This document shows positions 1-53,531 of a stretch of DNA of 53,531 nt, piece by piece (positions within the stretch are counted from its first letter, which is position 1; the number at the start of each line of letters is the position of its first letter). This DNA comes from an uncultured bacterium (GTDB taxonomy: Bacteria > Bacteroidota > Bacteroidia > Chitinophagales > CAIODY01), in assembly GCA_903857255.1 (NCBI GenBank), contig CAIODY010000005.1:1-53531 (forward strand), written 5' to 3'. Position numbers and translations under genes: made by a program. A model generated the notes under the pieces. The model was given only the letters and a program-made list of their open reading frames with translations. It searched no databases and was not told where the DNA came from.

Positions 1-1049
1 ACAATTGCACCTAAATAAACTGGACCACTGGTGAATGGTTTTGGTCCCCAATAAGTAGGAATTTGTTTGGCATAATCTGCTGCGTTCGATTCAGGCACAC
101 CAGCTTCGGTTAATGCGCTATACACTTTGCTGCTTTCGTCTAAAGTGCCACCAGTTGAGCCACCGAAAGCATTTGGAATCAATAAAGTGATGCTTTCCAT
201 TTTGCCATAACTCCAACTGAATGCGTAATCTTTATCTAAACCTTTGATGCTTTTATTAGAAGTTGTATTGCCCGAAGCCAGTTCACTGCCACCTCTCATC
301 GTGTCTTTAGCGTATTCATAAGTAACTAACAATTGCGAATAATTGGATGCAATAGCCAATAAAACTGATGCTGCAAAAATGGAAGTGGCAATAAAATAAT
401 GCTTCAGTTCTTTTGTTCTAATGGCTTCCACCAATTGATACACGAAGTACAATGCAATCATCATAAACATGTAGTACACAATTTGCGGATGATTACTTCT
501 GATAGAAAATGTAAGAAACAAACCACTCACAATTGCACCCCAAATATATTTTCGCTGAAAAAGCATTATTAATCCACTCATGATGAATGGCATAAAAGCG
601 ATGCAACGAGCCTTAGTGGTGTGTCCTGCCTCCATGATAATAATATTGTACGAAGAAAATGTAAACATGATAGCACCAATTCCGCTCAACCATGGATTAA
701 ATCCTAACACAATCAGCAACATATAGAAACCTAAAAAATAGTAGAGTGTGTAGCTCATCGGTCCTTTGAAAAAAGTTTCAATAGGTGACAATAAGTAAGG
801 CACGAAACTGGTGCTGTAATCAGGTGATACCATATACGCTGGCATACCGCTGAATAAATTATTCAACCACATCGCATGATGACCAGTTTTTGCTTTGTAA
901 TCTAAAATCTCATGCTGCATAGCTCTGGCTTGAATCACATCGCTTTGTTGCAACACTTTGCCATCAAAAATTGGTTTGTAATAAACGCATATCATTAAGA
1001 TGCCTACTACAACTACGATAAGATGATTTTTGATTTTTGAAAAATTCAT
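1..1049 (-). CDS. YfhO-like polytopic membrane protein, C-terminus cut by window edge
   Basis: This gene runs off the left edge, so only the first 349 codons are visible. Translation from the ATG at 1049 gives a short basic N-terminus, a first membrane segment (residues ~8-24), a luminal-type stretch containing DVIQARAMQHE, and then many hydrophobic segments (from ~80 onward). The pattern matches the large YfhO-family membrane proteins of Bacteroidota, which are GT-C-like proteins usually of about 800 residues. Their role is probably transfer of glycosyl groups from lipid carriers on the outer face of the inner membrane, but the substrate is unknown. It lies 52 nt downstream of the CmcI-like gene, at the end of the sugar-nucleotide operon, which fits a polysaccharide role. 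The family call is by pattern only. Confidence 0.75.
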   Translation of the reverse strand, partial: MNFSKIKNHLIVVVVGILMICVYYKPIFDGKVLQQSDVIQARAMQHEILDYKAKTGHHAMWLNNLFSGMPAYMVSPDYSTSFVPYLLSPIETFFKGPMSYTLYYFLGFYMLLIVLGFNPWLSGIGAIMFTFSSYNIIIMEAGHTTKARCIAFMPFIMSGLIMLFQRKYIWGAIVSGLFLTFSIRSNHPQIVYYMFMMIALYFVYQLVEAIRTKELKHYFIATSIFAASVLLAIASNYSQLLVTYEYAKDTMRGGSELASGNTTSNKSIKGLDKDYAFSWSYGKMESITLLIPNAFGGSTGGTLDESSKVYSALTEAGVPESNAADYAKQIPTYWGPKPFTSGPVYLGAI

Positions 1050-1101
1050 GGAAAATTTTTAGATTAAATTTAAAACTGAAAACGAATGCTTTTTTGAAAT
1101 A

Positions 1102-1836
1102 TTATTTTACTTTTTTAAGATAGCCGTTTCTTCCTTCTGAAATCAACAATTTATTATCAATTGCTTTATCAATTTCAAAATTTTTGTTGGTTTGCAAATA
1201 TTCAAACACAGCAGTCATTGGGTTAGAACCCTTATCCCAAGGGCGATTTTTAACATGTCCTGGTGGCATATCTTCGACAAATGTATCCATACAAATCATG
1301 TAAGAACTAACAGAAACCATTTCGCCGTACAATTTTAATTCGTCTAAAACATGGTCGTGGGTATGATTAGAATCTAACACCACCATCACCGTTTTATTAT
1401 TGCCAATTTTTTGTTTGATTTGATTAATTATTTGTTCATCAATGCTACTTCCTTGAATCATAGTGATTCGCTTAAACATTGGATGTGTTTCAATCAACTC
1501 ACGATTGTGTTGACGAATATCAATATCCACTGCAATTACTTCGCCTTTACCAATCAACTCTAACATTGAAGCAGAAAAAATAATCGAACCGCCATGAGCT
1601 ATGCCAGTTTCAACAATTACATCTGGTTTTATTTGCCAAATTAATTCTTGCATCGCAATCAAATCAGTTGGAAAATGAATTATTGGTCGCCCCATCCAAG
1701 TGAAGTTGTACATGTATTGATGATTATCTGCATGACGAATCCATTCGGTTGATTTAGCTTTCAAAGCCTCATCATTGCCCATTTTTTCAACTGCTTGTTT
1801 TCGTTCTTCAAAAAAATTTTCTACTTCGTTGCTCAT
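1102..1836 (-). CDS. CmcI/cephalosporin hydroxylase-family protein (putative SAM-dependent methyltransferase) of a polysaccharide cluster
   Basis: The 244-residue protein has a Rossmann methyltransferase core. DVIVETGIAHGGSI (residues ~72-85) is the glycine-rich motif I, EVIAVDIDIRQHN (~98-110) the acidic end of beta-2, and VMVVLDSNHTHDHV (~149-162) a metal-site-like DSxH motif. These are typical of the family named after CmcI of cephamycin biosynthesis. Members in O-antigen and capsule clusters are thought to modify sugars, and no hydroxylase chemistry should be assumed. It begins 5 nt after the stop of the SDR at 1842-2690, so it is surely in the same transcript. It might supply the methyl or other decoration of the sugar built by the neighbouring RfbF/SDR/RmlC-like enzymes; that is inference. 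Confidence 0.8.
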   Translation of the reverse strand: MSNEVENFFEERKQAVEKMGNDEALKAKSTEWIRHADNHQYMYNFTWMGRPIIHFPTDLIAMQELIWQIKPDVIVETGIAHGGSIIFSASMLELIGKGEVIAVDIDIRQHNRELIETHPMFKRITMIQGSSIDEQIINQIKQKIGNNKTVMVVLDSNHTHDHVLDELKLYGEMVSVSSYMICMDTFVEDMPPGHVKNRPWDKGSNPMTAVFEYLQTNKNFEIDKAIDNKLLISEGRNGYLKKVK

Positions 1837-1841
1837 TATTT

Positions 1842-2690
1842 TTATTGATTTATAATTTGATTCAATTTTGTTGTATCACCCCAAAACTCCATTGGTTCGT
1901 AATCTGGGTAAGGATAATAACCTAAATTTAATTCGATGTTACTATTGTGTTTGGCAATCACATCTTGCACCAATTCCAAAATTGTGATGGGCTTTCCACT
2001 ACAACAATTTACCACACCCTCCACTTTATTTTGCAATGCAATTTTAACAATGTACGCTGCAATTTTTTCAACGGGCAAAAAATCACGTTGTTGCATTCCG
2101 CCGCTCATGTTGAAGGTTTTATCGCCATTCGCAATTGCTTTTTCTAACAAAGGAATGATGGATGTTGGATGTTGTCCTTCGCCAAACATATAAAACAATC
2201 GAATCCATTTGAAATGAAATGGCTTTTCTTTTTGCAAAATGTTTAAATATTTTCGCAAAGTGTGCTTCGCCAAAGGGTAAGCATATTCAGGATTAACTAT
2301 GATTTCTTCATCCAAACAACCAGCCGTAATGCCATATTCAAAGCATGTTCCAGTGATGCTCACATCTTTTAATCCGTTGGCAATTAAATTTTTTAGAAAA
2401 GAAATTTGCTCTGGTAAATTTGTTTCGAGATGAATTAAATTTTTGAAATTAGGCAAGCCTTGCCAAGCCAAATGAATCAACAAATCAGGTTGATGAAATT
2501 TTTCAAAAAGATTTTCATCAGTGTTTTGCTCGATAGAATGAGGAATGAATTTTACATTTTCAAATCCTGCAATGCCTTTGAAATTAACCTTTCCAGATGA
2601 TGTTGCAATAATCTCGTGATTAGTTTTTAACAATTCACGAATGACATGTTTGCCAATAAAACCAGTTGCGCCAGTAACTAAAATTTTCAT
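1842..2690 (-). CDS. NAD(P)-dependent epimerase/dehydratase (extended SDR)
   Basis: The 282-residue protein starts with the nucleotide-binding motif GATGFIG (residues 7-13). It carries a Ser/Thr-rich TGTCFEYG strand (~113-120) and the catalytic Tyr138-x3-Lys142 pair. The C-terminal substrate domain includes QQRDFLPVEKIA and GVVNCCSGKPITI, typical of nucleotide-sugar epimerases and reductases. It likely acts on a CDP- or dTDP-4-keto-deoxysugar in the cytoplasm; the exact reaction (4-reductase or epimerase) cannot be read from sequence. Its ATG directly abuts the stop codon of the RmlC-like gene (2691) with no intergenic base, indicating translational coupling. Confidence 0.85.
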   Translation of the reverse strand: MKILVTGATGFIGKHVIRELLKTNHEIIATSSGKVNFKGIAGFENVKFIPHSIEQNTDENLFEKFHQPDLLIHLAWQGLPNFKNLIHLETNLPEQISFLKNLIANGLKDVSITGTCFEYGITAGCLDEEIIVNPEYAYPLAKHTLRKYLNILQKEKPFHFKWIRLFYMFGEGQHPTSIIPLLEKAIANGDKTFNMSGGMQQRDFLPVEKIAAYIVKIALQNKVEGVVNCCSGKPITILELVQDVIAKHNSNIELNLGYYPYPDYEPMEFWGDTTKLNQIINQ

Positions 2691-3245
2691 TTACAACAAA
2701 GATAATCCTTCAAAATTATCATCCAACAAATCCCAATTAGCATCTTTTTCCGAAGTCAAACTTACGCCCAATTTCCATTCGATATTAATCTTAGGGTCGT
2801 TGAATCGGATGCCGCCTTCGCTTTCTTTATTGTAAAACGCTGATACTTGATAAATCAATTCACATTCTTCCGTTAAAGCCTGAAACCCGTGTGCAAAGCC
2901 TTCTGGCACATACATCATGGTTTTATTTTCGGCTGTTAATTCAGCACCAAACCATTTTAAAAATGTTGGCGAACCTTTTCGGATGTCAACAATCACATCA
3001 AAGATTGCACCTTTCACACACTTAATTAATTTCACTTCGGCATAAGGTGGGCGTTGATAGTGCATGCCTCGAATCAAGCCGATACCAAAGCTTCCGCTAT
3101 GATTGGTTTGAACCATGTTGGTTTTTAAATTGTGTTGTGAAAATTCATTGGCACAAAATGTACGACCGAAAAATCCTCGGTTATCTTTAAATGGAGTCAT
3201 ATCAATGGTGTATGCTCCTTCGAGTGGTGTTTTATTGAAAATCAT
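2691..3245 (-). CDS. RmlC/dTDP-4-dehydrorhamnose 3,5-epimerase-family cupin
   Basis: I place the start at the ATG at 3245, giving 184 residues, the normal RmlC length. An upstream in-frame extension to 3380 overlaps the kelch gene and adds non-homologous sequence. RGMHYQ holds the catalytic histidine, VIVDIR its aspartate partner, and the YQVSAFYNKESEGGIRFNDP region the catalytic tyrosine and typical family C-terminus. It should epimerise C3 and/or C5 of a 4-keto-6-deoxy nucleotide sugar. The partner nucleotidyltransferase in this operon is the CDP-forming RfbF, so the substrate may be a CDP-sugar instead of dTDP-rhamnose precursor. It sits 31 nt after the kelch gene and abuts the next SDR. 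Confidence 0.85.
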   Translation of the reverse strand: MIFNKTPLEGAYTIDMTPFKDNRGFFGRTFCANEFSQHNLKTNMVQTNHSGSFGIGLIRGMHYQRPPYAEVKLIKCVKGAIFDVIVDIRKGSPTFLKWFGAELTAENKTMMYVPEGFAHGFQALTEECELIYQVSAFYNKESEGGIRFNDPKINIEWKLGVSLTSEKDANWDLLDDNFEGLSLL

Positions 3246-3276
3246 TTTGAATTTTGTATAACGATGAATGAAAAAA

Positions 3277-4494
3277 TTACAATGCAATTTTTTGAGTGAA
3301 CACTTGAAACCCTTTCCCATCGTTGATTTGGATAATGTACAAACCTTTGCTAAAGTTTGTTTTATCAATGCTAATTTCATTGCTGATAAAGTAAGAGTTA
3401 CTCATCAATTTTCCATCTATCGAATATATTTTGCAAGATAAATTTTGAAGGGATAAATTGTTTTGATATTGAATGATTAATTCAGATTTAGAATTTATCA
3501 CTAAAAAAGAGTTTTCATTTTTCGATTCGTTAATCCCTGTTGAGAAGGGAGAAAATTTCCAAACATCTTTCAAATACACATTCGGGGTTCCAAATCTATC
3601 TCCTCCTACAACATAAATGTCATTTCCAATTGAAAAACTCGAGTGGTCATTTCTTGCCTCGTTGCTTGGCAATGAAGCCATTGCTGTCCATGTATTATTA
3701 ATTGGGTCAAATTTCCAACAATCATTAATAGAGAAAGAAGAGCTTGTTGCGCCCCCAGCTCCACCAATGATAAACCCATAATTATTTAACCCAATACTCG
3801 AAGGTCCGCTTCTGCCTGCGGCTGGCAAACTTGCTTTTGTTGCCCATGAATTATTACTCGGGTCAAATTCATATAAAGTTTGCAGTCTTGTATTAGTTTG
3901 GTCTACTCCGGTTGCAATGTATCCTTTAGAACCAACAGAGAAGCCTGTTGCAAATCTTTCACCAGTAGGCGAAGGCATGTCTGCCATTTGTGTCCAAGTG
4001 TTATTTGATGGGTCAAATTCCCACATATCATACAATGATGACGAATTGTACCCAGTTCCAACATATCCTTTATTGTTTATTGTAAAAAATGCACTCTCAT
4101 ATCTTGCAGAAGAAAAAGGAGCATTGCAAGTTGACCATGAATTTGTTGAGGGATTGAAAATGAAAAAAGTATCGTAAATGTTAGAAGAATTTGCCCCCGA
4201 ACCAACATAAATTAAATTGTTTAAAACCCAACACACAGGCGTAATCATGGGTTGGGCAGGCGATACAGCTTTTTGTGTCCACGAATCTGTACTTGGGTTA
4301 TATTCCCAAATATCATTGTGAATATTTGTTCCATCATTTCCAAAACCAATGTAGCCCTTTCCATTCACACTACATCCCATTCCGAAGTATCTAATCCCTC
4401 CAGTAAAATCATTCATTTGCGTCCATACACCTTGCGCCATTATTGATACACTCATCGAACAAAAAATACTGATTGCAAAAATTATTTTTTTCAT
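3277..4494 (-). CDS. Secreted kelch-repeat protein with T9SS type A sorting domain
   Basis: The 405-residue protein has a signal peptide (residues 1-20, cleavage after AQ). About six kelch blades follow (~25-320) with repeated phrases such as YEFDPSNNSW, KFDPINNTW and GYIATGVD, the GG/W-spaced pattern of kelch beta-propellers. The last ~85 residues (from ~320) form a T9SS type A domain ending in KGLYIIQINDGKGFQVFTQKIAL-like sequence. The product should be exported through the T9SS and anchored or released at the cell surface. Its role is unknown. It is odd that this secreted protein sits between two sugar-nucleotide genes in the same strand, 16 nt after the SDR and 31 nt before the RmlC-like gene, with no visible terminator or promoter on either side. 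Confidence 0.9.
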   Translation of the reverse strand: MKKIIFAISIFCSMSVSIMAQGVWTQMNDFTGGIRYFGMGCSVNGKGYIGFGNDGTNIHNDIWEYNPSTDSWTQKAVSPAQPMITPVCWVLNNLIYVGSGANSSNIYDTFFIFNPSTNSWSTCNAPFSSARYESAFFTINNKGYVGTGYNSSSLYDMWEFDPSNNTWTQMADMPSPTGERFATGFSVGSKGYIATGVDQTNTRLQTLYEFDPSNNSWATKASLPAAGRSGPSSIGLNNYGFIIGGAGGATSSSFSINDCWKFDPINNTWTAMASLPSNEARNDHSSFSIGNDIYVVGGDRFGTPNVYLKDVWKFSPFSTGINESKNENSFLVINSKSELIIQYQNNLSLQNLSCKIYSIDGKLMSNSYFISNEISIDKTNFSKGLYIIQINDGKGFQVFTQKIAL

Positions 4495-4510
4495 ACTGAT
4501 ATTAATTATT

Positions 4511-5554
4511 TTATTTCCATTTTAATTGTTCATCTATCAAACCTTTATCCATCAAGGCATTCAATACATTCAATCGCATGAATCTTCCTGTGCGAAAATC
4601 TACATCATTAAATTGAATAGCTTGCAAACCACTCACTAAATCTTTAATGGTTTGTTGTAAATTATATTTTGGTTGATGCTTCGGTGCTAATTTTTCAAAC
4701 AAACTAAAATCAACTTTATAGCTTCGTTTATCAGGTGCTGCATTTGGGTTTATACTCACCGAAATGCCCGTCAATTCAGCAGCTACGGCTTCTGCCAATT
4801 CTTTTACTTGATAATTCCACACATTGCTACCAGCGTTTACAATCACAAAATTTCCACCTGCATTTTTATCACGAACAATGCCCCATTCCATTGCCAGTGG
4901 CATATCTTTTACATTAATTAATGGTCGCCAAGGTGTGCCATCACTCAAAATAGAAATCTGTTTGGCAGTAATTGCACCAGCCACAAAATCATTCAACACT
5001 AAATCTAATCGCAATCTATCGCTCATGCCACAAGCGGTTGCAAAACGCAAGCAGGTAACCGTGAAATGCTCATCAGCCAATGGTTTCAAGGCTTCTTCTG
5101 AAAATACTTTTGATTTGGCATAAGCCGTTAATGGATTTAATTCGGAAGTTTCAGTTCGTGGTTTATCATCTGCAAAGCCATATACACTGCAACTGCTGGC
5201 GAATATGAAACGCTTTACCCCAGCGGCTTTTGCCATTTCGGCAATTGTTTTTGTTGAACCAAAATTGGTATCCAATGTAGGTGTTTCAAATTTATTGCCC
5301 ATCGGGTCATTGCTGATGGCAGCTAAATGCACCACTGCATCAACGCCAACCAAAAGTTCTTTTGGGAAATTTCTTATATCACCAAAATGTTGTTCATTCA
5401 ATAAATGTTCAGCTCCAATAATTGGATTGGTAAATTGCACATTAAAAAATGCTGTATCGAAACCCACCAAATGTGCTGTGGGAAATGCTTTTCTAAAGTG
5501 GCTTATTACACCAGGACCAACGTAACCAAGATTTCCAGTTATTAATATTTTCAT
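4511..5554 (-). CDS. NAD-dependent epimerase/dehydratase (SDR) paired with RfbF
   Basis: The start chosen is the ATG at 5554 (347 residues); the alternative TTG at 5560 adds only two residues. The dinucleotide motif is GNLGYVG (7-13), HLAAIS (~76-81) and SSCSVYG (~120-126) follow, and the catalytic pair is Tyr145-x3-Lys149 (YAKSK). The C-terminal domain has the DMPLAMEW and NAGSNVWNYQVKELA patterns of sugar-nucleotide epimerases. It follows the glucose-1-phosphate cytidylyltransferase by 15 nt, the slot where CDP-glucose-modifying enzymes usually sit, so it probably works on CDP-glucose or a keto derivative. It does not look like the usual CDP-glucose 4,6-dehydratase, which I do not see in this window. 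Confidence 0.85.
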   Translation of the reverse strand: MKILITGNLGYVGPGVISHFRKAFPTAHLVGFDTAFFNVQFTNPIIGAEHLLNEQHFGDIRNFPKELLVGVDAVVHLAAISNDPMGNKFETPTLDTNFGSTKTIAEMAKAAGVKRFIFASSCSVYGFADDKPRTETSELNPLTAYAKSKVFSEEALKPLADEHFTVTCLRFATACGMSDRLRLDLVLNDFVAGAITAKQISILSDGTPWRPLINVKDMPLAMEWGIVRDKNAGGNFVIVNAGSNVWNYQVKELAEAVAAELTGISVSINPNAAPDKRSYKVDFSLFEKLAPKHQPKYNLQQTIKDLVSGLQAIQFNDVDFRTGRFMRLNVLNALMDKGLIDEQLKWK

Positions 5555-5569
5555 TATCAAAATTAAGTT

Positions 5570-6343
5570 TTACCAATTTTTCCATTTCGCATTGCCGCTG
5601 CTCCACATTTCTTCCAACTCGTTTTTATCACGAAGTGCATCCATACATTTCCAAAATCCTTCGTGTTTATAAGCCATCAATTGACCATCATTACTCAAAT
5701 TTTCCAATGGGTAATCTTCCCACATTATTCTATCGCTATCATTTTCTAAGTAATTAAAAACTTCTTGCTTCAACACAAAAAAACCGCCATTTATCCAGCT
5801 TCCATCTTCTTTTCTTTTTTCTCGAAAACTGCTTACCACATCACCAATTACTTCCATTGTTCCAAATTTTGAAGGTGGTTTTACAGCCGTAACTGTTGCA
5901 ATTTTATTATTCAATTTATGAAATGCTAACAATGCTTTCAAATCCACATCAGCTACACCATCACCATAAGTGAGCATAAAATCTTCATTGCCAGTAAATT
6001 CTTGCACACGTTTCAAACGCCCTGCTGTCATAGTGTTCAAGCCTGTATCAATCAAACTGATTTTGAAATTATCAGCATTAGTTTTATGATAAGTAATATT
6101 ATTGGTGGCTACATCAATGGTGAAATCAGTATTTTGCAAATAATAATTGTAGAAATATTCTTTAATCATGTGTCCTTTATAACCCAGGCAAATCACAAAA
6201 TCATTAAATCCTTGCGCTGCATACAATTTCAGAATATGCCACAAGATTGGTTTGCCACCAATTTCAATCATGGGTTTCGGGCGCAAGTGAGATTCTTCAC
6301 TGATGCGGCTTCCGATGCCGCCTGCAAAAATTACAACTTTCAT
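5570..6343 (-). CDS. rfbF: Glucose-1-phosphate cytidylyltransferase
   Basis: The 257-residue enzyme makes CDP-glucose from CTP and glucose-1-phosphate, the entry step for CDP-linked deoxysugars of O-antigens. The pyrophosphorylase signature GGIGSRISEESHLRPKPM begins at residue 8. GGKPILWHI, the metal-binding YGDGVADVD (~125-133) and the C-terminal EGFWKCMDALRDKNELE are specific to RfbF and not to RmlA-type enzymes. Length is normal for the family (~257). It is the first gene of the leftward sugar operon; upstream lies the terminator of the small lipoprotein gene at 6392-6424. Confidence 0.95.
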   Translation of the reverse strand: MKVVIFAGGIGSRISEESHLRPKPMIEIGGKPILWHILKLYAAQGFNDFVICLGYKGHMIKEYFYNYYLQNTDFTIDVATNNITYHKTNADNFKISLIDTGLNTMTAGRLKRVQEFTGNEDFMLTYGDGVADVDLKALLAFHKLNNKIATVTAVKPPSKFGTMEVIGDVVSSFREKRKEDGSWINGGFFVLKQEVFNYLENDSDRIMWEDYPLENLSNDGQLMAYKHEGFWKCMDALRDKNELEEMWSSGNAKWKNW

Positions 6344-6391
6344 TTTTAAAAATTTTCGGGATAAAATTAGTTATTGCTAATCCATAAAAAC

Positions 6392-6424
6392 AAAAAAGGC
6401 TGAACAAATTTGTTCAACCTTTTC
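6392..6424 (-). terminator. Rho-independent terminator after the small lipoprotein gene
   Basis: On the minus strand AGGTTGAACAAATTTGTTCAGCCT forms a near-perfect stem with one G-U pair, followed by TTTTTTG. It lies between the stop of the 6456-6680 gene and the rfbF start, so the sugar operon should have its own promoter. Confidence 0.85.
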
Positions 6425-6455
6425 AGTTCTTTGCAAAGAAGTATAAAGAGGTAAA

Positions 6456-6680
6456 TTATTTACCCTTTTTTTCTTCTTTTTTCTCTTCAGCTTTTGCAGG
6501 CATTGCAGCAGTAGAATCTTTCTTCATAGAAGAAGAATCAACAGCAACAGCTTTTGCAGCAGCAGCTTTTAAAGAGTCAGCCAATTTAGTAGAGTCAGCA
6601 GCAGAAGTATCTACTTTTGCAGCTTGGTTACAAGCAGCGAACATCGCACCTGCAACAATGATTAATGATAACTTTTTCAT
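6456..6680 (-). CDS. Small Ala/Lys/Ser-rich lipoprotein
   Basis: The 74-residue protein begins with a lipoprotein signal peptide and lipobox FAAC (Cys16). The mature part is low-complexity, with repeats of D-S-x-K and KAAAAKA and an acidic/basic tail EEKKEEKKGK. It is probably disordered or helical and anchored to the inner or outer membrane. No family recognised. It has a clean TACCTTTG promoter box (6727-6734) and a strong terminator, so it is transcribed as a single unit, probably at a high level. Confidence 0.75.
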   Translation of the reverse strand: MKKLSLIIVAGAMFAACNQAAKVDTSAADSTKLADSLKAAAAKAVAVDSSSMKKDSTAAMPAKAEEKKEEKKGK

Positions 6681-6726
6681 TTTGATTGTAAAAAAAATTT
6701 TGTGTTATTGAATTATAATTCGGCGG

Positions 6727-6734
6727 CAAAGGTA
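6727..6734 (-). promoter_or_regulatory. -7 promoter element (TACCTTTG) for the small lipoprotein
   Basis: The minus strand reads TACCTTTG, matching the Bacteroidota -7 consensus TAnnTTTG, about 47 nt upstream of the ATG at 6680. No convincing -33 TTTG was assigned. Confidence 0.6.
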
Positions 6735-6780
6735 GTGTTAGATTTTTGAATTCTCCAACATTTTATAAATTATTTTCTGA

Positions 6781-8085
6781 TTACTTTTCACGGAAATACA
6801 AAAATACCTGAACGCCTTTAAAATCAAAGCTTGAGCGCAATTTATTTTCTAAATATTTGCGATAAGGCTCTTTAATTTCTTTCGGATAATTACAAAATAA
6901 TGCAAATGTGGGTGTTGCCGAAGGCGATAATTGGGTAGCATATTTTATCTTAATCAAATTGCCACGATGTGATGGCGGTTGAGTAGCTGCCACTGCTTCT
7001 TGAATGGCATCATTCAATTTAGAAGTTGGAATTTTTCTGTTTTTATTTTCAAACACCTGCATACAGGTTTCGATTATTTTTCCAATTCTTAATTTTTCAG
7101 TAGCTGAAATAAATAAGATGGGTAAATCGGTAAAAGGTGCAATTTTTTCTTTTACAGTTTTTTCAAACTCAACATGGGTATTATTTCCCTTTTCAATCAA
7201 ATCCCATTTGTTAACTAAAATCACTAAGCCTTTTTTCTTTTGTTCCACTTGTTTTATTATGTTCAAGTCTTGTTGTTCAACTCCCAATTTTGCATCAATC
7301 ATCACCATGCAAACATCAGCTTCATCAATAGCTTTGATGGAACGAATCACGGAATAAAATTCTAAATCTTCATGCACTTTTGTTTTCTTTCTGATACCAG
7401 CCGTATCAATCAAAATACATTGCTGCCCATATAAATTGTAGTGGGTATGAATGGAATCACGAGTAGTGCCTGCAATGTTGCTCACAATGGTACGTTCTTC
7501 GCCCAGCATGGCATTCAGCAATGATGATTTGCCAACATTGGGTCGCCCAAGCAAACAAAATTTTGGTAATTCATTTTCTTCACTACTAAAATCATCGGGC
7601 AATTGTTTAATCACTTCATCTAACATTTCGCCAGTGCCACTGCCCGAAACTGATGACAACATAAATAAATTTTCAAAGCCCAAACTATAAAATTCAGTAG
7701 CCGCCAAACTGCGGTCGTAATTATCAACTTTGTTTACAATTACAAAAATTGTTTTTTTGCTTTTGCGTAAAATCTCCGCCATTTCAGCATCCAAAGCCGT
7801 TATGCCCGTAGTTACATCGAGCATAAACAAAATTAATTGCGATTCGCTGATGGCAATTTCAACCTGCTTTTTGATTTCAATTTCAAAAATGTCATCCGTT
7901 TTTTTTACATAACCACCAGTATCAATCACACGAAATTTTGTACCGTTCCATTCGGCATCGCCATAAATTCTATCACGAGTTACACCGCTGAAATCATCTA
8001 CAATGGCTCTTCTTGATTCAGTCAAACGATTAAATAAAGTCGATTTTCCTACGTTGGGTCTGCCAACAATTGCTACAGTATTCAT
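6781..8085 (-). CDS. der: Ribosome biogenesis GTPase Der (EngA)
   Basis: The 434-residue protein has two tandem Era-like GTPase domains and a C-terminal KH-like domain, the arrangement diagnostic of Der, an essential 50S assembly factor. Domain 1 has GRPNVGKS at 8-15, DTGG and NKVD. Domain 2 has GRPNVGKSS (~180), DTAGIRKK and NKWD. The basic KH-like tail contains SHRGNLIKIKYATQ and DFKGVQVFLYFREK. Length is normal for the family. The -7 element is only 4 nt from the ATG, which suggests a leaderless mRNA. Confidence 0.97.
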   Translation of the reverse strand: MNTVAIVGRPNVGKSTLFNRLTESRRAIVDDFSGVTRDRIYGDAEWNGTKFRVIDTGGYVKKTDDIFEIEIKKQVEIAISESQLILFMLDVTTGITALDAEMAEILRKSKKTIFVIVNKVDNYDRSLAATEFYSLGFENLFMLSSVSGSGTGEMLDEVIKQLPDDFSSEENELPKFCLLGRPNVGKSSLLNAMLGEERTIVSNIAGTTRDSIHTHYNLYGQQCILIDTAGIRKKTKVHEDLEFYSVIRSIKAIDEADVCMVMIDAKLGVEQQDLNIIKQVEQKKKGLVILVNKWDLIEKGNNTHVEFEKTVKEKIAPFTDLPILFISATEKLRIGKIIETCMQVFENKNRKIPTSKLNDAIQEAVAATQPPSHRGNLIKIKYATQLSPSATPTFALFCNYPKEIKEPYRKYLENKLRSSFDFKGVQVFLYFREK

Positions 8086-8089
8086 GTTG

Positions 8090-8097
8090 CAAAATTA
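8090..8097 (-). promoter_or_regulatory. -7 promoter element (TAATTTTG) abutting the der start codon
   Basis: The minus strand reads TAATTTTG-CAAC-ATG. With the usual 4-7 nt spacing from this element to the transcription start, the mRNA would begin at or within a base or two of the ATG. Confidence 0.55.
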
Positions 8098-8160
8098 TAA
8101 AAGCCTAAATTGAATTAAGACTATTGTGTCGTTTTTCTGAAACAAAACTATTGTAATCAA

Positions 8161-8193
8161 AAAAAAAGCGAACCAAATTGATTCGCTTTTTTT
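8161..8193 (-). terminator. Terminator of the cytochrome/porin operon
   Basis: AAAAAAAGCGAA and TTCGCTTTTTTT form a 12-bp stem around CCAAATTGA. It is A/T symmetric and could work both ways, but the only gene ending here is the minus-strand cytochrome at 8213. Confidence 0.85.
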
Positions 8194-8212
8194 GTTTTTG
8201 TTAAAGTAGAAA

Positions 8213-8482
8213 TTAGTTGTTGGCTGCTTTCAAAAAATCAACAATTTTGTTGATTTCGTCAGTACCAATATTGGCTCTTACTTGCATGTGCATAGCCACA
8301 ATATCCCAATTGGTATTGCTGAATTCGCCTGGACCAGGTGCATTGTGGCAACGGTTACAATGCTCTGCCCACAACTGTGCACCCGATTTATCTGCAATGC
8401 TTTTTGATACGTAACAACTATTGAATAATACAGCACTCATCACGGCTGCGAAAACGAAAATAATTATTTTAGACTGTTTCAT
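8213..8482 (-). CDS. Small monohaem cytochrome c lipoprotein
   Basis: The 89-residue protein has an N-terminal lipoprotein signal with lipobox FNSC (Cys23). A single haem-binding motif CNRCH (residues 42-46) follows, and a methionine in the AMHMQVR segment is a candidate axial ligand. It is shorter than typical class I cytochromes c. The product should be a lipid-anchored periplasmic or outer-membrane electron carrier. It is the last gene of an operon with the beta-barrel protein (27 nt upstream) and a second cytochrome c, suggesting electron transfer linked to that barrel. Confidence 0.88.
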   Translation of the reverse strand: MKQSKIIIFVFAAVMSAVLFNSCYVSKSIADKSGAQLWAEHCNRCHNAPGPGEFSNTNWDIVAMHMQVRANIGTDEINKIVDFLKAANN

Positions 8483-8509
8483 GATTGATTGTTTTTAATG
8501 GTTAGTGAA

Positions 8510-9625
8510 TTAAAATCCGTAAACAAATTGTGCGTAAAAATTCTGAATCATGTCGCTGCGTTTTTGATAACCTAATTTCATCACACAATTCCATTTCAAC
8601 CAATAATCTAAAGCTACTTCATTGCAAGTGATGCTGGTTGCACCCCAAGCTGCTGGCTGCATGAATGAGGAATAACGATATGCAATTTCGAGATTGTGTA
8701 AAAATTTATTGTCGCTCATAGTTGGGCGAATGCTTGCCGAAACATACAATGCAGAAGGTGAATTGTTGAATTTGAACGACATCGAATCGCTGTGAAATGC
8801 ATCACCATAATAAACTGTGTTGCTGCCAACTTTTTGTGCTCGATATTCACCAGTTAATCGCAAAGTGCTTTTCAACGGACTGATTGTTTTGTAATAATTC
8901 AAATCAATGGCTTGCATCAACAAACTTGCATTTTCGTAAGGTGTGCCAATGTCGCCAGTTTTACTTTTGGTTTGCATCGAATAGCCAATCTCTAAATTGT
9001 TAGATGAAAAAGGTAAAATGGCTAAACGTCCGCCAATAGCTTTGTTGTTGTTATTGGCAGTGTAAGCTTCATAATCAAATTGCCCAACCACATTGCCGTT
9101 GGCAGAATCAGGAACAATTTGTGGACCATTAACCACATACACATCGTACAAAAATTTTACAGTACCAAAAGGCAAACAACCCATTGCTCCAACGCCTGTT
9201 TCAACTGATGCACCAATGCCACCATCACCAAACCCAACTGGGTCGTTGGCAAATCGATTCAAAAATCCTTCAGCCAATCTACCTCGATAAGCACCAAATT
9301 TTGGTAAGAATCTTCCTGCATGCAAGGTTAGATAAGGGTTTACGATGTAGCACATATTGGCATATTCTAAACCAATATCAACGCTGCCGCTGCCAGTTTC
9401 AATTTCAACTTCCGATTCGATAAATAATTTATCAGAAAGTTTCCACAAAAAAATGGGTTTGAAATTTACATCACCAAATTGGTCAGTGGTTTTGTTATGC
9501 GCCCAAGTAAATTCAGCATCGCCAAAAACAGCAACATTATTTAAACCAAAATGGTCGGTGGTTTGAGCCATTGCAAATGCTGAATACAGCATGCAGGCTA
9601 TTACTAAAGTGATTATTTTTTTCAT
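8510..9625 (-). CDS. Outer-membrane beta-barrel (porin-like) protein in a cytochrome operon
   Basis: The 371-residue protein has a signal peptide (1-20, ending AMAQ), then alternating amphipathic strands with frequent aromatic girdle residues, and a C-terminal strand ending in YAQFVYGF, the terminal aromatic typical of barrels inserted by the BAM complex. Segments such as KPIFLWKLSDKLFIESEVE and LTLHAGRFLPKFG resemble phosphate-selective or carbohydrate porin-type barrels. No haem motif is present, although it has an unusual number of single cysteines (in NMCYIV, MGCLPF, ITCNEV and WNCVMK). It lies between two monohaem cytochromes c in one operon. Substrate unknown. Confidence 0.8.
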   Translation of the reverse strand: MKKIITLVIACMLYSAFAMAQTTDHFGLNNVAVFGDAEFTWAHNKTTDQFGDVNFKPIFLWKLSDKLFIESEVEIETGSGSVDIGLEYANMCYIVNPYLTLHAGRFLPKFGAYRGRLAEGFLNRFANDPVGFGDGGIGASVETGVGAMGCLPFGTVKFLYDVYVVNGPQIVPDSANGNVVGQFDYEAYTANNNNKAIGGRLAILPFSSNNLEIGYSMQTKSKTGDIGTPYENASLLMQAIDLNYYKTISPLKSTLRLTGEYRAQKVGSNTVYYGDAFHSDSMSFKFNNSPSALYVSASIRPTMSDNKFLHNLEIAYRYSSFMQPAAWGATSITCNEVALDYWLKWNCVMKLGYQKRSDMIQNFYAQFVYGF

Positions 9626-9638
9626 GATAAAATTGTTT

Positions 9639-10070
9639 TTATTTTTTTGTTTTTGGCGCTGCGGCTAATGTTCGGATATAGTTCACTAATTCCCAGCGTT
9701 GTTTTTCAGTAAATACAGTTTTGTAAGTTGGCATCGGGTTTCTGCCTTCGGTAATCATCCAAAATAATGTACCATCAGTTTGACTTTGAATGGCAGCTGA
9801 TGAATGGTCGGCTGGTTTGGTGGTTAATCCTGCTGCGGCTGCGCCATCACCTTTGCCTTTCATACCATGACATGGCGAACAATTTGTTTCGTACAATTTC
9901 TTTGCTTCAGGCATCACTGTTGCGTTGCCTGCTAACGGATTTTTCTTTGCTGCGGCATCAGGTGGTGCTGTCCATGGTGCTTTTTTCTGTGCCATTGCGC
10001 CTTCGGTTGTTATCAATGCACCGCATAAAATAAGAAGCGAAATGGTCTTTTTGAAATTGAAGTGTTGCAT
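9639..10070 (-). CDS. Monohaem class I cytochrome c
   Basis: I place the start at the ATG at 10070 (143 residues); a TTG extension to 10106 adds a non-signal segment. The signal peptide covers residues ~1-28 (ending AMAQ). The haem motif CSPCH is followed by GMKGKGDGAAAAGL, and NPMPTYK holds the likely methionine ligand, as in cbb3-type cytochrome c domains. ELVNYIRTLA is the C-terminal helix of class I cytochromes. It is a soluble periplasmic protein and the first gene of the cytochrome-barrel-cytochrome operon, 13 nt before the barrel gene. Confidence 0.92.
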   Translation of the reverse strand: MQHFNFKKTISLLILCGALITTEGAMAQKKAPWTAPPDAAAKKNPLAGNATVMPEAKKLYETNCSPCHGMKGKGDGAAAAGLTTKPADHSSAAIQSQTDGTLFWMITEGRNPMPTYKTVFTEKQRWELVNYIRTLAAAPKTKK

Positions 10071-10227
10071 ACTTTTTTTGTTTGTACAAAGCAACTGTTG
10101 CAACAATAAAAAAATAATGACGAGCTACACTTTTGCTTATGATTAATATCATGGAGCAAAAAGAATTATTTACCTAAAGTGAAAAACAGCATTTTGTATT
10201 TAACCCTTGCTGCAAAAAAATAAATCT

Positions 10228-10235
10228 TATTTTTG
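10228..10235 (+). promoter_or_regulatory. Promoter of rmlA (-7 TATTTTTG)
   Basis: TATTTTTG matches TAnnTTTG. A TTG at 10207-10209 lies 18 nt upstream, close to the expected -33 position. The leader to the ATG at 10270 would be about 30 nt. Confidence 0.6.
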
Positions 10236-10269
10236 AAGCCTTCTGAAATAAGTAATTCAATTAGAAAAA

Positions 10270-11130
10270 ATGAAAGGAATAGTATTAGCAGGCGGTTCGG
10301 GAACAAGATTGCATCCCATCACTTTAGCCATTAGTAAACAATTAATGCCTATCTACGATAAGCCGATGATTTATTATCCATTAAGTGTATTGATGATGGC
10401 TGGCATCCGTGAAATTTTAATTATTTCTACACCGCATGATTTGCCACATTTCAAACGCTTATTGGGTGATGGCAAACAAATGGGTGTGGAATTTTCATAC
10501 GAAGAACAAGCAGTGCCAAACGGACTGGCACAGGCTTTTGTGATTGGTGAAAAATTTATCGGCAATGATAGTGTGGCTTTGGTATTGGGCGATAATATTT
10601 TTTATGGCAGCGGCTTGGGCACTGTGTTAGAAAGTTGTAATAATCCTGATGGCGGTTATGTGTTTGCTTATCATGTAAGCGACCCTGAACGCTATGGTGT
10701 GGTTGAATTTGACGACAATAACAAAGCATTGAGCATCGAAGAAAAGCCATCGCATCCTAAATCGAATTATGCAGTACCAGGTTTATATTTTTATGACAAT
10801 AGTGTGGTCAAAATTGCCAAACAATTAAAGCCAAGTGCACGTGGTGAATACGAAATTACAGATGTCAATAAAGCATATTTAGAACAAGGCAAATTAAAAG
10901 TAGCAAAATTAAATCGAGGTACAGCTTGGTTAGATACAGGTACTGTTGATTCATTAATGCAAGCTTCGCAATTTGTGCAAGTAATTGAACAACGACAAGG
11001 TTTGAAAGTGGGTTGCATTGAAGAAGTAGCTTTCCGAAAAGGATTTATCAACAAAGAACAACTGTTGAAAATTGCCGAACCACTGATGAAAAGCGGATAT
11101 GGCGTTTATTTAAAAAAAATAGTGAGCTAA
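10270..11130 (+). CDS. rmlA: Glucose-1-phosphate thymidylyltransferase
   Basis: The 286-residue enzyme forms dTDP-glucose from dTTP and glucose-1-phosphate, the first step of dTDP-rhamnose and other dTDP-deoxysugars. The signature [11 protein letters not shown] (residues 8-18) is followed by [16 protein letters not shown], the metal-binding LGDNIFYG, and [20 protein letters not shown]. The GTAWLDTGT motif is typical of the RmlA short form. Length is normal. It is monocistronic here, with its own promoter and terminator. RmlB and RmlD are not in the window, so the pathway is presumably completed elsewhere. Confidence 0.97.
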
Positions 11131-11160
11131 AATTTCATTGAGATTGGTGCTGAACATAAA

Positions 11161-11188
11161 AAACGAAGCATAAATGTTTCGTTTTTTT
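11161..11188. terminator. Bidirectional terminator between rmlA and a T9SS gene
   Basis: AAACGAAGCAT and ATGTTTCGTTT pair over 11 bp (one G-U) with a two-base loop, flanked by T-runs on both strands. It can serve rmlA (plus) and the gene ending at 11202 (minus). Confidence 0.8.
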
Positions 11189-11201
11189 ATTCTACACTAT
11201 T

Positions 11202-11954
11202 CTATTCCACCACAAATTTCATGGTTTTGTTTCTTCCTTCATTTTCTAATTTCAATAAATAAATTCCTTTTTCTACAACTCCAATTTGTTGCAAATTGAC
11301 TTGAAAGCTATTACCAGTAAAGCTTGTAGAGAAAACCTTGCAACCATCAATTTTTAGAATGGTGATTTTATATTGCTGCGAATTTGTTTGTTCATCGCAA
11401 TTCACTACTAATTTTTCTTGTGTAGGATTGGGCTGAATTAAAATTTTTATTTGCTTGTTATCAACTGATGCGACGCCCGTAAAATCTTTGAAATAAAATA
11501 TTTTTCTGTAAAAATTATTACTGTAATTATTGTCAGTAAAGGTTTTGCTGGGCCAAATAATTACCTCGTTATCTTTATTACGCATAGCATAACTCAAGCC
11601 ACTTGAAATGGTTAGAGTTCTATACACTGTGAATGAATCATTGGGCAATAACAGATTTGATTGCATTACAAAACTATCTGAAATAACAGGAATCAAATTA
11701 TAACTAAAAGGCGTATTGATTGCAGTATCAATGTATATGTTATAATAGAGTGTATGATTGAAAAATGTATCAACACCAATTAGGCTTTTGTTTTTGACTA
11801 CAAAAGACAAGCTATCTGTTTGATTAGCAATTAGCGTATCAGCAAGTGTAACTTTTGAAATGATTAAATCACCCGAAGTTTGCGCCTGCAAAGCATTTGA
11901 AGTAATTAACAAAAAGGTTAAAAAAGGGAATGCAATGATTAAAATCTTTTTCAT
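11202..11954 (-). CDS. Secreted protein with T9SS type A sorting domain, unknown function
   Basis: The 250-residue protein has a signal peptide (1-24, ending LQAQ), then a ~140-residue beta-sandwich-like domain with SLSFVVKNKS and Asn-rich strands, resembling CARDB-type domains ("unfulfilled potential bond" spacing, TDSLSFVVKNKS). The C-terminal ~75 residues contain the T9SS type A signal: IKILIQPNPTQEKLVVNC, then KGIYLLKLENEG and KTMKFVVE. It is exported to the cell surface. Function unknown. Confidence 0.82.
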   Translation of the reverse strand: MKKILIIAFPFLTFLLITSNALQAQTSGDLIISKVTLADTLIANQTDSLSFVVKNKSLIGVDTFFNHTLYYNIYIDTAINTPFSYNLIPVISDSFVMQSNLLLPNDSFTVYRTLTISSGLSYAMRNKDNEVIIWPSKTFTDNNYSNNFYRKIFYFKDFTGVASVDNKQIKILIQPNPTQEKLVVNCDEQTNSQQYKITILKIDGCKVFSTSFTGNSFQVNLQQIGVVEKGIYLLKLENEGRNKTMKFVVE

Positions 11955-12051
11955 GTTGCTTGAATTTTAAATTTGAAACAAAAATAGGTTTGTTTTTTTT
12001 ATTTTTTTCTAACAAAATTAAATTTATCTTACGGGTTCAAATCGAAGTATT

Positions 12052-13560
12052 ATGAATCACTTGAGTGATATTATTCCACTAATGAATAAGGAAGAAATAA
12101 GAGGCTACAAAATTTTTGCTGATAGAATTCAATTTGAAAACACAGACAAAAAAATTGTTTCCCTTTTTGAATTTATCAAAAACAAAACACACCCTGAAAA
12201 TGATAAAGAGCTGGTTAAAAAATTATTTGGCACTAATAATACCAATGCTCATTATCGGCTCAAGAATCGATTGAAAGATGATATAGAACGAAGTATGTTG
12301 CTGCATCACAGCCGATTGGATGAAAAAGTGGAAGTATTGAATTTGTTGATTTTATCAAAAATTTTTTTTTACAAATCGGCTTATTTGCAAGCCTATAATT
12401 ATTTAAAACAAGCCGAAAAAATTGCTAAAGCAAAAAAATATTTTGACATTTTAAATTCGGTATATGATGAAATGTTGGCTTTGTGCAGGTATTACAACGA
12501 TATTAATCCGAATGAAATAAATGCTTTGCAATCGGCAAATGCCAATCAATACTTATTGTTGCAAAAAACAAATGCTTTATTAGCCACTTTAAACTTTCAA
12601 CTTCGACAAAACAATTATTCAGGAAAAGATAAAGAGCTTACAAAGGAAATTAGCAAAGCAAAACGAACTTTGAATTTGACTGAAAAAAATTTACAAACGC
12701 CCGAGATTAAATTTCAAATTCATGAATGCATTAAAAATGCGTTGCTACAAAACAAAGATTTTAAATCGTTGGAAAGTTATCTGATAAAGAGTTTTAAAGA
12801 TTTTTCAAAACAAAAATTATTCAATAAAGAATTGCACGACAAAAAAATTGTGTTGCTCATTTGGATAATTAATTCAAAATTTAAAAACAAAAAACCTTAC
12901 GAAGCTGCTCCATTTTTAAAACTATTGTTTGATGCGTTATCGCAATTCAACAAAATTCATTTTGATAGATATTATGGTTCGTATATTTTCAGCCGAATGT
13001 ATTTTTTGATTTACACCAATCAATTGCAAACCGCCATTAATATTTTACTTGAGTATCAAGAATACAGCAATAATAAGGGTTTGGAGCAAAATAAATTTAA
13101 CATCAATTTAAATTTGTGTACTTTGTATTTTTATCAAAATAATTTTGCAGCAGCTATAAAAACACTGGGTAAATTATTTTTGAAAGATACTTTTCAGCAA
13201 TTATCTGTTGAATGGAAATTATCGGTTTCGTTGCTCGAAATTATTTTTCAGTGGAGCAATAAAGAATTTAATTTTGCTGAAATTAAATTAGCTGAAGCAA
13301 AAAGAGTATTTAAATCGCAGCTCAAGCAAGCCGATTTTGAGAAGGAAAATTTATTCATTCAAATTTTAAGTAAGCAATTAAAGGCAAAATTGAGCAATAA
13401 AAAATTTACCAATAGTGGCTTGATTGAAGAGTTTGTAGAAAAATATAAAACTGTTGAATTAGGCTCAAACGAAGCGATTGATTACACTTTGTTTTTGAAA
13501 AGTGATACCCAAAAACAAACTTATTATACTTTGCTTTTGGCTGACATTAATGAATCATAA
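12052..13560 (+). CDS. Unknown helical, TPR-like cytoplasmic protein
   Basis: The 502-residue protein has no signal peptide or membrane segment. It is Lys/Asn/Leu-rich and almost entirely helical, with repeated pairs of ~17-residue helices (for example SAYLQAYNYLKQAEKIAKAK and YFYQNNFAAAIKTLGKLF) suggesting degenerate TPR repeats from residue ~100 to ~440. The N-terminal ~95 residues (EIRGYKIFADR, KNKTHPENDKELVKKLFG, AHYRLKNRLKDDIE) look like a separate domain. I do not recognise the family by name; similar proteins appear confined to Bacteroidota. It is followed after 11 nt by the MORN lipoprotein, so the two are probably co-transcribed. Confidence 0.7.
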   Translation: MNHLSDIIPLMNKEEIRGYKIFADRIQFENTDKKIVSLFEFIKNKTHPENDKELVKKLFGTNNTNAHYRLKNRLKDDIERSMLLHHSRLDEKVEVLNLLILSKIFFYKSAYLQAYNYLKQAEKIAKAKKYFDILNSVYDEMLALCRYYNDINPNEINALQSANANQYLLLQKTNALLATLNFQLRQNNYSGKDKELTKEISKAKRTLNLTEKNLQTPEIKFQIHECIKNALLQNKDFKSLESYLIKSFKDFSKQKLFNKELHDKKIVLLIWIINSKFKNKKPYEAAPFLKLLFDALSQFNKIHFDRYYGSYIFSRMYFLIYTNQLQTAINILLEYQEYSNNKGLEQNKFNINLNLCTLYFYQNNFAAAIKTLGKLFLKDTFQQLSVEWKLSVSLLEIIFQWSNKEFNFAEIKLAEAKRVFKSQLKQADFEKENLFIQILSKQLKAKLSNKKFTNSGLIEEFVEKYKTVELGSNEAIDYTLFLKSDTQKQTYYTLLLADINES

Positions 13561-13571
13561 TTTGAAATTTC

Positions 13572-14357
13572 ATGAAGAAAATATTCTTATTGCTTTTCGT
13601 TTTTTGTGCCTGCAAACATGCTTCAACAGAGCTTACCGAAACTTATTGGGATAATGCAAAAACAAAATTGAAAGAACATTATTTTGTGTTGAAAGACGAC
13701 CATTCAAAAAAAGAAGAGGAATACGTTTCTTATTATGCTGATGGGAAAAAAGAATTTATCAAGCATTTTCACAACAATCAATTGATAGATTCTTTTTGGC
13801 ATTTTAATGCGAATGGAAAATTGATTGAAAAATGTTTTTATAAAGATGGCAATTTGGAAGGCGATAGATTTTTGTACAATGATTCAGGTGTTTTGATAAC
13901 TATTGAACCGCATATAAATGGGGCATTTCATGGGCTATACAAATCTTTTTATGATAATAGCAAACCAAAAGAATTGGGCAACTATAACTATAATAAAATG
14001 GAAGGTGAGTGGAAATATTTTTTTGATAATGGGAATTTGAAAGAGATTGTAAAATATGTTGGTGGTTCGGAAAATGGCGATTATAAAGCGTTTTACCCAA
14101 CAGGCAAATTAAAATCAATTGGTTTTTATAAAGATGAAAAAGAAGATAGCACTTGGCACAATTATTACGAAAATGGAAAACTAATGGAAATTGTAAACTA
14201 CAAGGCTGGCACTGAAAACGGCTTGACACAAATGTTTTCAAAAGACAGTGTGTTAATTAGAGAAATTATTTACAAAAACGGAATGCCAATTGATTACAAT
14301 GATTTAGTTAACCATATTCACACCAAACATGATTTCGACTTCTTGAAAGAAAAATAG
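13572..14357 (+). CDS. MORN-variant repeat lipoprotein (YwqK-like)
   Basis: The 261-residue protein has a short lipoprotein signal (lipobox FCAC, about residue 14). Some eight to nine ~22-residue repeats follow, with the pattern G-x-W-x-Y-Y-x-N-G-K-L-K-E (for example YENGKLMEIVNYKAGTENG), the MORN_2 variant repeat that forms extended beta-strands. Proteins of this class are often labelled YwqK-family antitoxin, but there is no toxin here and that label should not be taken literally. It is surface- or periplasm-anchored, of unknown role, 11 nt downstream of the helical unknown. Confidence 0.8.
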   Translation: MKKIFLLLFVFCACKHASTELTETYWDNAKTKLKEHYFVLKDDHSKKEEEYVSYYADGKKEFIKHFHNNQLIDSFWHFNANGKLIEKCFYKDGNLEGDRFLYNDSGVLITIEPHINGAFHGLYKSFYDNSKPKELGNYNYNKMEGEWKYFFDNGNLKEIVKYVGGSENGDYKAFYPTGKLKSIGFYKDEKEDSTWHNYYENGKLMEIVNYKAGTENGLTQMFSKDSVLIREIIYKNGMPIDYNDLVNHIHTKHDFDFLKEK

Positions 14358-14419
14358 AAAGTTATTTTTAAAATTAGTTTTTGCACAATAACTTTACGCT
14401 AACTTAATTTTAAAATAAA

Positions 14420-17400
14420 ATGAAAAAAATTACCTTTCACTTTTTTGCAATATTTGTTACAAGTTTTTTATGTTGTAAAGTTTCCAGAGCACAATGTCCG
14501 CCCAATATCAATTTTGAATTTGGAAATTTAACCAATTGGGAATGCTGGAAAGGTACAGTTGCTCAAGGTACTGGAACTTGCCCAGCTTGCACCCCTTCGG
14601 TACCAACTTGGAATCCTAATTCACCAATAACACCAGTTTCAAATAGACATCAAATAATGACTGGGTCAGGCTTAGACCCTTATTTTTTGTTACCACCCTC
14701 TGTTAATTGCCCCGTTGTTTGTCCGTACATTTCAGGTAATTCTTTTTCAGTAAAATTGGGGAATGACAATGTATTAGATTCATGTGAAAGGTTAAGGTAT
14801 TACATTAATATTCCAGTAGGATTGAATTATTATTCTTTTACTTATTGGTATGCTGTAGTTTTAGAAAATCCAGGTTGGGGCTTACATACTTATGCCCAGA
14901 TGCCTCGATTTCAGGTGAGTGCTTATGATGCTGCGACTGGCAATCCGATTGGTTGTACTACCTCAAATTTTGTAGTTGGAACTACTTTGCCAGGATTTAC
15001 AGAGCACTATGATGCTACACGAGGAGATTCAATCATTTGCAAAAATTGGTCGGCTGCCAATTTGAATTTTAAAAATTTGGGCGGACATACCGTTGTTGTT
15101 GAATTTTTTACTGCCGATTGTACACCAAGCGCTCATTTTGGTTATGCGTATGTTGATTTTTCTGATTGTGCTTCTACATCAATTCGATTGGCAAATTGTT
15201 CTACTTCCAATTGTGATACATTAATAGCTCCGCCAGGTTTTCAAAATTATGTTTGGTACGATTCTACACTAACAAATATATTAGGTACGGGAGATTCTTT
15301 GATTTTATGTCCAGCCCCAACTTCACGAGATTCAATTAAATTAGCTTTCTTTCCTTACCCAGGTTTTGGATGCCCTGATACCATTGCTGTAGCAATCTAT
15401 CCACCAGTTCCACCAGTTGCAAATTTTATTTTCCATGATAGTTTATGCCCTGGTTTTCCATTTCAATTTTATGATTCGTCCTACACAACCAGCCCCGGAC
15501 AATATATTAGTAATTGGATGTGGAATTTTGGGGACCCCTATGCTATAGCTTCTAACCCGAATACATCTAATTTACAAAACCCAACGCATGTTTATGATAG
15601 TGTTGGCGTATATCAAGTTACTTTGATTGCACAAACCAATGCACATTGTAAATCAGATACTACCATTAAAACTATTCACATCTTAAACAAGAATCATGTT
15701 TTTGCCAGTAAAGATGATACGATTTGTTTAGGCTCAACAGTAATACTTACTGCAACAGGCACAGGTCCAATTCCGCCACCAATTATTCCTTGTGCTCTTA
15801 ATACAACTGGTGGTTGCAGCGGCTCAACATCAACAGTTCAAGTAGGCATAGGCACAAATATTTCCAATACATTTTCACCTTTCAACTTCGTCAATTCAAA
15901 TGGTAGAACCATGATGCGATATAGTGCTGCCAGCCTTACAGCGGCATTGGGTGCAGGCGCTAAAGTTTTAACTGCCATACAATTTAATGTCACTACCAAA
16001 CAAAGTGGTGGTTTTCCTTTTGCTGGCTTAACGGTAAAGTTGAGCTGTATTCCTTCTTCTACTATCTATTGGAATTCTGGAACAGTAAACTATCCAACCT
16101 ACACCAATAATATTGTTTATGGACCAACAAATTTCGTAACTGTCGCTGGATGGAATACTATAACTTTTGCAACGCCTTACAATTGGGATGGCACAAGTGA
16201 CTTGATAGTTGACATGTGCTACTCAAGTCTTTTATTCGCTAATATAGATATTGTTCAAAAAACTGTAACGGCAAACAACACAGTTATTTATGGCGGTAAT
16301 ACTTCATCACCAGCAGGATGTAATATTGTTTCAGGTACTGTAAGTAATTTATTGCCCAATATTAAGTTTGCCTATTGCACCATACCATTTATTAGTGGTT
16401 ATAATTATCAATGGACAGCTTCAACGCCCAACGCATTCACAGGCACACCATTTAATGATTCCTTGACCGCTATGCCTTATTCTACAACTACTTACACTGT
16501 TAATATGATTGGTACTACGCCATGTATTGTTACTGACCAAGTGATTGTGCATACCATTGCCAATTTTGCTTCTAATCATTCACCAAACAGTATGGTTTGC
16601 AAGGGTGATACTATTGGTTTGTTTGATGATTCAAATTCAAGTGCTGTTGTTATTGCAAAGTGGAAATGGAGAAGCCTACGCAATAATCCAATTAGCTGCG
16701 ATACTTGTCGAAGACCAATTTTTACTATCCAACAAAAAGATACTTTGGTTGTGAAAATTTCGATGGCTTCAGGCTGTTCAAGATTCGATTCTATCATTGT
16801 TGATACGTTTCCAAAAATTGCCGCTAATTTTCTGATGAGCCGTTATTCAATTTGCAGTGGCGATACGGCTGTGGCTCATTTCACAGGCACAACCAATGCA
16901 ACTGGTGCAGTAACTTATCATTGGAACTTCAACAACCCAATAAAAATAGGATGGGGAGCAAATCATGATTTCGATACTGTTGCTTGGTTAAATAATGGTA
17001 TTGCGCCGCTTGTAAAAAATATTTCATTAAGCATTTCGCAAAATGGTTGTAACTCTGATACAGTAACAAAACAAGTTACTATTCACATCATTCCAAAAGC
17101 ACACATCACGGCTACTGATACACAATTTTGTGCAGGCTCATTGGTGAGCGTAAGCGCACAAGGCAGCACGATTGAAAATCCGGCAACGGCAACATACACT
17201 TGGTATAGCAGTCCGCTGACTTCAACACCGCCAGTGATTACAGGACCTGGACCTAATCAAATCTCTTTTAGTTTTTCAAATATTCAAACCGCCAATGTGT
17301 ATGAATATTTGCAGATTACTGAAAATGGTTGCACATCGCCTTGGGATTCAACTTTATTAGTAGTGCATCCAATTCCATTTTCAAATTTTAATTCAACGCC

Positions 17401-18403
17401 AAATCCAGTTTGTACAGGTAAAAGAGTGTTCTTCGATTTCACAGGTGTGATTGATTCAGCTTATACCAATTCGCATACGATAACTTGGAATTTTTCTAAT
17501 GGCAATCCATCTACCTACACTTCAACAATTGACACTACCAGTGCTATTTTTTATAACAATGGAACTTCGTCAATCAGCGATTTAGTTTCAGTAACCGTAA
17601 CCCACAATAATTGTCAAAGCCCACCCTATACATTCTCAGTGATTGTAAATCCAAATCCACAGCCAATTATTGTCGGACCAAGAGATATTTGTTTGAATCA
17701 AACTTCTGTTTTAACCACACAAGTACCTTATGCAGTTTATAATTGGGTAGATGGAAATGGAACTGTAACACACCACGATTCGTTAAAAGTTACAGTACCC
17801 GAAACTGTTTCGGTGAATGTAGTGGATTACAATGGTTGTGTTGGTAATTCATCTACAACCGCTATTAATGTACACCCTTTACCACATGCCGATGCTGGCT
17901 CATGGCAAAGTATTTTCTTAGGAAATTCAGCCATTTTAGATGGCAGCAACAGTTATGGTGGCGATACCTATTATTGGTCGCCAGCAAATTCTATTACTAA
18001 TCCTAACTTAATGCAAGCTACTGCAACACCTTCGATTACTACGGTGTATCAATTAGCCTATTCCATTGCAGCAACTGGTTGTGTTGATTATGACACCGTA
18101 ACTATTGATGTAAAAGATTGCAAACCATTAATTATTCCAAATGCCTTTACACCAAATGGCGATGGGATTGATGATTATTTCATGATTTTAAATCCGAATG
18201 ATTATTACCGATTGGTGAGTTTCCAGATTTTTGATAGATGGGGACAAATGGTTTATTCAACTAACAATAAAAATGGATTAGGATGGGATGGTAATTATTT
18301 AGGCAATCCACAACCTATAGCTGATTACTTCTTTAGCATTGTAGCCGAATGCGGCGGCGGAAGATTAATCAAACTAAAAGGAGATGTAACTTTATTAAGA
18401 TAA
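14420..18403 (+). CDS. Large secreted multi-domain protein with T9SS type B (gliding-motility-type) C-terminal domain
   Basis: The 1327-residue protein has a signal peptide (1-25). An N-terminal beta-rich domain follows (~26-250, CPPNINFEFGNLTNWECW), then a PKD domain (~330-420, WMWNFGDP and YDSVGVYQVTLIA), a beta-sandwich (~460-670), and further Ig/PKD-like modules (~720-1230) each with paired cysteines. The last ~95 residues carry IPNAFTPNGDGIDDYF, FDRWGQMVY and WDGNYLGNPQPIADYFF, the signature of the CHU_C/T9SS type B sorting domain. It is exported and attached to the cell surface, probably as an adhesin or glide-related matrix protein. It has its own terminator at 18415. Confidence 0.93.
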   Translation: MKKITFHFFAIFVTSFLCCKVSRAQCPPNINFEFGNLTNWECWKGTVAQGTGTCPACTPSVPTWNPNSPITPVSNRHQIMTGSGLDPYFLLPPSVNCPVVCPYISGNSFSVKLGNDNVLDSCERLRYYINIPVGLNYYSFTYWYAVVLENPGWGLHTYAQMPRFQVSAYDAATGNPIGCTTSNFVVGTTLPGFTEHYDATRGDSIICKNWSAANLNFKNLGGHTVVVEFFTADCTPSAHFGYAYVDFSDCASTSIRLANCSTSNCDTLIAPPGFQNYVWYDSTLTNILGTGDSLILCPAPTSRDSIKLAFFPYPGFGCPDTIAVAIYPPVPPVANFIFHDSLCPGFPFQFYDSSYTTSPGQYISNWMWNFGDPYAIASNPNTSNLQNPTHVYDSVGVYQVTLIAQTNAHCKSDTTIKTIHILNKNHVFASKDDTICLGSTVILTATGTGPIPPPIIPCALNTTGGCSGSTSTVQVGIGTNISNTFSPFNFVNSNGRTMMRYSAASLTAALGAGAKVLTAIQFNVTTKQSGGFPFAGLTVKLSCIPSSTIYWNSGTVNYPTYTNNIVYGPTNFVTVAGWNTITFATPYNWDGTSDLIVDMCYSSLLFANIDIVQKTVTANNTVIYGGNTSSPAGCNIVSGTVSNLLPNIKFAYCTIPFISGYNYQWTASTPNAFTGTPFNDSLTAMPYSTTTYTVNMIGTTPCIVTDQVIVHTIANFASNHSPNSMVCKGDTIGLFDDSNSSAVVIAKWKWRSLRNNPISCDTCRRPIFTIQQKDTLVVKISMASGCSRFDSIIVDTFPKIAANFLMSRYSICSGDTAVAHFTGTTNATGAVTYHWNFNNPIKIGWGANHDFDTVAWLNNGIAPLVKNISLSISQNGCNSDTVTKQVTIHIIPKAHITATDTQFCAGSLVSVSAQGSTIENPATATYTWYSSPLTSTPPVITGPGPNQISFSFSNIQTANVYEYLQITENGCTSPWDSTLLVVHPIPFSNFNSTPNPVCTGKRVFFDFTGVIDSAYTNSHTITWNFSNGNPSTYTSTIDTTSAIFYNNGTSSISDLVSVTVTHNNCQSPPYTFSVIVNPNPQPIIVGPRDICLNQTSVLTTQVPYAVYNWVDGNGTVTHHDSLKVTVPETVSVNVVDYNGCVGNSSTTAINVHPLPHADAGSWQSIFLGNSAILDGSNSYGGDTYYWSPANSITNPNLMQATATPSITTVYQLAYSIAATGCVDYDTVTIDVKDCKPLIIPNAFTPNGDGIDDYFMILNPNDYYRLVSFQIFDRWGQMVYSTNNKNGLGWDGNYLGNPQPIADYFFSIVAECGGGRLIKLKGDVTLLR

Positions 18404-18414
18404 TAATATCAATG

Positions 18415-18453
18415 AAAAAGACCGAATTCAAAATCAAATTCGGTCTTTTTTTA
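18415..18453 (+). terminator. Terminator of the large T9SS type B gene
   Basis: AAAAAGACCGAATT and AATTCGGTCTTTTT form a perfect 14-bp stem with an 8-nt loop followed by further T residues, 11 nt after the stop codon. Confidence 0.9.
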
Positions 18454-18575
18454 TTGAAAAATCAGAGATGTTCTTCTTTTTTTGCCTCTTAACTTTAGTT
18501 TTAAAATTTAGTGTTCTGTTTTCCAAACTATAATTTTTGAGCATTGTATCTTGCACTATCTAAATCTTCTATCAC

Positions 18576-19703
18576 ATGAAATATATTATCGGATTTTGTC
18601 GAATTATTGTTGGTGCATTATTTGTTTTTTCGGGCTTGATAAAAGCCAACGACCCAATGGGTACCAGTTATAAGTTGCAAGAATATTTCACCGTATTTCA
18701 CATGTCATGGTTAAATGGATTCACTGATTATTTATCCATTATTTTTTGTGGCTTAGAAGTGGCTTTAGGCTTTGCTTTATTGATTGGAGCATTTAGCCGC
18801 ATCACCACTTTGTTTTTAACAGGCTTAATTATTTTCTTTACTTGGCTCACAGGTTATTCTGCTATCACTGGCAAAGTAACCGACTGTGGTTGTTTTGGTG
18901 AGTTTATTCATTTAAAACCATTAACTTCTTTTTATAAAGACATTGCACTTTTAGTGCTTACTTTAATTTTATTATTGGGCAGAGATAGCATCAAACCACT
19001 GTTTGCAGGCAAGTGGAATAATTTTGTTTTATTTTTATTAGTAGCAGGTTCATTCTTTGTTCCTTTTTGGGCTTATGCTCATTTGCCATTTATTGATATG
19101 TTAGCTTACAAACCTGGCAACAATATTAAAGAGCAAATGAAATTGCCGATTGGCGCAAAACGCGATAGCATCGTTACTGTATTGATTTGTGAAAATAAAA
19201 AAACACATACCATCGAAGAATTATCAAGTGCTGATTATGCGAAGAAATTTGAGAATTATAATTACAAAGACAGAAAAGATAAAGTAATTGTAGAAGGCGA
19301 CAAACCTGCCGTTCACGATTTTATTATTAATGATGAAAATGGAAATCAGATACAAGATAGTTTGTTGAATGTATCTACTTATTCATTTTGGATTGTGGTG
19401 TATGATGTAGAAAATGCTGACAAAAAATGTTGGACAAAAATAAATGAACTAGTGAAGAACTGCGATGCGCAGCATATTCCAGTAGTTGGCATTACGCACA
19501 GTGATTATAAAGCAGCAGAATCATTTAGGCACGATGTGCAAGCTGCATTTCCGTTTTACACAGCTGGCGATGATAAATTTGTGAAAACTATGGTGCGCTG
19601 CAACCCTGGCATCATGTTGATGAAAAACGGAACGGTGATAAAGAAATGGCATTACCATGATGTTCCGTCTTATGCCGAAGCCATGCACAATGCAATTAAT
19701 TAA
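18576..19703 (+). CDS. DoxX/MauE-like membrane protein fused to a thioredoxin-like domain (BT_3928 type)
   Basis: The 375-residue protein has four to five membrane helices (within ~1-165). The first is GALFVFSGLIKANDP, and the MauE-type motif DCGCFGEF puts two cysteines (Cys104, Cys106) near the membrane face. Residues ~190-375 form a soluble domain resembling a thioredoxin/AhpC fold (SFWIVVYDVE, VVGITHSDY, NPGIMLMKNGTVIKKWHY) but without a CxxC pair; one Cys lies in KKCW. It probably takes part in redox or disulfide handling at the inner membrane. The architecture is common in Bacteroidota. Confidence 0.85.
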   Translation: MKYIIGFCRIIVGALFVFSGLIKANDPMGTSYKLQEYFTVFHMSWLNGFTDYLSIIFCGLEVALGFALLIGAFSRITTLFLTGLIIFFTWLTGYSAITGKVTDCGCFGEFIHLKPLTSFYKDIALLVLTLILLLGRDSIKPLFAGKWNNFVLFLLVAGSFFVPFWAYAHLPFIDMLAYKPGNNIKEQMKLPIGAKRDSIVTVLICENKKTHTIEELSSADYAKKFENYNYKDRKDKVIVEGDKPAVHDFIINDENGNQIQDSLLNVSTYSFWIVVYDVENADKKCWTKINELVKNCDAQHIPVVGITHSDYKAAESFRHDVQAAFPFYTAGDDKFVKTMVRCNPGIMLMKNGTVIKKWHYHDVPSYAEAMHNAIN

Positions 19704-19724
19704 TCGAATTTATAGAAGTCGATT

Positions 19725-20090
19725 TTAACCAGGATTTGAATTCATGAAATCATTCAACTCACGATAACTCTGCATGCAAATGTCATTGAGTTGGGCTAAT
19801 TCATCATTCAATTCAGGATAGCCTGCACTTAATTCTTTTAATCGAGCTTCCACACTTTTTGCTAAATCGTATCCACTTGAAATACCCATGTAGCTGAGCT
19901 GCGGCGCAATTTTATGACAGCACCAAGCCACACTTTCTTCGCCAACATAACTTTGATTGCTGTTAGCATTTCTGATTTTAAGAATCAATTGTGGTGTATC
20001 TGTTAAATACATTTTCACAAACTCTTTCATAGTGCTGATGTCACCACCAGTCATATTTGAAAGCTGTTCTAAATTGCAAATGTTTGCCAT
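19725..20090 (-). CDS. Stand-alone Hpt phosphotransfer protein
   Basis: The 121-residue all-helical protein has the motif AWCCHKIAPQLSYMG, in which His59 is the expected phospho-accepting histidine of an Hpt domain. The surrounding KEFVKMYLTDTPQLILKIRNA helix fits the family. The gene starts 4 nt after the stop of the hybrid histidine kinase and is certainly co-transcribed with it, so it most likely takes the phosphate from the receiver domain of that kinase and passes it to a response regulator encoded elsewhere. Confidence 0.88.
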   Translation of the reverse strand: MANICNLEQLSNMTGGDISTMKEFVKMYLTDTPQLILKIRNANSNQSYVGEESVAWCCHKIAPQLSYMGISSGYDLAKSVEARLKELSAGYPELNDELAQLNDICMQSYRELNDFMNSNPG

Positions 20091-20094
20091 ACGC

Positions 20095-23000
20095 TTATTG
20101 TTTGGTTTGATTAGATTTTATGTGATTGAGATGATAGTTAATTTTGTTCACCAAATCATTTGGTTGAAATGGTTTAGCTAAAAAATCATCCATACCTGAA
20201 GTATAACATTCTTCCACTTCAGGTGGTGTAACACCAGCTGTGCAAGCAATAATAGGTATCACATTATATTTTGCATTGTCTGATTTTCTGATAGTTCGAG
20301 TGGTTTCAAAGCCATCCATTTCAGGCATTTGTACATCCATCAAAATAATATCGTACACAGAGCCATTGTTCAAATGCTTCATCACTTCTATACCATTATT
20401 GGCAATGGTTAAATCGGTATTTGGTAAATATTTATTGATGACAGTTTTCGCCAACATTTGATTAAATGTATTGTCTTCGGCTAATAAAATATGTGGTCTA
20501 TGTTTGGATTCAACTTTTTCAACCGCCTCAATTGAAGCGGCTTCTATGGCTTTTGACACAATTGTTTGTCCGTTTGTTGGCGGCTGAATAGGCGGCAGCA
20601 TTTCCTTTTTCGGTTCAACTTTTTGCGCCACTTTTTCAAACGGAATAATCACATGAAATGTAGTTCCTTGTTTTTCTTCGCTTTCAACAGTGATGGTGCC
20701 GCCATGCAATTGCACTAATTGCCGAGTAATAGATAAGCCCAAGCCCGTACCGCCAAATTTCTTCGCCGAATCCATATTCACTTGTGTAAATAAATCGAAA
20801 ATGATAGGTAATTTATCTTGCGGAATACCAATGCCAGTATCGAATATTTTGAATTCCAATTTCACGTTTGATTCATGGTCTTCCACTTTTATTATCTGCA
20901 AACCAACCGTTCCTTTTTCAGTAAATTTGATAGCGTTGTTGAGCAAATTAGTGAGTATCTGATACATTCTTACTTCATCAGTAAAAATAGTATTAGGTAC
21001 ATCCGATAATTTTTCAATAACGAAATACAATCCTTTTTCTTGTGCTTTTAAATATAAAGTGGCGTACACTTTATCTAATATTTTTTGCATCAAAACAGGT
21101 TCTTTGTGCAATTCGATTTTGCCTGAATCAATTTTTGCAAAATCTAAAATATCGTTGATGATGACCAATAAATTTTCAGCTTGACTTTGAATAGCATTCA
21201 AATAATTTTTTTGTTCATCATTCATCGGTGTGCCTTGCAACAACGTAGTAAAGCCTATTACGCTATTCATCGGTGTACGAATTTCATGACTCATGTTTGC
21301 CAAAAACTGATGCTTCATTTTGATGCTTTGCATCTCTACTTCTTTTTTCTTCTGCTCATTTATCCGCATCATTCTTAATCGAATAATGGTATAAGCTGAA
21401 GTAATCATAATGATAGAAATCAACGCCAAAAACCACCATGTTTTATAAAATGGAGGTTTAATGATTATCAATAAATCAGTGGGCGATTCTTTCCAATCAC
21501 CTTCACCCATAGATGCTTTAAATTTGAAATGATAAACACCTGGCGTTAAATTATTGTAGATAGTAAAATGCCGATTGCCTGTTGAAACCCAGTCTTTATC
21601 AAATCCTTCGAGCTTATAAGCATACTGAATTTTTTCGGGAGCAATAAAATTTAATGCAGTGAAATCAATGCTAAATGAATAATCATCGGGGCTTAGCGTA
21701 ATAATTTGTTCGCCTTTTTCATTAAATTCAAAAGGAATAATTCTGTTGCTGGCTTGCACTTTATTGAATGCCATTTTGAAATCACCAGTAAATGTTGAAA
21801 TACTATCAGGATTGAAAATTGTGATGCCATTAATGCCACCATAATAAATATCACCTCGTTTGTTTTTATGAAATGCACCAGCATTAAATTCTTTACTAAT
21901 CGTACCATCAGTTTTATCAAATAGTACAAAGTTATTGCTGAATTTTTCGTACTTCACAATTCCGATTTTGGTGCTCAACCACAGATTGTTTTTGCTATCA
22001 GGCAAAATGGAATATACTTCTGTATTCTCATTCATGTATGGACAATGAATTCGAGTAAATTCTTCGCTTTGCGGATTAAATAAATTAAAGCCGCCATTGT
22101 TGGTAGTTACCCACAATTTCCCATCGCTATCTTGATACATGGCTGTTACCCGATTAGATGAAATGGTCAATGGATTATCAGGAACAGAACGATAGCGCTT
22201 GAACGTTTTTGTAACTGTATTAAACACCTTCAAACCACTATCGGTAGCCAAATACAGCAAATTATCTTTGCCGCATAAAATTGATTTCACATCATTATTA
22301 GCGTTTAAAGCCGATTTTGTTTTTTCGTTATCTTGATAAAAAGTGCATTGCCATGTAAGGTAATCTAATTTGCAAATACCATAGTCCATCAAGCCCATCC
22401 AAATATCACCTTTGCTATCCATCGAAATGCTATTGATGTTCATCGGATAAAGCTGGTCAGGCAGTTGAATACATGCACCAGTCAGCTTGTTCACCACATT
22501 CAAACCGCTTGCAGTACCAATGTAAATCATGAATTTATTTTCAGCTAAAGCATACACATCGTTGCTCATCAGCTTGTATGGTGGCTGACTTTGAACGCTG
22601 TAATGAATCACTTGTTTGGTTTGCGGATTATATTTATACAAGCCTTCTTTTTCGGTTCCCATCCACACATTGCCTTGCATATCTTCCAACACAGCATATA
22701 CATACACATTGTCTTTGAAATTGAAAGGTGCGTTGGCAAATTCTAAATTGCTGAATTGTTTTTTATCCAACACTTTGTTCATGCCATTTTCATGCGCCAT
22801 CCAAATCACCCCAGTAACATCTCGAAACAGTGCATTGATGCGCTTTCCGCCAGTTGTTTCATCAGCAATATCTTCTGCTTTTTGACTGATTAAATTGTAT
22901 TTAATTGCGCCACCACCTTTTGTTCCAATCCATAAATTGAAATTGTTGTCGAACAATAATGAGCTAACAAATGAATTGCTTAAATCAGTTGCTTTAATGA

Positions 23001-23808
23001 TTTGTGTAAAAACAGGTTGACCTGTTAAACTTTTATTCAGCATCCAAATTCCGTTGGAGGAAGTACCAATCCACACGTTATGCGTTTTGTCTTCAGCAAT
23101 ACAAGTGATGTTTGAATTTTTATCTTCGCCAATTTGTATTTCAGTATGCCGAGAAATATTGTTAGTGTTAATATCAATCTCACACAAACCTGCATCAGTA
23201 CCGCACCAAACGGCATTGCCCGATGGGAAAATAGTATTAATACGCATGCCGGGCAAGCTGCCCGAATTTTCTGATTCAGATTTGAAATGAGTAACCAATA
23301 AAGTTTCATTGCCTTTGCTATCAGTGTTGATTTCTAATTTATCTAAACCATCATTGGTAGCTAACCAATAATTGCCATTTTTATCTTCAACAATTTGCAC
23401 CACATGATTATTGGCAATGGTGTTTTCATTTTTTTTATCCGATACAAATTGGTCGAGCTTATCGTTTAAAATATTGTAACGATTCAATCCATTTTCATCA
23501 TTTAATATCCACAAATTGTTTTTGGAATCGAAAAATAAATTAGCAATGTAGCTGCTTAATAGCGGTTTCCCTTCGTGATTGGTTTTGAAAAGTTGGAGCG
23601 TATAACCATCATATTTATACAAACCATTCATGGTACCTAACCATAAAAATCCGAACTTATCTTGTGCAATGGCATTCACCTGCACCGAGCCAAGCCCGTT
23701 CTTTTGAAAAATATTTTCGCTTTTCAGTTGTATCGTCCCCTGCGCCCAAACAACGCTCGAACACAGCAGAAGGAGGTACAACATCAAAACTTTTGTGGTT
23801 GGTTTCAT
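20095..23808 (-). CDS. Hybrid sensor histidine kinase with two-component propeller sensor domain and C-terminal receiver
   Basis: The 1237-residue protein has a signal peptide (1-22). Some 14 Reg_prop beta-propeller repeats follow (~30-680; for example FGFLWLGTMNGLYKYDG and GNVWMGTEKEGLYKYNP), then a Y_Y_Y domain (~690-760), one membrane helix (~765-790), and a HisKA domain with phospho-acceptor His841 in MSHEIRTPMN. The HATPase has NLLNNAIKFTEKG, DTGIGIP and GGTGLGLS. A receiver domain (~1110-1230) has phospho-acceptor Asp1158 in LMDVQMPEMDG. It resembles the polysaccharide-sensing hybrid systems of Bacteroidota but lacks the usual AraC-type output domain. The signal passes instead to the adjacent Hpt protein. 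Confidence 0.95.
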   Translation of the reverse strand: MKPTTKVLMLYLLLLCSSVVWAQGTIQLKSENIFQKNGLGSVQVNAIAQDKFGFLWLGTMNGLYKYDGYTLQLFKTNHEGKPLLSSYIANLFFDSKNNLWILNDENGLNRYNILNDKLDQFVSDKKNENTIANNHVVQIVEDKNGNYWLATNDGLDKLEINTDSKGNETLLVTHFKSESENSGSLPGMRINTIFPSGNAVWCGTDAGLCEIDINTNNISRHTEIQIGEDKNSNITCIAEDKTHNVWIGTSSNGIWMLNKSLTGQPVFTQIIKATDLSNSFVSSLLFDNNFNLWIGTKGGGAIKYNLISQKAEDIADETTGGKRINALFRDVTGVIWMAHENGMNKVLDKKQFSNLEFANAPFNFKDNVYVYAVLEDMQGNVWMGTEKEGLYKYNPQTKQVIHYSVQSQPPYKLMSNDVYALAENKFMIYIGTASGLNVVNKLTGACIQLPDQLYPMNINSISMDSKGDIWMGLMDYGICKLDYLTWQCTFYQDNEKTKSALNANNDVKSILCGKDNLLYLATDSGLKVFNTVTKTFKRYRSVPDNPLTISSNRVTAMYQDSDGKLWVTTNNGGFNLFNPQSEEFTRIHCPYMNENTEVYSILPDSKNNLWLSTKIGIVKYEKFSNNFVLFDKTDGTISKEFNAGAFHKNKRGDIYYGGINGITIFNPDSISTFTGDFKMAFNKVQASNRIIPFEFNEKGEQIITLSPDDYSFSIDFTALNFIAPEKIQYAYKLEGFDKDWVSTGNRHFTIYNNLTPGVYHFKFKASMGEGDWKESPTDLLIIIKPPFYKTWWFLALISIIMITSAYTIIRLRMMRINEQKKKEVEMQSIKMKHQFLANMSHEIRTPMNSVIGFTTLLQGTPMNDEQKNYLNAIQSQAENLLVIINDILDFAKIDSGKIELHKEPVLMQKILDKVYATLYLKAQEKGLYFVIEKLSDVPNTIFTDEVRMYQILTNLLNNAIKFTEKGTVGLQIIKVEDHESNVKLEFKIFDTGIGIPQDKLPIIFDLFTQVNMDSAKKFGGTGLGLSITRQLVQLHGGTITVESEEKQGTTFHVIIPFEKVAQKVEPKKEMLPPIQPPTNGQTIVSKAIEAASIEAVEKVESKHRPHILLAEDNTFNQMLAKTVINKYLPNTDLTIANNGIEVMKHLNNGSVYDIILMDVQMPEMDGFETTRTIRKSDNAKYNVIPIIACTAGVTPPEVEECYTSGMDDFLAKPFQPNDLVNKINYHLNHIKSNQTKQ

Positions 23809-24026
23809 GTTGTGCTGTAAAAATAAAATTATTTAACACTTTTGCAAGTACGTGGTAAAGCGTATTTCCATCGCCAATAAAAAATTACAGATGGTTGATT
23901 TTACTTAGTTTTTACATCAAAATTGAATAGTATAGAGGAATAAAAATCAATAACTACAAGCGATTGCCAATAGTATTAAAAGAAAAAAGGGTTGAATTAA
24001 CTTGTATTAATTCAACCCTTTTTTAG
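23809..24026. other. Intergenic region left of tRNA-Cys
   Basis: Apart from the tRNA terminator at its right end (23983-24024), I see no gene or repeat here. It must hold the promoter of the hybrid kinase; a TATTTTTA box with a TTG about 19 nt upstream on the minus strand is a weak candidate. Confidence 0.4.
23983..24024 (-). terminator. Terminator of tRNA-Cys
   Basis: A perfect 18-bp inverted repeat (23983-24000 with 24007-24024) around a 6-nt loop ends in TTTTTT on the minus strand, immediately after the tRNA 3' end. Confidence 0.92.
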
Positions 24027-24097
24027 AGGTCCCGACCAGATTCGAACTGGTGTAGGAGCTTTTGCAGAGCTCTGCCTAGCCACTCGGCCACAGGACC
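24027..24097 (-). tRNA. tRNA-Cys (GCA)
   Basis: The minus strand folds as a standard cloverleaf. The acceptor stem is GGTCCTG/CGGGACC, the anticodon stem GAGCT/AGCTC encloses the loop CTGCAAA (anticodon GCA at 24063-24065), and the T arm is ACCAG-TTCGAAT-CTGGT. Discriminator base 73 is U, as expected for bacterial tRNA-Cys. CCA is not encoded. A TATCTTTG promoter box lies at 24115-24122 and a strong terminator follows. Confidence 0.97.
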
Positions 24098-24114
24098 ATT
24101 TTTTTTACGGAAGG

Positions 24115-24122
24115 CAAAGATA
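24115..24122 (-). promoter_or_regulatory. -7 promoter element (TATCTTTG) of tRNA-Cys
   Basis: The minus strand has an exact TAnnTTTG match 17 nt upstream of the tRNA 5' end, implying a 5' leader of roughly 10-12 nt removed by RNase P. Confidence 0.65.
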
Positions 24123-24186
24123 TTAAAATCAACACAAAATTTAAAAACTATTTTAAAGAGAATTTTATTTAGTGTTTTTCAATTTG

Positions 24187-24194
24187 CACCTTTG
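24187..24194 (+). promoter_or_regulatory. Probable -7 element (CACCTTTG) of asd
   Basis: One mismatch to TAnnTTTG, 25 nt upstream of the chosen asd ATG at 24220. Its position within the upstream GTG extension argues that the shorter start is right. Confidence 0.45.
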
Positions 24195-24219
24195 CACATT
24201 AAATAATCAAAAGAAAAAA

Positions 24220-25206
24220 ATGAAAATAGCATTAGTTGGTGCCACAGGATTGGTTGGTGGTGTGATGTTGAAAGTGTTGGAAGAAAGAAATTTTACTTTA
24301 ACCGAATTAATTCCTGTAGCATCAGAAAAATCTGTTGGCACTGAAATTATTTTTAAAGGACAAAAAATAAAAGTACGAAGCGTTGAAGACTGTTTAGCTC
24401 AAAAGCCTGCCATTGCTATATTTTCGGCAGGTGGCACTACCAGTAAAAATTTAGCAGAAAAATTTGCAGCCATTGGTTGCACGGTGATTGATAACTCTTC
24501 AGCATGGCGCATGGATGCTGATAAAAAATTAGTAATACCCGAAGTGAATGGACATTTATTAACTGCATCAGATAAAATAATTGCCAACCCAAATTGCTCC
24601 ACCATTCAGTTGGTGGTGGCATTAAATCCGTTGCATTTAAAATATAAAATCAAACGGGTGGTGGTTTCTACTTATCAAGCAGTAACAGGCACTGGTGTGG
24701 CTGGTGTGAAACAATTGAATGATGAGCGAGCTGGAAAAATGAATGAACAAAAAGTTTACAAACACCCCATAGATTTGAACTGTTTGCCCCATGGTGGCGA
24801 CTTTGAAGCCAATGGCTACACTACCGAAGAAACAAAATTACTGAATGAAACCAGAAAAATAATTGGTGACCAAAACATCAACGTGACGGCTACAGTGGTT
24901 CGTGTGCCTGTGTTTGGCGGACATAGTGAAAGTGTGAATGTAGAATTTTACAACGATTTTGATTTGGACGAATTGAAAAATATTTTACAAAATTCAGCAG
25001 GCATAAAAGTGCAAGATGATGCTTCGAAATTTGAATACCCAATGCCGCTTTTTGCCGAAGGAAAAGATGATGTGTTTGTAGGTAGAATTAGAAAAGATTT
25101 TTCACAACCCAATTCTTTAAACATGTGGATTGTGAGCGATAATCTACGCAAAGGCGCAGCCACCAACGCTGTGCAGATTGCGGAAGTGGTGAAGAAGTTT
25201 TATTAA
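24220..25206 (+). CDS. asd: Aspartate-semialdehyde dehydrogenase
   Basis: The 328-residue NADPH-dependent enzyme converts aspartyl-phosphate to aspartate semialdehyde for lysine/diaminopimelate, threonine and methionine synthesis. The start is the ATG at 24220 (MKIALVGATGLVGG, nucleotide-binding GATGLVGG at 8-15); a GTG extension to 24172 overlaps the promoter. Other family motifs are SAGGTTSKN, NSSAWRMD, the catalytic cysteine in NPNCSTIQ, YQAVTGTG and RVPVFGGHSESV with the catalytic His. It is monocistronic in context. Confidence 0.96.
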   Translation: MKIALVGATGLVGGVMLKVLEERNFTLTELIPVASEKSVGTEIIFKGQKIKVRSVEDCLAQKPAIAIFSAGGTTSKNLAEKFAAIGCTVIDNSSAWRMDADKKLVIPEVNGHLLTASDKIIANPNCSTIQLVVALNPLHLKYKIKRVVVSTYQAVTGTGVAGVKQLNDERAGKMNEQKVYKHPIDLNCLPHGGDFEANGYTTEETKLLNETRKIIGDQNINVTATVVRVPVFGGHSESVNVEFYNDFDLDELKNILQNSAGIKVQDDASKFEYPMPLFAEGKDDVFVGRIRKDFSQPNSLNMWIVSDNLRKGAATNAVQIAEVVKKFY

Positions 25207-25265
25207 CCCATTTATAAAATATTCAGCAAAAATGACTGAACATTTTTTTTTCGCTCTTAATTCAA

Positions 25266-25273
25266 TACTTTTG
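25266..25273 (+). promoter_or_regulatory. -7 promoter element (TACTTTTG) of efp
   Basis: Exact TAnnTTTG match, 24 nt upstream of the efp ATG. The T-rich stretch around 25243 is a loose -33 candidate. Confidence 0.6.
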
Positions 25274-25297
25274 CGTTCTTAAAAAAAATAAGTTTTT

Positions 25298-25864
25298 ATG
25301 GCTACAACAGCAGATATTAAAAAAGGATTGTGCATCAATTTCAAAAATGATTTGTGGACAGTGATTGATTTTCAACACCACAAACCTGGCAAAGGCGGCG
25401 CATACATGCGTACAAAATTAAAAAGTATCACATCAGGCAAATCGCTCGACCACACCTTTAATAGTGGCGAACCATTAGATGTACAACAAATTACTCGTAG
25501 AAAATTTCAGTTCACTTATAAAGATGATAGCGGTTATAACTTCATGGATAACGAAACTTTTGAGCAAATTACTTTGCAAGAAGATGAAGTGGAAGGTTAT
25601 CCTTATTTGAAAGAAGGACAAGAAGTAGAAGTATGTATTCATGTGGATACCGACAAACCTTTGTTTGCTGAATTGCCGCCGTTTGTAAATTTGATGATTA
25701 CTTATGCCGAGCCAGGTGAACGTGGCAATACCGCTACCAACGCCTCTAAAATGGCAACTCTGGAAACTGGCGCACAAATCAATGTACCGTTGTTTGTTGA
25801 TTCAGACATCATGATAAAAGTGGACACACGAAATGGTTCTTATGTTGAACGTGTGAAATCATAA
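25298..25864 (+). CDS. efp: Translation elongation factor P
   Basis: The 188-residue protein has the three OB-like domains of EF-P, which rescues ribosomes stalled on polyproline. The loop HKPGKGGAYMR places the potentially modified lysine at position 32, matching Lys34 of E. coli EF-P. GERGNTATNASKMATLETGA and the C-terminal VPLFVDSDIMIKVDTRNGSYVERV are family hallmarks. The epmA/epmB-type modification genes are not in the window. It has its own promoter and terminator. Confidence 0.97.
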   Translation: MATTADIKKGLCINFKNDLWTVIDFQHHKPGKGGAYMRTKLKSITSGKSLDHTFNSGEPLDVQQITRRKFQFTYKDDSGYNFMDNETFEQITLQEDEVEGYPYLKEGQEVEVCIHVDTDKPLFAELPPFVNLMITYAEPGERGNTATNASKMATLETGAQINVPLFVDSDIMIKVDTRNGSYVERVKS

Positions 25865-25884
25865 GCAAAATATTATTTTCAAAA

Positions 25885-25919
25885 AAGGTTGTTTCATTGG
25901 TTTGGAACAACCTTTTTTT
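25885..25919 (+). terminator. Terminator of efp
   Basis: AAGGTTGTTTC and GAACAACCTT pair around TTGGTTTG and are followed by TTTTT, about 20 nt after the efp stop. Confidence 0.85.
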
Positions 25920-25987
25920 ATAAAATGATTTTTGTCATTTTTTTGAATTAAAAAGGAATCATTCTTTTTAGTCAGCCAATTAAAGAT

Positions 25988-25995
25988 TAAATTTG
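25988..25995 (+). promoter_or_regulatory. -7 promoter element (TAAATTTG) upstream of a TPR gene
   Basis: Exact TAnnTTTG match, 26 nt upstream of the ATT codon at 26022 that I take as the translation start; the TTTTTA at ~25965 may be the -33 region. Confidence 0.5.
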
Positions 25996-26021
25996 TTTTT
26001 GCTTTTTTTTAAAGTTGAATT

Positions 26022-27089
26022 ATTAAAAACCTGTTTTACATATCGTTGTTGATTTTGCTTTTTGCAAACGGAAAGTCATTGGCTCAAAACACCAATGAAA
26101 TAGTACGTTTGAAAGCCAACGAAGCGAAAGAAATGATTGATGCCCGAAAGTATGACGCAGGTATCAAATTATTGCAAGAAGCCCGAAAAGCAGACCCATC
26201 TGATTTCAAAATATTGTACGAAATGGGATTGGCATACTATCTCAAAAAAGATTTTAATACTGCCATTTTAATTTTTAATCAGCTCATCAAAATGAAAGAC
26301 ATCAATGCCGATTGTTACGAAATGTTTGGCAATATTTTAGATGACGATAATCAGTCTGAAAGAGCTTTAGAAATGTATTATCAAGGGTTGAAAAAATTCC
26401 CAAAATCAGGTAGTTTGTATTTTCAAATTGGCAACATTTATCTTTCACAAAAAAAATACAATGAGGCTGTAAGTGTCTTTGAAAGCGGCATTGAAGCCGA
26501 GCCAACTTACCCAATGAATTATTATCGGGCTGCAAAATTATATTGTTATAGCAATGAAGAAGTGTGGGGAATGATTTATGGGGAAATATTTTTAAACTTA
26601 GCCAAGAGCAATAAATACTCAGCTGAAATTAGCAAATTACTTTACGACACTTATTTAAGCGAAATAAAATTAACGAGCGATTCAACACTTACAGTAAGTT
26701 TCAGTATGGAAAAACCTTCGGCTCATTCGCCGAATCCGTATGGAACAATTATCTACGAACCCACGTTGGAGCAGGCTTTGAAAGGAATTAAGTACATCGA
26801 TTTGAATACTTTAAACAAAGTGAGAACAAGATTTTTAGAAATTTATTTTGCTAAAAAAATCGATTCGCAATTTCCAAATGTGCTTTTTGAATATCAAAAT
26901 AAAGTTCGTCAGGCTGGTCATTTAGATGCTTATAATCATTGGTTATTATTCAAAGGCAACGAAACTATGTTTGCGATTTGGCAAGCAAAAAATAAAGAAA
27001 AGTGGGATAGTTTTACGGAATGGTTCAATACCAATCCGATTGAAATAAATGAAAACAATTTGTTTTCAAGAAAGAGAATGTCGAAGTAG
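26022..27089 (+). CDS. Secreted TPR-repeat protein with apparent ATT start codon
   Basis: The 355-residue reading frame has no ATG, GTG or TTG that would give a full signal peptide. Read from ATT at 26022 it begins (M)KNLFYISLLILLFANGKSLAQ-like sequence, a classic basic n-region, hydrophobic core and AQ cleavage site. The first conventional candidate, TTG at 26046, removes the basic region and half the core. The frame is closed by TGA at 26016. The mature protein has about four TPR repeats (residues ~30-170; YDAGIKLLQEARKADPSDF, FKILYEMGLAYYLKKDF) and a C-terminal ~180-residue domain found with them (TVSFSMEKPSAHSPNPYG). Periplasmic; function unknown. Either a rare start codon or a G-to-T change (true or a sequencing error) at 26024. 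Confidence 0.75.
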   Translation: MKNLFYISLLILLFANGKSLAQNTNEIVRLKANEAKEMIDARKYDAGIKLLQEARKADPSDFKILYEMGLAYYLKKDFNTAILIFNQLIKMKDINADCYEMFGNILDDDNQSERALEMYYQGLKKFPKSGSLYFQIGNIYLSQKKYNEAVSVFESGIEAEPTYPMNYYRAAKLYCYSNEEVWGMIYGEIFLNLAKSNKYSAEISKLLYDTYLSEIKLTSDSTLTVSFSMEKPSAHSPNPYGTIIYEPTLEQALKGIKYIDLNTLNKVRTRFLEIYFAKKIDSQFPNVLFEYQNKVRQAGHLDAYNHWLLFKGNETMFAIWQAKNKEKWDSFTEWFNTNPIEINENNLFSRKRMSK

Positions 27090-27090
27090 T

Positions 27091-28560
27091 TTATTTCCTT
27101 TGGGCTGCAATAGTTTTTGGTTTTATTGATTTGGCTTTTAGCTCATCTTCATCATTCAAACTAATTTCAACTCTACGGTTTCGAGCCCTGCCTTCTTCAC
27201 TAGTGTTACTGGCTGCAGGTCGTTCAAAATTAAAACCATCAATCGTTATTTTCTTTTCATTCACACCGCCATCCATCAAATATTTCTTTACGCTGGCAGC
27301 TCGATTATCACTCAATTTTTGATTGTATTCTTTGTTACCTTGGTTATCAGTGAAGCCTAATAATTTAATTTTCATCAACGGATGTTTTTTCAAATAGCCA
27401 ACCAATGCTGCCAAATGTTTTTTTGAAGAATCGGGAATTAAAAATTTGTCGGTTTCAAAATTCACATTCGTAATCAAGAAAAAATCTGCTTCTGCTTGCT
27501 CGATAGAATCCTGATTAATCTTGGGTTTTTGAACAATTTTCACTGCGCCTTTTTTCGGCGGTGGCGGATTGAAAATGCTATCAAAATTTATTTTGTTGCT
27601 CAAATCAGCGTAGTCTTTAAAGTAAGGCATACGCTTATCTTTTTCACTATTAAAAGCACCATCAGCTAAAAAAACACCACTATCATAACTGTTATCTCCC
27701 ACATCAGCAATCGCAATTTTGATGTGATATTTTTGATAAGGTACCACATAACACCAAGCCACCAAAGCCCTTGTCAGCCCATCATATTGCAGGTTTTGAA
27801 TTAATGCTTGATTCATTTTTTTTTCTTTCTTTTTATCAATGTCGAACAAAACTTCCACTTTATTTTCTTCCACCACTTCCGATTTTTTTTTACCATTCAC
27901 TAGTTTTTTTTTCGGTTGATTGGGCAATTCTTTTGTAGGTTTTTCATTCATGAAAATATCATTATCAATAAACCCTTTTTTGTTTTGATGTTGATTGATG
28001 GTATTCACTGTAATTGGTAAAAATGAAAGCGGCAAAATGGCAATATTTTTTGAGCGATATTTTGGACCAGTAATAAAAAATCCAAACACATCATTGTATC
28101 GTGAGCCCACATATTCAGGATACTCTTCAGAACCAAAACTATAAGTAAAAGAAATTTTATTGTTCAATGGAATGAAATCAAATTCTAAAATTGCGGCATC
28201 GTAAGAATAATTATGAGCAATGCGATTCAAATCCTTATCGCCTTTTTGTAGCTTCTGTGTCTTTACATCTAAAAATGCTGTAGTAGTGTATGGATAAGTG
28301 TTTGGACCAATTGCATTGAATACACTTCCTGTTGAAAGCAAGATGCCTTTTTTTATATCCAATGGTGTGTTGGTTAATACAAAATGTGCGATGGCTAATT
28401 TGTTGCCGCTGTAAGTTACTTTGCCCACTTTCACACCTTTGCCCAATAAAAATTTCTTTACCAATTGCTCGGGTGTGATAGATGTATCAATGCTCAACTG
28501 CCCAAAAGTTTTTGTCAGCAAAGCAATGCAGCACACCAAACACAGCAAAACATTTTTCAT
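27091..28560 (-). CDS. Choice-of-anchor L domain fused to an OmpA-like C-terminal domain
   Basis: The 489-residue protein has a signal peptide (1-20, ending TFGQ). A choice-of-anchor L domain follows (~25-300: TPEQLVKKFLLGKGVKVGKV, GILLSTGSV, AAILEFDFIP and SYGFGSEEYPEYV-like FGSEEYPEYVGSRYNDVFGF). An insert of Lys-rich low complexity (~215-250) interrupts it. After a linker the OmpA peptidoglycan-binding domain (~365-480) has VNFETDKFLIPDSSK, GFTDNQGNKEYNQKLSDNRA and RARNRRVEISLN. The anchor L domain is usually found on T9SS-exported proteins; here the C-terminus binds peptidoglycan instead, suggesting the protein displays it at the periplasmic side of the outer membrane. Confidence 0.9.
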   Translation of the reverse strand: MKNVLLCLVCCIALLTKTFGQLSIDTSITPEQLVKKFLLGKGVKVGKVTYSGNKLAIAHFVLTNTPLDIKKGILLSTGSVFNAIGPNTYPYTTTAFLDVKTQKLQKGDKDLNRIAHNYSYDAAILEFDFIPLNNKISFTYSFGSEEYPEYVGSRYNDVFGFFITGPKYRSKNIAILPLSFLPITVNTINQHQNKKGFIDNDIFMNEKPTKELPNQPKKKLVNGKKKSEVVEENKVEVLFDIDKKKEKKMNQALIQNLQYDGLTRALVAWCYVVPYQKYHIKIAIADVGDNSYDSGVFLADGAFNSEKDKRMPYFKDYADLSNKINFDSIFNPPPPKKGAVKIVQKPKINQDSIEQAEADFFLITNVNFETDKFLIPDSSKKHLAALVGYLKKHPLMKIKLLGFTDNQGNKEYNQKLSDNRAASVKKYLMDGGVNEKKITIDGFNFERPAASNTSEEGRARNRRVEISLNDEDELKAKSIKPKTIAAQRK

Positions 28561-28685
28561 GAAAACAAATTCAAAACAGTTGTACGAAAAAAAACAAAAA
28601 TTGTTTTGACAAAAATAATTGAAAGAAACAGTTGCTATTTAGCTACTGAAAATATTTTACACTCATTAATAATGTAGATTGTAGT

Positions 28686-29981
28686 CTAATCAAACTTCCT
28701 ATGCTGATACCAATTGCCACTTACTGTAATGCCAAAATTGAAACGGAAAAATCCTTCATTTACTAAATTAGATGAAGTACTGCCACGAGAACCTGTTTCA
28801 AAATTCAAATTCAAAAACATAAACATTGGGCGATTCTCTTCGGCTTTAAACGCAATAGGAATGCTAGCTCCAGCACTGAATGAATAAAAATTAAATTGCT
28901 GACCTCTTAAATAAATAGGGTCTAAACCATAGTTGAATCCAAATTTATAAATGGTTCTTTTGAATATTTGTGCTGATAATGGCTCGGGGCAGAAATAGCC
29001 GCCCACAGCAAACTTCCAGCTTTTTCTTAAAGAATCTTGTTGTTCAAAATTTCTGTATTGACTCCAATCTTGTTGTTCAAATTGCGCTCCCAACGACCAT
29101 TGCCGACCTTGTACCCATTGAATACCAAATGAAATTTTTGATGGGATTTTTATTTTACCAGAAGTGTCAGGAATATTTTTGATGGTATCAACTGTGCTTT
29201 CATAAACTCCACCATAGCTGCTAAACCTGCGCCACATATCAGTTTCACCAGTTTGCATAATTACAGCCGCACTATACGTAGCACCAACAATAATTTTATT
29301 TTCTTTTCCAATCGGAATCACATATTGCAAACCTGCACCCCAACAAAATCCGCCAGGGTTTTGCACTCGATAATTTTCAGTGCCTAACGCATGTGCTGAA
29401 TCAGGAAAGAAAATTTGCGAATCATAAAATAATCTGCCAAACATATAACCGCCTTGAACACCAACGTACAAGTTTTTGTATTTAACGCCAGTTCCTAATT
29501 GAAATTTATAAAGATTTCCACTTCCACCAAAAACTTGTTTATCAACCAGCGGCGTATCAGTTGCAGAGCCATTTTGTGAAACATGATAAGCTACAGTGCT
29601 GTAAGGCAAAAGACTAAATCCAACACCAATTTTTGTTTTTTTACCACTATGAATTAATGACCCCAAGCCAATATATGATGGCTGCATATTGAAATATCTA
29701 GCGCTATTACTACCATCACTCAAAGTATTCCAACGCATTTGAACAGCAGCATCGAAGGCAGCTGATTTTGGCGCAAGTGAAGCATACGATGCAGGATTAT
29801 CAGGGTTTTGCATCCATTCACTTTGAAATGCGGTGCTTAAATTTCCCATGCCCATTGTGCTTTGAAATTGCATGGGCTGCAAAGAACCAACGCCATAGCG
29901 GCTGTAAGGCATATTTTCTTGAGCGAAAATTTCAGAAATAAAAATTATGGTAAAAAGAGAAAGCGAAAATATTTTTTTCAT
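28686..29981 (-). CDS. Outer-membrane beta-barrel protein encoded next to coaX
   Basis: I use the ATG at 29981 (431 residues); it overlaps the coaX stop as TGATG. The signal peptide (1-~20, ending IFAQ) is followed by NMPYSRYGVGSLQPMQF and MGMGNLSTAF, then long beta-strand repeats (GVGFSLLPYSTVAYHV, YVGVQGGYMFGRLFYD, IIVGATYSAAVIMQTG), as in FadL/OMPP1-type barrels of Bacteroidota. The cargo is unknown. It is coupled to coaX by overlap, a recurrent neighbourhood in the phylum, though the proteins have no obvious shared role. Confidence 0.8.
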   Translation of the reverse strand: MKKIFSLSLFTIIFISEIFAQENMPYSRYGVGSLQPMQFQSTMGMGNLSTAFQSEWMQNPDNPASYASLAPKSAAFDAAVQMRWNTLSDGSNSARYFNMQPSYIGLGSLIHSGKKTKIGVGFSLLPYSTVAYHVSQNGSATDTPLVDKQVFGGSGNLYKFQLGTGVKYKNLYVGVQGGYMFGRLFYDSQIFFPDSAHALGTENYRVQNPGGFCWGAGLQYVIPIGKENKIIVGATYSAAVIMQTGETDMWRRFSSYGGVYESTVDTIKNIPDTSGKIKIPSKISFGIQWVQGRQWSLGAQFEQQDWSQYRNFEQQDSLRKSWKFAVGGYFCPEPLSAQIFKRTIYKFGFNYGLDPIYLRGQQFNFYSFSAGASIPIAFKAEENRPMFMFLNLNFETGSRGSTSSNLVNEGFFRFNFGITVSGNWYQHRKFD

Positions 29982-30727
29982 CAATGAATTTGCGAATGAT
30001 TTAAAATTGAATTCAACCCAATCAATGTAAGATTGGGGGCGGCAAAGATGCGATTTTTTAAGTGCTTTTTCAAAAAGTCTGCATCGCCGCCTGTGATAAC
30101 GATTTGCAAGCCAGAATATTTTGCTTCGTAGTTTTTTATTGTGCCTTCAATTTCTGCAATCGTTCCGTTGATTACACCAGTTAAAATGCTAGTTGAAGTA
30201 TCAGTTCCAATCAACTGTTTAATTTCTTTTTTTGAAACCAACGGCAATTTTTGTGTGAAATGATGCAATGCTTTAAAACGCATTTCCAATCCTAATGAAA
30301 TGCTTCCACCCAGATATTCTTGTTTTGAATTCACAAAATCAAAAGTGATGCAAGTGCCACAATTGATGAGGAGTAAATTTGTTTTAGGAAAAAAACTTAA
30401 AGCGCCACAACTCACTGCCAATCGGTCTTTGCCTAAAGTTTCAGGCGAAGCATATTTGTTTTTGAGAGGAATTTTTGTGTGATGATTTAATTCTGTGAGT
30501 TGGGTTTTCTCATTCAAAAAAGCCAAAATATTTTTCGGTGTTTTGATGACTGAGCAAATAATTGATGAAGCAATTAAAGGAAATTTTTTGAAGATTTTTT
30601 TCAAATCATTCAAAGGAAATTTTTCAAACGCTTCGCTAAAAATTATTTCATCATTTTCAAACACAGCACATTTGATTCGGCTGTTGCCAAAATCAATACA
30701 AAGCTTGAAATGTTGATAATTGCTCAA
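29981..30727 (-). CDS. coaX: Type III pantothenate kinase
   Basis: The 248-residue enzyme phosphorylates pantothenate, the first step of CoA synthesis. DFGNSRIKCAVF (12-23) is the phosphate-binding motif, GKDRLAVSCGA the second conserved segment, NCGTCITFDFV (~120-130) contains the catalytic Asp, and ITGGDADFL closes the ASKHA fold. The only possible start is TTG at 30727: the preceding in-frame stop is that of ridA, and there is no ATG or GTG before the first motif. The start lies 9 nt after the ridA stop, so it is translated from the ridA mRNA. Confidence 0.93.
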   Translation of the reverse strand: MSNYQHFKLCIDFGNSRIKCAVFENDEIIFSEAFEKFPLNDLKKIFKKFPLIASSIICSVIKTPKNILAFLNEKTQLTELNHHTKIPLKNKYASPETLGKDRLAVSCGALSFFPKTNLLLINCGTCITFDFVNSKQEYLGGSISLGLEMRFKALHHFTQKLPLVSKKEIKQLIGTDTSTSILTGVINGTIAEIEGTIKNYEAKYSGLQIVITGGDADFLKKHLKNRIFAAPNLTLIGLNSILNHSQIH

Positions 30728-30736
30728 TTTAAAAGA

Positions 30737-31117
30737 TTATAAAACTGCAGTTACTGAAATTTCAACATTCACATTTCGAGGTAAAGTTTTCACCGCCACA
30801 GTTTCACGAGCAGGAAAATCAGCAGAAAAATAACTGCCGTAAATTTCATTCACTTTCGCAAACAAACTCATGTCGCTCAGAAAAATTGAAGTTTTCACAA
30901 TATTGCCAAAACCAATTCCAGCTTCATCCAATAATGCCTTGATGTTTGCCATCACTTGTTTGGTTTCGGTTTCCAAATCAGCCATCATCAATTCGCCAGT
31001 CTGCGGATGCAAAGCAATTTGTCCGCTGCAAAATAAAAATCCGTTGGCTTTCACAGCCTGACTATATGGACCAATCGGCGCAGGAGCATTGGTTGTGTTG
31101 ATTATTTGTTTGTTCAT
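30737..31117 (-). CDS. ridA: RidA-family imine/enamine deaminase
   Basis: The 126-residue protein is a standard RidA/YjgF member that hydrolyses reactive 2-aminoacrylate-type intermediates from PLP enzymes. Key residues are Arg104 in FPARETVAV (binds the carboxylate) and Glu119 near the C-terminus. APIGPYSQAV and GFLFCSGQI are family signatures. It is the first gene of the ridA-coaX-barrel transcript, with a TACTTTTG promoter box at 31135-31142 and a leader of only about 12 nt. Confidence 0.97.
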   Translation of the reverse strand: MNKQIINTTNAPAPIGPYSQAVKANGFLFCSGQIALHPQTGELMMADLETETKQVMANIKALLDEAGIGFGNIVKTSIFLSDMSLFAKVNEIYGSYFSADFPARETVAVKTLPRNVNVEISVTAVL

Positions 31118-31134
31118 TTTTGAAAATGTTTTTG

Positions 31135-31142
31135 CAAAAGTA
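31135..31142 (-). promoter_or_regulatory. -7 promoter element (TACTTTTG) of the ridA operon
   Basis: Exact TAnnTTTG match on the minus strand, 17 nt upstream of the ridA ATG. Confidence 0.6.
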
Positions 31143-31205
31143 ATTAGAACGCAGTCATTTTTTTTGACTGAAATTTATTTAGCTTTGTAATAAATATTTT
31201 GAGCC

Positions 31206-31445
31206 ATGGATATTCAAACACAAAAATTGCAGTTGATTGATAAAATCCTACACATGAGCGATAGCAATCGTTTGGCGGTGATTGATGACGCCATTAGTGC
31301 CGAACCAATGACACAACAATCAACATTGGATAACAAAGCAATTCAAAAAATTTACCTCGAAAAAATCAGCCATGCTTTAGAAGATATAAAAGCTGGCAGA
31401 GTAAAATCGCACAACGATTTAAAAAACGAAACCAATGGCTGGTAG
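31206..31445 (+). CDS. Putative antitoxin of a ParE-type toxin-antitoxin pair
   Basis: The 79-residue protein is helical and acidic-basic mixed (KLQLIDKILHMSDSNRLAVIDDAIS, YLEKISHALEDIKAGRVKSHNDL). It has no obvious DNA-binding ribbon-helix-helix. Its stop lies inside the next gene (11-nt overlap), the classic antitoxin-first layout. A TAGCTTTG box at 31180-31187 is a candidate promoter. The assignment rests mostly on the partner toxin. Confidence 0.75.
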   Translation: MDIQTQKLQLIDKILHMSDSNRLAVIDDAISAEPMTQQSTLDNKAIQKIYLEKISHALEDIKAGRVKSHNDLKNETNGW

Positions 31446-31758
31446 TGTGTTGGATGTGAAATGGACGGATGAAGCCACTAAAGATTTAAGAACAATTTTC
31501 GATTATTATCTTCAAAACGCATCACATTCGGTTGCTCAAACTATTATTAATCGGCTGCAAGAAAAAGTGGAGGTGCTTTATTTATCGCCCCACATTGGGC
31601 AAGCAGAGCCACTTTTGGAAGATTTGAATTTGGATGTTCGTTATTTAGTAGAAGGCAACTACAAGATTTTCTACAACTATTTTGATGGCATTATTTTCAT
31701 ACTTTTCATTTTTGATTGCCGACAAAATCCTGAAAAAATTATTCAACTTTTTAGGTGA
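31435..31758 (+). CDS. RelE/ParE-superfamily toxin
   Basis: The 107-residue basic protein has the ParE-type fold pattern: VKWTDEATKDLRTIFDYYLQNAS (N-terminal strand and helices), LYLSPHIGQAEPLLEDLNLDVRYLVEGNYKIFYNYFDG (central sheet with the conserved R and Y), and the C-terminal FDCRQNPEKI, close to the DxRQxPxxL end of ParE proteins. Members inhibit gyrase or cleave mRNA on ribosomes; which applies here is unclear. It is translationally coupled to the upstream antitoxin. Confidence 0.88.
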   Translation: MAGSVLDVKWTDEATKDLRTIFDYYLQNASHSVAQTIINRLQEKVEVLYLSPHIGQAEPLLEDLNLDVRYLVEGNYKIFYNYFDGIIFILFIFDCRQNPEKIIQLFR

Positions 31759-31795
31759 AAATAACCTCCCACCAATTACACAGATAACGCTGATT

Positions 31796-32272
31796 TTATT
31801 TCTTTTGAGTTGTTAATGCTACAACAATTCCTGTGACTTGCAAATGAAAGGTACTATTGTATGAATTTGCATTACCCTGACAATTACCACCAACAAACTT
31901 TCCAATTCTTCCTTGTGTAGAATAAAATAATTCAACTTTACTTGAATTGCCAGAAGGCACAATCTCACCAGTGTTCCATACATCTGTTAAGCAACCACAG
32001 GGGCATCTTACATTAGTTAATAATAATGGTTTGTTTCCAATGTTTGTAAAACTAAATGAGTGTTTTGCTTGTTTTCCTTCAATTACATTTCCAAAATCAT
32101 AGGTGGTTGTATCAAAATGAATATAACCACAATTCCTCAAAATTGAATCCGCTTTTTGTATGGAGCAATGTTGTTCTTTGCAAACAATTTCTAAATTTTG
32201 TTTTGAAATTGTTTGTGCAAAAATTTTGCATTGCATAATCAACAAAAAAATAAAGAGCAGTTTTATTTTCAT
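31796..32272 (-). CDS. DUF1573-family secreted protein
   Basis: The 158-residue protein has a signal peptide (1-19, ending IFAQ), a short Cys-bearing linker (KEQHCSIQKADSILRNCGY), and an Ig-like DUF1573 domain (~50-150) with FDTTTYDFGNVIEGKQAKHSFSFTNIG and NVRCPCGC, where the paired cysteines are the usual family motif. The role is unknown. It is a short, probably periplasmic member and is monocistronic here. Confidence 0.88.
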   Translation of the reverse strand: MKIKLLFIFLLIMQCKIFAQTISKQNLEIVCKEQHCSIQKADSILRNCGYIHFDTTTYDFGNVIEGKQAKHSFSFTNIGNKPLLLTNVRCPCGCLTDVWNTGEIVPSGNSSKVELFYSTQGRIGKFVGGNCQGNANSYNSTFHLQVTGIVVALTTQKK

Positions 32273-32397
32273 TTTGTTTGGATTTTATTTCCATAAAGTT
32301 CATTCAATAAATTATTCCACAAAAATTCTATTTGCAAAGAAAAAGTTATTGAAACGCAACGGCTGTTTTATAACTTCGCAAAAAATAAAAATCATTA

Positions 32398-32574
32398 ACC
32401 ACATAGTTACATAGGTCGCATAGTTTTAGAACAAAAAATTGATGAATAACTAAACGAAGTATTCTATGTTACACTATTCTGAAGCACTAATAAATTTAAG
32501 GTTTCATAGATGCTTTGCATTCACATAGAATTCTGTAAAAATAAATTTCTATGAAAACTATGTCGCTATGTGGT
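32398..32574. repeat. Cluster of CATAG/CTATG motifs in inverted array
   Basis: Nine CATAG or CTATG pentamers fall within 177 nt: three forward at 32402, 32410 and 32419, one reverse at 32464, two forward at 32505 and 32524, and three reverse at 32549, 32558 and 32566. The ends form an imperfect inverted repeat, ACCACATAGTTACATAG on the left against CTATGTCGCTATGTGGT on the right. It occupies most of the 320-nt gap between the DUF1573 gene and hutU; the remainder (32273-32397) shows no gene. It looks like a dispersed intergenic repeat, not a hutU leader. Confidence 0.75.
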
Positions 32575-32592
32575 GAAAATAAAAAAATAAAA

Positions 32593-34242
32593 ATGACAAC
32601 AACCAAACGCATCATCAAATCGCCAACTGGCAACACTTTAACTTGCAAAAATTGGATTTCGGAAGCAGCATTCCGAATGTTACAAAACAACTTAGACCCT
32701 GATGTGGCGGAACGTCCCGAAGATTTAATTGTGTATGGCGGCAGAGGAAAAGCTGCAAGAAATTGGGAAGCCTACGATAAAATAATTGAGTGCTTAATCA
32801 ATTTAGAAGAAGACCAAACGCTGATTGTGCAAAGCGGTAAACCCGTTGGTGTGCTGCGTTCGCATAAAGATGCACCACGAGTTTTGATTGCCAATTCTAA
32901 CCTCGTTGGCAATTGGGCAAACTGGGATGTGTTTACCGAGTTAGAGAAAAAAGGCTTGATGATGTATGGCCAAATGACCGCTGGAAGCTGGATTTACATC
33001 GGCTCACAAGGCATTGTGCAAGGCACTTACGAAACTTATTTGAGTTTGGCGAATCAACATTTCAAAGGATCATTAAAAGGCACACTCAATGTTACTGCAG
33101 GTTTGGGCGGCATGGGTGGCGCACAACCTTTGGCAATTACGATGAATGAAGGTGTTTGCTTAGCTGCTGATTTGGAAGCTTGGCGCATTCAAAAAAGAAT
33201 TGAAACACGTTACATTGATAAAATGACACAAAGCATTGAAGAAGGTGTGCAATGGGCTTTGGAAGCGAAAGCTAAAGGCGAAGCAGTTTCAATTGGTGTG
33301 GTGTGTAATGTGGTTGATTTGTTGCAATATTTAATCGATAAAAATATTCCGATTGATACACTCACCGACCAAACATCGGCACACGATGAATTGATTGGGT
33401 ATTTCCCCGAAGGCTTATCGGTGGCTGAATCCAACGTGTTGAGAGAAACGAATCCTGAAGAATATAGAAACAGAAGTTGGGACACAATGGCGAACCATGT
33501 ACGCCAAATGTTGGAGTTGCAAAAACGTGGTGCTATCACTTTTGATTATGGCAACAATCTTCGAGGGCAAGCCAAAGACAAACGTGGAGTGCTGAATGCG
33601 TTTGACTTTCCGGGTTTTGTGCCAGCATATATTCGTCCGCTTTTTTGTGAAGGCAAAGGACCATTTCGTTGGGTGGCGTTGAGTGGCGACCCCGAAGATA
33701 TTTACACCACCGACCAGGCGATGAAGGAATTATTTCCTGATAACAAAGGCTTGCATCGCTGGCTGGATATGGCTCGTGAGAAAATTGCGTTTCAAGGTTT
33801 GCCTGCACGTATTTGCTGGATTGGAATGGGCGACAGAGAAAAAGCGGCTTTAAAATTTAATGAATTGGTTCGTGAAGGAAAAGTGAAAGCGCCTATTGTA
33901 ATTGGTCGTGACCATTTAGATACAGGTTCTGTGGCTTCGCCAAACCGTGAAACAGAAGCCATGATGGATGGCAGCGATGCCGTGGCTGATTGGCCAATTT
34001 TAAATGCGTTGATTAATACCGCAGGTGGTGCAAGTTGGGTTTCGTTGCATCATGGTGGTGGTGTGGGCATGGGTTATAGCATTCATGCAGGCATGGTGAT
34101 TGTGGCTGATGGAACAGAAGATGCTGAACGCCGCTTACGCCGTGTATTATTCAACGACCCAGCTATGGGTGTGATTCGCCATGCTGATGCTGGTTATGAA
34201 ATTGCGAAAGCAACGAGTAGAAAGTTTGGGTTGGATGTTTAA
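32593..34242 (+). CDS. hutU: Urocanate hydratase
   Basis: The 549-residue enzyme converts urocanate to imidazolonepropionate in histidine degradation, with tightly bound NAD+. The start is the ATG at 32593 because the upstream in-frame ATG (32551) lies in the repeat cluster. Motifs include [29 protein letters not shown] (NAD-binding), [12 protein letters not shown], the [12 protein letters not shown] segment with the conserved Cys, and [20 protein letters not shown]. Length is normal. hutH, hutI and hutG are not in the window, so it stands alone between a repeat and small secreted-protein genes. Confidence 0.97.
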
Positions 34243-34253
34243 ATGAATCTAAA

Positions 34254-34721
34254 ATGAAATTCTATAAAATTATTTTTTGCTTCTTTTCAATAGTTCTATT
34301 TTCAAGTTTATCGAAAATTGACTTTACATCTGGCGTATATACAATTACAGGAAAAGTATTTTTAGACAACAAGTTGCTAAACTCGGATTCAATGTTTTTT
34401 TTCAGGATGCCTTATTTTGCAATTTGTAAAACAAAAATAGATGCAAATGGAGATTATAAACTTACAATGAATTGGATTGGTGCTTGCATGAGTGGAGGTG
34501 GTATGGATAGATTGAAATCTCATGGAGAAGAACTGTATTGGCAAAGAACGAATGAATTAAATGCCGATTCAATTACTTTTCGATTTAGAAGAAGAGAGAA
34601 TAAACATGACATTACTATTTTAAACCCATGGCGTACTGCGATGGAGTTATATCATACTTCTAAACAAGAGTTAATTTTTCCGCAGGATTTACATTTTAAA
34701 TCAAAACAAAAAAGCCCGTAG
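34254..34721 (+). CDS. Small secreted protein of unknown function
   Basis: The 155-residue protein has an N-terminal signal peptide (1-~19), a beta-rich stretch resembling a carboxypeptidase-regulatory-like or transthyretin-like strand set (YTITGKVFLDNKLLNSD, CKTKIDANGDYKLTMNWIG), then a region with GACMSGGG and RFRRREN. No family recognised. It begins 11 nt after hutU, so it can be co-transcribed. Its TAG stop codon (34719-34721) lies inside the terminator stem. Confidence 0.7.
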   Translation: MKFYKIIFCFFSIVLFSSLSKIDFTSGVYTITGKVFLDNKLLNSDSMFFFRMPYFAICKTKIDANGDYKLTMNWIGACMSGGGMDRLKSHGEELYWQRTNELNADSITFRFRRRENKHDITILNPWRTAMELYHTSKQELIFPQDLHFKSKQKSP

Positions 34722-34743
34722 AATCAACTTCTACGGGCTTTTT
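34710..34743. terminator. Bidirectional terminator overlapping a stop codon
   Basis: AAGCCCGTAGAA and TTCTACGGGCTT pair over 12 bp around TCAAC, followed by T's on the plus strand and A-run/T-run symmetry on the minus strand. It can end both the plus-strand gene finishing at 34721 and the minus-strand gene finishing at 34762. Confidence 0.9.
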
Positions 34744-34761
34744 AATTGTTTAGCAACAAAA

Positions 34762-35010
34762 TTATTTTTTGCTGTCGTTAAAACGTTTATCAGGTGTGCC
34801 GTCTTTTTTCAAATGTTGTTTCTCCTCTTTGTTTTCTTTGTAGCGTTTGTCGGGCGTACCATCTTTTTTCATTTTAGTAGCCGATTCTTTTTCATCTTTT
34901 TTTGCCGACATTTCTTTTTTAGCGTCAGCTTTCTTTTCAGTTTTTTGTGCAAATAAGTTGGTTGAACCTACAGCCAACAATGCTGCTAATGCGATGATTA
35001 TTTTTTTCAT
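34762..35010 (-). CDS. Small basic secreted protein with two KKDGTPDKR repeats
   Basis: The start is the ATG at 35010 (82 residues); the extension to 35037 precedes the signal peptide. A signal peptide (1-~21, ending LFAQ) is followed by a Lys/Glu/Ala-rich stretch and two copies of KKDGTPDKR(Y/F) with KENK/NDSK spacers. The repeat resembles the small basic adaptor motif (LKKDGTPDMRFK-like) seen in various Bacteroidota and chlorella virus proteins, but the relation should be checked. Probably periplasmic. Function unknown. Confidence 0.75.
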   Translation of the reverse strand: MKKIIIALAALLAVGSTNLFAQKTEKKADAKKEMSAKKDEKESATKMKKDGTPDKRYKENKEEKQHLKKDGTPDKRFNDSKK

Positions 35011-35149
35011 TTTTAAAAAATATTTTTGTTTGGGCAAAGGTGCATATTTTTTTCAAACCACATAATTTTTAAGTCATGATTTTTGTCAACCAAATTCGTT
35101 TCATAACACCTTCATTCAAACAAAAAACCGATTCCTAACTTTATTCTGC
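35011..35149. other. Intergenic region with promoter of the 34762-35010 gene
   Basis: A CACCTTTG box on the minus strand at about 35035-35042 is a probable -7 element for the small basic protein. Otherwise I see no gene. The helicase promoter begins at 35150. Confidence 0.45.
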
Positions 35150-35157
35150 TATCTTTG
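35150..35157 (+). promoter_or_regulatory. -7 promoter element (TATCTTTG) of the helicase gene
   Basis: Exact TAnnTTTG match. Transcription would start near 35162-35164, giving a leader of about 255 nt before the helicase ATG, far longer than for other genes in the window. Confidence 0.65.
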
Positions 35158-35161
35158 CAAC

Positions 35162-35331
35162 CTCACTATTACTCCATTTCAAATGGAGTGTGTCAATAAA
35201 AACGGCGACAATACGCAGTGAGCCGTTGTAAGCTTCTCCAATTTTTATTCTTACAATTTATCGGTTCAACATTTTCAACGCCAATTATTCGGTGGCAAAA
35301 AAAAGTGATGTGCTTATATTTTTCAACCGAT
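35162..35331 (+). ncRNA. Putative structured 5' leader (possible pseudoknot) of the DEAD-box helicase mRNA
   Basis: Several helices can be drawn. Helix A is CTCACT (35162-35167) with AGTGAG (35217-35222). An inner hairpin is ACTCCATT (35171-35178) with AATGGAGT (35182-35189). Helix B is AACGGC (35201-35206) with GCCGTT (35222-35227), which interlocks with A as an H-type pseudoknot, or replaces it. A long-range helix is ATCGGTT (35260-35266) with AACCGAT (35325-35331), enclosing GCCA/TGGC (35280-35283, 35293-35296). The first helix begins at the predicted transcription start. No known riboswitch class recognised; function (cold-shock, autoregulation or ligand sensing) unknown. Confidence 0.5.
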
Positions 35332-35390
35332 TATTTTTCAAAAAAGGATAATCATTTTATTCATCAAAATCATCTTCAATAAAAAACAAA

Positions 35391-35414
35391 ATGAAGCTGG
35401 TTAAACAATTTTAA
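35391..35414 (+). CDS. Possible 7-codon upstream ORF
   Basis: ATG-AAG-CTG-GTT-AAA-CAA-TTT-TAA ends 2 nt before the helicase ATG at 35417, in another frame. It could couple helicase translation to ribosomes that unload at the leader. It is very short, and may be chance. Confidence 0.25.
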   Translation: MKLVKQF

Positions 35415-35416
35415 AC

Positions 35417-36700
35417 ATGACATTTAACGAACTCAATTTAATTGAGCCCATCTTGAAAGCCTTAACAACAGAAGGTTACACCACACCAACACCCATTCAA
35501 GAAAAAGCAATTCCGATAGTTTTAGGTAAAAACGATTTGCTTGGCGTAGCACAAACAGGCACAGGAAAAACTGCTGCGTTTGCGGTGCCTATCATTCAGT
35601 TATTAACTGAAAATAAAAAAAATAAAGAAGCCGAACAGCATGCTATTCAATGTTTGATTCTTACACCAACTCGTGAATTAGCCATTCAAATTGATGAAAG
35701 TTTTGCGGCGTATGGAAAGAATTGCCATTTGAAACACACCGTAATTTTTGGCGGCGTTTCGCAACATCATCAAGTGCAAACTTTAAAACGGGGTGTTGAT
35801 ATTTTAATCGCCACACCTGGTCGTTTGCTTGATTTAGGCGAACAAGGTTTTCTGAATTTAAAACACTTGAAAATATTTGTGTTGGATGAAGCCGATAGGA
35901 TGCTCGATATGGGCTTCATTCATGATGTTCGGCGTATCATCACAAAAATTCCACAACAACGTCAGACTTTATTTTTCTCGGCTACAATGCCACCTGAAAT
36001 TCAAAAATTATCGGAATCAATTTTAAAAAATCCGATTAAAGTAGAAGTAACGCCTGTTTCATCAACTGCTGATACGATTGAGCAATCGGTGTATCATGTA
36101 GAAATGAAAATGAAAAAAAGTTTGTTGAGAGATTTATTGCAAGATGCTTCAATAAAATCTGCATTAGTATTTACCAGAACCAAACATGGCGCTGATAAAG
36201 TGGTGAAAGATTTATTAGCGGCTGACATAAAATCGGCTGCCATTCATGGCAATAAATCGCAGAATAATCGACAAATGGCTTTAAGCAATTTTAAAAATGG
36301 AACTATCAGAGTGCTTGTTGCTACTGATATTGCAGCTCGAGGCATTGATGTAGATAACCTTTCACACGTTTTCAATTTTGAATTGCCCAACATTCCTGAA
36401 ACTTATGTGCATCGAATTGGAAGAACTGGCAGAGCTGGCGCAAGCGGAAAATCAATTTCATTTTGCGATAGAGAAGAATTGGAATATTTAAGAGATATTC
36501 AAAAACTGATTGGCAAAAAAATTCCTGTAGTAACTGACCATGCCTATTTGCCATCACATAATACTTCTACTGAAGTGCCGAAAAATGCTGGTAATTCAGC
36601 ATCACAACGCCCTCGACAAGGTGGTGGAAGCAGAAGTAATTTTGGAAATAGAAGAAAGCCAAGCAGCAGCGGAAATGCACAAAGAAATTATAATCGATAA
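35417..36700 (+). CDS. DEAD-box RNA helicase (RhlE-like)
   Basis: The 427-residue enzyme has all DEAD-box motifs in order. These are the Q motif (TPIQ), AQTGTGKTAAF (motif I), PTRELAIQ (Ia), TPGR (Ib), DEAD (II, in VLDEADRMLD), SAT (III), ALVFTRTKHGA (IV), TDIAARGID (V) and HRIGRTGR (VI). A basic tail rich in Gly, Arg, Ser and Asn (~380-427) matches RhlE-type proteins used in cold-adapted mRNA or ribosome remodelling. The unusually long leader upstream suggests control at the mRNA level. It is followed by a 9-bp hairpin (36713-36748) that lacks a T-run. Confidence 0.95.
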   Translation: MTFNELNLIEPILKALTTEGYTTPTPIQEKAIPIVLGKNDLLGVAQTGTGKTAAFAVPIIQLLTENKKNKEAEQHAIQCLILTPTRELAIQIDESFAAYGKNCHLKHTVIFGGVSQHHQVQTLKRGVDILIATPGRLLDLGEQGFLNLKHLKIFVLDEADRMLDMGFIHDVRRIITKIPQQRQTLFFSATMPPEIQKLSESILKNPIKVEVTPVSSTADTIEQSVYHVEMKMKKSLLRDLLQDASIKSALVFTRTKHGADKVVKDLLAADIKSAAIHGNKSQNNRQMALSNFKNGTIRVLVATDIAARGIDVDNLSHVFNFELPNIPETYVHRIGRTGRAGASGKSISFCDREELEYLRDIQKLIGKKIPVVTDHAYLPSHNTSTEVPKNAGNSASQRPRQGGGSRSNFGNRRKPSSSGNAQRNYNR

Positions 36701-36776
36701 TTTGGTTTGAAACCATAAAACTTTAATTCGGCATGAAGTGTTTTATGGCATGAGCAAGTTTATTATTTTTTTAAGT

Positions 36777-36808
36777 AAAAATGCTTGTTTAAACTGACAA
36801 GCATTTTC
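36777..36808 (+). terminator. Terminator upstream of gltA
   Basis: AAAATGCTTGT (36777-36787) and ACAAGCATTTT (36796-36806) form a perfect 11-bp stem with an 8-nt loop. The gltA promoter box follows at once (36809-36816), so the two share DNA. The T-run is only four bases. Confidence 0.7.
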
Positions 36809-36816
36809 TATATTTG
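36809..36816 (+). promoter_or_regulatory. -7 promoter element (TATATTTG) of gltA
   Basis: Exact TAnnTTTG match, 42 nt upstream of the ATG. A TTG at 36785-36787, within the 5' arm of the preceding terminator stem, is 21 nt upstream and may be the -33 element. Confidence 0.6.
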
Positions 36817-36858
36817 GCAACTCATTTTTTATAACAACTAACTTCTTATTTTCTTACA

Positions 36859-38172
36859 ATGGGAATCGTAAAAGATAAATTTAAAGCGGTAGCAATGCCG
36901 ATGATTGATGAAGTGAAAACTATCATTAAAGACCATGGCGACAAGCAATTGGATACTGTAACCATTTCACAAGCCTATGGCGGCATGAGAGATATTATGA
37001 GTATGGTGGTGGAAACCTCATTGCTAGACCCAATTGATGGTATTCGTTTTCGGGGTTATTCAATTCCTGAATTGCACGAAAAATTACCAAAAGCCGAAGG
37101 CAGCACTGAACCTTTGCCCGAAGGAATTTTTTATTTGATGCTCACTGGCGAATTGCCAACAGCAGAAATTGTAAATCATTTAGGAACTGTGTTTGCAAAA
37201 AGAAGTGTAGTGCCCAAACACGTTTTTGATGTGTTAGATGCATTACCAATTGCAACGCATCCAATGACGCAATTTACCACTGCGATTATGGCGATGCAAA
37301 CTGAATCGTTGTTTGCAAAAGCTTATCGCAAAGGCATGAACAAAAAAGATTATTGGGATTATACGTTTGAAGATTCGATGAATTTAATTGCACGTTTGCC
37401 ACGTGTAGCAGCCTATATTTATCGCCGAACTTACAAAGGCGGTGTGCATATTGAACCCGACCATTATTTAGATTGGGGTGCAAACTTTGCTCACATGCTG
37501 GGTTACGAGCAAAAAGAGTTTCATTATTTGATGCATTTATATTTAACCATTCATGCCGACCATGAAGGTGGAAATTTATCTGCACACACGGTACACTGCG
37601 TTGGTAGCGGATTGTCAGACCCTTATTTGTCTTTTGCAGCAGGTATGAATGCTTTAGCAGGACCATTGCATGGCTTAGCAAATCAAGAAGTGATTCGTTG
37701 GATTCAAAATATGCAAGCTGAATTGGGTGGCGGTGTGCCGAGCAAACAACAAATTGCTGACTATGTAAATAAAACAATGGCTGAAGGAAAAGTTGTTCCA
37801 GGATATGGTCATGCTGTATTACGCAGAACTGACCCACGTTTCACCGCACAAATGGAATTCGCAAAAAAATATATGCCACATGATGAATTGGTAAATATTG
37901 TTTGGGCTGTGTATGATGTTGTACCAGAAATTTTAGGCAGCAAAGGAAAAATAAAAAATCCTTGGCCAAATGTGGATGCACATAGCGGCGCATTGTTGGT
38001 GCATTACGGCTTGGTTGAAAATGATTACTACACAGTATTATTTGGTGTTAGTAGAGCATTGGGTGTATTAGCGCAATTGTGTTGGAGTAGGGCTTTAAGT
38101 TTGCCGCTTGAACGACCAAAATCAGTAACAACAGAATGGATAAAAGATTATATCAAAAATTACAAAAACTAA
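36859..38172 (+). CDS. gltA: Citrate synthase, mitochondrial-like type
   Basis: The 437-residue enzyme condenses acetyl-CoA and oxaloacetate. The active-site histidines are in GGNLSAHTVHCVGSGLSDPY and GPLHGLANQEV, and the catalytic Asp/Arg are in GHAVLRRTDPRF. The wording of these segments, and the N-terminal half (GIRFRGYSIPE, GEIPTAE-like GELPTAE), are much closer to eukaryotic mitochondrial citrate synthase than to the short or hexameric bacterial enzymes. Bacteroidota often have this type. It is monocistronic with its own promoter and a convergent terminator. Confidence 0.95.
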   Translation: MGIVKDKFKAVAMPMIDEVKTIIKDHGDKQLDTVTISQAYGGMRDIMSMVVETSLLDPIDGIRFRGYSIPELHEKLPKAEGSTEPLPEGIFYLMLTGELPTAEIVNHLGTVFAKRSVVPKHVFDVLDALPIATHPMTQFTTAIMAMQTESLFAKAYRKGMNKKDYWDYTFEDSMNLIARLPRVAAYIYRRTYKGGVHIEPDHYLDWGANFAHMLGYEQKEFHYLMHLYLTIHADHEGGNLSAHTVHCVGSGLSDPYLSFAAGMNALAGPLHGLANQEVIRWIQNMQAELGGGVPSKQQIADYVNKTMAEGKVVPGYGHAVLRRTDPRFTAQMEFAKKYMPHDELVNIVWAVYDVVPEILGSKGKIKNPWPNVDAHSGALLVHYGLVENDYYTVLFGVSRALGVLAQLCWSRALSLPLERPKSVTTEWIKDYIKNYKN

Positions 38173-38193
38173 TTTGTGTAATTTCTCTACAAA

Positions 38194-38230
38194 CAAAAAA
38201 AGCTAAGTTCAATTGAACTTAGCTTTTTTT
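38194..38230. terminator. Bidirectional terminator between gltA and yajQ
   Basis: AAAAGCTAAGTTCAA and TTGAACTTAGCTTTT form a 15-bp palindrome flanked by A- and T-runs, so it works for both convergent genes. Confidence 0.9.
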
Positions 38231-38254
38231 TATTTCAAATAATTCAAAACAAAA

Positions 38255-38746
38255 TCAACTTTTCATATTGTCAAATTGCAAAGCAACACCAAAATCACCA
38301 GCCTTGCACAAAGCAATTGTTTCTTGCAAATCGTCAATTTTTTTTCCAGTAACACGGATAATATCATCCATAATTTGAGCTTGCACTTTTAAGCCACCTT
38401 CTTTAATGTGTTTAATAATTTTCTTCGCAGTTTCTTTATCAATGCCTTCTTTCAGCTTGATATCTTTTTTCACCATGTTGCCGCTGGCATAATGTTCTTT
38501 GCCCATATCGAGGCAATTAGGGTCAATGCCTTGCTTGATTAATTTGCTCAACAAAACATCCTGGATTTGGCGCATTCGCAAATCAGTTTCAGTAACCACG
38601 TGCAAATTGTTTTCTTTTTTCTTCAACTCGATTTCTGTTTTTGAATCACGAAAATCAAACCTATTAAGAATTTCTTTTTTCAAATTATTAATGGCGTTAT
38701 CTAAATTTTGTGCATTGATTTCACTTTTAATATCGAATGATGGCAT
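38255..38746 (-). CDS. yajQ: YajQ-family nucleotide-binding protein
   Basis: The 163-residue protein matches YajQ in length and sequence: MPSFDIKSEINAQNLDNAINNLKKE at the start, RFDFRDS, DLRMRQIQDVL, KKIIKHIKEGGLKVQAQI and DDLQETIALCKAGDFGVALQF(DN). Some members bind cyclic di-GMP and act with a transcription factor; others bind RNA or tRNA. No partner is visible. Its -7 box TAACTTTG lies at 38773-38780, giving a leader of about 20 nt. Confidence 0.95.
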   Translation of the reverse strand: MPSFDIKSEINAQNLDNAINNLKKEILNRFDFRDSKTEIELKKKENNLHVVTETDLRMRQIQDVLLSKLIKQGIDPNCLDMGKEHYASGNMVKKDIKLKEGIDKETAKKIIKHIKEGGLKVQAQIMDDIIRVTGKKIDDLQETIALCKAGDFGVALQFDNMKS

Positions 38747-38772
38747 GGCAATTTTTTTAAAAAGTTAGAATG

Positions 38773-38780
38773 CAAAGTTA
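38773..38780 (-). promoter_or_regulatory. -7 promoter element (TAACTTTG) of yajQ
   Basis: Exact TAnnTTTG match on the minus strand, 26 nt upstream of the ATG. Confidence 0.6.
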
Positions 38781-38850
38781 GGCAGAATCCGAAAAAAATG
38801 TAGCTGCATTTCAAACAGATTTTTTACAGTTAAATTTCCAGCAACAATAT

Positions 38851-38858
38851 TAATTTTG
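38851..38858 (+). promoter_or_regulatory. -7 promoter element (TAATTTTG) abutting the sirtuin start codon
   Basis: TAATTTTG is followed by ACAGC and the ATG at 38864, so the expected transcription start lies on or beside the start codon (leaderless). Confidence 0.55.
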
Positions 38859-38863
38859 ACAGC

Positions 38864-39547
38864 ATGAAAAAAAGAATTGTTGTACTCACTGGGGCTGGAG
38901 TTAGCGCCGAAAGCGGTTTGCAAACATTTCGAGATAGTAATGGCTTGTGGGAAAATCATCGTATTGAAGATGTGGCAACGCCCCAAGCTTTTGAGCGTAA
39001 TCCTGCATTAGTTTTAGATTTTTATAATCGACGAAGAAATGCTGTGTTGAAAGCTACACCCAATGCAGCACACGAAGCATTAGTAAAACTTGAAGAAAAA
39101 TTTGATGTGCAAATCATCACACAAAATATTGATGATTTGCATGAACGAGCAGGCAGCAAAAACATCATGCACTTACATGGCGAAATCACCAAATGCAGAA
39201 CCACAGCAACTTTTCCAAAATTTTACGAATACAACACTGATTTAAAAGTTGGCGACAAAGGTGCAGATGGTTATCAATTACGACCACATATTGTGTGGTT
39301 TGGCGAAGCTGTACCGATGATGCAAATCGCTATGAACATGGTTTCTACGGCTGATATATTTTTGATTGTAGGCACTTCATTGGCTGTTTATCCTGCGGCA
39401 AGTTTAGTGAATTATTTGCCTTACAATATTCCAATTTATGTGGTAGATAAAAAATTGCCGTCTTTACCAAACCTGCCCAAACTCACTGCCATCGAGCAAC
39501 CTGCAACTATTGGCATGCAAATGTTGTTAGAAAAAATATTGACCTAA
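38864..39547 (+). CDS. cobB: Zinc-less, SIRT5/CobB-like NAD-dependent protein deacylase
   Basis: The 227-residue sirtuin has GAGVSAESGL (10-19), the FRDSNGLWE loop (~22-30), QNIDDLHERAG (87-97), catalytic His105 in HLHGE, and GTSLAVYPAASLV. Tyr54-x-x-Arg57 (YNRR) is the pair that recognises succinyl- and malonyl-lysine in SIRT5 and CobB. Most sirtuins carry four zinc cysteines after the catalytic histidine; here only Cys111 remains, and the segment CRTTATFPKFYEYNTDLKVGDK replaces the zinc ribbon. This variant exists elsewhere in Bacteroidota. Its stop overlaps the stop of the convergent GT gene by 3 nt. Confidence 0.92.
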   Translation: MKKRIVVLTGAGVSAESGLQTFRDSNGLWENHRIEDVATPQAFERNPALVLDFYNRRRNAVLKATPNAAHEALVKLEEKFDVQIITQNIDDLHERAGSKNIMHLHGEITKCRTTATFPKFYEYNTDLKVGDKGADGYQLRPHIVWFGEAVPMMQIAMNMVSTADIFLIVGTSLAVYPAASLVNYLPYNIPIYVVDKKLPSLPNLPKLTAIEQPATIGMQMLLEKILT

Positions 39548-41004
39548 TTCAATTGGTACAAATAATAACAATCAGTTCTTTCCAGCCAATTATTGAAATT
39601 AAATTTCCAAACCCAATTTGGAAAAGTACAGTAAATCATTTTTTTATTTTGTAGCGAATCAGCAAATTGTTTCTTATGTTCGGTTACAAAAAAGCAATTT
39701 GTTGTTGGCACTGCAACTGCTTCATTCAATGACGAAATGACTTTTATTTCTAAATTTTTTCGTTTAAAAAAATTAACATCCAAGCCAACTTTTTTATAAG
39801 GATTATCATCAGCGGTTCTGCAATATAAAATTGTTTTATCAGCATAATTTTTGAACATAAAATGATAAAGCGAATCGTGAATATTTAATGGTTTCACAAC
39901 TACAATAGCCAATACAGCTAAATTAATGAACCATACAAAAGCCATGCTGCGCCTGAATAATTTTGATTTCAGCAAAGAAAAAAAAACATCGACTTTTTGT
40001 ACGCTTTTTGTAAACATAAAAGGAATGAATACAATGATTGGAAATAAAAATCTTAATTCTTTGTGCGCCAAAATAATGTGTGAAAGCACAAATGGAAACA
40101 CAATCCATGTAACTGCGTTCCAAGGAAATAATGCAAAAAATGAAAGTGCCGTTATAATTATTACTAAGCTAATTGGCGGAACACCAGTGATAAAAAAATA
40201 AGAAAAATAAAACCACCAAGGATTACTTCCTGCGCCAAGTGCAGCTTTATGTAAAGTGATATTTTGGTGATAATAATTGTACGCTGTAAATACCCATTTG
40301 CCGTAAAACCACTTGTCAATCAGCATTCCGAAGCCATACAACAGAAAAAAACAAATCACAATTGCTAACAGCCATTGAATTTTTTCTTTCTTTACCAACA
40401 ACAACCAAAGCCCAAAACCTGCTACCATAGCGGCTGATTGTGTACGACAAACTACCGACAAACCCAACAATGCACCCACCAAAAAAGCTTGTAGCCATTT
40501 TTTTTTGCCTGTTAAAAAATAGCTGCAATAACCTAAAACAAAAAAGCTTGCTGACCAATTTTCAGATGAAAATCTGACGCCGCAATAAAAATAAAACCAC
40601 AAAAAAAACGAACTCAATAAAAAATATTTAGCCAAAATTTTCTGGTTGCTAAATTCATTTTTGTGAATTTTATACAATAAAAATAATCCTGAAAAAGATA
40701 AAATTCCAGACAACAAACGCAATAAAAAATTTACTAAAAACGGATTTGAACCGAACAAAAATTCGACTACATTATAAATACAAACTACTATTGCTGGCTG
40801 CAATGCAGGGCGCATTTGAAATTGATATTCCCAAGGTAATAAGCTGGGTTGAGTGAGATGAAGTTTGAGTGCTGCATATTCTAAAATCTGAAAATGCTCA
40901 TCGGCTTGATGATAACCTACAGAACAATAAGCAGCTATGAAAATCAAAGCAATAACTGCAATTGCGATTTTATTTTTCGAAAAAATGAATGCTAATTTTT
41001 CCAT
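39544..41004 (-). CDS. GT-C membrane glycosyltransferase, GT22 (Alg9/PIG-B-like)
   Basis: The 486-residue protein has about 10 membrane helices. The first extracytoplasmic loop begins HQADEHFQILEYAALKL, the acidic GT-C motif (ADE), and continues LPWEYQFQMRPALQP, matching the family segment (T/P)WE(Y/W)..RP of GT22 lipid-linked mannosyltransferases. HKELRFLFPIIVF (~300) corresponds to the conserved H-K-E-x-R-F segment of the family. It should transfer a sugar from a polyprenyl-phosphate donor on the outer face of the inner membrane. It begins 6 nt downstream of the TPR lipoprotein gene and is co-transcribed with it. Confidence 0.88.
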   Translation of the reverse strand: MEKLAFIFSKNKIAIAVIALIFIAAYCSVGYHQADEHFQILEYAALKLHLTQPSLLPWEYQFQMRPALQPAIVVCIYNVVEFLFGSNPFLVNFLLRLLSGILSFSGLFLLYKIHKNEFSNQKILAKYFLLSSFFLWFYFYCGVRFSSENWSASFFVLGYCSYFLTGKKKWLQAFLVGALLGLSVVCRTQSAAMVAGFGLWLLLVKKEKIQWLLAIVICFFLLYGFGMLIDKWFYGKWVFTAYNYYHQNITLHKAALGAGSNPWWFYFSYFFITGVPPISLVIIITALSFFALFPWNAVTWIVFPFVLSHIILAHKELRFLFPIIVFIPFMFTKSVQKVDVFFSLLKSKLFRRSMAFVWFINLAVLAIVVVKPLNIHDSLYHFMFKNYADKTILYCRTADDNPYKKVGLDVNFFKRKNLEIKVISSLNEAVAVPTTNCFFVTEHKKQFADSLQNKKMIYCTFPNWVWKFNFNNWLERTDCYYLYQLN

Positions 41005-41010
41005 TCAATT

Positions 41011-42762
41011 TTATTCAGCTTCGGTAGTTTCAAAATATTTTTTTTCAGCAATTTTTTTATCAAGCATCATTCCCTTGCTTCCACTTTGTTTTGCTTGTTG
41101 CCAAAAATTAATGGCTTTGTTTTCATCATTCAAAAAAAAGTAAACATCGCCCAAATGCTCTAAAATAGTAGGGTTTTGAGCTGCTCCATTATTGTATGCT
41201 TTTTCAATCCATTCTTTTGCATCAGTATATTTTTTTTGTTGAAACAAAATCCAACCATAAGTATCCTGAAACGAATTATTTTTTGGTTGCAGTAAATTTG
41301 ATTTTTTTGAAAGCTCTTCAGCTCTATCCAAATTCATGTTTCGGCACGACAAATAATATGCATAATTATTCATCACAAAAGCATCATCAGGTTTTAAATC
41401 CAATGCTTTTTCATAAGCACTATCGCTGGCATTGTGTCGTTTCATGGCATGATAAGTATCGCCCAATGACGCATAGAACTGGGCTTTCAAGGCATTGTTA
41501 TCAGCGCACATCGGAATGCCACGTTTCAAATTCTTGATAGACTTGTCATAATTTTTCAATTGCAGATTCGCAAACCCGTTGAAGTAATAACTCAACGCCT
41601 GTTCGGGAAAAAATTCCACTGCTTTGCTGCTATAATTTTCCAATGAATCATTTTTTTTCAAATCGCTCAACACAAAAAATAATTGCTGCCATACGGCAAA
41701 TTCTTTTGGTTCGATGGCAATACTTTTTTTGTAGTCGCTCATCGCAGCTTCGCTGTTGTGCATACTCACATTCACATCGCCATGTATCGCAAACGCTCTG
41801 CTATCGCTGCTATTGGTTTGTGTGAATAACGTACTTATGCGTAAAGCATCTGGCAATTTCGTTGTATCAAGGGCTGCTTTTTGCATCAACAAACCAAGCA
41901 AGCCAATTTTCATAGTGGCATCTAATTCTTTGCTATTGATACTCTTTTCTAAGTTGTCAATAAAATTTTTGTAATCATTTTTTCGGTAGTAAAATTGCGC
42001 CAATGCCACATAAGCTCTACCATCACCTGGGCTTATTTTCATCAATCGCTCATAAGCTTGCATTGCTTTTTCGGGTTGATTGTTAGCTTCATACAATTCT
42101 GCCAACATGCCATAGTAGCGCACTTCGGAAGGATTAACCGAAATTAATTTTTCCAATTCACCAGCTGCTAAATCAACTTTTCCCATTCGCAAATACACTT
42201 GTTCTTTTTGCAAACTCAATTCTTCATTGCTTCCTGTTCTATTTTCTAATTGATTAAACAAACGCAAAGCATCGCTCCATTGATTTGATTTTTCATACAA
42301 ATAAGCACCATTCAAATAATAATCTTCTTCTTCCGGATTTTGTTTAATCAGCGTTTCATACACTGCTGCTGCCTCTTTCAGCTTACCAGATGAAGCTAAA
42401 GCATCAGCATATTGCATTTGATACCATTTGTTTTTGGCATCTAATTTTACTGCCTGATTGGCAAATAATAAGGCTGGTTCATTACGCTGACTTTCTAAAT
42501 AAATTTTCGACAATTCGTAGAAAGCCGCATCATTAGTAGGGTTCAGCTTCACACATTCATTCAATAATTTAATCGCTTGAGGCACATCACCTAAGTTATA
42601 AGCTTTGATGGCATCTAAAAAAGTGCGTTGTTCCTCATTAGTTTTTCCATCTAACTGATTGCTTGCAATGCTTGATTTATCAACTATTTGCAACGATTTA
42701 TGCGTACCGCATGATTGCACTAAAAATAAAACGCCGATAAAAAATAAAAATAGTTTTTTCAT
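41011..42762 (-). CDS. TPR-repeat lipoprotein
   Basis: The 583-residue protein has a lipoprotein signal with lipobox VQSC (Cys18). Some 13-14 TPR repeats follow from ~45 to ~575 (for example AIKLLNECVKLNPTNDAAFYELSKIYL, NEALLFANQAVKLD-like, KAMQAYERLMKISPGDGRAYVALAQFYY). It probably acts as a periplasmic or outer-membrane scaffold. The partner is unknown; the adjacent GT22-like gene 6 nt downstream suggests a role in surface glycan assembly or protein glycosylation, but this is only context. Confidence 0.88.
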   Translation of the reverse strand: MKKLFLFFIGVLFLVQSCGTHKSLQIVDKSSIASNQLDGKTNEEQRTFLDAIKAYNLGDVPQAIKLLNECVKLNPTNDAAFYELSKIYLESQRNEPALLFANQAVKLDAKNKWYQMQYADALASSGKLKEAAAVYETLIKQNPEEEDYYLNGAYLYEKSNQWSDALRLFNQLENRTGSNEELSLQKEQVYLRMGKVDLAAGELEKLISVNPSEVRYYGMLAELYEANNQPEKAMQAYERLMKISPGDGRAYVALAQFYYRKNDYKNFIDNLEKSINSKELDATMKIGLLGLLMQKAALDTTKLPDALRISTLFTQTNSSDSRAFAIHGDVNVSMHNSEAAMSDYKKSIAIEPKEFAVWQQLFFVLSDLKKNDSLENYSSKAVEFFPEQALSYYFNGFANLQLKNYDKSIKNLKRGIPMCADNNALKAQFYASLGDTYHAMKRHNASDSAYEKALDLKPDDAFVMNNYAYYLSCRNMNLDRAEELSKKSNLLQPKNNSFQDTYGWILFQQKKYTDAKEWIEKAYNNGAAQNPTILEHLGDVYFFLNDENKAINFWQQAKQSGSKGMMLDKKIAEKKYFETTEAE

Positions 42763-42943
42763 TTGCTTGTTTGCAAATTACTTCATTTAAAAAATGAAAA
42801 GAAAACTTTTTAAAAGATTTTAACGATTAAAATGCTTTGCTTGAAAATAAATTATAGCCGATGAACAGCAAAGAAAAATTTTATTTTGTCATTTTTTTGA
42901 AAATATTTTACTTTATTTTTACATTACTAAACCATTTATCATT

Positions 42944-45298
42944 ATGAAAAACTGGAGCAAAATTTTAGTGGCAATTTTATTTGTTTGTGCTGCATTTTAT
43001 TTTCCTGTACAAGCGCAAACCAACGTGAGTGGCGGCATTTACACCAACACCACTTGGACATTAGCCAATAGTCCATACATTGTTACAGATACTGTGGTTG
43101 TTTTTCCTGGTGTTACTTTAAACATACAACCTGGTGTGGTGGTGAAATGTGATAGCAATGTTTTGATTGAAATAAGGCAAGCTACATTAATTGCAAATGG
43201 AACAGCAGCGCAGCCAATAAGTTTTGAAGCGAATAGTTTGAATGCTGGAAGGTATTTTTGGGAAGGAGTTTATTTTAATTCTGTTGATTCGATTCAAATA
43301 AATTATTCAAATTTCAAAAACGCCCAAAATGCGATTACTTTATCAGTAACAAATTTAGCAATAATAAACAACTGCTCATTTCAAAGTAACAGCAACAGTA
43401 TTTACAATAATTCAGTAAATTATTTACAAGGTTCTAAAATTGAAATATTTAATTCTTCTTTTTTGAATAACCTTTATGGTGTTTATAATTACGCAAGCGA
43501 TTACAACTTTTTTGATGTCGAGAATAGCACTTTCAATAACAACTATGATGGGTTTTATTTTTACTCAAACAGTTCGAGATACAGTTCTATTTTTAAACAT
43601 TGTCGATTTACAGCAAATTCTAATTATGGAATTGAAGAATTTGGATTTGGGATAATTGATAGTTGCTTTTTTGGTGGGAATGGTAATGGTGTTAACTTTG
43701 TGAGTCCAAGTAATAGTGGTACTATAGAGAACAGTGTTTTTCGCAACAATATAATTGCTATATCATCTTCTTCTTATGGGCTTAACATTTCTAATTGCCA
43801 TATTAATTTAAATCAAACAGGAATTCAAATCTATCAAGGCACAACTATAAAAGGGTGTACAATTGATTCAAATAAAGTTACAGGTATAAATGAAATATCT
43901 CTTGGAAACAATTCATTCACCAAATCTTATTTTCGATATAATAAGATAGCAATGACACTAAATACTTACCAATACTTTGTAGATACCATTTCACAAAATA
44001 TTATTGAAGCTAACAACATTGGAATTAAAGGTTCGGTTTATGATTCAATATTCTGCAACAAAATCTTTAACGATACACTCTACGATTTTTACTATAACAA
44101 TACTGCATCGAATGCAAATTATCACATTGGCAAAAATGATTGGAACGACACTGTTGTAGCACATATTCGTTCAAAAATTTATGATGGTTACGTGAATGTA
44201 AGTTTAGGTTTAGTTAATTTCTTGCCAATCGATACCTCACAATGTTATTTAACAGGCTGCAATCTTTTAGTTTCAGCCAATGTAACCAATCCATCTTGTG
44301 GCACTTGCACCAATGGTTCTGCAACAGCAGTTGTGCACAATGGCACTGCTCCTTACACTTACACTTGGTACACTTCGCCGCTGCAAACCGCTGCCACAGC
44401 CACTTCGCTGGATACAGGCACTTACACACTTTGTGTTCATGATGCCAATGGTTGCAATGCTTGTAATAATATTGTAGTTGGTTTGGGTGCAGTGAACTGT
44501 TTGGGCTTTGCCATTTCAACAACAAGTCAAAATGCGACCTGTGCTGCTTGCACAGATGGTTCGGCAAAAGTGATGGCAACTGGCGGCACAGCTCCTTACA
44601 ATTACACTTGGTACACTTCGCCTTTGCAAACTACTGATAGTGCTGTTGGTTTATCACAAGGCATTTATCATGTTTGTGTAACTGACCATTATGGTTGTGT
44701 GTTGTGCGATTCAGCCACTATTAATATTGGCAACTGTTCTGCACATTTTAATTTATTGCCCGATACTATTTTGCATCATTACTTTGCCGTGAATATGGCT
44801 TCGGGCGCAGCACCATTAAGCTATTCGTGGAGTTGGGGTGATGGCACACCCAATGATACAGGTGCTTATCCCAATCACACTTACAGCTCCGCAGGTTTTT
44901 ATACCATTTGCTTAACGATTATTGATGCGGTAAGTTGTCAGAATACTTATTGCGATTCGTTTTATTTATTGCGTTCAAAAAACTCGATGATTACAGTGAA
45001 TGTTGTGCCTGCAAAGCATGCAACAACGGGCATTGAGCAATTAACCAATAGCAATGAGCAATTATCAATTTATCCAAATCCTACGACAAATCAGTTAACA
45101 GTTGTCGGTCATCAGTTTTCAGTAAAAACAATTGAAGTGCGAAATGTTGTTGGGCAAATTGTGAATTGTAAATTGGTATTTGATAATTCAACTGATAACA
45201 GCAAACTGAATACTGCAAACTTGTCTTCAGGAATCTATTTCCTCAAAGCTATTGATGATAAGGGTTTACAGCAAATAGTAAAATTTGTGAAAGAGTAA
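42944..45298 (+). CDS. Secreted beta-helix / SprB-repeat / PKD protein with T9SS type A domain
   Basis: The 784-residue protein has a signal peptide (1-24, ending VQAQ). A right-handed parallel beta-helix follows (~60-430) with repeated coils such as NAQNAITLSVTNLAIINNCSF and short Asn/Ser-rich turns. Two similar SprB-like repeats come next (~450-515 and ~530-595; GTAPYTYTWYTSPLQT and GTAPYNYTWYTSPLQT, each with C..C pairs), then a PKD domain (~600-670, YSWSWGDGTPNDTG) and a T9SS type A sorting domain (~695-784: LSIYPNPTTNQLTV, SSGIYFLKAIDDKG). It is exported to the cell surface, with likely adhesin or polysaccharide-binding roles. Confidence 0.9.
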   Translation: MKNWSKILVAILFVCAAFYFPVQAQTNVSGGIYTNTTWTLANSPYIVTDTVVVFPGVTLNIQPGVVVKCDSNVLIEIRQATLIANGTAAQPISFEANSLNAGRYFWEGVYFNSVDSIQINYSNFKNAQNAITLSVTNLAIINNCSFQSNSNSIYNNSVNYLQGSKIEIFNSSFLNNLYGVYNYASDYNFFDVENSTFNNNYDGFYFYSNSSRYSSIFKHCRFTANSNYGIEEFGFGIIDSCFFGGNGNGVNFVSPSNSGTIENSVFRNNIIAISSSSYGLNISNCHINLNQTGIQIYQGTTIKGCTIDSNKVTGINEISLGNNSFTKSYFRYNKIAMTLNTYQYFVDTISQNIIEANNIGIKGSVYDSIFCNKIFNDTLYDFYYNNTASNANYHIGKNDWNDTVVAHIRSKIYDGYVNVSLGLVNFLPIDTSQCYLTGCNLLVSANVTNPSCGTCTNGSATAVVHNGTAPYTYTWYTSPLQTAATATSLDTGTYTLCVHDANGCNACNNIVVGLGAVNCLGFAISTTSQNATCAACTDGSAKVMATGGTAPYNYTWYTSPLQTTDSAVGLSQGIYHVCVTDHYGCVLCDSATINIGNCSAHFNLLPDTILHHYFAVNMASGAAPLSYSWSWGDGTPNDTGAYPNHTYSSAGFYTICLTIIDAVSCQNTYCDSFYLLRSKNSMITVNVVPAKHATTGIEQLTNSNEQLSIYPNPTTNQLTVVGHQFSVKTIEVRNVVGQIVNCKLVFDNSTDNSKLNTANLSSGIYFLKAIDDKGLQQIVKFVKE

Positions 45299-45302
45299 AA
45301 TC

Positions 45303-46304
45303 CTACATCGAAGTCGTATAATCTCCAACGCTCAAATCCTGCGTTTTGTTTTTCAATGTTACAAAGTTTCCAATCATGCTGTTGGCTATGCAACTGTTTT
45401 CGATGGTTGAACTGGTTTGAATAATACTGTTTTCAATCACTGATTTTTTGATGCTTGATTTTTCGCCCACAGAAACAAAAGGACCAATCACCGAATTTTC
45501 AATCACCACATTTTCACCAATGAAACATGGCTGAATTACAGTGCTGTTAATGATTGTAGCCGAAGTAGGAATCGACAATTTCTTTTCATTTAAAGCCAAT
45601 ACACGTTGATTAGTGTAAACTGTTGCGTCTTTATTTCCACAATCTAACCACTCTTTCACTTGTCCAGGTTTGAATTTGGTGCCTTTGCGTTTCATGTTTT
45701 CCAACGCATTTGTCAATTGATATTCGCCTTTTTCTTTGATGTCATTATCCAATAAATATTTCAATTCATGACGCAGATAATCGCCATCTTTAAAATAGTA
45801 AATACCGATGATAGCCAAATCACTTACAAAATCTTTTGGCTTTTCAACAAAATCTGTAATTACGTTTTCAGCATTGATTTTCACCACACCAAAAGCAGTT
45901 GGGTCTTCAATTTTTTGCACATAAATCACACCTTCATCTTCGGCATTAATTTTAAAATCAGCATAAAACAAAGTATCGGCAAAAGCCACAATCACATTGC
46001 CTTTCAGGCTTTCTTCGGCGCACATAATGGCATGCGCTGTACCCAAAGGCATATCTTGATAAAATATTTTTCCTTTCGCACCTAATCGTTCTGCAACAGC
46101 CAATAATTGCTTTTCGGCAGCTTCGCCAAAATCACCAATCACAAAAGCAATTTCATCAATTTTTTCGTTGCACATCGTTGCAATATCTTCTACCAATCTT
46201 TCCACAATCGGCTTGCCACCCACTGAAATCAATGGTTTTGGAGTTGTTAATGTGTGTGGTCGCATACGTTTGCCTGCGCCAGCCATCGGTACAATAATAT
46301 TCAT
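45303..46304 (-). CDS. Sugar-phosphate nucleotidyltransferase with left-handed beta-helix
   Basis: The 333-residue protein combines a pyrophosphorylase domain (MAGAGKRMRPHTLTTPKPLISVGGKPI at 7-33; MPLGTAHAIMCAEE; FADTLFYADF; DPTAFGVVKI; VEKPKD) with C-terminal hexapeptide-like repeats (~245-330; IINSTVIQPCFIGENVVIENSVIGPFVSVG). It resembles the RmlA/GlmU-like group that forms NDP-glucose or GDP-mannose-type sugars with trimer-forming LbH tails. The nucleotide cannot be settled from sequence. It ends 4 nt from the convergent T9SS gene, and queA lies 138 nt upstream. Confidence 0.88.
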   Translation of the reverse strand: MNIIVPMAGAGKRMRPHTLTTPKPLISVGGKPIVERLVEDIATMCNEKIDEIAFVIGDFGEAAEKQLLAVAERLGAKGKIFYQDMPLGTAHAIMCAEESLKGNVIVAFADTLFYADFKINAEDEGVIYVQKIEDPTAFGVVKINAENVITDFVEKPKDFVSDLAIIGIYYFKDGDYLRHELKYLLDNDIKEKGEYQLTNALENMKRKGTKFKPGQVKEWLDCGNKDATVYTNQRVLALNEKKLSIPTSATIINSTVIQPCFIGENVVIENSVIGPFVSVGEKSSIKKSVIENSIIQTSSTIENSCIANSMIGNFVTLKNKTQDLSVGDYTTSM

Positions 46305-46390
46305 CTGCTTATTTTATTTTTTATTGGGTGGTAAAAATAGAAATTTTGAAACGGAACATCAGCAAAATTTTCATGCCTAAAAAAAAATAA

Positions 46391-46423
46391 AAAAGGTTGC
46401 TCATTTCGTAAGCAACCTTTTTA
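46391..46423 (-). terminator. Terminator of queA
   Basis: On the minus strand AAAAGGTTGCTTACGAAATGAGCAACC pairs as GGTTGCT/AGCAACC and is followed by TTTTTT. It lies 20 nt after the queA stop. Confidence 0.85.
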
Positions 46424-46442
46424 AAAAAATATAGTTTGATAA

Positions 46443-47492
46443 TTAAATAATCAACATCGCATCGCCATAAGAATAGAAACGATATTTATTTTTCATCGCC
46501 ACCTGATAAGCCTCCATGGCTAATTCGTAGCCGGCAAATGCCGAAGTAAGAATCAACAAACTTGTTTTTGGTAAATGAAAATTAGTAATCATCGAATCAG
46601 CAATACTGAAATCATAAGGCGGATGAATGAATAAATTTGTCCAGCCACTTTGCGGTTTCAACAAACCTTGCGCCGTAACTGATGATTCCAACGCTCTCAT
46701 GCTGGTTGTACCGATAGAGCAAATTCTTTTCCCATTACTTTTTGCTTTGTTAATAATATCAACCGCTTCTTGATTTACTTCAAAAAATTCAGCATCCATT
46801 TTGTGTTTGCTCAAGTCTTCTACTTCAATGCTACGGAAAGTTCCCAAGCCAACATGCAAAGTAACTTCGGCGAAATTAATGCCCTTGATTTCCAATTTTT
46901 TCATCAAAGTTTTGCTGAAATGCAAGCCTGCAGTTGGTGCTGCTACTGCACCTTCGTGCTTCGCAAACACAGTTTGATAACGCTCTGCATCTTCTTCGGT
47001 TGGTTTGCGTTTTATATATTTGGGCAATGGTGTTTCGCCCATTTCGGTAATTACTTTTTTGAATTCTTCGTTGGTGCCATCAAACAAAAAACGAATCGTT
47101 CTGCCTCTGCTTGTCGTATTATCAACCACTTCGGCAACCAACATTCCGTCTTCACCAAAATACAATTTATTGCCCACACGAATTTTTCGAGCTGGGTCAA
47201 CCAATACATCCCACAAGCGTTGATTTTGGTTCAACTCACGAAGTAAAAACACTTCGATTTTTGCACCTGTTTTTTCTTTTCTGCCATACATACGAGCTGG
47301 AAACACTTTGGTATTGTTCAATACCATCACATCTTTATCGTTGTAATAATCTAAAATATCTTTAAAATGCTTGTGCTGAATTTTTCCAGTTTTCTTGTCA
47401 ACCACCATTAGCTTTGAATCTTCGCGATTCTTAGTTGGGTTTTGAGCAATTAAATTTTGAGGGACATCAAAAATGAAAGAAGATAACTTCAT
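46443..47492 (-). CDS. queA: S-adenosylmethionine:tRNA ribosyltransferase-isomerase
   Basis: The 349-residue enzyme makes epoxyqueuosine in tRNA from the preQ1-tRNA and SAM. It has the usual length and sequence landmarks: [40 protein letters not shown], the [32 protein letters not shown] core, [18 protein letters not shown] and [11 protein letters not shown]. Its promoter is clear, with -7 TACCTTTG at 47541-47548 and a TTG at about the -33 position. Confidence 0.97.
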
Positions 47493-47540
47493 GTTGTTAA
47501 AAAAATTATACCCACTTGATGGGCAATATTAAAAAGTTGG

Positions 47541-47548
47541 CAAAGGTA
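47541..47548 (-). promoter_or_regulatory. Promoter of queA (-7 TACCTTTG, -33 TTG)
   Basis: On the minus strand TTGACATCGGGGG begins 20 nt before TACCTTTG, a good fit to TTTG-n19/20-TAnnTTTG. The leader to the ATG would be about 43 nt. Confidence 0.7.
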
Positions 47549-47645
47549 ACTTTTTTAACCCCCGATGTCAAGTATTTTACAGTAATTCTAAAATAATTAA
47601 CGAATATCTATTGGTAAAATCTACCTAATTTATTATGGTAACCGT

Positions 47646-47653
47646 TATTTTTG
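47646..47653 (+). promoter_or_regulatory. -7 promoter element (TATTTTTG) abutting a GT gene start
   Basis: TATTTTTG is followed by CAACTT and the ATG at 47660, so the mRNA is probably leaderless or nearly so. It also overlaps the alternative TTG start at 47651, arguing against that start. Confidence 0.5.
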
Positions 47654-47659
47654 CAACTT

Positions 47660-49192
47660 ATGTTATCAAAAATAAAATTTTTTGTATCGCAATGGTGGAG
47701 CGAAAATCCGCTGGCTGTCATACTTTTTGCTGGGTTATTTTTTCGATTATTAGCTGCCATTTTTTCAAAAGGATTTGGTATGATGGACGACCATTTTTTG
47801 GTCATCGAAGTAGCACAATCGTGGGTAGATAAAACTGATTACAACAGTTGGTTGCCGAAAGACGGACAATCCATTCCAACGCCGTCAGGGCACAGTTTTT
47901 TTTATCCTGGTTTGCATTATGTGTTATTCAAATTTTTAGAATTTTTTGGCTTAAAAAATCCGCAAGGCAAAATGTATGTAGTGCGATTTTTACATGCTTT
48001 ATATTCCATGATTACCATTTATTGCGGTTATAAAATTTCAATGAAAATTGCAGGTGAAAAAATTGCCAAACAGGTTGGTTTATTGTTAGCCTTATTTTGG
48101 TTTTTCCCATTTGTAAGTGTTAGAAATTTAGTTGAATGGGCTTGTATTCCGCCGCTGATGCTGGCTACATGGTTAGCATTAAAAAATGACAAGCCGAAAA
48201 TTGTTATTTATTTATTGATTGGATTACTATTAGGAATTGGGTTCAATATCCGATTCCAAACTATTTTATTTACTGGTGGGTTTGGATTAGCATTACTTTT
48301 TCAACGAAAAATAATTCAAGCAATATTGGTTGGAATTGGCTTTGCCATTTGTGCTGCGGCATTTCAAGGCTTGTGCGATTTAATTATTTGGCATCATCCC
48401 TTTGTTGAGTTTGGCGAATATGTACGTTATAATTTAGCCAACTCACGAACTTATTTCGACCAACCTTGGTACAACTACATGCTGCTGTTGATGGGTATTT
48501 TAGTGCCACCAATTAGTTTAATGTTATTGTTCGGCTTTTTTAGAAATTTCAAAAAACAGATTTTGTTGTTTTTGCCATCGTTTATGTTTTTAGCGTTTCA
48601 TTCTTATTTTCCTAACAAACAAGAAAGATTTATTTTGCCCATTATTCCGTTTGTAATAATGCTTGGAATGATTGGCTGGAGTGAGTTTTCGGAGCAATCA
48701 AAATTTTGGATGGAGCGAAAAAAAAATTTACAAGCTGGTTGGATTTTCTTTTGGGTGCTCAACACAATTTTGCTGTGTGTAATTTCTGTTTCTTACAGTA
48801 AAAAAAACAGAGTGGAAGCCATGTGCTATTTGGCGCAAAAAAATGATGTTCAGGCTTTAATTATTGATGATAGTAACCGTGGTGATGTGCAACAAACGCC
48901 CATATTTTATTTAAGAAAAAGAGTGCAGCAAAATGAGATTACGAATGCTACCAATAAAGAAGAAGTATGCCATAATATTTTAAAAGAAGTGCCTGACCAA
49001 CAACCCAACTACATTATTTTTTATCAATCAGAAAATTTAGACCAACGAAAAGCAGTGTATGAAAAATATTTCAACTTGCGCTTTGAAACCATTATTAATC
49101 CAAGTTTCATTGATAATGTGATGTACAAACTCAACCCAAATAATGTGAATTGCGTTACTTATATTTATAAAATTCTCGGGGAGAAAAGATAA
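47660..49192 (+). CDS. GT-C membrane glycosyltransferase, GT22-like
   Basis: The 510-residue protein (start ATG 47660) has 9-11 membrane helices. After helix 1 (~18-38) comes GMMDDHFLVIEVAQSWVD, the acidic GT-C motif (DD), then HSFFYPGLHYVLF and RFLHALYSMITIY. FPNKQERFILPIIPFVIML (~325) corresponds to the H-K-E-x-R-F segment of GT22 enzymes. It likely transfers a lipid-linked sugar on the outer face of the inner membrane. It resembles the 39544-41004 protein in layout but with little sequence identity. Monocistronic. Confidence 0.85.
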   Translation: MLSKIKFFVSQWWSENPLAVILFAGLFFRLLAAIFSKGFGMMDDHFLVIEVAQSWVDKTDYNSWLPKDGQSIPTPSGHSFFYPGLHYVLFKFLEFFGLKNPQGKMYVVRFLHALYSMITIYCGYKISMKIAGEKIAKQVGLLLALFWFFPFVSVRNLVEWACIPPLMLATWLALKNDKPKIVIYLLIGLLLGIGFNIRFQTILFTGGFGLALLFQRKIIQAILVGIGFAICAAAFQGLCDLIIWHHPFVEFGEYVRYNLANSRTYFDQPWYNYMLLLMGILVPPISLMLLFGFFRNFKKQILLFLPSFMFLAFHSYFPNKQERFILPIIPFVIMLGMIGWSEFSEQSKFWMERKKNLQAGWIFFWVLNTILLCVISVSYSKKNRVEAMCYLAQKNDVQALIIDDSNRGDVQQTPIFYLRKRVQQNEITNATNKEEVCHNILKEVPDQQPNYIIFYQSENLDQRKAVYEKYFNLRFETIINPSFIDNVMYKLNPNNVNCVTYIYKILGEKR

Positions 49193-49195
49193 CCT

Positions 49196-49254
49196 TTATT
49201 TTTCCTTCACCGCTTTCACCACATCATCTACATAAAAGCTACATGGATGCTGCA
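49196..49254 (-). pseudogene. Remnant copy of the dxs 3' end
   Basis: On the minus strand this stretch reads QHPCSFYVDDVVKAVKEK-stop, matching the C-terminus of the intact dxs (QQECGFYVDDVVKAVKSLQ-stop). At DNA level 49206-49254 and 49785-49833 are identical at 42 of 49 positions without gaps. It has no start and cannot be a gene; it lies directly after the lipoprotein gene. Confidence 0.9.
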
Positions 49255-49833
49255 TTGCAAAACTATTTTAAATCCAAATGGGCTTCTTGGTCAAACCAAA
49301 CTATTTTTGAAGAAGGTACATAATGACCAGAGTAATCAAATGATAAAATGATTGCAGCATGTTCTAAATGGTTAGTAGAATCATATCCATTGAAAATTGG
49401 AATTTTAATTTGAACGTACTTCACTATAGGTTCATTTATATCATATCTAATTTTCCATTTTGACCTATCGGGAATGCCATATTTATTCAGGTATTCTGAA
49501 TAAGTTTTTACATAAAATTTAACTCCATATAAATCTTTCAACCCCCATGTAACTAATTTTCGTCCATGTGGGTATTTGATGACGGATTTGTAAAGCATCC
49601 TTTTTGCCTTGTGATATGAATTTGCTTTTACAACTTCCAAAAATTTTTGAGTTGTTTTGTAATAACCTTCATGGTCATTTATTACATCAATTTTGGGATG
49701 CTTAAAAATTGCACATGAGTTCAACATCAAAGCAATTAATAAACCAATAGACAGGTGCTTTTTCATAAAGTTCATTGCAAACTTTTCACCGCCTTTACCA
49801 CATCATCTACATAAAAGCCGCATTCTTGCTGCA
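49206..49833. repeat. Direct repeats (dxs 3' ends) flanking the lipoprotein gene
   Basis: The two 49-nt copies are 49206-49254 and 49785-49833. The junctions also share CATTGCAAA(A)CT (49253-49264 and 49773-49783), which contains the lipoprotein start at one end and its stop at the other. The layout is that of an insertion of ~580 bp that duplicated or replaced the end of dxs. Confidence 0.75.
49263..49775 (-). CDS. Lipoprotein of unknown function inserted at the dxs 3' end
   Basis: The 170-residue protein has a lipoprotein signal (lipobox LNSC, Cys21). The start at 49775 overlaps the dxs stop as ATGA; the ATG at 49766 is the alternative. The mature part is mixed alpha/beta with many Lys and Tyr (YYKTTQKFLEVVKANSYHKAKRMLYKSVIKYP, YSEYLNKYGIPDRSKWKIRYDINEP, HYVPSSKIVWFDQEA). 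No family recognised. It is bounded by two copies of the dxs 3' end and is the only cargo between them. Confidence 0.75.
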   Translation of the reverse strand: MNFMKKHLSIGLLIALMLNSCAIFKHPKIDVINDHEGYYKTTQKFLEVVKANSYHKAKRMLYKSVIKYPHGRKLVTWGLKDLYGVKFYVKTYSEYLNKYGIPDRSKWKIRYDINEPIVKYVQIKIPIFNGYDSTNHLEHAAIILSFDYSGHYVPSSKIVWFDQEAHLDLK

Positions 49834-51670
49834 ATTCTTTGGGTGTGCCATGTTCGATAAAATGGTCAGGAATGCCCAAGCGTTTTACTTGTGCTGCAAA
49901 ATTATTTTCGCTCATCCACTCCAAAACTGCGCTGCCAAAGCCTCCTACGATAGTACCATCTTCAATGGTAATTACTTTTTTGAATTTTGAAAAAATTTCG
50001 TGCAACATTTTTTCATCCAAAGGTTTTACAAATCGCATGTCATAATGGGCTGGAAAAATATTTTCAGCATTCAATGTTTTGAAAGCTTCAATTACAAAGT
50101 TACCAACATGACCAATGCTCAAAACCGCTACCGATGAGCCATCACAGATTTTTCTGCCTGTGCCAATTTCAATTTCAGCAAATGGTTTTTTCCAATCCAG
50201 CATTACGCCTTCTCCACGTGGATAGCGAATGCAAAACGGCAATTTATTTTTTTCCAACTGCGCTGTGTACATCAAATTTCGCAATTCAATTTCATTCATC
50301 GGCGCACTCACCACCAAATTCGGAATGCAACGCATGTAGGCTAAATCATAAGCTCCGTGGTGCGTTGCGCCATCATCGCCCACCAATCCGCCTCTATCCA
50401 TACACAACACTACAGGAAGATTTTGCAACGCCACATCGTGTATTACTTGGTCATAAGCTCGTTGCATGAATGAGGAATAAATGTTGCAAAACGGTCGCAT
50501 GCCTTGTGTGGCTAATCCTGCTGAAAACGTTACTGCATGCTGCTCGGCGATGCCCACATCAAATGCTCGAGTTGGCATTTCCTTCATCATATATTTCAAT
50601 GAACTTCCACTTGGCATCGCTGGTGTGATGCCCATTATTTTATCATTTTGCTTTGCCAATTCAATCATCGTGAAACCAAAAACATCTTGGTATTTTGGTG
50701 GCGATGGCACATCCGATTTCTTTTTTAATTCACCAGTTTCCGAATTGAATAAACCCGGCGCATGCCACAGTGTTTGGTCTTTTTCAGCCAAATCATAACC
50801 TTTGCCTTTTGTAGTAATGGCATGCAAAATTTTTACGCCATCAATGTTTTTTAATTCCGAAAAAATTTCGACCAATCGCAAAACATTATGTCCATCAACT
50901 GGTCCGAAATATCTTAATTGCAATGCTTCAAAAATGTTGGATGATTTTGCAATTACACCTTTCAAACCAGCTTCAATCTTGCTCAACATGTGGCGGCTCA
51001 TGCTTCCGCCAGGAATATGACCGAGTGCATCCCACACATCGGTTCTAAATTTATTATAGGTCTGCGAAGTGGTTACATCAATCAAATATTCTTTCAACGC
51101 ACCCACGTTGGGGTCGATACTCATGCAATTATCGTTCAACACAATCAACATATTTGTGCCGCTCACACCTGCATGATTCATGGCTTCAAACGCCATCCCA
51201 GCAGTCATTGCGCCATCACCGATGACAGCGATGTGTTGTTTCTTTTTATCCTTTTTATATTTAGATGCCATCGCCATTCCGAGTGCTGCTGAAATGGAAG
51301 TGGACGAATGACCAACGCCAAAAGTATCGTATTCGCTTTCATCACGTTTCGGAAAACCGCTGATACCCTTATATTTTCTGTTGGTATGAAAATCGTCTCT
51401 TCTGCCAGTTAAAATTTTATGTCCATAAGCTTGATGTCCCACATCCCAAACCAATTGGTCATTGGGTGTATCAAACACGTAATGCAGTGCCACCGTGAGT
51501 TCTACCACACCCATGCTGGCACCAAAATGTCCGCCATGTGTGCTAACAGTATCAACAATAAACTGACGTAATTCATCACACAATTTTGGCAATTGGTCTT
51601 TGCGTAATTTGCGTAAATCGGCAGGATAAATAACTTTACTTAATAATGGTCCGGCTTGGGCTTTACTCAT
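49772..51670 (-). CDS. dxs: 1-deoxy-D-xylulose-5-phosphate synthase
   Basis: The 632-residue ThDP enzyme starts the MEP pathway for isoprenoids by joining pyruvate and glyceraldehyde-3-phosphate. Landmarks are THGGHFGASMG (44-54, catalytic histidines), GDGAMTAGMAFEAMNHAG (151-168, ThDP/Mg site), DVGIAEQHAVTFSAGLA (the catalytic Glu in AEQHA), RGGLVGDDGATHHGAYDLAYMR and ITIEDGTIVGGFGS. Length is normal. The last residues (VKSLQ) come from one of two copies of its 3' end. The upstream region carries a palindrome at 51704-51720. Confidence 0.96.
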   Translation of the reverse strand: MSKAQAGPLLSKVIYPADLRKLRKDQLPKLCDELRQFIVDTVSTHGGHFGASMGVVELTVALHYVFDTPNDQLVWDVGHQAYGHKILTGRRDDFHTNRKYKGISGFPKRDESEYDTFGVGHSSTSISAALGMAMASKYKKDKKKQHIAVIGDGAMTAGMAFEAMNHAGVSGTNMLIVLNDNCMSIDPNVGALKEYLIDVTTSQTYNKFRTDVWDALGHIPGGSMSRHMLSKIEAGLKGVIAKSSNIFEALQLRYFGPVDGHNVLRLVEIFSELKNIDGVKILHAITTKGKGYDLAEKDQTLWHAPGLFNSETGELKKKSDVPSPPKYQDVFGFTMIELAKQNDKIMGITPAMPSGSSLKYMMKEMPTRAFDVGIAEQHAVTFSAGLATQGMRPFCNIYSSFMQRAYDQVIHDVALQNLPVVLCMDRGGLVGDDGATHHGAYDLAYMRCIPNLVVSAPMNEIELRNLMYTAQLEKNKLPFCIRYPRGEGVMLDWKKPFAEIEIGTGRKICDGSSVAVLSIGHVGNFVIEAFKTLNAENIFPAHYDMRFVKPLDEKMLHEIFSKFKKVITIEDGTIVGGFGSAVLEWMSENNFAAQVKRLGIPDHFIEHGTPKELQQECGFYVDDVVKAVKSLQ

Positions 51671-51696
51671 TTCAATCTTTTAAAAAATCTTGTTTT

Positions 51697-51720
51697 CAAA
51701 TATCCGAAAAATATTTTCGG
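51697..51720 (-). promoter_or_regulatory. Candidate dxs promoter with palindrome
   Basis: On the minus strand CCGAAAA-TAT-TTTTCGG (51704-51720) is directly followed by GATATTTG, one mismatch to TAnnTTTG, 27 nt before the ATG. A second TTCCGAAAA half-site lies about 25 nt further upstream. The palindrome may be an operator between -33 and -7, or a chance A/T-rich hairpin. Confidence 0.35.
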
Positions 51721-51809
51721 AAAAAAGTGATGCAGCTTATTTTTTTCGGAATAACAACGAAAAGCTAAAAAAGATTATTGAGCAGTGATTCTTTTTAAAA
51801 TGTTAAACT

Positions 51810-53306
51810 TTATTTTTCATAACAGCCTATATCAGGTGAAGCATCACGAAGTTTATCATTGATGTCATCCATTACACCCAGAGTTGTAGAGCCTGCATTG
51901 ATGGCTGGTGAGCTAGCACCCAAAGAATAATCATTGCTTGAAATGCTATTAAATACTGGATAATAATCATTGTCAATGCCATTAAAACAATTTAAAAAAT
52001 GAGTATTAGCAATACTCAAATCAGTTCTGATTAAGCAATGGTCGAAAGTATATTTGAAAGTTGTGTCTGCTCCGTGGTCTTGGTCAATATTAATTTCTTT
52101 ATTGGTTTGCAAACTTCCAAACACAATACAGTTGCTAAATTTAGCATTTACAGGTGCAATGTAATATTGTGTAACAGCTCCAAAACCAGCCCAGTTGCTG
52201 ATTCGCAATGCTTCATTGTTGTGTGTGATGAAGGTGGTGTTATAATCAGCAATGGTGCATTGCTTGAAATTTGAATTGCCACCAAACAACAATTGAACTG
52301 TTTGTTGATTGGTGTTGTAGAACAAACAATTTGTTGCATCTACATCTGAAAGAAAACTGAAAATGCAACTTTCATCGCAGTTTTTTATGGTGCATTTATT
52401 TAAAACCAAATGCGGCTTGTTGGTGATATTAAATGCTGATGGAGAGCCTGAAGTATCGCTTCCTAACACTAATCCATCGCTAGCATTTTTAATGGTAACA
52501 TGCGTAAATGTTGAGGTTTGGCTGCCTCGTAAAAATTGCAAACTGCCCCATTGCCCAGGAATATTATCATAATCATGTTCTAACCTATCACCTTGAAACA
52601 CAATGCTGTCCTGCTTTGTACCAGTTGCATTCATTGCACCAAACACAAAAAAGTATGCACCCGAATGCATATAAATTCTGCTACCTTGTTGTACTGTCAT
52701 TGTTTTGCCGCCATAAACTACGCCTATACCAAACACTAAATGCGGTTTATCATTTTTCCAAACTCCATTGGTGATGCCGCCTACAACAGAAGTTGCGTAA
52801 GCATCAAAATAAATCGAGTCAACTCTATCTTTAAAATAACCATGATTTTTATTGATGTACACATCTTGACCCCAAGCCTGTAATGTAACACCATCAGTAC
52901 TTCCAGTAGTTTCAACTACTACTTTATCATAAATTACAATGGGGTTTGTTTTATTGTTTGGGTCAACTGTAACGGCAACAAAAACATAAATCGAGTCTTT
53001 GGGTTCAATGTCAATATTGCTTTGGTCGTTGCCAGCTTTGCCATCTACATTCAGTCGAAATAGGCTTGCAGAGCCATTTTGCAGATGTATGCGATTGATG
53101 CGAACTTTTTTAGAATAAGGATTGTAAATCTTAAAATACTGTGTGGTAGAACCAATAGTGGTGAAAACTGTGTCGAATGTAAGTGTGTCGGTTGAGAATT
53201 TGAGATTGGCTGTGCCAACTAAAAATTTATCTTTTCGACACGAAGCAAAAAAAATAAAGCTTAGCAATGAGGCGACAATAAAATAATAAAATAATTTTTG
53301 AAACAT
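51810..53306 (-). CDS. Beta-helix lipoprotein (choice-of-anchor Q-like end)
   Basis: The start is the ATG at 53306 (498 residues); the upstream extension to 53444 has no signal. A lipoprotein signal with lipobox FASC (about Cys22) is followed by an Ig-like domain (~30-140; ANLKFSTDTLTFDTVFTTIGSTTQYFKIYNP). A right-handed beta-helix follows (~190-440; HLVLNKCTIKNCDESCIFSFLSDVDATNCLFYN). The C-terminal LGASSPAINAGSTTLGVMDDINDKLRDASPDIGCYE closely matches the choice-of-anchor Q end motif. Surface-exposed lipoprotein, perhaps polysaccharide-binding. It is divergent from the partial gene at the right edge. Confidence 0.88.
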   Translation of the reverse strand: MFQKLFYYFIVASLLSFIFFASCRKDKFLVGTANLKFSTDTLTFDTVFTTIGSTTQYFKIYNPYSKKVRINRIHLQNGSASLFRLNVDGKAGNDQSNIDIEPKDSIYVFVAVTVDPNNKTNPIVIYDKVVVETTGSTDGVTLQAWGQDVYINKNHGYFKDRVDSIYFDAYATSVVGGITNGVWKNDKPHLVFGIGVVYGGKTMTVQQGSRIYMHSGAYFFVFGAMNATGTKQDSIVFQGDRLEHDYDNIPGQWGSLQFLRGSQTSTFTHVTIKNASDGLVLGSDTSGSPSAFNITNKPHLVLNKCTIKNCDESCIFSFLSDVDATNCLFYNTNQQTVQLLFGGNSNFKQCTIADYNTTFITHNNEALRISNWAGFGAVTQYYIAPVNAKFSNCIVFGSLQTNKEINIDQDHGADTTFKYTFDHCLIRTDLSIANTHFLNCFNGIDNDYYPVFNSISSNDYSLGASSPAINAGSTTLGVMDDINDKLRDASPDIGCYEK

Positions 53307-53393
53307 AAATTTAGTAACGCAAATTAAGTGAAAATTATTTTGATTCATCGCACACCAAAAAGTGGAAAGAGTTTTATTGACAACATTTTTTCT

Positions 53394-53401
53394 TACTTTT
53401 G
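53394..53401 (+). promoter_or_regulatory. -7 promoter element (TACTTTTG) of the right-edge gene
   Basis: Exact TAnnTTTG match, 25 nt upstream of the ATG at 53427. Confidence 0.55.
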
Positions 53402-53426
53402 AAGTGAACAAAAAAATATTTTCATC

Positions 53427-53531
53427 ATGAAATTTCATCTTCATTTTTTTATAACTATAGTTTTATTTTCTACAATTTTCGCAGCTTGTAATCCAACACA
53501 ATCGCAATTGACAAAAGAAAAAGAACGAACT
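53427..53531 (+). CDS. Lipoprotein, truncated by window edge
   Basis: The first 35 codons are visible. They encode a lipoprotein signal with a hydrophobic core and lipobox FAAC (Cys21), then NPTQSQLTKEKERT. The frame is open to the edge and preceded by a good promoter box. No function can be read. Confidence 0.7.
   Translation, partial: MKFHLHFFITIVLFSTIFAACNPTQSQLTKEKERT

Follow-up and report, generated by a model that had tools for sequence, protein, structure and literature searches.

The cluster of CATAG/CTATG motifs directly upstream of the urocanase gene hutU in the analyzed stretch of DNA (the window, 53,531 nucleotides long, contig C5 of a genome of 2.97 Mb that is 96.9% complete) is a single member of a dispersed family of MITE-like mobile elements. 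The mobility of the element is well supported, and so is its relationship to a complete unit that has the same CATAG arms and carries a gene of the GxxExxY family, the window element being a gene-less relative of this unit. The explanation we favor, and consider probable, is that the nuclease predicted to be encoded by such units, or a complex holding it, acts on the arms of the gene-less copies in trans. The CATAG arms and the GxxExxY gene taken together suggest a little-known kind of jumping DNA.

Structure of the element and its position upstream of hutU

The element occupies 183 bp, positions 32395–32577 (no strand assigned), as defined by homology to a copy in a congener; the borders 32398–32574 given in the preliminary description contain the cluster but are slightly too narrow. 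Its left arm (32395–32423, plus strand) consists of three units, TTAACCACATAG-tta-CATAG-gtcg-CATAG, and so does the right arm (32549–32577, minus strand), which reads inward on the minus strand as TTCACCACATAG-cga-CATAG-tttt-CATAG. These arms form the outer inverted repeat that had been noticed earlier; it is 29 nt long, 79% complementary, and its halves are 125 nt apart. Inner CATAG/CTATG copies, on either strand, start at 32464, 32505, and 32524 (32464–32528), and a short palindromic stretch, ATGCTTTGCAT, at 32510–32520 is also present in the congener copy (G001:C57).

The nine motifs, at positions 32402–32570, are indeed far above chance, as had been claimed: in 300 dinucleotide shuffles, at most five motifs fell into a 177-nt stretch, vs. 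nine in the element, while the window as a whole is not enriched in CATAG/CTATG (51 observed, 65 expected). No open reading frame (ORF) of at least 60 amino acids lies inside the 183 bp, and thus the element is short, gene-less, and bounded by terminal inverted repeats, as is characteristic of MITEs. The folding check suggested in the preliminary description gave a positive result, the single strand folding better than shuffled sequences (RNA, z −3.8; DNA, z −3.3), which is what inverted arms lead one to expect. An Rfam scan of the window yielded no family at the gathering score except tRNA elsewhere in the window.

The hutU gene extends over 32593–34242 on the plus strand. Translation is likely to begin at 32593; the ORF list gives an ATG at 32551, which falls within the element and probably does not serve as the hutU start, because most relatives align only from about residue 10–20 of that ORF. 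With its location immediately in front of hutU and a fold better than that of shuffled sequences, the element might be a regulatory leader or operator of this gene, but the comparison with hutU relatives contradicts this: among 80 surveyed loci, 74 of which had at least 200 nt upstream, the cluster (three motifs and a CCACATAG arm) was found upstream of hutU in none of the 74. Three motifs within 400 nt upstream occur in L037, L055, and L089, none with the CCACATAG arm, and the single CCACATAG upstream of hutU in L057 belongs to another short repeat and has no second CATAG with it. With 20 places in the genome beside various genes, a full-length copy elsewhere in a congener, and arms that show no covariation, we rejected the element as a regulator of hutU, a role that now seems extremely improbable. 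The other short tandem repeat, that of L057 (CCCACATCTAACAT), occupies positions 2900–2970, immediately before hutU.

The hutU locus closest by DNA identity (88%) is L028, whose genome, G149, was treated as one with G001, the two having yielded identical places and scores. In L028, the RidA and hutU genes adjoin, being 82 nt apart in the alignment, and the space between them holds neither the ParE gene nor the DUF1573 gene nor the element. The region with the ParE toxin, the presumed antitoxin, and the DUF1573 gene (31143–32300, no strand assigned to the region as a whole) is thus absent there, and we take it to be an event separate from the element. The preliminary description spoke of a toxin–antitoxin pair; the ParE toxin (31435–31758) was confirmed, but only its position marks the preceding ORF (31206–31445), which matches no Pfam family, as an antitoxin. 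Similarly, the view that the neighbors are accessory holds for the ParE pair and the DUF1573 gene, but not for the RidA side (28687–31142), which is common to L028. The sequence separating the DUF1573 gene from the element (32301–32394, plus strand) is weakly alignable with the hutU 5′ leader of the congener, 29 out of 2000 simple shuffles aligning as well when 32281–32394 is compared with the L028 leader. Hence, the hutU leader may be where the element inserted, a placement that this alignment does no more than suggest, and any effect of the element on hutU would be incidental.

Dispersal and presence/absence of CATAG elements

The pattern CCACATAG-N2-12-CATAG has 26 matches in the genome of the window, grouped as 20 places, vs. 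one match for the reversed pattern used as a control, so the cluster is not unique. Among 149 genomes of the order, the abundance is patchy, many genomes being at the level of the reversed control. These counts, the patchiness, the occupied and empty sites described below, and the hutU relatives all support the earlier suggestion of a dispersed, possibly mobile repeat family of Bacteroidota.

A census of arms at the 20 places (exact patterns within about 220 nt, plus reading by eye) yielded eight gene-less two-armed copies, the window copy included, one two-armed copy with a gene (on contig C43), and 11 one-armed copies. In most of the latter, the arm is followed by a tail that is much alike, with a small hairpin such as TTCGCAAGCGAA in nine out of 11. 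The window element is matched along its entire length by the G001:C57 copy (193 columns, 68%, E 1e-18) and, more weakly, by copies on contigs C10 (E 1e-5) and C108 (E 5e-4) of its own genome, all these E-values referring to the fetched loci and not to a whole genome. By eye, the flanks of the G001:C57 copy differ from those of the window copy, as is expected of dispersed MITE copies, and the best 20 flank matches listed all come from the right flank and all lead to hutU loci. By a simple ORF rule, placeable copies look intergenic; they stand beside various genes, often tens of bases or less from a gene end, with overlaps of at most 23 nt that go with ORFs running into the element, e.g., that of hutU. 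Tandem arrays of CATAG elements with a period of about 98–126 bp were seen at L355, L353, and L407 (genomes G090, G076, and G006, respectively).

The preliminary description proposed a check for insertion/deletion sites, and congeners indeed differ in whether a given site is occupied by a CATAG element. The C43 unit is absent in both G001 and G002; in the empty-site alignment of its locus, L264, query positions 2024–2545 are missing in G002, and 2019–2546, in G001. A second CATAG-armed GxxExxY unit, in G001:C15, is shared with contig C130 of the window's genome up to the contig end and is absent in G002. Two one-armed copies on contig C91 are absent in G001, and the window copy is absent at the hutU site of L028/G001. 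Same-site presence/absence, a hallmark of MITEs, is thus observed at five sites: C43, C15/C130, two sites on C91, and the hutU site. The changes at these sites are probably gains; at the C43 site, two of the three congeners lack the unit. No clean target-site duplication is readable at the empty sites, because the borders are A+T-rich; a 6-nt overlap in the G002 alignment for C43 was not confirmed by eye.

Several known systems are comparable. REP/REPIN sequences are scattered intergenic palindromes thought to be mobilized in trans by a small nuclease-like transposase, RAYT. The CATAG elements resemble them in being intergenic, palindromic, and present in many copies, and the genome has one gene with a Y1_Tnp match, so a REP/REPIN-like element moved by a RAYT (Y1 transposase) might be considered. 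We regard this as highly unlikely: the sole Y1_Tnp match of this genome (L026:1340–2060) is framed by its own palindromes, by eye unlike CATAG, and no CATAG arms occur at this gene in the stretch read; moreover, instead of a single REP hairpin, each CATAG arm consists of tandem units, and these two-armed elements are associated with another nuclease fold and with no Y1 tyrosine transposase. The BrickBuilt element of Porphyromonas gingivalis, with 19 copies in one Bacteroidota genome, has 23-nt tandem repeats between a leader and a tail and small inverted ends (PMC4596501). It is similarly short, gene-less, and intergenic with inverted ends; the CATAG element differs in that its arms themselves are tandem 8–9-nt units and its related gene encodes a predicted PD-(D/E)XK nuclease rather than a known transposase.

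The GxxExxY unit and inverted arms of tandem units

On contig C43, CATAG arms enclose, within 503 bp from ACCAC to GTGGT, a single gene. It encodes a protein of 134 amino acids that belongs to the GxxExxY family (TIGR04256, E 8e-37; PF13366, PDDEXK_3, E 5e-36), for which, to our knowledge, no function has been stated. The window element shares its ends with this unit. The mobile-family reading of the preliminary description is supported; the link to GxxExxY nuclease genes had been missed there.

Residues Glu30, Asp70, Glu80, and Lys82 are invariant in 39 out of 39 GxxExxY sequences, and we read them as the predicted catalytic residues of a PD-(D/E)XK active site. In the structure model of the protein (pLDDT 96.7), the best match among solved folds is SSO0001 (Z 9.3, rmsd 4.5, 101 aligned residues), which we take to be a Cas4; matches below it, at Z less than 8, comprised many nucleases and some unrelated proteins and were left unused. 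The likeness to Cas4-type nucleases is confined to the fold, as the cas4 profile matches are weak and the sequence falls far below the cas4 cut-off; a PDB sequence search with the GxxExxY profile gave no match. With this modeled fold and the catalytic D…ExK pattern, the C43 gene product is a predicted PD-(D/E)XK nuclease. GxxExxY genes are present in 103 out of 149 genomes of the order and in 59 out of 118 genomes drawn from the phylum. In the genome of the window, contig C12 (3424–3773) carries a GxxExxY gene broken by internal stops, with intact copies elsewhere. The matches listed in the open-access literature (subscription journals and preprints were outside the scope) describe neither tandem-unit arms of GxxExxY genes nor CATAG elements, and the listed matches to six short arm sequences look like chance, judging by titles and the beginnings of abstracts. 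The name GxxExxY occurs in two papers of this literature. A GxxExxY domain is mentioned next to a reverse transcriptase in one paper (PMC8934634).

Arms of this kind are not limited to C43. For the arm test, 450 nt were taken to the left and to the right of a profile match, and the best inverted match between these flanks was scored, with flanks of different loci as the control and a threshold of at least 15. In the first sample of 30 GxxExxY loci, four of which were left out as lying at contig ends, 17 out of 26 reached this score vs. 15 out of 208 mismatched pairs, with none out of 24 when the flanks were moved outward by 600 nt; among hutU loci, the count was three out of 45. The enlarged sample of 90 genes, hand-picked among the matches listed (six for nearby CATAG matches, 14 from CATAG-rich genomes, and the rest down the list), lost two to short flanks and had inverted flanks in 57 out of 88 cases, vs. 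35 out of 1056 mismatched pairs, the other 31 being below the score; without the six CATAG-adjacent picks, the count was 55 out of 82. Finally, in the draw from the phylum, all loci of which lie outside the order, 16 out of 28 had inverted flanks (one more locus was left out at a contig end) vs. 20 out of 336 mismatched pairs and none out of 28 further out. The arms of GxxExxY genes are composed of tandem 7–9-nt units of several types: CATAG, CAAAG/CAGAG/CTAAG, CAGATT/CGAATT, and TGTCTGAA.

Intervening sequences of 23S rRNA, with the S23/IVP ORF, are a further system for comparison: a small ORF inside a selfish inserted sequence, within 23S rRNA. Genes of the 23S_rRNA_IVP family from the same order (L166–L195; 27 of the 30 loci used), which encode four-helix-bundle proteins, also have inverted arms in 19 out of 27 cases, vs. 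21 out of 216 mismatched pairs and none out of 27 further out, and here too the arms are tandem units, 7–8 nt long, such as TTAGTAG/TTAGTAT. The CATAG elements differ in being intergenic, and none of the two-armed ones read holds an IVP gene. As IVP genes do not encode nucleases and yet are similarly armed, the architecture does not need a nuclease. In one paper, IVP is treated as a relative of Avd (PMC10053308).

Unit type, copy number, and the proposed mechanism

The similarity of GxxExxY proteins and the k-mer similarity of their arms are correlated (Mantel r 0.62, 0 out of 5000 permutations; 54 loci with arms at a score of at least 13, from 71 readable proteins), also for distant pairs only, under half of the self-score (r 0.26, 0 out of 5000). 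When 74 proteins on a tree are labeled automatically (24 RAG, 18 none, 14 TCTGAA, nine CATAG, seven GATT, two ambiguous), the CATAG label requires two changes vs. 8.6 in shuffles (0 out of 500), and the nine CATAG proteins together with L211, whose arms by eye are CATAG/CATAAG, form one branch with support 100/96 that spans six host families. Among the best 30 relatives of the C43 protein, CATAG units within 250 nt occur on both sides in 11 cases, on one side in ten, five of which carry the CCACATAG arm, and on neither side in nine; some relatives without two-sided CATAG have CACAAAAG, CATAAG, or CTAAG units, and in several at 57–64% identity, CACAAAAG or CATAAG units, or none, were seen. Thus, the unit type appears to follow the GxxExxY protein tree, more loosely in the wider sample, although such tracking can come from linkage alone.

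At the genome level, the nuclease subfamily was defined as proteins scoring at least 137 bits against the C43 protein, with the cut-off placed by eye where the list of matches had a gap; it is present in 25 out of 149 genomes. At least five CATAG matches were found in 13 out of 25 genomes with the subfamily vs. four out of 124 others (Fisher p 5e-9), or vs. four out of 78 with other GxxExxY genes only (p 7e-7), both p-values being too small, as genomes of one genus are not independent. A gene's own arms add a few matches; with the threshold raised to eight, the counts are 11 out of 25 and three out of 124. Four out of 17 CATAG-rich genomes (at least five matches), G031, G063, G070, and G075, lack a subfamily gene.

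Pairing of the arms does not seem to be what is maintained. In 19 hand-picked two-armed elements (of 24 entered, five with an arm deviating from the pattern were dropped), agreement of the first spacers is no higher inside an element (27 out of 58 bases) than among different elements from the same genome (55 out of 112); for G000 and G001 alone, the figures are six out of 21 and 49 out of 126. RNAalifold on ten two-armed copies showed only seven invariant pairs in the outer arm, and neither covariation nor compensatory changes. The unmatched spacers and the lack of compensatory change favor the units as putative protein-binding sites at the ends: it is the units, rather than arm pairing, that look like the conserved feature. 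The same data bear on the idea of an RNA-level element like the 23S rRNA intervening sequences, whose arms would pair in the transcript and allow RNase III to remove it, making the insertion harmless. Inverted arms can pair, many places are close to gene ends, and the IVP genes, named after the intervening sequences, have arms of the same build; given spacers unmatched within elements and no compensatory changes, we nonetheless consider this very unlikely.

The mechanism we propose is that the GxxExxY nuclease, or a complex holding it, would recognize the units in the arms and act on or cut the element ends, and that gene-less copies would be moved by the nuclease in trans; the window copy would have inserted immediately before hutU, possibly within the leader of this gene. 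That the nuclease moves the CATAG element is what we infer from the associations above. Several observations count against this explanation: the CATAG-rich genomes without the subfamily, the looser tracking of units in the wider sample, the arms of IVP genes, the 31 out of 88 loci below the score, and the 11 one-armed copies out of 20, which plain two-ended transposition leaves unexplained. The one-armed copies and tandem arrays suggest that replication or repair may contribute to the spread as well. Room is thus left for an alternative in which the element, mobile and of a kind with the GxxExxY units, is moved by something else, such as host recombination, replication slippage, or an unseen transposase, with GxxExxY as cargo. 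Such an arrangement would agree with the same kind of arms at genes that encode no nuclease, with the replication-based spread to which one-armed copies and arrays point, and with the four CATAG-rich genomes lacking the gene. On the other hand, an active site invariant in 39 out of 39 sequences and the link between the subfamily and copy number are easier to understand if the gene acts in trans, and we consider movement by another enzyme rather unlikely.

Extending action of the nuclease in trans beyond CATAG, we tentatively put forward, as a possibility somewhat more open to doubt than not, that GxxExxY genes may be the enzymes of a large undescribed IS-like class widespread in Bacteroidota, with lineage-specific ends of unit arrays read by the cognate nuclease, and with each lineage spawning gene-less MITEs, that of the window among them. 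If small mobile elements do have GxxExxY genes as their enzymes, a single explanation would cover numerous hypothetical proteins of Bacteroidota as well as intergenic repeats so far unaccounted for; and if ends made of swappable short units are natural pairs of nuclease and site, recognition would be directly testable.

Some GxxExxY genes have unusual surroundings. In three genomes (G174:C9:91044, G200:C1:72354, and G184:C22:338277), GxxExxY matches lie within an 883-aa open frame; at the one such locus read, L385, a carB-like ORF (by eye) ends close by, and the long frame is possibly a readthrough or an insertion beside a gene end. At two hutU loci, a GxxExxY gene lies directly upstream of hutU (L030:2430–2882, family confirmed; L035, by eye), and an inverted CCACAGATT pair separates it from hutU; these are other elements of this kind next to the same gene.
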